Part shown: piece by piece, positions 1 to 24,154 of the stretch
How positions within the stretch are numbered: the stretch's first letter is position 1
Layout of the letters: every line of letters starts with the position of its first letter
Virus record (IMG/VR): IMGVR_UViG_3300044986_000312
Span: 1-24,154 of that record
DNA from: a virus
Length of the DNA: 24,154 nt
Direction: 5' to 3' (one strand)
Program-made: the position numbers and the translations under genes
The notes under the pieces: generated by a model
Database searches by the model: none
The model's input: only the letters and a program-made list of their open reading frames with translations
What the model was told of the DNA's origin: nothing

Positions 1-703
1 TCTTCCACTGATCCCGCTTGGTTGATGCCTTCCAGATGGCTTGTTTGACCGCGTTGAGGTTCCAGCCAAGGGCTTTGGCCGCTTTGGGATTGCGGATGTA
101 GTTGTAAAGTTCACTCACGCTCATGGAGCGTTGGACGATAGCTACTTCAATAGCTTCATCTGATACCTTGGTATCGCGGGCTACCTTGAAGTCCTTGAGT
201 CCACAAGGCTCCCAGAAGATGGAGCGTTCGTCGGGCCACATGGCTACTCCCACTCCGTCTCCGACAAACTCGCGAGAGAGAAGTTGCATGTTGTAGGCAT
301 GGTCATTCCACTCCTTGAGCATCCAGTCAAACTCCTCAGAGATGATCTCAGAGTCCTCGTTGGAGTCTCCCTCGTAGGAGTCCATGATGACGTTGGCAAT
401 GCGGGGCACCCCGTTCTGGAGTTCGATATAGGGGGCTAGAGCAGCCTCCATGATGGAGTTGGCTTCTCCGAAGTTAGCATTAACTACATGGGTAAGCCCC
501 TTGGATTTAAGCTCTTCGGCGTCATAGGGTGCTTCGCCATTGACTAGAGCTTGCGCCCGCGCCCGAAGATACGCCGCATCCTCGTCCTGTTCGATATACT
601 TATTTGCAATGGAGATAAGATTGTCGGAGGATTTGATCCGCTTTTTAGGAGGAGATCCCGCCTCGTTTAGATTCTCCAGTTCTGCGTTGCCGTTAGAAGC
701 CAT
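1..703 (-). CDS. Probable portal protein, N-terminal part (cut by window edge)
   Basis: An open minus-strand frame starts at the ATG at 703-701 and runs off the left edge, giving about 234 residues without a stop. The N-terminus is Lys/Glu/Asn-rich (PPKKRIKSS), followed by a helical, acidic segment and a region with NANFGEANSIME and GVPRIANVIMDSYEGD. This layout, a charged N-terminus then an 'N-x-x-F/A' helix and Trp-rich segment, resembles portal (head-tail connector) proteins, which form the dodecameric ring through which TerL pumps DNA. Its place at the end of the minus-strand virion operon that begins with TerL supports a head gene. No decisive motif is visible in this part, so a different head or connector protein is possible. 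A 42-base gap separates it from the upstream fibre gene, and the start is preceded by AT-rich sequence rather than a clear ribosome binding site. Confidence 0.55.
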   Translation of the reverse strand, partial: MASNGNAELENLNEAGSPPKKRIKSSDNLISIANKYIEQDEDAAYLRARAQALVNGEAPYDAEELKSKGLTHVVNANFGEANSIMEAALAPYIELQNGVPRIANVIMDSYEGDSNEDSEIISEEFDWMLKEWNDHAYNMQLLSREFVGDGVGVAMWPDERSIFWEPCGLKDFKVARDTKVSDEAIEVAIVQRSMSVSELYNYIRNPKAAKALGWNLNAVKQAIWKASTKRDQWK

Positions 704-745
704 TAGGAATAAATAGGTTAGTTTGTTTCGGGATTTAAGTCAAAG

Positions 746-1798
746 CTATTGTGTCCAGCCAGTTATGATCCCGTTGGATATGGTCACGGAATTCGTGGTG
801 TAATTGGTTCCATCGTAGGAGACGAAGGTGCGGTTGGTGGTGATGCCGTTGCCGAGACCAAGGTTGGTGCGGGCGGTGGCGGCGTTAGTGGCGTTGAAAA
901 AAACTAGCCCCCCCGCGATCGTCCAATCTCCTACCAGCGTTCTTTCTTCAAGATTTATTACTTCGCTGCTTCCGTAATTAATCCCTGATGACGTATTGAT
1001 TGAGGTATCGTTTCCGAAAAAAACGGTGTTGGTAAAAGTTAGGTTATTAGTGCCCGCATAAACCACGTTGCCGTTGGTGGCCACGCCCAAGAGCGAGGTG
1101 GCTGCATTACTATTGGTTAGAGCGGACCAGCCAAGCCCCACCGCGCTCCGCGCATTGCTGGAGTTTGTCGCGGTCCAGAACGTATTGAGGTTGGTGGAGA
1201 AGCCAAGAGATGCGCGGACTGAGGGGTCGTTCCAATAGCCCCCGTTTAATTGCACGGTGTCATCTGCTGGAATATGTAGCACAGTAACATCTTGAGGCTG
1301 AGAATAAAACGAAAGACTTTCGCTGTTTACCGTAAGTTTCGTTCCGTTATCTCCGCCAATTATAACTCCATTGCCTAATTCAAAACGCAGCACATTCGTT
1401 CCTGTATTGTCGACTACTTGGCCGTTGGTTGTGAAGCCGAGCAACGATGTTGCGGCGTTGCTGTTGGTCAATGCGCTCCAGCCGAGGCCGAGGGCGATGC
1501 GGAAATTGTCGCGGCGATTGGTTCCGTTGAATTGAAATTCGTTGTCGGTGCAATTTAGCGCCCAATCATCATTAGCCACATCCCAAAGAGCGCGAGCCAG
1601 ATCTACGGTCGTTCCTGTGCCGCCGTCTGAATAGTTGCCAGTGTGGAGGCTAACGGCGTTAGTGAATGTTAACTTGTTCGTCCCCGCATAAACCACCTGT
1701 CCATTAGTCGTATTGTAGCCAAGCGTCTTGATCGTCTGGCCGTAGACCCCGACTCCCAGAATCCCGAATAAAAGTGTAAGTGCTAGTTTCTTCATCAT
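746..1798 (-). CDS. Exported Thr/Asn-rich fibre-like protein with signal peptide
   Basis: This 350-residue protein begins MMKKLALTLLFGILGVGVYG|Q: two Lys, a hydrophobic core and a likely signal-peptidase site before Gln21. The rest is Thr/Asn/Gly-rich beta-type sequence with phage fibre repeats. LGLGWSALTNSNAATSLLG occurs near residues 103-121 and, almost unchanged, near 220-238, with a third variant (ARTNLGLGNG) near 309. The pattern TNGQVVYAGTNKLTFTN near 31-47 recurs near 241-257. The 'ARTNLGLG' repeat is typical of phage tail fibres. The start codon overlaps the stop of the preceding gene (ATGATG), and AGAGG lies about 6 bases upstream. It probably helps form a fibre or adhesin. The signal peptide is odd for a virion protein, since it implies export across the inner membrane. 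It shares repeat style with the 913-residue fibre encoded at 5333-8074. Confidence 0.75.
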   Translation of the reverse strand: MMKKLALTLLFGILGVGVYGQTIKTLGYNTTNGQVVYAGTNKLTFTNAVSLHTGNYSDGGTGTTVDLARALWDVANDDWALNCTDNEFQFNGTNRRDNFRIALGLGWSALTNSNAATSLLGFTTNGQVVDNTGTNVLRFELGNGVIIGGDNGTKLTVNSESLSFYSQPQDVTVLHIPADDTVQLNGGYWNDPSVRASLGFSTNLNTFWTATNSSNARSAVGLGWSALTNSNAATSLLGVATNGNVVYAGTNNLTFTNTVFFGNDTSINTSSGINYGSSEVINLEERTLVGDWTIAGGLVFFNATNAATARTNLGLGNGITTNRTFVSYDGTNYTTNSVTISNGIITGWTQ

Positions 1799-2010
1799 GG
1801 TAATACCTCTGTTAGCGGGGTTCCGTCTGTGTCCACTCTGAGTCGGCGGCGGACTCCGTTAGAATCCCGCAAGATAATCCCCTTGGCCGCATTGGTGATC
1901 TCAATGTCATCCGACCCCACCTTGAAGGCAGCATCGTCACCTTCAGCATAGGTTCCTGCGGTTGTTCCTGCCACTACTGGCTGGGGATAGAATGAAGAAA
2001 GAAAGGCCAT
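1795..2010 (-). CDS. Small fibre-associated protein with 'ILRDSNG' motif
   Basis: This 71-residue protein starts MAFLSSFYPQPVVAG and ends with a segment containing KGIILRDSNGVRRRLRVDTDG. Short phage proteins, or the C-termini of fibres, with 'ILRSPNGTRYRL.VD..G' patterns are common in tail fibre loci, where they probably form small beta-structured tips or trimerisation units; that link is from memory of the pattern and is not proven here. Its last codons overlap the start of the exported fibre gene, so the two are probably co-translated. Upstream lies a short AT-rich stretch and a 16-base direct repeat (2025-2066). No transmembrane or signal sequence is present. Confidence 0.65.
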   Translation of the reverse strand: MAFLSSFYPQPVVAGTTAGTYAEGDDAAFKVGSDDIEITNAAKGIILRDSNGVRRRLRVDTDGTPLTEVLP

Positions 2011-2024
2011 GAAATATGTATTGT

Positions 2025-2066
2025 ATTATGTTTCGGGGTTTGGGGCTACCATTATGTTTCGGGGTT
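2025..2066. repeat. Tandem 16-bp direct repeat at a gene end
   Basis: On the plus strand ATTATGTTTCGGGGTT occurs at 2025-2040 and again, identical, at 2051-2066 (period 26). The right-hand copy encodes, on the minus strand, the last residues NPET plus the stop of the 2052-2483 gene. The left-hand copy would encode the same tail and stop again, so the pair looks like a small duplication of the gene's 3' end. A related GTTTCGGGGTTT is at 16604-16615, also beside an AT-rich stretch. Confidence 0.7.
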
Positions 2067-2483
2067 CGGGCTGGCGAGGTCGGCAACAGCCTCCCCACTC
2101 GCCTCCGCAAATGTCGCCTGCGGCTGGCCGAAAGACTCCGCTGGTGCGGCCAAGGGATTGAGCGCCCATGCCAACATGACACCTTCAAGCCATGTCTTCG
2201 CGGCGAGCATCTGCGGGCCGAGGGGTTTGCCCGCTTGGAGTAGCGCCATTTCAAGTCGCGCCAATGCTTGGATCTGATAAGGAGAAAAGTAAGCCGCCAC
2301 CGCTTCTTCGGCGGTGATCGGATCGCCCTGCGGTTGAGGCTCTGCCATCTGCCAATCGGAAAGCAGATCAGATTCTGCTACTGCGCGGGTGCCTGCGGGC
2401 GGCTTCCACCCCTGCGGCTGGTCGGGGCGAACAAAGGTCACAACCTTGCCGTCTGATTCGCGGATGATGGCGAGTGAATTCAT
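2052..2483 (-). CDS. Probable tail-fibre accessory or assembly protein
   Basis: A start at the ATG at 2483 (MNSLAIIRESDGK) is preferred to upstream starts, because it lies 1 base after the stop of the 827-residue fibre gene and removes an overlap with it. The 143-residue protein opens with a short beta-like segment with DGKVVTF, then a Pro/Gly segment (PDQPQGWKPPAGT), then helices (SPYQIQALARLEMALL, MLAAKTWLEGVMLAWA), and a low-complexity Ala/Glu tail. Small proteins directly downstream of a fibre gene are often fibre chaperones, and the N-terminal layout is loosely like such proteins. I do not recognise a specific family. The C-terminal tail NPET is duplicated in the DNA just downstream. Confidence 0.6.
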   Translation of the reverse strand: MNSLAIIRESDGKVVTFVRPDQPQGWKPPAGTRAVAESDLLSDWQMAEPQPQGDPITAEEAVAAYFSPYQIQALARLEMALLQAGKPLGPQMLAAKTWLEGVMLAWALNPLAAPAESFGQPQATFAEASGEAVADLASPNPET

Positions 2484-2484
2484 A

Positions 2485-4968
2485 TCAAAAACAATGTATG
2501 CGGACAAAGCCATTGCCGCCGTTGCCGCCAGCGCCACCTAAAAATCCAGAAAGCGCAGCACCGCCACCGCCACCACCGCCGCCAAGCCCGCCAGCGTTGT
2601 CTCCCGCTTGTGCGTTAGCAGTTATTGAGGCGTTGCCGCCCTTTGCGCCTGTGCCGATTTTTGGCGAGAGGTCGGGCAGAAGAAAAGATTCACGAATGTC
2701 TGTAAAAGAACTGCCCGACAGTTGTCCGCCATTAAATGCCGTTGGCGTTGCGTCGATGGAGCCGCCTGCGCGTCCGCCTTGCGTTGAGTTATTGTTTGCG
2801 CCGCCACCAGCGTTGCCTGTCAGGCTCCCCCCAACACCCGTGCCGCCGCCGCCCGCAGTCCCTAAAATGTTGGCTCCTGTTCCTACCGCTCCTGCCGTTC
2901 CATTGGAGCCAAGAATGCCATTTTGCCCGCCCCCGCCAGCGCCTCCTGCCCCAAAAGCAGACCCGTGGCGCAGCGTAATGTTTGGCGTAACCCAGCGAAC
3001 AGAAGTATTACCGCCTGCCGTCCCAGTGAATCCATTGCCGATAGCAGGGCCACGGGCGGCTGCTCCTGCACCCCCCGCGCCGACGAGAACTTCAATCTGA
3101 TCTCCGCCCGTTATCCGTGTTATGAACGTGCCATACGCACCAGAACCGCCTCCTCCACCGCCGCCGCAAACAGTGCCAGACGCGCCAATTCGCCCACCCC
3201 CTCCGCCACCACCCGCGCCGATCATTGTGATGACTTGCATCGTAGACCATGACGGAATGTTCCAGACCCATGCGGAGCCAGAGCCGCCTGTGGCTCCAGA
3301 CGGGGCTGTGGCGTAGTAGAAGTCGAAGACTTCGCTGGAAGGGGCAAGGGATTTTTCGGTGTTTGTGGAATCCCTGTAGCGAAGCGTATCCGAAACACGG
3401 TAGATGTCGCCCGCACTAGGCGATGCGGGGGCGTTGGTCGGAAGTTGCAGTTCCGCCGATGCGGTTAGATTTGTGAAAGAGCCTGCGGCGGGAGTGGTAG
3501 AACCGATTGCCGCTGGTGCCGCAAAATTCACACGGGCGTTGTCGAAGGTGCCAGAGGTTACATCTGAAGCGGCATGAACATGGGAAAGCGGCGTTCTTGC
3601 GTCACTCAATCTTGCATCATTCCCCTCGCAAGCTGTTCCTGCCGTAGATCCGTAGCTAACCGTGAGAGTTCTATTAGCTGTAAGATCTCCTCCACCTGTA
3701 AGCCCTGTTCCCGCGCTGATAGATCGGCTTGTCGGCACACCTCCGATATTAGTTAGTGCGGTTGCGGGGTTGGCGACATCACTGAGATTGTTGACCTCTA
3801 AAAGCGCACCTTGCGCCGTAAGAAGCCCGCCCACATTGATTGTCCAAGCTGTGAATGGCCCGCCACTCCCGTCTACGGTCTCGACGTTGACTACCAATGT
3901 CGTTCCAGAATAGCTAGTAACAATACCGTGCATGTGTCGTGCTGCATCGTATACAATGGTAACGTCCTGTGTTGGAGTGTAGCTAAGTCCCGACTGTACA
4001 GTAAATGTCTTGGAACCAGTAGTAAGAGAATGGGATGATGTGCTGGTTGTTAGGTATCGGTCTCCGCGATTTGCCAGTGTAAATGCCGTGGTGGCAATCT
4101 GTGTGGTATCAGTTCCAGCAGCAGCAGTAGGTGCTGTCGGGGTTCCCGTGAGGGCGGGGGATTCAAGATTGGCTTTAAGGTCTAGTACCGTCTGGGTGGC
4201 TGTGGAAATTGGCTTTGAGGCATCACTTGTGTTATCCACATTGGAAAGCCCGACATCAGACTTGGTCGCAGATGTTCCAGTGGTGACCCTTCCCTTGGTG
4301 TCTACCGTTACTTTCGTATAAGTCCCCGCGCTTGCGCCTGAAGTGGTTAGGGTGGGGTTTGGATAGGTTCCCGTGAGATCTCCTCCTGCGGGGCCGCTGG
4401 GGGCAGTCGAAATAGTCCCCCATTCGGGTGCTGTTGCTCCGCTATTTACCTTGAGAACCTGTCCCGTGGTTCCGATGGGGAGCCTTGTGTTGGACGATGC
4501 GCCACGATAGAGCATGTCGCCTTGAGTTGTAAGTGAAAACTCTCCAGTTGCGTATCTTGGCAATACCTGCCATCCACGGGCAGATCCTGTGTAGATCAGA
4601 GTAAAATATGCCCCCTCGACGTTGCAGACCAGATTCTCTTCCAAACTTTCAATCCGAGATCCGTTGCGGGCAATCGTAAGAGGATTGGTGTCGAAAGTTT
4701 CGGAGAAGTCAAAGATGTCTACCGCATCGCCATTACTAGGATTGAGCGGGAGCGTAATGGTAAATGCCCCTCCAGAGGTGTCTGCCGCGATTAGGTCTGC
4801 CGCCTCTAGGGTTCGGACTGACGAGACTACGGTGTAGTTGATATCGGGCTGCGGGCCAGTCGGCCCTTGAGGCCCAGTCTCTATAATTTCAATCGTTTCG
4901 TTTTCTTGGTTAAAAACCTCAACAATTTCGACTTCCCTCTCCGTAATCTCTATGACTTCTTGGGCCAT
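2485..4968 (-). CDS. Large tail fibre with glycine-rich C-terminal domain
   Basis: This 827-residue protein is a clear tail fibre. Residues 1-31 are Glu/Ile-rich; a short collagen-like GPQGPTGPQ follows at 32-40. A beta module at about 45-138 contains [13 protein letters not shown] and [10 protein letters not shown]. Residues 150-300 hold fibre-type repeats such as [16 protein letters not shown] and [12 protein letters not shown] further repeat region ([21 protein letters not shown]) precedes about 240 residues extremely rich in glycine (584-820; runs of 6-7 Gly), ending [14 protein letters not shown]. Such glycine-rich ends recall polyglycine-II receptor-binding tips such as the T-even/S16 gp38-type adhesin, here fused to the fibre. 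It probably contacts the host surface. The start ATG overlaps the preceding stop (TAATG). The opposite strand carries long proline-rich open frames that are only shadows of the glycine codons. Confidence 0.9.
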
Positions 4969-5336
4969 TAGCTTCGGGCAATCTCCTCGTAGACCTTGGC
5001 CTTACCTGTAGCAAATGCGATGTAGGTGTAGCCTTGGCTTAGTTCGATTTCGTAGACATTGTCTCCCGCCGTCAGATTTGACGCCTGAGTGGCCGTCATT
5101 ACTATTTCAATAGTTCCGTCCGATCCTAACGTAATACCGTTTCCTGCGGTCAATGTGAGCAAACTGGCACTATCCTTGGCGCATTCCCGAATGACCATGG
5201 AGGCCCCGTAGCCCGAAAGATTGACTGGGACATTGCTCTTGCCTTTGCAGGACTTTGTCAGATAACGAAACTTCGCCGTCCATGTCTTCCCTTGGACGAT
5301 TTCAATATCTCTCTCAAGTCTCCAGTAGTTGGTCAT
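4968..5336 (-). CDS. Ig-like/BppU-N-like virion protein (paralogue of 8393-8773)
   Basis: A start at the ATG at 5336 ([10 protein letters not shown]) is chosen because it overlaps the preceding stop as ATGA. The 122-residue protein shows the pattern of small phage beta-sandwich proteins found beside fibres: IEIVQGKTW, a [14 protein letters not shown] strand, [13 protein letters not shown], then DNVYEIEL. The protein encoded at 8393-8773 has the same order (FQGATF, PVNLTGYTAKLQVR, STSNGRITLG, PVYDLEM), so the two are paralogues. Proteins of this type probably attach fibres to the tail or baseplate. Each copy lies a little upstream of a large fibre gene, which suggests each fibre has its own adaptor. 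The exact role is inferred. Confidence 0.8.
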
Positions 5337-8074
5337 TGATAAACGGGAACGTAAAAAGTGTTCGTACCAATATTGATTTTCAGCCAAGCCGCATGGCTGC
5401 CAAAGTTTCCAGCGTTTGTCGGAGATGCATTGGTTTCATTAGTTCTAAATCCAATTGGGCGATGGAGGGTAAATGCTCCAGTGTTGGTGTCGATAAGAGT
5501 GGCAACCTTATTTGTTTCACTTATGCTGTAGATGTCGGCCTCAATAGCCGCGTTGGTATTGGTTAAGCTATTGCTTCGGGATCTGTCGGAAGGCCCAATC
5601 ATCATAAGGGCGTTGTAACCATAAACGGAAAATACAGCCAATCCTTCTCCGCCATTGTTGGTTCTGGCAACGCGAAATCCAAACTGAGCAGAACGATTAG
5701 TGGCCTCCGCTAATCCAACACGAAACAATGTTTCATTGCTTAGAGTTGTGTTATTTGAAGCAAAGAAATTTCCAATTCCTTCAAATGGCCCTATGTTTGT
5801 TTTCATACCATTTAATGTTCCGTTTACTGTAATTCCAGAAACAGTCGGGGACGAGTTTGAATTAATACTCATTGTCCCTCCATTGTCGTAGATGACTTCT
5901 GGAATAAACCCTTCCCAACCAGAATCGCCAACTCTATAATACAATGTTATAAACGGGTTTGTTGAGTTTATATTTGTTATGGTACTTATAGTATTTGTAA
6001 GACCCATATTAACTCTTTTTATCTTCAAGTCATCAGTAGAACCCACACTTAAATATGTACCTACAGTAAGTCTTAATACTTTTCCAACAGAATCATTGCC
6101 ACTATATGGAAGAAGAAGAGTCAAGTTCGTACTATTAGACGAAGTGATATATGTATTTACAAACATCTTGTCTCCTAGATTGATAACAGTATTTGTCTGA
6201 TTGGAATTCGTAAAAAATAATTCTGTTGTTTTCCAAGCAAGTTCTGCGTTAATGTCATTGCGAAAGTTTGTGGCATTGGTGTTAGTTAGCCATGTTGCGC
6301 CGAGGCCGAGGTTGGTGCGGGTAATTGATGCATGACTATTAGACTGAAACTCCAAAGGCAAAAAACTCAAAATGCTATTAGACAAATAACCAATTGTAAT
6401 CGCTGACGCACTATCATTTGTGCCGCGATTAAAGTAAAAATTAATACCATCATCTTCAATGACGCTTTCAAAGCTTACGTTAGTATCTCCTATGCGAATG
6501 GTGGCGAAACGAGGATTATTTTGTTCTCCAAGCCCAATCGCCGTGCGGAAATTTGTGACGTTGGTGTTGGTAAGTGCAGGTAAACCTAAACCCAAATTCG
6601 TTCTGCTTGCCGCCGCATTGGCTGCTGCGTTGGTACCAGAGAATCGAATTGGCTCCACAAAGCTAATGTTGTGATAAAACGCCCAAGCTCCATTTTCGTA
6701 AATAAACCTAACAGCCTCATCAAGATTATTGATTGTGATGAGGTTGTTTGTTTCACCCAACCTCCTAATTGCTGTTGTGGAATTAGTTAATCCCTGATGG
6801 ATTACGGTAATAACGTCACCAGCTAGTGTTCCCGCATTGGTGGGAAGTGTAATTGTATTGGTAATTGTGGAAACATTGGTAGACAACGAATAGACATAAA
6901 CATTTCGTCCATTGGTTGCGGCATTTGTCGAATTGGTATTCGGAGAAAATGTCTGGACAACGGTTAGCAAATTGGAAGCAACGGGAGCCGATTGCCAGAA
7001 GTTGGTCGGGCTTACCACAAATCCATTGGAGTCCACGGAAACAAGGCCAGTTCCTGCATTGCTATTTGTTAGTGCAGACCATCCAAGACCGAGATTAATT
7101 CTGCTTATTGCCGCATTTGATGTTGCGTTATTTCCCGAAAAATAAATCGGAGTAGTTTGTGAATTGTTTGGGAGAATGGCCCAATTTGTTCCATCGTAAA
7201 TAAAATCAACGGACTCGCTTGCTTGATTAAGTGTAACAAGGTTTGTTATTTCGCCAATTTTTCTGATCCTTGTAAGAGAATTGGTCGGGCCAGTATGGAT
7301 AATTTTGGCAAGATCTCCAACAACGGCATTGTTTGTCGGCAACTGGACCGTATTAGTAATTGTATTTACTGTTGGAAAAATACTGTAAACAGTAACATTT
7401 CTTGAATTGGTTACCGTATTTGTGGCGTTGGACACATCGCTGACAAAATTTTGTATATTGTTTGAATAAGATGAACCAACAATGTTTGTAACAGATATTG
7501 TTCCAACAATATTTGTTGCCTGTATATTTGTAAGATTAATTCCATTACCAGAGGCCAAATTGCTAAGAACAGAAGAAGAAGGCTGAAAGGATGTTGCGGG
7601 ATTTGTGGCCGCTGTTCCAAGTCCAAGATTGTTTCTTGCATCAGATGCATTGGTTGCCCCAGTTCCGCCAGAAGTCAATGAAAGTGTTCCAGTGATGTTT
7701 GATACGTTAAGATTGGTCAAACCAAACCCATTGCCATTGGTCCTCAATAAACTGGCTGGAAAATTTGTAAGATTAATGGCATTACCATTGGTAGCCAAAG
7801 CTCCGACAACATTGGAAACCGCAATGTTTGTAAGCGATTCGCCATTGCTGGATGCAAGATTGCTTAATACAGTAGATGCTGGCTGAAATGCTGATGCGGG
7901 ATTTGTCGCGGCGGTTCCAAGGCCCAACCCTGTCCTAGCATTGGTGGCATTGGCATTCCAGAAGTTGGTCGGGCTAATAATGACATCATTGGTTCCGACA
8001 ACAACATTTCGGGTTTGGCTAAATCCCGAAACAATAAACAAAAACGAAAAGATAACTGTTAGAATAGATTTCAT
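5333..8074 (-). CDS. Exported Thr/Asn-rich giant fibre protein with signal peptide
   Basis: The start at the ATG at 8074 gives 913 residues beginning MKSILTVIFSFLFIVSGFSQ: one Lys, a hydrophobic core and a probable cleavage site after Ser or Gly near residue 19. It sits 4 bases after the previous stop, with GAGGG upstream. The protein is built from repeats. A 40-residue unit with LGLGTAATNPA...LSNLAS occurs near residues 46-84 and 145-184. A beta module (TITNT.xLPTN, GD, TN...IR, FIY...WA) occurs near 226-313 and 391-480, with a weaker copy near 613-725. LGLG motifs recur throughout, as in lambdoid fibres. The C-terminus ends NTFYVPVYQ. It is probably a trimeric fibre. The signal peptide is unexpected. 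This gene is clearly more AT-rich than TerL or the replication genes, which suggests exchange. Confidence 0.8.
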   Translation of the reverse strand: MKSILTVIFSFLFIVSGFSQTRNVVVGTNDVIISPTNFWNANATNARTGLGLGTAATNPASAFQPASTVLSNLASSNGESLTNIAVSNVVGALATNGNAINLTNFPASLLRTNGNGFGLTNLNVSNITGTLSLTSGGTGATNASDARNNLGLGTAATNPATSFQPSSSVLSNLASGNGINLTNIQATNIVGTISVTNIVGSSYSNNIQNFVSDVSNATNTVTNSRNVTVYSIFPTVNTITNTVQLPTNNAVVGDLAKIIHTGPTNSLTRIRKIGEITNLVTLNQASESVDFIYDGTNWAILPNNSQTTPIYFSGNNATSNAAISRINLGLGWSALTNSNAGTGLVSVDSNGFVVSPTNFWQSAPVASNLLTVVQTFSPNTNSTNAATNGRNVYVYSLSTNVSTITNTITLPTNAGTLAGDVITVIHQGLTNSTTAIRRLGETNNLITINNLDEAVRFIYENGAWAFYHNISFVEPIRFSGTNAAANAAASRTNLGLGLPALTNTNVTNFRTAIGLGEQNNPRFATIRIGDTNVSFESVIEDDGINFYFNRGTNDSASAITIGYLSNSILSFLPLEFQSNSHASITRTNLGLGATWLTNTNATNFRNDINAELAWKTTELFFTNSNQTNTVINLGDKMFVNTYITSSNSTNLTLLLPYSGNDSVGKVLRLTVGTYLSVGSTDDLKIKRVNMGLTNTISTITNINSTNPFITLYYRVGDSGWEGFIPEVIYDNGGTMSINSNSSPTVSGITVNGTLNGMKTNIGPFEGIGNFFASNNTTLSNETLFRVGLAEATNRSAQFGFRVARTNNGGEGLAVFSVYGYNALMMIGPSDRSRSNSLTNTNAAIEADIYSISETNKVATLIDTNTGAFTLHRPIGFRTNETNASPTNAGNFGSHAAWLKINIGTNTFYVPVYQ

Positions 8075-8078
8075 TGGT

Positions 8079-8396
8079 TTACGCCCTCTGTTTCCAAACT
8101 TTTTGATTTCCCCCGCTATAGTCATTGGGCCGAATCACAAATGGATCATTTTGAGCATCTGTTCCGTTTGCCAGTTGATAGGTGGCGGGAGCGGCGAGGC
8201 TAGGAAGAAACACGCAAATGTTAATTGGATAAAGATCCGATGTGGTAACAAGAGACGCCAGAGAATTGGACGCCCCAGTCAAAGCCGTAACGCTTGGCTC
8301 AACCCTGAATACATTTTGATTCGGAGTTGAAACGGGGGTTGTGCCTACTCCTATAACAGTAGACGCTGGGGTTGGAATGCAAATTCTGCTGCTCAT
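8079..8396 (-). CDS. Small virion-module protein, function unknown
   Basis: This 105-residue protein starts MSSRICIPTPASTVIGVG with the ATG overlapping the preceding stop (ATGA). It contains TSDLYPINICVFLPSL and ends with NDYSGGNQKVWKQRA. It is Ser/Thr/Pro-rich without long helices, so it is probably beta-structured. It has no signal or membrane segment. It sits between an Ig-like adaptor and the 913-residue fibre in the virion operon, which suggests a small structural or fibre-attachment role. I do not recognise a family. Confidence 0.7.
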   Translation of the reverse strand: MSSRICIPTPASTVIGVGTTPVSTPNQNVFRVEPSVTALTGASNSLASLVTTSDLYPINICVFLPSLAAPATYQLANGTDAQNDPFVIRPNDYSGGNQKVWKQRA

Positions 8397-8773
8397 TTTG
8401 TGACCTCTGGGGCTATAATAACGTTTCCTTGGAGAATGCGGCTAACCACAGACCCGCTTGTCATCTCTAAATCATAAACTGGTTTTGCCTTGTCGCAAAC
8501 ACTTAATTGCGCCGTATCTGTAGCACTGATAAAAAGATTGATGGCTCCAGTGGTGAAGTTTTCGCCAGTTCCAAGGGTAATTCTTCCATTGGACGTTGAT
8601 AATTCAAGAATAACAGCTTTAGAGTCGTGGGACGATCTTACCTGCAACTTGGCCGTGTATCCTGTAAGGTTTACTGGAGTTGGCGGGGTTCCAACTTCCC
8701 AGAACAAGGTCTGACTAAATGTAGCCCCTTGAAACACACAAATGTCAGCTTCAGCAATAGGTAGTTGCGCCAT
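8393..8773 (-). CDS. Ig-like/BppU-N-like virion protein next to TerL
   Basis: This 126-residue protein shows a very common phage pattern: an early FQGATFSQTLFW segment, PVNLTGYTAKLQVR, ILELSTSNGRITLG, then AKPVYDLEM and a C-terminal LQGNVIIAPEVTK. Small proteins with this order occur beside tail fibre genes in many tailed phages and are thought to be beta-sandwich connectors, like the N-domain of baseplate BppU. It is paralogous to the protein at 4968-5336. The gene starts 21 bases after the TerL stop and overlaps the next gene by 4 bases. A GGA before a run of T precedes the start, a weak ribosome site. Confidence 0.82.
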   Translation of the reverse strand: MAQLPIAEADICVFQGATFSQTLFWEVGTPPTPVNLTGYTAKLQVRSSHDSKAVILELSTSNGRITLGTGENFTTGAINLFISATDTAQLSVCDKAKPVYDLEMTSGSVVSRILQGNVIIAPEVTK

Positions 8774-8794
8774 AGAAAAAATCCAGCGTAGAGT

Positions 8795-10636
8795 CTACCA
8801 TTGCCTTCGCAAAGTCAAGGCTTGTTTGAGCTTCTTGAAGGTCTCTTTGTTTACCCGTTTCTTTTCTTCTATTGCCTCACTACCAGCCATAGCTCCGAAT
8901 ACCTTACGGGCGACGAATAGCCCGACAGCAAACGAATCAAACAAGTCGGGAGACTTTCCAATGCGCTTTTTCATGTCGGTCTTGGACTCAATGATGATTT
9001 TCCGAGTTCTTCGGGCATACTTCCTTTGAGTCATCTCCCATGCCAGATCAGGTGTAATTCCCTTTAACTGCTCACATTCCAAGAAATAGCGGGCAGCAAA
9101 ACAGAGTTCACTAGCCATATTGTGGAACAATTCCTTGCCGACTTGGGGTTTTCCCGTGACTTCATTCCTCATGGCGTATTGGGCGCTAACAGGGAGATCC
9201 GAGGCCGCGCCAGCAAAACTTACCGCGTGCCACCCCTTTAGTAGCTCCCGTTCCCCAATAGACCAGAAGATGCCACCAGCCGAGGCGTCCACTCCTATCC
9301 ATTGATTCGGGATTCCCAACTTGATAGACAGGTCGCTAATTTGCTGGATCATCTCGTATTGGAAGTCCTCTTGAGATCCCGCCCTTCGGTTGAGGACATA
9401 TTGTTTTTCTACGGCGATAGCCCACTTGCCTGAGATTAACTTTCCATATTTAAGATGGGTGAAGACAAAACGGTCCCCTCCTTCGGTATAGCTTGGATCG
9501 ACTCCTGCTATATCTTTCGGGGTTCCATCCCAGATGGGCTTATCCAGAGCCCCATGTCTAGCCAGAAGTATATCCGAAACAATCGTGGAGTCATCAGCAT
9601 CTGCGGGAGGCCAGAAGCCCCTAAACTTACGCCAGAACTGGGGATTGAGTTCTCCGAGTTCTTTTTTGGCTAGGGCCACATCATTGGGCTTGGGAAGGAA
9701 TGGGTAGCGAAGTCCCTTGCCCTGTTCAAAAGCCTGTTGGTTGGGGTTGTCCTTTTCCGAATCAAAGCGGATGCAGATCCCCTCAATACCAGCTACCCGT
9801 ATTTTCCAATTTGGAGCATCCTCGTCAACACTCATCCACCCCTTAATGGGCTCGCAAAACTTCCCATGGGGGTCGAATATGGATGCGGGGTTGCCCGCTC
9901 CGACCACATACAACTCTTGGGCACCTTTAAATCCCCAGATGGCCTCGTTAATCACGGAAGCCGAACAATCTTGTAACTCGTCTATAATCAACACGATACG
10001 ACGATTCTTTTTACCTTGAAGGCGTTTCTGGGCGTCATCTTTGTATTCGTCGCCAGCCGCAAGGAGCATGATGGAGGAGGCGTCACTTACCCCCGTTTTG
10101 GGATCGATGATGGCTCCTTCTTCTTCGGATAGCTTGATGATATCCATGGATTCGATGAGTCGGCCTGATGCAATTCCTAGGTTTCGGGCTTCGCGATACA
10201 TCTTGACAAGTGCGGCCCAGATACGCTGTTTGGCGTCGATCTTACTGGTAGACACCACAATGCACATCGTATTGATCGGATCGCAGAACCAATTGACCAG
10301 AGCAAATGCCGCCATGCCGTAGGACTTTCCTGAGTCGGTGCCCCCAGCCAGTCCTGTGACGCTACGCATAAACTTGTTGCCAGAAGCCTCGTCTTCTTCG
10401 TGGACCGAAGCGCAGAAGGCTTGGGCGGCTAACTCTGCCCACTTATGCCATTGGAAGGTGGGCCAGATGGCTGAGACGATATTGCGGTAGTGGCGGGATT
10501 TGCCGAGTCCTCCTTCTTCGGGGGTCAACCCCATAAGGAATGCATCCATTTCAATACGCAGTGGAGTAATCGCCTGCCCATCTTTGGATAGCCACAGCCT
10601 CCCGTATTTTTCTATCCCCTGATCTTCTGTTGCCAT
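8795..10636 (-). CDS. terL: Terminase large subunit (packaging ATPase/nuclease)
   Basis: TerL cuts concatemeric phage DNA and drives it into the prohead through the portal. Using the start at 10636 (MATEDQGIEKYG), the 613-residue protein has a P-loop GGTDSGKS near 98-105 and Walker B RIVLIIDELQD near 213-222. A C-terminal RNase-H-fold nuclease follows, with AGVDPSY (Asp near 380), IGVDAS (Asp near 450) and SPDLFDSFAVG (Asp near 564 and 567). Both halves are complete. Upstream in-frame starts to 10687 would overlap the divergent terS start and add an unlikely segment (MFLRCPAIPI). The gene heads the minus-strand virion operon. Only 28 bases separate it from the divergent small-terminase candidate. 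No ribosome binding site is evident before the start. Confidence 0.95.
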   Translation of the reverse strand: MATEDQGIEKYGRLWLSKDGQAITPLRIEMDAFLMGLTPEEGGLGKSRHYRNIVSAIWPTFQWHKWAELAAQAFCASVHEEDEASGNKFMRSVTGLAGGTDSGKSYGMAAFALVNWFCDPINTMCIVVSTSKIDAKQRIWAALVKMYREARNLGIASGRLIESMDIIKLSEEEGAIIDPKTGVSDASSIMLLAAGDEYKDDAQKRLQGKKNRRIVLIIDELQDCSASVINEAIWGFKGAQELYVVGAGNPASIFDPHGKFCEPIKGWMSVDEDAPNWKIRVAGIEGICIRFDSEKDNPNQQAFEQGKGLRYPFLPKPNDVALAKKELGELNPQFWRKFRGFWPPADADDSTIVSDILLARHGALDKPIWDGTPKDIAGVDPSYTEGGDRFVFTHLKYGKLISGKWAIAVEKQYVLNRRAGSQEDFQYEMIQQISDLSIKLGIPNQWIGVDASAGGIFWSIGERELLKGWHAVSFAGAASDLPVSAQYAMRNEVTGKPQVGKELFHNMASELCFAARYFLECEQLKGITPDLAWEMTQRKYARRTRKIIIESKTDMKKRIGKSPDLFDSFAVGLFVARKVFGAMAGSEAIEEKKRVNKETFKKLKQALTLRRQW

Positions 10637-10664
10637 CTGAGAAATTTCTACTAAACTAATCGGA
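10630..10664 (+). promoter_or_regulatory. Candidate promoter for the small-terminase gene, possibly leaderless
   Basis: TTGCCA at 10630-10635 (5 of 6 to the -35 consensus) is followed by a 16-base spacer and TAAACT at 10652-10657 (4 of 6 to the -10). Transcription would begin about 7 bases later, at or next to the ATG at 10665, giving a leaderless mRNA. The -35 box overlaps the divergent terL start codon. Sigma-70-like boxes of this quality arise by chance, so the call is tentative. Confidence 0.35.
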
Positions 10665-11432
10665 ATGGCTGGACAGCGCAAGAACAAGATCGACTGGGAC
10701 TTACCAGAAAACCGAATTAAAAAGCAGAACGCCTTCAGGCTTTATGTCGCTGAGAGAGGGACCAAGGCAATTATGACCGAGCTTGGTTTTACTTCTCCTC
10801 CACAGCTATCCCGCTTTGTCCATAGCGAGAAGTGGGATAAACATGCCGAGATCTGGCGAGCCAATCCCGAACAGGAAAATCTCTATCCTTGGGAAGTTGA
10901 GAAACCCAGCCAGTTAGTTCCCGCCCCCCCGAAAATGGAAGCGATGGACAAAGAGAAGCGGATGCAATGCGTTAAAGCCTTCTCCATGTTTTGCTCTGGG
11001 CGCAACGTTCCCGACATTGCCTCAGACATCGGGGTCAGTGTGTCTACCATTAATCTTTGGAAGGAAACTCAACGCTGGGTGGCGTGTCGCGAGAGACTGG
11101 CCAATGACCAAAATCCCGCCCCTTGGGAGAATGACGATGTTCCGACCTTGCTCTCTGATATCACGGCCTCTATTGAGACCATGAAGAAGTCGATTAAGTT
11201 TCTTACTGGCAAGGTTTTGGTTAAGGCCGCTGATGCCGCACAAGACCTAGATGGCATGGAGGCCCTTGGCATGATGCGGAATATCAAGCAATTAGCTGAA
11301 GCTGCCTCTATCAACTTTAGTGATGGGAACAACCAACAAAACGCGGTTCAGATCAATATCGCCACCAAACTGGAATCCCTAAAGATTCCAGAAAACAACA
11401 CCTACGAGGCCGAATTGGTAGTCAGTGAGTAG
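10665..11432 (+). CDS. Putative terminase small subunit (HTH DNA-binding)
   Basis: This 255-residue protein starts MAGQRKNKIDWDLPENR and lies head-to-head with terL. It contains two helix-turn-helix-like segments, one near residues 33-55 (KAIMTELGFTSPPQLSRFV) and one near 118-140 (NVPDIASDIGVSVSTINLW). A helical C-terminal half follows (SIETMKKSIKFLTGKVLVK, ALGMMRNIKQLAEAAS). Small terminases recognise the packaging site with an N-terminal HTH and oligomerise through helices. Position and domain pattern fit, but sequence motifs of TerS are weak and a transcription regulator is the alternative. The last 8 bases overlap the next gene. TerS and TerL on opposite strands is uncommon. Confidence 0.6.
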   Translation: MAGQRKNKIDWDLPENRIKKQNAFRLYVAERGTKAIMTELGFTSPPQLSRFVHSEKWDKHAEIWRANPEQENLYPWEVEKPSQLVPAPPKMEAMDKEKRMQCVKAFSMFCSGRNVPDIASDIGVSVSTINLWKETQRWVACRERLANDQNPAPWENDDVPTLLSDITASIETMKKSIKFLTGKVLVKAADAAQDLDGMEALGMMRNIKQLAEAASINFSDGNNQQNAVQINIATKLESLKIPENNTYEAELVVSE

Positions 11433-12018
11433 CTTGCGTTTTTGCTATCAGCGCAAGACGGACGTTCCTCCACAGGGATGGTGGGTTACTTGTCCTATTA
11501 CTGGAGAGATTGTCAGAGGAGGAGATTGGTTTGATATGGTTAAGAATTGTGAGAAGTTGATTATGCTTCGGGGTTTGGTGCCGCCAACTGATCTCATTTC
11601 ACAGATAGAGAACTCACTTTGCGAGCGTTTGGCAGGGTCTGGTAATTGTGTTCCATGCTCTCAGGCAAAGCAAACCTTGGGCTTTGGAGAAATTGTCCGC
11701 TGGGTTCGGGCAATGTACAACTTTGCCACCCAATCTAAATTTCAATTGGTTGACCAAGAAGAGGCCGAACGCCGCGCAAAGATCTGTGCCGCCTGCCCAC
11801 ATCAAATTTCCACCTCTGGATGTTGGGGGTGCAAGGGAATTGCGGGTATGCTTCCAGCTATTGCAGGAGCCCGAAAGACCAGCTATGACGGCCAGCTAAA
11901 GGCTTGCGGGGTCTGCGGGTGTTTCAATTCTGTGAGCGTCCATCTTTCGCTGGATGTCCAGCAAGACGCCCATCTCAGCTTTCCCGACTACTGCTGGAAG
12001 AAATCTCAAAGCGAGTAA
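11425..12018 (+). CDS. Cys-rich putative zinc-binding protein, function unknown
   Basis: A GTG start at 11425 overlaps the stop of the previous gene by 8 bases. The 197-residue protein has an N-terminal WWVTCPITGEIVRGGDWFDM segment and a C-terminal cysteine cluster: ICAACPHQ, CWGCKG, ACGVCGC and a final DYCWKK. The spacing (CxxC, CxxC, CxxCxC) suggests one or two zinc sites. The pattern 'AERRAKICAACPHQ...GCWGC...L..CGVCGC' recalls unnamed phage proteins I have seen near terminases; their function is unknown. The 3' end overlaps the convergent dnaB gene by 44 bases, so both C-termini are read from the same DNA. A later start, at MVKNCEKLIMLRG, is possible. Confidence 0.75.
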   Translation: MSSLRFCYQRKTDVPPQGWWVTCPITGEIVRGGDWFDMVKNCEKLIMLRGLVPPTDLISQIENSLCERLAGSGNCVPCSQAKQTLGFGEIVRWVRAMYNFATQSKFQLVDQEEAERRAKICAACPHQISTSGCWGCKGIAGMLPAIAGARKTSYDGQLKACGVCGCFNSVSVHLSLDVQQDAHLSFPDYCWKKSQSE

Positions 12019-13309
12019 TTGCCTTGTTGAAGCTCATGGGGGCTATGCCCGTAGGCCCCTCACGATGTTTCGCTACGATGAACTCCACGGTGGGATGCTG
12101 GGTGTGGTTCTTGGCATCTCCCTCGTCGCAGTGGAGGATCATCACCATATCGGCATCCTGCTCAATAGCGCCAGACCCCTTGAGATCTGAAAGACTTGGC
12201 CTGCCTCCGCGTTTTTCGGGATCGCGGTTCAACTGGGCCAGCACCAAAACTGGAACACGCAGGGTCTTGGCAAGCTCCTTGATGCCCCCGCTAATCTCTT
12301 CGACTTCGTTAACGCGGTTGTCCTTGCTTCGTTTGCTGTCTCCGCGCAGCAACTGGAGGTAGTCGATAATGATAAGATCCAACGGCTCCTTCTGGTGGGC
12401 GCGGCGAGCCACCGCCTTGATGTAGCCGATAGATTTACCAGAGGTGTCATCGCACAGAATGTGGGAGTCTCTTACTTCGGCGTAGGCATTAGACAGACTT
12501 TCACGTTGATACTTGGTAATAGACTGGGCCAAGATGTCGGCTGCTCGCACACGGGCGCGAGAGCGAATCATCCGTTCCATCAGACTAACGCTGGTCATCT
12601 CAAGCGAGAAGATCAGCACCCGCTTTTGAGCGTCCAAGGCAACATGCTCCGCAATCTGCATGGCGGCACTGGTTTTTCCGACTGCGGGTCTGGCAGCAAG
12701 AACCGCCATATCTCCACCCCTCATGCCAAAGATCAATAGATCATCCACTGGTACCAAGCCCGTTCGTATGCCGATCTTGGGTTCGCCCCTCATGGTGGAT
12801 TCGATGTTGTCCAGAGCCCGATCAACCACGGTCTTGACCGAAAGTTTCTCGCTATCATCAATCAAGTAGTCGGCCCGCATGACTGAGGTCTCCGACCAGT
12901 TCTTGAGTTCTTCCAGCTTTAGCTCGCGGTCACGGGCCTTGTGAACCATGTCACCAGCCAATATTTCAAGGGAACGGCGATAGCGGGCTTCCTCAAGCTG
13001 CGGAAAATACCTTCTCCAGTTGTAAGAGTTTTGGCAGTAGGAAGCAATCTCCGCCAATACCTTGTCTCCGCCGATGTCCTCTATGTGGTTGTTGGCATCC
13101 AGATCACTTTTGATTGAAATGTAATCGGCATGGATGGATTTACCCACCACCCGAAGAAACGACTGGAAGATCAGCTTATGCTCGTAAAGGTGGAAGTGAT
13201 CCTCTCTGAGCGTCGAGAGCATTTCGCGCTGCTCGTCAAGTTGTGCGTGGAGGAAACAGGAAAGAACGGCGCTTTCCGACGATTGGTCGAAGATTTGGTT
13301 TTCTTGCAT
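11975..13309 (-). CDS. dnaB: Replicative DNA helicase, DnaB type
   Basis: DnaB unwinds the replication fork as a hexamer. The 444-residue protein has the DnaB N-terminal helical domain (about 8-120: SESAVLSCFL, HLYEHKLIFQSFL), a linker, and a RecA-like C-terminal domain. That domain has Walker A ARPAVGKTS at 206-214, FSLEM near 234-238, Walker B DLIIIDYLQLL near 311-321, and AQLNRDPEKRGGRPSLSDLKGSG near 358-380. All are intact, so it should be active. It is the last gene of a minus-strand operon, 9 bases after the glycosyltransferase-like gene. It ends in a Ser-rich tail in the region overlapping the convergent gene. A separate protein resembling its N-terminal domain is encoded at 18192-18650. 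Confidence 0.95.
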   Translation of the reverse strand: MQENQIFDQSSESAVLSCFLHAQLDEQREMLSTLREDHFHLYEHKLIFQSFLRVVGKSIHADYISIKSDLDANNHIEDIGGDKVLAEIASYCQNSYNWRRYFPQLEEARYRRSLEILAGDMVHKARDRELKLEELKNWSETSVMRADYLIDDSEKLSVKTVVDRALDNIESTMRGEPKIGIRTGLVPVDDLLIFGMRGGDMAVLAARPAVGKTSAAMQIAEHVALDAQKRVLIFSLEMTSVSLMERMIRSRARVRAADILAQSITKYQRESLSNAYAEVRDSHILCDDTSGKSIGYIKAVARRAHQKEPLDLIIIDYLQLLRGDSKRSKDNRVNEVEEISGGIKELAKTLRVPVLVLAQLNRDPEKRGGRPSLSDLKGSGAIEQDADMVMILHCDEGDAKNHTQHPTVEFIVAKHREGPTGIAPMSFNKAITRFEISSSSSRES

Positions 13310-13318
13310 TGCCTAAAC

Positions 13319-14341
13319 TTAGACAATGGACTGGGCTTTTCGTTCAGCCTTTCTTGCAAGAATTGCTTTCATGGCATCGCTGCGGCGTTGGCGTTCTTCG
13401 GGAGAAAGATTACGCCTCTTCTTTGTGGTCTTCTGTCGCTTTTTGACGGGTATCGATTTCTTTTCTGATGTTTTGTTACAAACCGTAGGACTTAGTGCAT
13501 CATTGTTGATGTTTTGTTCCAATCCCATGGAATTCGATGGGATATCTAATCCCGTGGAATCTGACGGCATTGGAAATCCCGCAATAGCCATTTTGTGGAG
13601 CGACCCATCTTTGCACCCATGGATGACTACAGCTTGGCTTGAGATGAAGCGGTCTGGACAGGTAACTCCTTGGACGGCTTGGGCTTCTGGGTCTTCGGCA
13701 AAGAAGACAATCTTCTCGTCTTTCCATTGGTAGTTCACACTCTTCCAGTAGGTGCGGAGGAGCGGACAATCCCGACCAATAGCCAAGAAGTTCCAGCGGC
13801 ATCTCACATCCCAAGGTTCAGGAATAGTTCCAGCGGAACGGTAGGCTAAGTTGTAGTTTCCAAGACTTTGGGCTGACGGGCAATGGTCTAGAAAATTCGG
13901 AGGATAGACGGCAGACCCCACAATCATCTTGTAGATATTCTTACCATTGGTTGCCATTCCCCCTTCGTATTGGTGGCCAAGGATGGCGGGCTCTTTGCGG
14001 AATTCGGACTCCAGATCATCCGCCCATCCAGACTTCATCGCAACACAGTCTGGCTCCCAAAACATCCAAGGCTCGTTGACTGCATAGCAAGAGGCCGCTG
14101 CGTCTGCAAACATCTGGTTCGGACCAAGGGGCCAACCATTAAATGCGTCTTGGGCAACAATACGCCCGACTTCAGGAAAGCTTTTCTTTAGTTCTTCGGT
14201 GATCTCATGGACAAACGCCGTGTCTTCGGTGGCGCACACAGTGGCCTTGTGGCGCATGTTGATCCCCATGGCTGTAATGGCTTTGGCCGAAAGTAAGGCC
14301 AACTCCGCATCTCCGTTGTGGTAGGCAAAGACAATATTCAC
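13319..14341 (-). CDS. Glycosyltransferase-like protein with basic C-terminal tail
   Basis: The gene starts with GTG at 14341, overlapping the upstream stop (GTGA). The 340-residue protein begins NIVFAYHNGDAELALLSAK, a Rossmann/GT-A-like opening. It has NGWPLGPNQMF near 68-78 and PWMFWEPDCVAMKSGW near 90-105. The ExD in WEPDC sits where GT-A enzymes carry the DxD metal and nucleotide-sugar site. The last 60 residues are Lys/Arg-rich (KKRQKTTKKRRN, LSPEERQRRSDAMKAILARK), a helix often seen in phage DNA-binding tails. Acceptor and sugar are unknown: phage DNA, host surface or a virion protein are possible. Between the catalytic part and the tail is a short tandem repeat (13521-13582). It shares an operon with dnaB, so a link to DNA modification is worth considering but unproven. 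Confidence 0.65.
   Translation of the reverse strand: MNIVFAYHNGDAELALLSAKAITAMGINMRHKATVCATEDTAFVHEITEELKKSFPEVGRIVAQDAFNGWPLGPNQMFADAAASCYAVNEPWMFWEPDCVAMKSGWADDLESEFRKEPAILGHQYEGGMATNGKNIYKMIVGSAVYPPNFLDHCPSAQSLGNYNLAYRSAGTIPEPWDVRCRWNFLAIGRDCPLLRTYWKSVNYQWKDEKIVFFAEDPEAQAVQGVTCPDRFISSQAVVIHGCKDGSLHKMAIAGFPMPSDSTGLDIPSNSMGLEQNINNDALSPTVCNKTSEKKSIPVKKRQKTTKKRRNLSPEERQRRSDAMKAILARKAERKAQSIV
13521..13582. repeat. 27-bp tandem repeat inside the glycosyltransferase-like gene
   Basis: Two 27-base units, at 13521-13547 and 13548-13574, both begin AATCCC(A/G)TGGAAT and keep GA(T/C)GG later. A partial third unit (AATCCC) starts at 13575. On the coding strand they give imperfect PSDSTGLD / PSNSMGLE repeats in the linker between the catalytic part and the basic tail. 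Copy number may vary between relatives. Confidence 0.7.
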
Positions 14342-14526
14342 GATTTCTCCTCGTCATCAAAATGTAGCGGCCATGTCGGATGGGTGGGATCTTCCATGCG
14401 GACGCGGACGTTCTTATGGCCCCGCGCAATCAGACTTTGTGCCACATGCTTGGCTTCGTCCTTGGATAGGTTGTGGTTGTGGAGTTCCACAACCTTATCA
14501 CCACTGCACACTAAGAATTTGCTCAT
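14338..14526 (-). CDS. Small unknown protein in the dnaB operon
   Basis: This 62-residue protein starts MSKFLVCSGDKVVELHNHN. It has a helical middle (LSKDEAKHVAQSLIARGHKNV) and an acidic tail (FDDEEKS). The alternation of a short strand, helix and strand suggests a small alpha/beta fold. Its start overlaps the upstream stop (ATGA) and its stop overlaps the downstream GTG start, so it is translationally coupled on both sides, which strongly supports it as real. No family recognised. Confidence 0.75.
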   Translation of the reverse strand: MSKFLVCSGDKVVELHNHNLSKDEAKHVAQSLIARGHKNVRVRMEDPTHPTWPLHFDDEEKS

Positions 14527-14753
14527 TTATTTTTCCTTTTCTTTTCTTCTGCTTGGTTGATGTATTTGGTAAACTGTTCAGCGCATGTAGTGGCCATGTC
14601 GATTTCGGTGGCGGGGTCGAACCAGTAGCCATTACGTTCAGCGAACAACGCTTCCATCGGCATGGGGGTTCCTCTACGAAATCGTGGGCCAACCACGAAT
14701 GGGGAGACGGAGTCTTCATTGATGACAGTAAGGACTACTTTGAATCGGGCCAT
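14523..14753 (-). CDS. Small unknown protein in the dnaB operon
   Basis: A start at the ATG at 14753 (MARFKVVLTVINEDSVS) is preferred; a TTG further upstream would add three residues only. The 76-residue protein has an N-terminal beta hairpin-like segment, a Pro/Arg-rich middle (GPRFRRGTPMPME), a helical region (EIDMATTCAEQFTKYINQ) and a Lys-rich end. It overlaps the upstream gene by 19 bases and the downstream one by 4. No signal or membrane segment. Function unknown. Confidence 0.7.
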   Translation of the reverse strand: MARFKVVLTVINEDSVSPFVVGPRFRRGTPMPMEALFAERNGYWFDPATEIDMATTCAEQFTKYINQAEEKKRKNK

Positions 14754-14929
14754 GGAGCCCAATACTTAATCATCTTTTCAAGGATATGTCCAATCCCAGT
14801 CCACCCATGGATAGGATGGTAAAAACAGGCCCATTTTAATGGTGGGTTTGACTCTTCATTTTTAATCAGGTAAACTCCTTCTTTTTCGGGCTTTACCGAT
14901 TGGTAATCGTTCCAAGTTATGCTATTCAT
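14735..14929 (-). CDS. DUF551-like small protein
   Basis: This 64-residue protein contains ITWNDYQSVKPEKEGVYL, a short turn, then WACFYHPIHGW and ends MIKYWAPWPDSK. The layout, W..v....P...g.yLv followed by a terminal 'I.yWaPlP', matches small phage proteins of the DUF551 type, whose role is unknown. It is the first gene of the minus-strand dnaB operon. Only 6 bases lie between its start and the divergent HNH gene start, so both promoters must lie inside the neighbouring coding sequences. No clear ribosome binding site. Confidence 0.65.
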   Translation of the reverse strand: MNSITWNDYQSVKPEKEGVYLIKNEESNPPLKWACFYHPIHGWTGIGHILEKMIKYWAPWPDSK

Positions 14930-14935
14930 AAGTCT

Positions 14936-15343
14936 ATGAGTTTGACACGTTACACGCCACTTCGTTCAAAAACTCCCTTGAAAAGAACGCAGGGCCTCAA
15001 GCGCGGCGGAAGGTTGCGGAATGCATCCCCCAAGCGCCAAGGTGAATACAAAGAGTATTCCAAGGCAAAGAAAGCGTATCTTGCCCTCCACCCAAGCTGT
15101 GAGCGTTGCAAAAATAAAAAGAGCCAAGACATCCACCACAAGGCGGGCAGAAGCGGCCAGTGGTTGTGCCGCTATGACCATTTCGCCGCTTTGTGCCGCG
15201 AGTGCCATGACTGGGTTCATGCCAATGGCAAAGAAGCCCGCCGTCTTGGTTGGATTATTGATACAGTTCATGTTCCTCTAAATCGCGAAGTTTCAGACGC
15301 TCAATCTCGTAGCCAAAGTCAGGCTCATACTCCCGAAGGATAG
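14936..15343 (+). CDS. HNH endonuclease
   Basis: With the ATG at 14936 the protein is 135 residues (MSLTRYTPLRSKTPLKRT). A basic N-terminal tail of about 35 residues precedes a compact HNH domain. That domain has CERC at 55-58, IHHKAGR with His67/His68 (metal and catalytic site), then LCRECHDWVH at 86-95, the second CxxC zinc pair followed by the final His. HNH nucleases of this size act in phage DNA packaging or in recombination and homing. The position near replication and packaging genes fits a packaging or recombination accessory role. It stands alone on the plus strand. Its last 89 bases overlap the convergent lipoprotein gene, so its C-terminal 30 residues (rich in Ser/Gln) may be dispensable. 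An upstream start at 14900 would overlap the divergent gene. Confidence 0.88.
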   Translation: MSLTRYTPLRSKTPLKRTQGLKRGGRLRNASPKRQGEYKEYSKAKKAYLALHPSCERCKNKKSQDIHHKAGRSGQWLCRYDHFAALCRECHDWVHANGKEARRLGWIIDTVHVPLNREVSDAQSRSQSQAHTPEG

Positions 15344-15530
15344 GATTGTATATCTTTCCCTTCGGAGCGGTGACTTTTCGATACATATCCACCGCATTGA
15401 CCCAGCTTGTTTCCAAGGGCTGATTCCATTCTCTGGCTGGGGGGAAGTTCCATGGGTATGGGCGCGGGGTTGCAGAGACGCAGCCCGTAATAAGAATTGT
15501 TAGGATTGCTCCTTGAATTCGTAGAACCAT
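15255..15530 (-). CDS. Small lipoprotein (o-spanin-like candidate)
   Basis: GAGGAAG lies about 5 bases before the ATG at 15530, deciding the start. The 91-residue protein opens MVLRIQGAILTILITGC, a short lipoprotein signal with lipobox ITGC (Cys17 is the lipidation site). A Pro/Trp-rich segment (RPYPWNFPPAREWNQP) and a helical C-terminus (YEIERLKLRDLEEHELYQ) follow. Small phage lipoproteins with a Pro-rich part often serve as outer-membrane spanins, which fuse host membranes at lysis. The exported coiled-coil protein encoded upstream in the same operon could be the partner. This role is inferred from features and context only. The gene overlaps the 3' end of the HNH gene by 89 bases, tail to tail. 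Confidence 0.7.
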   Translation of the reverse strand: MVLRIQGAILTILITGCVSATPRPYPWNFPPAREWNQPLETSWVNAVDMYRKVTAPKGKIYNPILREYEPDFGYEIERLKLRDLEEHELYQ

Positions 15531-16147
15531 AGTTCTTCCTCGCTTTCGCTGATCCAACGACTTCCAGTGGATTCACAGCTAAACTCCTGACTGAAGACCT
15601 TCCAGTCGGGCTTGGTATCAAACTTCTTGGCAATAAACGATCCCCCGTCCATCCAAAGAACGCGGTTGTTTGGTTGGATAAAGAACTGTCCATCGCCGCG
15701 AAACACATGGCCGCACTTGTGGCCTGCGGCCAATTCTCCATAGCCAGATTGATACTGCGGACCCAGAGCCCAGTCCAAGGTAAACATATACTGGGCTTTA
15801 TGGAGGGTGCGATCTTTAAGCATGATGTTTGCGCCACGGTTTTTGCAATAGTCGATAATGCCAGCAGAGCAGTAGTAGCTCATCGCATCCCAAAGCTGTA
15901 TCCAATCCAAAGGATAAAATGTTCCGCCCGTTTCTTCGGTGTGAAGATAGTGGATTGGAACCCGTGCATGTTGGCTCCCATATTCAGTCATAATGCTGAA
16001 CAGCCCGCACCTTTGTGGAATAGAGGTGAAATTAAACACCTCCACAACAATCCTTTCCCTCGTTACATCGGGTTCTTGGTCATACAAAAATCCGCTATCC
16101 AAGAAGGCAAAGAAGACGGGGATGTTGACGTTGAGATAATTACTCAT
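15500..16147 (-). CDS. Unknown 215-aa protein between exported genes
   Basis: The start at 16147 (MSNYLNVNIPVFFAF) overlaps the upstream stop as ATGAGTAA. The 215-residue protein is rich in aromatic residues: FLYDQEPDVTRERIVVEVFNF, WIQLWDAMSYYCSAG, YMFTLDWALGPQYQSG, RVLWMDGGSF and ELWFYEF. It has five cysteines and no signal sequence or membrane helix beyond a weakly hydrophobic start. I do not recognise it. Aromatic-rich alpha/beta content would suit an enzyme or a carbohydrate-binding protein, but nothing catalytic is visible. It overlaps the lipoprotein gene start by 31 bases and is probably co-translated with it. Confidence 0.7.
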   Translation of the reverse strand: MSNYLNVNIPVFFAFLDSGFLYDQEPDVTRERIVVEVFNFTSIPQRCGLFSIMTEYGSQHARVPIHYLHTEETGGTFYPLDWIQLWDAMSYYCSAGIIDYCKNRGANIMLKDRTLHKAQYMFTLDWALGPQYQSGYGELAAGHKCGHVFRGDGQFFIQPNNRVLWMDGGSFIAKKFDTKPDWKVFSQEFSCESTGSRWISESEEELWFYEFKEQS

Positions 16148-16421
16148 TGGCAATCTTGCGAAGAAGCTCGGTTTGTTCGCGCAATTCGCGAGTTTGCTGC
16201 CTTAATTCCGCCTCCTGCCTCATGTTGGCAAGAGAGACCTCCAACTCCGCATTGATGCGACGAAGTCGGTTGATCGATTCCTCGCGGGCTCTGGCAGTAG
16301 AGTCAATCTCTCCGTTGATGACTTGAATGCGGCCCGAATCAAGATCGAATACAGTTCCATTGAATTGCTGGCCATAGCTTACGCTGGCCCCGACGATTAG
16401 TAGTAACGCTAGGTGTTTCAT
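16140..16421 (-). CDS. Exported coiled-coil protein (possible i-spanin-like)
   Basis: The start at 16421 gives 93 residues: MKHLALLLIVGASVSYG|QQ, a Sec-type N-terminus resembling those of the two exported fibre proteins, then a short beta-like segment (FNGTVFDLDSGRIQVING). A long charged helix from about 42 to the end (AREESINRLRRINAELEV, RQQTRELREQTELLRK) has heptad-like Leu/Ile spacing. If the hydrophobic start is an anchor rather than cleaved, the layout equals an inner-membrane spanin; if cleaved, it is a periplasmic coiled coil. Upstream of the ATG there is no good ribosome site; instead one arm of a 9-bp inverted repeat ends 7 bases before it. An in-frame extension to 16586 would run through that structured leader and is rejected. 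Confidence 0.65.
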   Translation of the reverse strand: MKHLALLLIVGASVSYGQQFNGTVFDLDSGRIQVINGEIDSTARAREESINRLRRINAELEVSLANMRQEAELRQQTRELREQTELLRKIANE

Positions 16422-16428
16422 AAAAGTA

Positions 16429-16577
16429 TTGGGAGCGAGGTGGCACAAAACCCAATAGCCCCCCAGCCATTGAATTTTTTCGGCATTTGCATGACGGGTC
16501 TCCCCGCTCCCAAAGAAGGTGGCGGGACTCAGGTCGCTGCACCCCGAATTCTCAGTGTGCCCCTCAGTGATCCCGCC
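16429..16577 (-). promoter_or_regulatory. Two long stems in the leader of the exported coiled-coil gene
   Basis: TTGGGAGCG at 16429-16437 is a perfect 9-bp inverted match to CGCTCCCAA at 16505-16513. GGCGGGA at 16521-16527 matches TCCCGCC at 16571-16577. On the minus strand the last arm of the first stem ends 7 bases before the ATG at 16421, where a ribosome binding site should be. These stems may control translation or be the 3' end of the larger structured RNA upstream. Confidence 0.5.
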
Positions 16578-16655
16578 ATTAGTCATAGATCAATAGACAC
16601 TAGGTTTCGGGGTTTGTTCAAATATTTTATGTATTATTTTTTATGGGAGCTTGCG

Positions 16656-17097
16656 TTACTCGGCGGGGCTGGGCCAGTCGCCCCGCCTTATTAGCGGCTC
16701 CGTTACTTGAGAACACCGTATCGCCGCCTAAATCCCGTTGGATTAATAATTCCTTTGAGCTAGATTCTACCGAATGACTACACCTCGCCCCCGCAGGGGC
16801 AAAGGCAGTAGTCAAGATTTGGACTTCTCATTCCTTATGAGTGAGTTCCCCGCTCTATTCCACAGATCGTAGTCTAGGCTCCGAAGCCGCTATTAGACCA
16901 TCAACAACTACAATCGACCTCCGAGGGTATTATCCCTCGCGCTTACCAAATTACTTTGGATTCCCACGCCGCGTTTAATTTCAAGCAATGGGACGGATGA
17001 CTGGCTGTAAGTGCGGCGGTTTAATCCTTGCATACCTCGTTACAGGTTCTGATGGCGTATGAAACCCCCATCGCGGGTTCTGGTATTTCATCACAGA
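16656..17097 (-). ncRNA. Candidate large structured non-coding RNA (GOLLD/ROOL-like setting)
   Basis: No convincing protein gene covers this block, but it is packed with stems (plus coordinates). Perfect: GGCGGGGC 16662-16669/16680-16687; GACTAC 16776-16781/16808-16813 with an inner GCCCC-CGCA-GGGGC; CTCAT 16827-16831/16837-16841 inside a GGACT/AGTTCC stem; GGCT-CCGA-AGCC 16877-16888; CGAGGG 16922-16927/16934-16939; CCAAA 16946-16950/16955-16959; CGCCGC 16967-16972/17013-17018; ATGAAA 17059-17064/17086-17091. A 9-bp stem (16865-16873/16907-16915) has one non-Watson-Crick pair that is G:U only if the minus strand is transcribed. A candidate promoter lies just upstream on that strand. Giant phage RNAs such as GOLLD and ROOL are typically found in phage genomes near tRNAs, as here. 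Membership is a hypothesis; a very long 5' leader of the 16421 gene is the alternative. The 3' end could be at the GC hairpin near 16662 or further on. Confidence 0.55.
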
Positions 17098-17104
17098 CTC
17101 GCGG

Positions 17105-17133
17105 AGGATATGCGGCGTTCAAAATTAATTCAA
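17105..17133 (-). promoter_or_regulatory. Candidate promoter of the structured RNA
   Basis: Reading the minus strand, TTGAAT (plus 17128-17133) is followed by exactly 17 bases and TATCCT (plus 17105-17110); each box matches 4 of 6 consensus bases, including TTGA and TAT..T. It begins right after the T-run of the minus-strand terminator, so a new transcript would start near 17097, at the beginning of the hairpin-rich block. Confidence 0.45.
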
Positions 17134-17199
17134 GAAAAAAAAGAGGGCGGGGTCTCAGGAAAGCGGTGATGAAGCCAGAACCCAGAGAGAACCCCGCCC
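17134..17199 (-). terminator. Strong rho-independent terminator downstream of the tRNA
   Basis: On the minus strand GGGCGGGGT (17199-17191) pairs perfectly with ACCCCGCCC (17153-17145), extended by an inner CTC/GAG, and is followed at once by TCTTTTTTTTC (17144-17134). The loop is large (37 bases) and may fold further. It would end the tRNA transcript. A smaller hairpin AAAGCCC-GT-GGGCTTT at 17224-17239 lies between tRNA and terminator and could be a processing or second termination signal. Confidence 0.85.
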
Positions 17200-17267
17200 A
17201 AAATGACCATCTCAACTACCGAGAAAGCCCGTGGGCTTTTATCATCAAGATGGAACCTTTAAAGAAG

Positions 17268-17341
17268 TAGCGGGAGTGAGAATTGAACTCACATTGCCCC
17301 AGCTTATGAGACTGGTTAGCCTACCAAGGCTTGTTCCCGCG
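17268..17341 (-). tRNA. tRNA-Met-like (anticodon CAT)
   Basis: On the minus strand the gene folds as a cloverleaf. The acceptor is CGCGGGA/TCCCGCT. The D-arm is AGCC-TTGGTA-GGCT. The anticodon stem CCAGT/GCTGG encloses the loop CTCATAA (anticodon CAT, plus 17306-17308). A T-arm GTGAG-TTCAATT-CTCAC has a normal T-loop. The first acceptor pair would be C1:U72, unpaired as in bacterial initiators (C1:A72), and the anticodon loop equals that of initiator tRNA. However, the three G:C pairs that mark initiators in the anticodon stem are missing, and position 8 is not U. It may be elongator Met, an odd initiator, or an Ile tRNA read after lysidine modification. CCA is not encoded. A good promoter and a terminator flank it on the same strand. 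Confidence 0.8.
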
Positions 17342-17367
17342 ATTGTAAAAGAACTAAGTTGACCGAG

Positions 17368-17396
17368 ATTGAACACCATCCTAGCTTTGTTGTCAA
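17368..17396 (-). promoter_or_regulatory. Candidate tRNA promoter
   Basis: On the minus strand a perfect -35 box TTGACA (plus 17391-17396) is followed by 17 bases and TTCAAT (plus 17368-17373, 4 of 6). Transcription would start near 17361, about 20 bases before the tRNA. On the plus strand the same interval holds TTGACC at 17359-17364, a possible overlapping promoter element for the divergent early operon, though its -10 (TAGCTT) is poor. Confidence 0.5.
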
Positions 17397-17409
17397 ACCC
17401 TACTTATCT

Positions 17410-17883
17410 ATGGAAACACTATCTATCCCAATTAACGAACTGCTTGAAAAAGCCAAGACCCACACCACCTCTGAACTAGCCACCCTCTATTCAAGCGACA
17501 GCGGAACCATCTACCGCATCCTTGCGAGGTATCAGGTGAAGGCCCTTCCCGCCTATGAGCCCATTTCCAAAGAGGTGTTGGAGGAGATATTTGAAGAACC
17601 CACCACGGTTACCGAAGCCGCCGAGCAACTCCATGTCACTCCTGCCACTATTACTACCGCCATCAAGAAGTATGGGCTTTTTGGGGGAGGGAGGAAGCCG
17701 ACTACCAAGGATAAGTTCAGTGGGTTTCGGGCTTTCAAGGTGCTGGGATATATGCTGAAAAATCCCGAAGAAAACCTAGCCTCTATCGGACGCCACTTCA
17801 ACTGCACCCGTGAGTATGTGAGGCAGATCAGGGAAGCTGGCATTGCCGAGGGAATTATCAAGGGAGAGGTGACCAATGAGTGA
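17410..17883 (+). CDS. Triple helix-turn-helix DNA-binding protein, probable regulator
   Basis: The ATG at 17410 (METLSIPINELLEKAK) is preferred over a TTG at 17359 that would lie in the divergent promoter region. The 157-residue protein carries three HTH-like segments: about 20-43 (SELATLYSSDSGTIYRILAR), 65-88 (TVTEAAEQLHVTPATITTAI) and 121-144 (NLASIGRHFNCTREYVRQIR). The last two match the 'A-x-x-L-x-V/C-T-x-x-x-x-x-I' pattern of sequence-specific binders. As first gene of the long plus-strand operon, divergent from the tRNA/RNA block, it is a natural candidate for controlling both directions. It could also be a replication-origin binder. Its stop overlaps the next start by 8 bases. Confidence 0.75.
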   Translation: METLSIPINELLEKAKTHTTSELATLYSSDSGTIYRILARYQVKALPAYEPISKEVLEEIFEEPTTVTEAAEQLHVTPATITTAIKKYGLFGGGRKPTTKDKFSGFRAFKVLGYMLKNPEENLASIGRHFNCTREYVRQIREAGIAEGIIKGEVTNE

Positions 17884-18172
17884 TATGACTGTAGGTTGCA
17901 TCCGAACGACTGTAACACCCCCAATAGCGGGCGGGATTTACGAGGCACTGCTGGAGAAGGCTCAACGAGAAAACGAGGAGCAAGCCAGATTGCTAGGCAA
18001 GGGAGGAGAGCGCGAAGCCCGACTCGCTACCGAACGAGACCACTACAAGCAAGCCTTGGAAGAGATCGCGACAACCATCCAAGAATACAAAGACTCCATG
18101 ATCCAAGAGCCAGCCGAAGACTTTATCTGGGCCATCAAGGCTTGGGCGGATAAGAAGTTGAAAGAAATTTAA
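17876..18172 (+). CDS. Coiled-coil protein, function unknown
   Basis: This 98-residue protein starts MSDMTVGCIRTTVTPP, overlapping the previous stop as ATGAGTGA. From residue 20 to 75 it is a continuous charged helix (ALLEKAQRENEEQARLLG, EREARLATERDHYKQALEEI) and it ends KAWADKKLKEI. It resembles small coiled-coil proteins common in phage early operons, with no catalytic motif. It may be a partner of the HTH regulator encoded just before it. Function not recognised. Confidence 0.75.
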   Translation: MSDMTVGCIRTTVTPPIAGGIYEALLEKAQRENEEQARLLGKGGEREARLATERDHYKQALEEIATTIQEYKDSMIQEPAEDFIWAIKAWADKKLKEI

Positions 18173-18191
18173 CCCGCTTTTTCTTTGGAAA

Positions 18192-18650
18192 ATGACTAGT
18201 CCACGCCGCAGCAAGGAAACCCCGCCTCCGAAACCAGAAACGATGCGGGTTCCCCAACATCCCACAGCAGAACAAGCAGCACTGGCTTGTCTGATGGATC
18301 AAGCCAACTTATCAGTCCCGCTTACAAGTTCCCACTTCTTCACCCCCGCCAACAGGATTGTCTTTGAGGTGATCAAGGAACTCCATGAGAAAAACCAGCC
18401 AGTCAGCATAATGACTGTCCGCGTCATGCTGGAGGCCAAGGGACTCCTAGGGCAGGCAGGAGGAGACCCGTCCCGCTACTTCGACTTCGGAGGAGGAGGC
18501 AACGCCGTCCTTGACTACTACTACCACTATCTGGAAGATACCCGCCAGAACCGCGATGCCCTTCTATTTATCAATGCCCACATGGAAGATCTGTCCAAAT
18601 GCCGAATCAATGCCAAGGACTTTGTCGCCCAACTGCAGGAGATTGTCTAA
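18192..18650 (+). CDS. Stand-alone DnaB N-terminal-domain protein
   Basis: This 152-residue protein has a Pro-rich start (MTSPRRSKETPPPKPETM) and then the pattern of the DnaB helicase N-domain. The parts are HPTAEQAALACLMDQ near 23-37, SHFFTPANRIVFEVIKELHE near 47-66, QPVSIMTVRVMLEAKGLLG near 69-87, and Y...LEDTRQNRDALLFINAH near 111-130. There is no linker, P-loop or RecA domain, and the stop is followed directly by the next gene, so it is not a simple truncation fragment left in a helicase gene. In DnaB this domain forms the N-terminal collar and binds primase. A free copy might load, cap or inhibit a helicase, or recruit host primase. The full-length phage DnaB is encoded 5 kb away on the other strand. 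The domain call is by pattern; the role is speculation. Confidence 0.7.
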   Translation: MTSPRRSKETPPPKPETMRVPQHPTAEQAALACLMDQANLSVPLTSSHFFTPANRIVFEVIKELHEKNQPVSIMTVRVMLEAKGLLGQAGGDPSRYFDFGGGGNAVLDYYYHYLEDTRQNRDALLFINAHMEDLSKCRINAKDFVAQLQEIV

Positions 18651-18968
18651 ATGGGAGTTGCTTTACCAGCGGGCTATGTGGAGGTAAGAAAAGGAGATGC
18701 TATGAGCGATACACCAGATTCCGTGCCACTAATCGAACAGCTTAAAGATGTTCCGATTGATGGATATGACTCTTATCCTATTAGTAGTTTTTATCATAAA
18801 AATATCCCTTATGGGCAGTTATGCCATGATGCTTCCGAAGAAATTCAAAGGATAAAAAATGAGTGCGAAGCTTATAGGTTGTTGGCTATTGAGGCTTTAA
18901 AAGAGCTAAAATTACACTGTAAAGATCCAATTCACGAAGAGCAATTAAAGTCTTTACTGATTTCCTAA
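18651..18968 (+). CDS. Small unknown protein, AT-rich gene
   Basis: The first ATG (18651) touches the previous stop (TAAATG) with AGGAG 9 bases upstream, and gives 105 residues beginning MGVALPAGYVEVRKGDAM. A second in-frame ATG at 18702 has AAGGAG 5 bases before it and could be the main start (88 residues). The body is acidic and helical (ASEEIQRIKNECEAYRLLA, EALKELKLHC). From about 18715 the DNA turns clearly AT-rich compared with the genes before it, which continues into the next gene and suggests a separate origin. No family recognised. Confidence 0.65.
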   Translation: MGVALPAGYVEVRKGDAMSDTPDSVPLIEQLKDVPIDGYDSYPISSFYHKNIPYGQLCHDASEEIQRIKNECEAYRLLAIEALKELKLHCKDPIHEEQLKSLLIS

Positions 18969-18970
18969 GA

Positions 18971-18991
18971 TATGCTAAGTTTATTAGCATA
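18971..18991. promoter_or_regulatory. Perfect 8-bp palindromic hairpin just before a start codon
   Basis: TATGCTAA (18971-18978) and TTAGCATA (18984-18991) are perfect inverted repeats around GTTTA, placed 2 bases after the previous stop and ending at the base before the ATG at 18992. It could be an operator, or an RNA hairpin hiding the ribosome site of the zinc-ribbon nuclease. It lacks a following T-run, so it is not a good terminator. Confidence 0.6.
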
Positions 18992-19861
18992 ATGCTTACA
19001 TATTGCTCATATCAGCACACTTGCAAACAATGCGGAAGAAAATTTACTGGCGTAAAGAATAGGATATATTGCTCATACAAGTGTGCCTACACAGACAAAG
19101 AAAGGCTTAAAGATAACAACAAAAAAGACAGGGGCACATCTAATTGCAAGCGGTGCGGAAAAGAATTTTCAATAACAACAAAGTCTCCTCGCGGGATTTT
19201 TTGTTCCCGAAATTGTTCTGGAAAGTATACTTACGAAAAAGTATTGTCTGATTACCCAAGACCGACAAAACCAAAGGTCACCCTAAAGTGTGAGCATTGC
19301 AAAAAGCCGTTTGATGTTATCCCATTCTTTGCCAAAATAAGAAGGTTTTGCTCTCAGTCTTGTGCTACTCTTGGATCAACAAAGAAAAGAACCATGACCA
19401 TCCGAAGCCGATTTAAACATTATGGGGGATATTCCCGATGTAAATACGGCTGGCATCAAATAGGAGACCAAGAGATCTTTGCTCGCAGCCTATGGGAATC
19501 CAACTACGCCTACTACTTGGAGTGGCTGCGGAAGAACGGGGCAATACAGTCTTGGGAGCATGAGCCAGAGACCTTCTGGTTTGAGGGCATCAAGCGCGGC
19601 GTCTGCTCTTACCTTCCCGACTTCAAAGTTGTAGAGAACAACGGAGATGTTGTTTACCACGAAGTCAAGGGATGGATGGACAAGAAAAGCATCACCAAAC
19701 TGAAGCGGATGAAGAAATACCATCCGACAGTCAAACTCTTCTTGGCTGATTCCAAGTGGTTCGCCCAGAACGTCAAGAAGCTTTCGGGACTTGTGACAGG
19801 ATGGGGGACGGAGCCAGTTAGCAAGGACAGGAAAAAACTCGCGGCCAAGAGGAGACGTTGA
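18992..19861 (+). CDS. Three zinc ribbons fused to a PD-(D/E)XK endonuclease domain
   Basis: The 289-residue protein has three zinc-ribbon units: CKQC...YCSYKC at 11-31, CKRC...FCSRNC at 52-75, and CEHC...FCSQSC at 100-124. A nuclease domain of DUF1064/VRR-like type follows: RSLWESNYAYYLEWL with Glu169, a W-x-EPETFWFEG segment, SYLPDF with Asp210, and YHEVKG with Glu224-x-Lys226. The order E...PD...ExK is the PD-(D/E)XK active site, so cleavage of branched or specific DNA (for example a resolvase role) is likely. DNA coding the ribbons is AT-rich; the nuclease half, from about 19440, is more GC-rich and codon-matched to the phage, suggesting a recent domain fusion. It ends in a basic tail (KKLAAKRRR). 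Confidence 0.8.
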   Translation: MLTYCSYQHTCKQCGRKFTGVKNRIYCSYKCAYTDKERLKDNNKKDRGTSNCKRCGKEFSITTKSPRGIFCSRNCSGKYTYEKVLSDYPRPTKPKVTLKCEHCKKPFDVIPFFAKIRRFCSQSCATLGSTKKRTMTIRSRFKHYGGYSRCKYGWHQIGDQEIFARSLWESNYAYYLEWLRKNGAIQSWEHEPETFWFEGIKRGVCSYLPDFKVVENNGDVVYHEVKGWMDKKSITKLKRMKKYHPTVKLFLADSKWFAQNVKKLSGLVTGWGTEPVSKDRKKLAAKRRR

Positions 19862-19873
19862 TAGAGTTGTTCA

Positions 19874-20038
19874 ATGAATCAGGAGCAGTTTGATAAAGAT
19901 CTCACCATCCGCTTTGACGATACAGGAGCCCTGATGCCGTTCCCAGAGCAGGAAGAGGGATTTGAGGATAATCCGATTAGACAATTGTTTGAACGAGTGG
20001 AAGATTTAGATGTCGAACCTGCTGATGAAGAAGACTGA
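19874..20038 (+). CDS. Small acidic protein
   Basis: An ATG at 19874 opens a 54-residue frame beginning MNQEQFDKDLTIRFDDTG and ending VEDLDVEPADEED. It is strongly acidic with a short amphipathic middle (IRQLFERVEDL). It fills the gap between the nuclease and the metallopeptidase genes and overlaps the latter's start by 29 bases. AGTTGTTCA precedes it, without a clear ribosome site. Such acidic phage miniproteins can be DNA mimics or inhibitors, but nothing specific shows that here. Confidence 0.6.
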   Translation: MNQEQFDKDLTIRFDDTGALMPFPEQEEGFEDNPIRQLFERVEDLDVEPADEED

Positions 20039-20606
20039 TCAAAGCGTCATTGAGTTTCTGGGTAAGTCGATACTGAAGTATCGCAACTACCGCTTTACTT
20101 TTACACCCCAGAAACACCTGATCACGGGCAAGGCTACGTCCGTGGGATGGGCCGATGACAAAGAAGTCCGTATCGCCACCAAGCGCCCCCTTTCAACGTG
20201 GATCGATGTCTTTGTCCATGAGACCTGTCATATCGATCAACAGGTGCAACGCCCTAAATGGTATAAGCCAAGGGAGGATGCTGTCGGAAAGCTGGACGAA
20301 TGGCTGGGTGGAAAGAACGTCCACGATATCAAAAAGTATATACTTCTTGTGACAGAACTAGAGTGGGACTGCGAACGCCGCTCCATCCGAAAAATCACCC
20401 GCAACAAGCTTCCAATCGACCTCAAGGAATATGCCCAGAGAGCCAACGCCTACGTCATTGGCTACCACTGGACGCTGGCCAATCGCAAGTGGTGCAAGAA
20501 AAGCTATGAAGAAGACAGCGTGTGGGGTGGTATGCCCAAAACCATGGTTTCGCTGTCTGTCGCTTTAAATCCTCCTCGCAAACTTACCGACCTGTACTAT
20601 GATTGA
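20010..20606 (+). CDS. Zinc metallopeptidase-like protein (HExxH)
   Basis: The 198-residue protein contains DVFVHETCHIDQQ, with His70-Glu71-x-x-His74, the zinc-binding and catalytic motif of zincins. Further on, TELEWDCERRSIR near 115-127 offers acidic residues for the third metal ligand. A C-terminal half has YAQRANAYVIGYHWTLANR. Proteins with HExxH, then E-x-D-x-E, then an 'ANAY' helix occur in many tailed phages as unnamed metallopeptidase-like genes; substrate and role are unknown. It may start at 20010 or at the in-frame ATG at 20025. It lies in the early operon rather than with lysis or head genes, which argues against a cell-wall or head protease role. The stop overlaps the next start by 8 bases. 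Confidence 0.7.
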   Translation: MSNLLMKKTDQSVIEFLGKSILKYRNYRFTFTPQKHLITGKATSVGWADDKEVRIATKRPLSTWIDVFVHETCHIDQQVQRPKWYKPREDAVGKLDEWLGGKNVHDIKKYILLVTELEWDCERRSIRKITRNKLPIDLKEYAQRANAYVIGYHWTLANRKWCKKSYEEDSVWGGMPKTMVSLSVALNPPRKLTDLYYD

Positions 20607-20877
20607 TTTAATGAACAGCCTCAATGGTAGCAACGGAAATGGTTCCATTTCATGTCCATCCTGCTCGGAACTGGCAACCATCCAAGACATCATTTCTGAC
20701 TACCAGACATTTGACAACGAATCCCCATCCATCACCATCGATCTTCTTATCTCGGAGGTGAAGATGTGGCGGGCCAAAGATTCCTACGAACGAAAGTTAA
20801 AATCCACCCTGATTGCCTCGACAGTTAAAAAGTTGGCGCAACAAGGCTTTCAAATTGATGGAAACCCAGATAATTAG
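20599..20877 (+). CDS. Small unknown protein with CPSC motif
   Basis: This 92-residue protein starts MIDLMNSLNGSNGNGS (the second Met at 20611 is an alternative), has a single CPSC pair near 19-22, then a helical acidic body (TIQDIISDYQTF, TIDLLISEVKMWRAKDSYE, LIASTVKKLAQQGF). A lone CxxC does not make a full zinc site unless two chains pair. It overlaps the genes on both sides (8 bases upstream, 20 bases downstream), which supports co-translation. Function unknown. Confidence 0.65.
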   Translation: MIDLMNSLNGSNGNGSISCPSCSELATIQDIISDYQTFDNESPSITIDLLISEVKMWRAKDSYERKLKSTLIASTVKKLAQQGFQIDGNPDN

Positions 20878-21307
20878 CGGCAAGTGGCAAGCCCGCTTTA
20901 TCAAGCTGGCCGAAGAAATCTCGACTTGGAGCAAAGATCTAAGCTCCAGAGTTGGGGCTGTTATTGTTCGCCCAGACCGCACTATCTGCTCTGTGGGGTT
21001 CAACGGGTTTCCCCGTGGGGTGGAGGACTCACAGTCCGCTATCGCAAATCGCGATACCAAGCTGCTTCGTACAATCCACGCAGAACTCAATGCTATCCTC
21101 TCGGCCAAGGAGTCGCTAATAGGCTATTCCATCTTTGTCTGGCCCTTCCAGCCATGCTCCCAATGTGCTGCCGCCATCATCCAAGCGGGCATAGCCGATG
21201 TCTATTGTCCGTTCAACGACCATCTCGCCAACGAGCGTTGGTCGGAGTCTTTCAAAGCCGCGTTGCAAATGTTTGACGAGGCGGAAGTTAGAGTAATTTA
21301 TTCTTGA
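20858..21307 (+). CDS. Deoxycytidylate deaminase
   Basis: The ATG at 20858 gives 149 residues (METQIISGKWQARFIKLAEE). It contains the cytidine/dCMP deaminase zinc motifs: TIHAELNAIL with His74 and catalytic Glu76, and PFQPCSQC with Cys100 and Cys103. SSRVGAVIVRPDRT and SVGFNGFPRGVEDS are also typical of dCMP deaminases, which turn dCMP into dUMP to feed thymidylate synthesis. Length and motif order are normal. In phages the enzyme balances nucleotides for rapid replication. No thymidylate synthase gene is visible in the window, so it would rely on the host or on a gene outside it. It sits in the early operon among small genes. Confidence 0.9.
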   Translation: METQIISGKWQARFIKLAEEISTWSKDLSSRVGAVIVRPDRTICSVGFNGFPRGVEDSQSAIANRDTKLLRTIHAELNAILSAKESLIGYSIFVWPFQPCSQCAAAIIQAGIADVYCPFNDHLANERWSESFKAALQMFDEAEVRVIYS

Positions 21308-21309
21308 CA

Positions 21310-21558
21310 ATGAACATCCCAGCGTATTATGTGTCTAAGCCTAATATGAGCAATGGACTTACCAGAGTCTTTGAGTGGGTTAGTGGCTGGAGGGAATACT
21401 CGGAGTTTGAGCATGACCACGAAGGTTACATTACTACCGAGCGATGCGGAGACGGAAACGCTATGTTTCTATGGCGGGTTGACAAAGATCCCGCCCACCT
21501 TGACTATACCTATATTGACGGGAAGATGTTTGTCAGATTCTCTGACAACGCCCACTAA
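21310..21558 (+). CDS. Small unknown protein
   Basis: The ATG at 21310 (MNIPAYYVSKPNMSNG) is preferred to a TTG six bases earlier; it begins just after the deaminase stop. The 82-residue protein is rich in aromatic and acidic residues (VFEWVSGWREYSEFEHDHEG, AMFLWRVDKDPAHLDYTYIDG) and looks like a small beta-rich domain. No catalytic motif, signal or membrane segment. I do not recognise it. Confidence 0.65.
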   Translation: MNIPAYYVSKPNMSNGLTRVFEWVSGWREYSEFEHDHEGYITTERCGDGNAMFLWRVDKDPAHLDYTYIDGKMFVRFSDNAH

Positions 21559-21566
21559 TTAACTTT

Positions 21567-21770
21567 ATGGAAGAACAAAAAAACACTAGGCTGAAAATTG
21601 CAGCACAAATAACCCAAGGTCTCTTGGCTTCACAAAACCCCGAAAAGGGATGGAACTTAGACACACTGGCCATCTTGTCCCTCAAGATTGCTGACAATCT
21701 AATCCACTTTAACGAAAAAGAAAAATTGCCCGAACTTATTTCGGCTGCACCAAAAACAGAAAATGAGTGA
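21567..21770 (+). CDS. Small helical unknown protein
   Basis: This 67-residue protein starts MEEQKNTRLKIAAQITQGLLASQ and continues with GWNLDTLAILSLKIADNLIHF. It is mostly helical with an acidic end. Similar short phage proteins exist with 'A..I..GLLAs......' and 'La..Sl.IAd.Li' segments, all of unknown role. It begins 8 bases after the previous stop and overlaps the next gene by 8 bases (ATGAGTGA). Confidence 0.65.
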   Translation: MEEQKNTRLKIAAQITQGLLASQNPEKGWNLDTLAILSLKIADNLIHFNEKEKLPELISAAPKTENE

Positions 21771-21978
21771 TTTAGAAATAAACAAAGAGGATCAAAGGCG
21801 GATCAACAATGCCTTTTTTGCCAAGTCCGTAAAACCGCTTCCTCTTGGGGTTCTTATCGGCGCAGTAAAAAAAGAAGAAGAGATTGATGTGGCGATTAGC
21901 AATGAAGACATTGCTGACATCTACAACGCAATCAACGGCGAATCACCCTTTGACAAATCCGATGGACACGAAGAATAG
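21763..21978 (+). CDS. Small acidic unknown protein
   Basis: This 71-residue protein starts MSDLEINKEDQRRINNAFF and contains KPLPLGVLIGAVKKEEEID and SNEDIADIYNAINGESPF. It is acidic and probably helical. It is coupled to the previous gene by an 8-base overlap and shares 17 bases with the next one. No family recognised. Confidence 0.6.
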   Translation: MSDLEINKEDQRRINNAFFAKSVKPLPLGVLIGAVKKEEEIDVAISNEDIADIYNAINGESPFDKSDGHEE

Positions 21979-22252
21979 CCAATTCATCTATCAAGCCAAG
22001 ATAGGTGCGCTAGGAGAGGTCATCTTCTGGAAATGCCATGAAGACAACACCTACTGCTTTAGCTTCTTTAACGGAGATGAAATTACTCCGCTCAATCTAT
22101 CGGCGGATGCCGCTTACTATGTGTGGGCGTTTATCGGATGCGAGCATCCCGATGCATCTATCTCAACTTTTACTACGGCCAAGAAGGCTGGTCGCGGTAA
22201 ACCTAAAAAGCGGCCTTCATTAACAACCAAAAAGAAAGCGAAAAGCAAATGA
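21962..22252 (+). CDS. Small protein with basic Lys-rich tail
   Basis: A start at the ATG at 21962 (MDTKNSQFIYQAKIG) gives 96 residues and a modest 17-base overlap with the previous gene; the longer frame to 21884 would overlap it heavily. The N-terminal two thirds look like a compact beta-rich fold (GEVIFWKCHEDNTYCFSF, LSADAAYYVWAFIGC). The end is strongly basic (KKAGRGKPKKRP, TTKKKAKSK), suggesting nucleic acid contact. Its stop overlaps the next start by 4 bases (ATGA). Confidence 0.65.
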   Translation: MDTKNSQFIYQAKIGALGEVIFWKCHEDNTYCFSFFNGDEITPLNLSADAAYYVWAFIGCEHPDASISTFTTAKKAGRGKPKKRPSLTTKKKAKSK

Positions 22253-22479
22253 GCAAGCAAGAGAAGAAAGACAACAGCGGAGCGGCATTTATGCGTAACT
22301 CCGACAATCCTAAAGCACCTTGGTGCAGCGGCCCCGTAACTGTTGACGGGAAAGACTACGAAGTGGCCATCTGGAAACAGAAGAGTCAAAAAGGCGATCA
22401 ATACTTGAGCCTCAAGTTTGGCCCTCCCTACGTTCCGAAGAACAAAAAACCCGCCACCAACGAAGATCCCGACTGGTAG
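22249..22479 (+). CDS. DUF736-like small protein
   Basis: This 76-residue protein starts MSKQEKKDNSGAAFMRN and has NPKAPWCSGPVTVDGKDYEV followed by AIWKQKSQKGDQYLSLKF. The order 'N..K..AP...G.v.vdGk.Y.v..W.....kG..YLSLk' resembles DUF736-type small proteins found in phages and mobile elements, of unknown function. It is the last soluble gene before the run of tiny membrane proteins and ends 7 bases before the first of them. Confidence 0.65.
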   Translation: MSKQEKKDNSGAAFMRNSDNPKAPWCSGPVTVDGKDYEVAIWKQKSQKGDQYLSLKFGPPYVPKNKKPATNEDPDW

Positions 22480-22486
22480 GATCTAA

Positions 22487-22633
22487 ATGGGCTTCATCGG
22501 CATAGCCATCTGCACTGTGTGCTATTTGCTCACGGCAGTTGATTTTTACATCAAGGGGAATGTCCCTATGGCTATTGCCTTTGGAGGCTACAGTATCGCG
22601 AACATCGGATTCCTTATCATCGCAAGACAATGA
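22487..22633 (+). CDS. Tiny membrane protein 1 (two predicted membrane segments)
   Basis: This 48-residue frame opens MGFIGIAICTVCYLLTAVDF, a hydrophobic helix, then a short polar turn (YIKGNVP) and a second hydrophobic stretch (MAIAFGGYSIANIGFLIIA) ending RQ. Two helices with a short loop give a hairpin topology like small holins, but also like many phage membrane miniproteins. Its stop overlaps the next start as ATGA. It is the first member of a five-gene run of coupled tiny genes. Confidence 0.65.
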   Translation: MGFIGIAICTVCYLLTAVDFYIKGNVPMAIAFGGYSIANIGFLIIARQ

Positions 22634-22728
22634 AGATTGGCATCACAACATTTTTCTTTATCACGCTTGTTGCTCTAGTCGTTTGGCTTTTTGCAATCTA
22701 CGGGTTCTGGAAACTTATCAATGGTTGA
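22630..22728 (+). CDS. Tiny membrane protein 2 (single span)
   Basis: This 32-residue frame is MKIGITTFFFITLVALVVWL followed by FAIYGFWKLING, a single membrane helix with a positively charged residue at each end. It starts inside the stop of the previous gene (ATGA) and shares 8 bases with the next. The tight coupling and clean hydrophobic pattern make it likely real although very short. Role unknown. Confidence 0.55.
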   Translation: MKIGITTFFFITLVALVVWLFAIYGFWKLING

Positions 22729-22810
22729 TTACGCCATCAGCTATGTGTTCTACATAGCCATCTTTATTGTCGGGCTCAAGGTGTTCAAGGACATGATTAA
22801 TCCACGATGA
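22721..22810 (+). CDS. Tiny membrane protein 3 (single span)
   Basis: This 29-residue frame reads MVDYAISYVFYIAIFIVGLK then VFKDMINPR: one hydrophobic helix with a basic C-terminus. It overlaps the previous gene by 8 bases and the next by 4 (ATGA). Possible accessory subunit of a membrane complex formed with its neighbours; no family recognised. Confidence 0.5.
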   Translation: MVDYAISYVFYIAIFIVGLKVFKDMINPR

Positions 22811-22986
22811 AAATGAACAAGCTTGAGAACTGGATCGCAAACCGCGACGAGAACGAAGTCAAGGTAATGAACTTGCTGCAAGAATACGGGATTGTAAGCG
22901 ACACGATCATCTGGGCCAAGGATTGTGGCAACGATCTGAAAGCAATCCGCTGGCTATCCGTCAACTCCCACCTCCTTCCAAAATGA
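22807..22986 (+). CDS. Small soluble protein inside the membrane-protein run
   Basis: This 59-residue frame begins MKMNKLENWIANRDENEVKV and continues with LLQEYGIVSDTIIWAKDCGN and a final KAIRWLSVNSHLLPK. It is helical and soluble, unlike its neighbours, and is joined to both by 4-base ATGA overlaps. Being co-translated with four membrane miniproteins, it might be their cytoplasmic partner. Function unknown. Confidence 0.6.
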   Translation: MKMNKLENWIANRDENEVKVMNLLQEYGIVSDTIIWAKDCGNDLKAIRWLSVNSHLLPK

Positions 22987-23111
22987 AGATTGTCGAAACA
23001 TTTTTAAATCTAGTTGGCTACGGTATCATGGCCAACGTGGTCTTTGCCGCCGCATTCTGTTTCTTTCGGTTACGAAAAGTTAACAGAACTTTGCGTCGAT
23101 CTTTAAAATAG
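22983..23111 (+). CDS. Tiny membrane protein 4 (single span, basic tail)
   Basis: This 42-residue frame starts MKIVETFLNLVGYGIMANVV, continues FAAAFCFFRLR and ends with a strongly basic KVNRTLRRSLK. One hydrophobic helix followed by a positive tail implies an outside-in topology with the tail in the cytoplasm. It starts within the previous stop (ATGA) and closes the coupled run. Role unknown; holin, antiholin or superinfection-exclusion functions are possible. Confidence 0.6.
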   Translation: MKIVETFLNLVGYGIMANVVFAAAFCFFRLRKVNRTLRRSLK

Positions 23112-23126
23112 CTTTTGCTATCCTTG

Positions 23127-23150
23127 CCCCCGATCTTTGAAAGGGGGTGA
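23127..23150 (+). promoter_or_regulatory. Strong Shine-Dalgarno hidden in a hairpin
   Basis: AAGGGGGTGA (23141-23150) is nearly a full match to the anti-Shine-Dalgarno sequence and lies 4 bases before the ATG at 23155. Its GGGGG (23143-23147) pairs perfectly with CCCCC at 23127-23131 around an 11-base loop, extendable by two G:U pairs. The stem would block ribosome binding unless opened, for example by ribosomes finishing the upstream gene. Confidence 0.6.
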
Positions 23151-23154
23151 GAAG

Positions 23155-23295
23155 ATGGAGTATACCAACCACCTTGGTATTGTCTATGGACCCTACGGAT
23201 CGATTGGGTATGTACAGCGCAACAATGCGCGAAAGCTGTTTTTTAGCATTCGCGGACTTTTGCGTTGGATCAAAAGGGTTCCATTGGATCTGTAG
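23155..23295 (+). CDS. Small basic protein, last gene of the early operon
   Basis: This 46-residue frame starts MEYTNHLGIVYGPYGSIGYV and ends FFSIRGLLRWIKRVPLDL. It is basic with a possible amphipathic C-terminal helix. The start is defined by an excellent Shine-Dalgarno sequence 4 bases upstream, and a strong terminator follows 8 bases after the stop, so it is very probably expressed. No family recognised. Confidence 0.65.
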   Translation: MEYTNHLGIVYGPYGSIGYVQRNNARKLFFSIRGLLRWIKRVPLDL

Positions 23296-23302
23296 GTTAA
23301 AG

Positions 23303-23334
23303 GGCGGGGGAGTAAAGTCCCCCGTCTTTTTTTT
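23303..23334 (+). terminator. Rho-independent terminator closing the early operon
   Basis: GGCGGGGGA (23303-23311) pairs with TCCCCCGTC (23318-23326), with one G:U pair, around a 6-base loop. Eight T follow (23327-23334). This is a canonical plus-strand terminator. The next gene starts 34 bases later and needs its own promoter; TTGAAC at 23333-23338 could be a -35, but no good -10 is evident. Confidence 0.92.
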
Positions 23335-23367
23335 GAACGTTCCACGATAAGCGGAGTCTAAGTTACC

Positions 23368-23835
23368 ATGTGGGACGAATATGTAGAGCAGGGTAAGAGC
23401 GTAGAGGCCAAGTTTGCCTCCATCCTTAACGATCCAGTCTTTGCCACCAAAGAACAGGACATGCATGAGCATTGGGATGTGATGGACGCTATGGGGCTTA
23501 AATACGATGTTAAGGGGATGAAGAAGTATCGGCGTAGCGACGATAAGCCTACTGACCGACTCCATTGGATCGAACTCCGCAACGTCAACGGCAAGAACGG
23601 CTGGCTCTATGGAGAAGCTGATGTTATCGCCTTTGAGACCCGCAAGTGGTGGCTACTGGTGGAGCGAAAGGATCTTGTCCAGTTTGTCGAGGGCATACTG
23701 GATGGGTGGGAGGTAACCACCCTAAAGCCCGAACCCTATGAAATCTACCAGCGTGAAGGCCGACAAGACCTCCTTACCATCTTACCAACAGTGGACTTGC
23801 TATCCATCGCCAGTCAAGTATTGGTAAAGAAATAA
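23368..23835 (+). CDS. PD-(D/E)XK-like nuclease-fold protein
   Basis: The 155-residue protein starts MWDEYVEQGKSVEAKFASIL, with GCGGAG 11 bases upstream of the start. It has EHWDVMDAMGLKYDVKGMKK near 34-53, then HWIELRNVNGKNGWLYGEAD near 66-85, then IAFETRKWWLLVERKDL. The order Glu13, Asp37, Asp47-x-Lys49 and Glu69 in alternating strands resembles the restriction-endonuclease-like fold, and small phage proteins with 'DVKG...W.E..N..GK.GWLYG.AD.IAFE' are common. They may be nucleases or inactive relatives. The first gene after the terminator, it begins a new plus-strand unit. Confidence 0.65.
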   Translation: MWDEYVEQGKSVEAKFASILNDPVFATKEQDMHEHWDVMDAMGLKYDVKGMKKYRRSDDKPTDRLHWIELRNVNGKNGWLYGEADVIAFETRKWWLLVERKDLVQFVEGILDGWEVTTLKPEPYEIYQREGRQDLLTILPTVDLLSIASQVLVKK

Positions 23836-23844
23836 GACAAGCTT

Positions 23845-23976
23845 ATGAGCGCAGGCAAAGGCAGCAAACCAAGGAAAGTAGATGGCCCGAAGTATCGGGA
23901 CAACTTTGATAGTATCAAGTGGGGCAAGAAGCCCGAAGCAAAGAAACCCAATGAACCTAAAGAAACTTCTAAGTAA
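23845..23976 (+). CDS. Small conserved phage-type 'GKGSKPR' protein
   Basis: This 43-residue frame starts MSAGKGSKPRKVDGPKYRDN and continues with FDSIKWGKKPEAKK. Miniproteins with 'GKGS..R....YR.N.D.I.WGK' occur widely in tailed phages, and I recognise the pattern, though the function is unknown. Basic and probably unstructured. It lies 9 bases after the nuclease-like gene and overlaps the next frame by 26 bases. Confidence 0.7.
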   Translation: MSAGKGSKPRKVDGPKYRDNFDSIKWGKKPEAKKPNEPKETSK

Positions 23977-24154
23977 GGGCCACCTCGTCCCCATCTACGA
24001 GGCCCGTGAAGACACAATCTTCCTGATTGGCTACCGCCGCAAGGCAAGCTCAAGAAAGTCCCACCAGCGGCCCTTCCTGCTCCCGCAACCCCTAGCCTTG
24101 GGCAAGATCGACCCAAATCCCGAAACAAAATCATGCACTACCGAATCAAAGAAG
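23951..24154 (+). CDS. Partial unknown frame at the window edge
   Basis: An ATG at 23951 opens 68 codons without a stop to the window edge, starting MNLKKLLSKGHLVPIYEARE and including DTIFLIGYRRKASSRKSHQR. The N-terminal half looks protein-like. The later part (RPFLLPQPLALGK, DPNPETKSCTTESKK) is less convincing. An alternative is that the real gene starts at the ATG at 24133 (MHYRIKE) in another frame, with the preceding stretch partly non-coding. The window is too short to decide. Confidence 0.4.
   Translation, partial: MNLKKLLSKGHLVPIYEAREDTIFLIGYRRKASSRKSHQRPFLLPQPLALGKIDPNPETKSCTTESKK

Follow-up and report, generated by a model that had tools for sequence, protein, structure and literature searches.

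A free-standing DnaB collar domain and its surroundings

The window (the whole stretch of viral DNA that was analysed, 24,154 nucleotides) carries a full replicative helicase gene on one strand and, on the other, a run of small genes, one of which encodes the N-terminal (collar) domain of DnaB on its own. The genes and the parts of the collar protein are as follows.

11975–13309, minus strand: full phage DnaB helicase with N-terminal and RecA domains, 444 aa (PF03796, E 2.6e-77; PF00772, E 6.4e-15)
17359–17883, plus strand: upstream gene of the collar gene run, 174 aa, two or three helix-turn-helix (HTH) segments (Pfam HTH_28 and Sigma70_r4; conserved synteny)
17876–18172, plus strand: 98-aa protein between the HTH and collar genes, probably a coiled coil as judged by eye (open reading frame; conserved adjoining the collar gene)
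18192–18650, plus strand: stand-alone DnaB N-terminal (collar) domain protein, 152 aa (open reading frame, PF00772, Foldseek, dN/dS)
18252–18488, plus strand: globular head of the collar domain (N-globe), residues ~21–99 (PF00772 at residues 21–91; model helices 24–35, 52–66, 73–82 and 93–99)
18459–18524, plus strand: family signature GGDPSR(Y/F)...GGG(N/D)A.L.Y(Y)Y, residues 90–111 (alignment of stand-alone proteins against full DnaBs)
18501–18596, plus strand: hairpin helix 7, residues ~104–135, with the DnaB-conserved Y110 and R121 (model; invariant alignment columns)
18612–18644, plus strand: hairpin helix 8, residues ~141–151 (model; kept in three lineages)
18651–18968, plus strand: 105-aa open reading frame which begins on the base directly after the collar gene stop codon

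The collar gene starts with ATG. Residues 21–91 of its product match PF00772 (DnaB N-domain; E 6.6e-12) with 45.8 bits, the cut-off being 23; no other Pfam family matches the protein, and PF00772 lies above its curated cut-off in eight of eight gene-bearing records. Searches of PHROGs return PHROG_19 (DnaB-like helicase), matched by the N-terminal part only, and the top PDB sequence match is 2r5u, the N-terminal domain (NTD) of Mycobacterium tuberculosis DnaB (E 2e-6). The RecA-type motor with its P-loop (DnaB_C) is absent from the protein by Pfam, which is thus not a complete DnaB helicase. The first-pass annotation had placed a free-standing DnaB N-domain, lacking a RecA domain, at this position in a phage that also encodes a full DnaB; both the coordinates and the naming were right, and Pfam finds N- and C-terminal domains in the 11975–13309 gene.

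The same annotation had recognised a DnaB N-domain pattern over about 110 residues. The pattern is real, but the extent was too short, since homology covers nearly the whole protein, including the hairpin. The C-terminal ~45 residues (hairpin, ~104–151) align nearly gap-free with full DnaBs, with Y110 and R121 invariant; the collar domain is therefore entire, and the protein ends at the domain boundary, at the point from which a linker would lead to the motor. The signature segment (residues 90–111) stands where ordinary DnaBs have YLAEL...PSAAN; it differs in the full DnaBs compared and is near-invariant among the stand-alone proteins, despite an overall identity of 47–50%.

An AlphaFold2 model calculated from 33 aligned DnaB N-domains, and hence with DnaB homologs in its input, has a pLDDT of 84.7, whereas the model from orthologs alone is weak (pLDDT 58.7). 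For both reasons we treat the predicted structure as supporting, rather than independent, evidence for the fold. Foldseek searches with the family-informed model returned DnaB NTDs over ~140 alignment columns (best E 4.5e-5; TM 0.76 to 2r5u_F), and no better match to another fold, which had been raised as an alternative at the outset, was found. A head and a two-helix hairpin are thus present both in the alignment and in the model with its Foldseek matches, the latter not being independent of DnaB homologs. The product of 18192–18650 is confirmed as a complete DnaB N-domain, which comprises the globular head as well as the helical hairpin and lacks a RecA domain. A weak structural match in BFVD (E 0.24) is to a 139-aa 'DNA primase-helicase subunit' of a T4-like phage, which may represent a split gene.

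Several other features of the region were recorded. The protein encoded at 18992–19861 (plus strand) has 289 aa and motifs resembling zinc fingers, and its PHROG matches are resolvase/HNH-like; it is present in two relatives (L138 and L150, 74–79%) and missing at this place in the nearest relatives, and is therefore probably a mobile endonuclease insertion. A tRNA-Met gene predicted at 17267–17341 (minus strand) occurs in the window only and in none of the 11 closest loci. The protein at 15500–16153 (minus strand) is conserved family-wide; the L017 ortholog hits phrog_3704, a PHROG with the label 'ferredoxin', although the label looks doubtful, the cysteines being few and scattered and a Pfam match lacking. 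No iterons that would mark an origin were found upstream in the window or in L017. One relative carries a single open reading frame of 4,220 codons (L018/L019; G001:30083–42745, minus strand), and frames of this type measure 2,806–4,220 codons across relatives, the smallest possibly being cut by a contig end.

Conservation and distribution of the collar gene

Eleven viral contigs carry the gene at 87–97% identity, one of them only partly. For the eight distinct orthologs among them (28 pairs) dN/dS is 0.03–0.16; measured against the window it is 0.065–0.153, which is tighter than for most neighbours (~0.2 for the HTH, 98-aa and 92-aa genes) and nearer to the ~0.04 of DnaB. For a control open reading frame that is probably a shadow in another frame, the values exceeded 2.5. 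The collar gene is a real gene maintained under purifying selection. More distant homologs (47–50% identity) lie in two further phage lineages, represented by L130 (record G018) and by L198/L244. They have the same end point as the window protein, and AGGDPSR..GGG.A.L.YYY is common to all (YYF in L244), a segment which is not a feature of ordinary DnaBs.

Because the homology extends over no more than the N-terminal third of DnaB, we weighed whether the gene might be the decayed remains of a second, once complete helicase, or one part of a split DnaB. Strong purifying selection, the common end point in three lineages, and the presence of at most one DnaB_C per record, with no second copy in any family record, make such an origin exceedingly improbable and led us to reject it. 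In place of relaxed selection, motor remnants or a broken frame, a low dN/dS and no more than one DnaB_C were found; nor did the loci gathered contain a short fragment of a second helicase, so that the first-pass annotation's own counter-scenario, a decayed fragment beside a full second helicase, was encountered in none of the relatives searched.

Three further ideas were discarded. The gene is not a recent copy of the N-domain of the phage's own DnaB, to which the protein is only 15–21% identical. An embedded DNA element, hinted at by low dS, was dismissed as synonymous variation is merely mildly lower in the 3′ half. Nor is the stand-alone architecture widespread: other viral or phage relatives checked are full DnaBs or are cut by a contig end (L076 aside), and across all loci gathered short, non-truncated matches to the collar profile belong to this family alone, bar two weak ones at E 0.02. 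GTDB genomes searched for a host with the collar protein and with the terminase yielded none, and a DNA-level search of INPHARED yielded no close phage.

Two genes, that of the phage DnaB and the 198-aa gene downstream, served to fetch relatives; genomes of the wider family are ~70 kb and contain the same DnaB gene. Synteny is strong across the family. Among loci that span the interval bounded by the HTH and 54/198-aa genes, 13 contain the collar gene and 32 do not, these being counts of loci, several of which come from one record. The interval in loci lacking the gene is often simply shorter (many of 531–667 bases versus ~1,300). The collar gene label needs approximately three changes on the tree built from the 198-aa protein, and on the DnaB tree the gene-bearing phages cluster together. 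From this split, and from both trees, the collar gene is an accessory one, gained or lost a few times.

The HTH and 98-aa genes are steady neighbours of the collar gene, and the remodelled GGDPSR/GGG/YYY segment is foreign to DnaB; both would fit co-option of the collar fold for an unrelated task, for example to help the neighbouring HTH protein dimerise or to serve as its adaptor in the control of early genes. Relatives without the collar gene nevertheless retain both neighbours, and the order is changed in L198 and L244, where the collar gene precedes the 98-aa gene instead of following it; we regard such co-option as distinctly unlikely.

A survey for co-occurrence with the phage helicase, as proposed in the first-pass annotation, found a full DnaB in each of the five records, the window among them, whose sequence extends into the DnaB region. 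This favours a loading or ring-assembly factor, whereby free collars would insert into or cap the collar of the phage DnaB and open or stabilise the ring at a phage origin, as do the pairing of DnaB collar hairpins as four-helix bundles (PMC2761005) and the lack of any known loader family among the annotations of the scanned phage proteins. Against it, relatives with a 79–80% identical DnaB (~90% in the RecA domain) lack the collar gene while keeping the rest of the locus, which argues that there is no general requirement, and the collar protein has little identity to the N-domain of its presumed partner. The occurrence of such closely similar DnaBs without the gene makes an obligatory helicase loader unlikely on sequence grounds, and a loading role of any kind seems to us very unlikely.

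Absence of a phage primase and the possible role of the collar protein

Toprim_2 and DnaG zinc-ribbon domains were found in none of eight gene-bearing records. A first impression that the whole phage family is primase-less was abandoned, as near-complete relatives without the collar gene do encode a primase: a Toprim primase is present in six such relatives of 58–73 kb, and a protein search added three more primase-carrying relatives, one cut by a contig end. The one checked contains Zn_ribbon_DnaG, DNAG_N, Toprim and DnaB_bind domains; L233:7423–9003 is the DnaG-type primase of relatives lacking the collar gene. Beside the primase, a conserved gene has in-frame stops (TGA/TAG) in two records (G024:4297–5307 and G028:1124–2125).

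The place of the primase is marked by conserved flanking genes. Four gene-bearing records (G001, G005, G008 and G018) retain the flanks or the surrounding block but have other open reading frames in place of the primase, and G020, from the third gene-bearing lineage, also reaches the place and has a block like that of G018. Some of the substituting frames resemble glycosyl- and methyltransferases. A primase thus occupies the syntenic place in 0 of these 5 gene-bearing records versus 9 of 10 gene-lacking records (Fisher p 0.002, a value that ignores relatedness, the gene-bearing records being related). As the gene-bearing records jointly cover nearly the whole of the G017 map, a DnaG-type primase encoded elsewhere in these phages is unlikely, judged from their sequences. 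SSB was found in none of eight records and a family A polymerase in none of 11, which makes heavy reliance on host replication proteins plausible.

Given the missing primase in the gene-bearing phages, and published binding of DnaG by isolated DnaB N-domains, the reading which we tentatively favour, with rather less than even confidence, is that the collar protein would bring host DnaG to the phage replication fork. Having a helicase but no primase, such a phage would depend on the DnaG of its host, for which a separate collar protein could provide the docking site. The NTDL of Helicobacter pylori (head, H7 and H8) binds the DnaG C-terminal domain, and a construct without H8 binds poorly (PMC2761005); the isolated M. 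tuberculosis DnaB N-domain binds DnaG with a KD of 0.21 µM (PMC12278352). Both N-domains are dimers in solution (PMC2761005). With its complete head, helix 7 and helix 8, the phage protein possesses the same parts as these DnaG-binding constructs. Three roles had been offered in the first-pass annotation, namely loading of the phage helicase, recruitment of host primase and poisoning of host DnaB; the second gains support from the missing phage primase, while the first, as an obligatory function, is disfavoured by the similar DnaBs discussed above.

Some observations weigh against docking. One record (G019) has neither the collar gene nor a primase, so a phage without a primase does not necessarily need the gene. 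The phage DnaB's own collar domain could bind host DnaG directly. Of two Bacillus stearothermophilus hairpin residues implicated in primase binding, I119 and I125, a single one appears, from placement by eye, to be matched by a hydrophobic residue in the phage protein. Moreover, one primase loss and a few gene gains, with no causal link between them, could explain the pattern, the bearers being related. The narrower proposal, in which the collar protein is a primase adaptor replacing phage DnaG (primase lost, free collar gained, host DnaG docked onto the phage helicase), is graded lower, and we consider it somewhat doubtful.

The main rival to primase docking is a host-takeover decoy, in which the free collar would bind host DnaG, DnaA or, via the hairpin, DnaB and block assembly of the host primosome, with the phage DnaB escaping. 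The collar gene lies in a plus-strand run of small early-type genes by the HTH gene, away from the phage DnaB, and its accessory distribution is typical of takeover genes; surplus DnaB inhibits replication initiation in Escherichia coli (PMC4828956), and phage 77 ORF104 is an example of a phage targeting helicase loading (PMC4887207). Yet the gene-bearing phages seem to be primase-less, so that sequestering host DnaG would hurt them too, and the constraint on the gene is strong for one engaged in an arms race. On balance we judge the decoy unlikely, and retain primase docking as the favoured reading.

Relation to known replication proteins

The phage protein has in common with the bacterial DnaB collar (M. 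tuberculosis 2R5U; E. coli 1B79/1JWE) the fold, the head and hairpin, Y110 and R121, and, by analogy, it likely has the dimerisation and primase-docking surface as well. It differs in being encoded by a separate gene that lacks the linker helix and the RecA motor, in a shorter loop after helix 1, and in having GGDPSR/GGG/YYY instead of YLAEL...PSAAN. The helicase-binding domain of DnaG (P16 / DnaB_bind) makes the same helicase–primase contact as is proposed for the phage protein, and the DnaB N-domain and DnaG C-domain have been called functional homologues (Chintakayala 2007, as cited in PMC12418098); unlike P16, however, the phage protein matches DnaB in both sequence and structure and has no primase domains attached. 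Lambda P, SPP1 G39P and phage 77 ORF104 are likewise small phage proteins on the replicative helicase pathway. No sequence match to any of the three was found, and, in contrast to lambda P and SPP1 G39P, the family comparison argues that the phage DnaB does not require the collar protein.

Among open-licence papers nothing was found on a free DnaB N-domain in phages, which is weak evidence of absence. The domain itself is thoroughly known; what appears undescribed is a free-standing family with its own signature, optional and linked to the absence of a primase. If the docking role is correct, the helicase–primase contact, which is normally built into DnaB, can come from a separate, swappable protein, and this phage family would offer a natural test of switching between a phage's own primase and that of its host. 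Should a free collar protein of this kind bind DnaG, it would also provide a small natural probe for the bacterial primosome, or an inhibitor of it.
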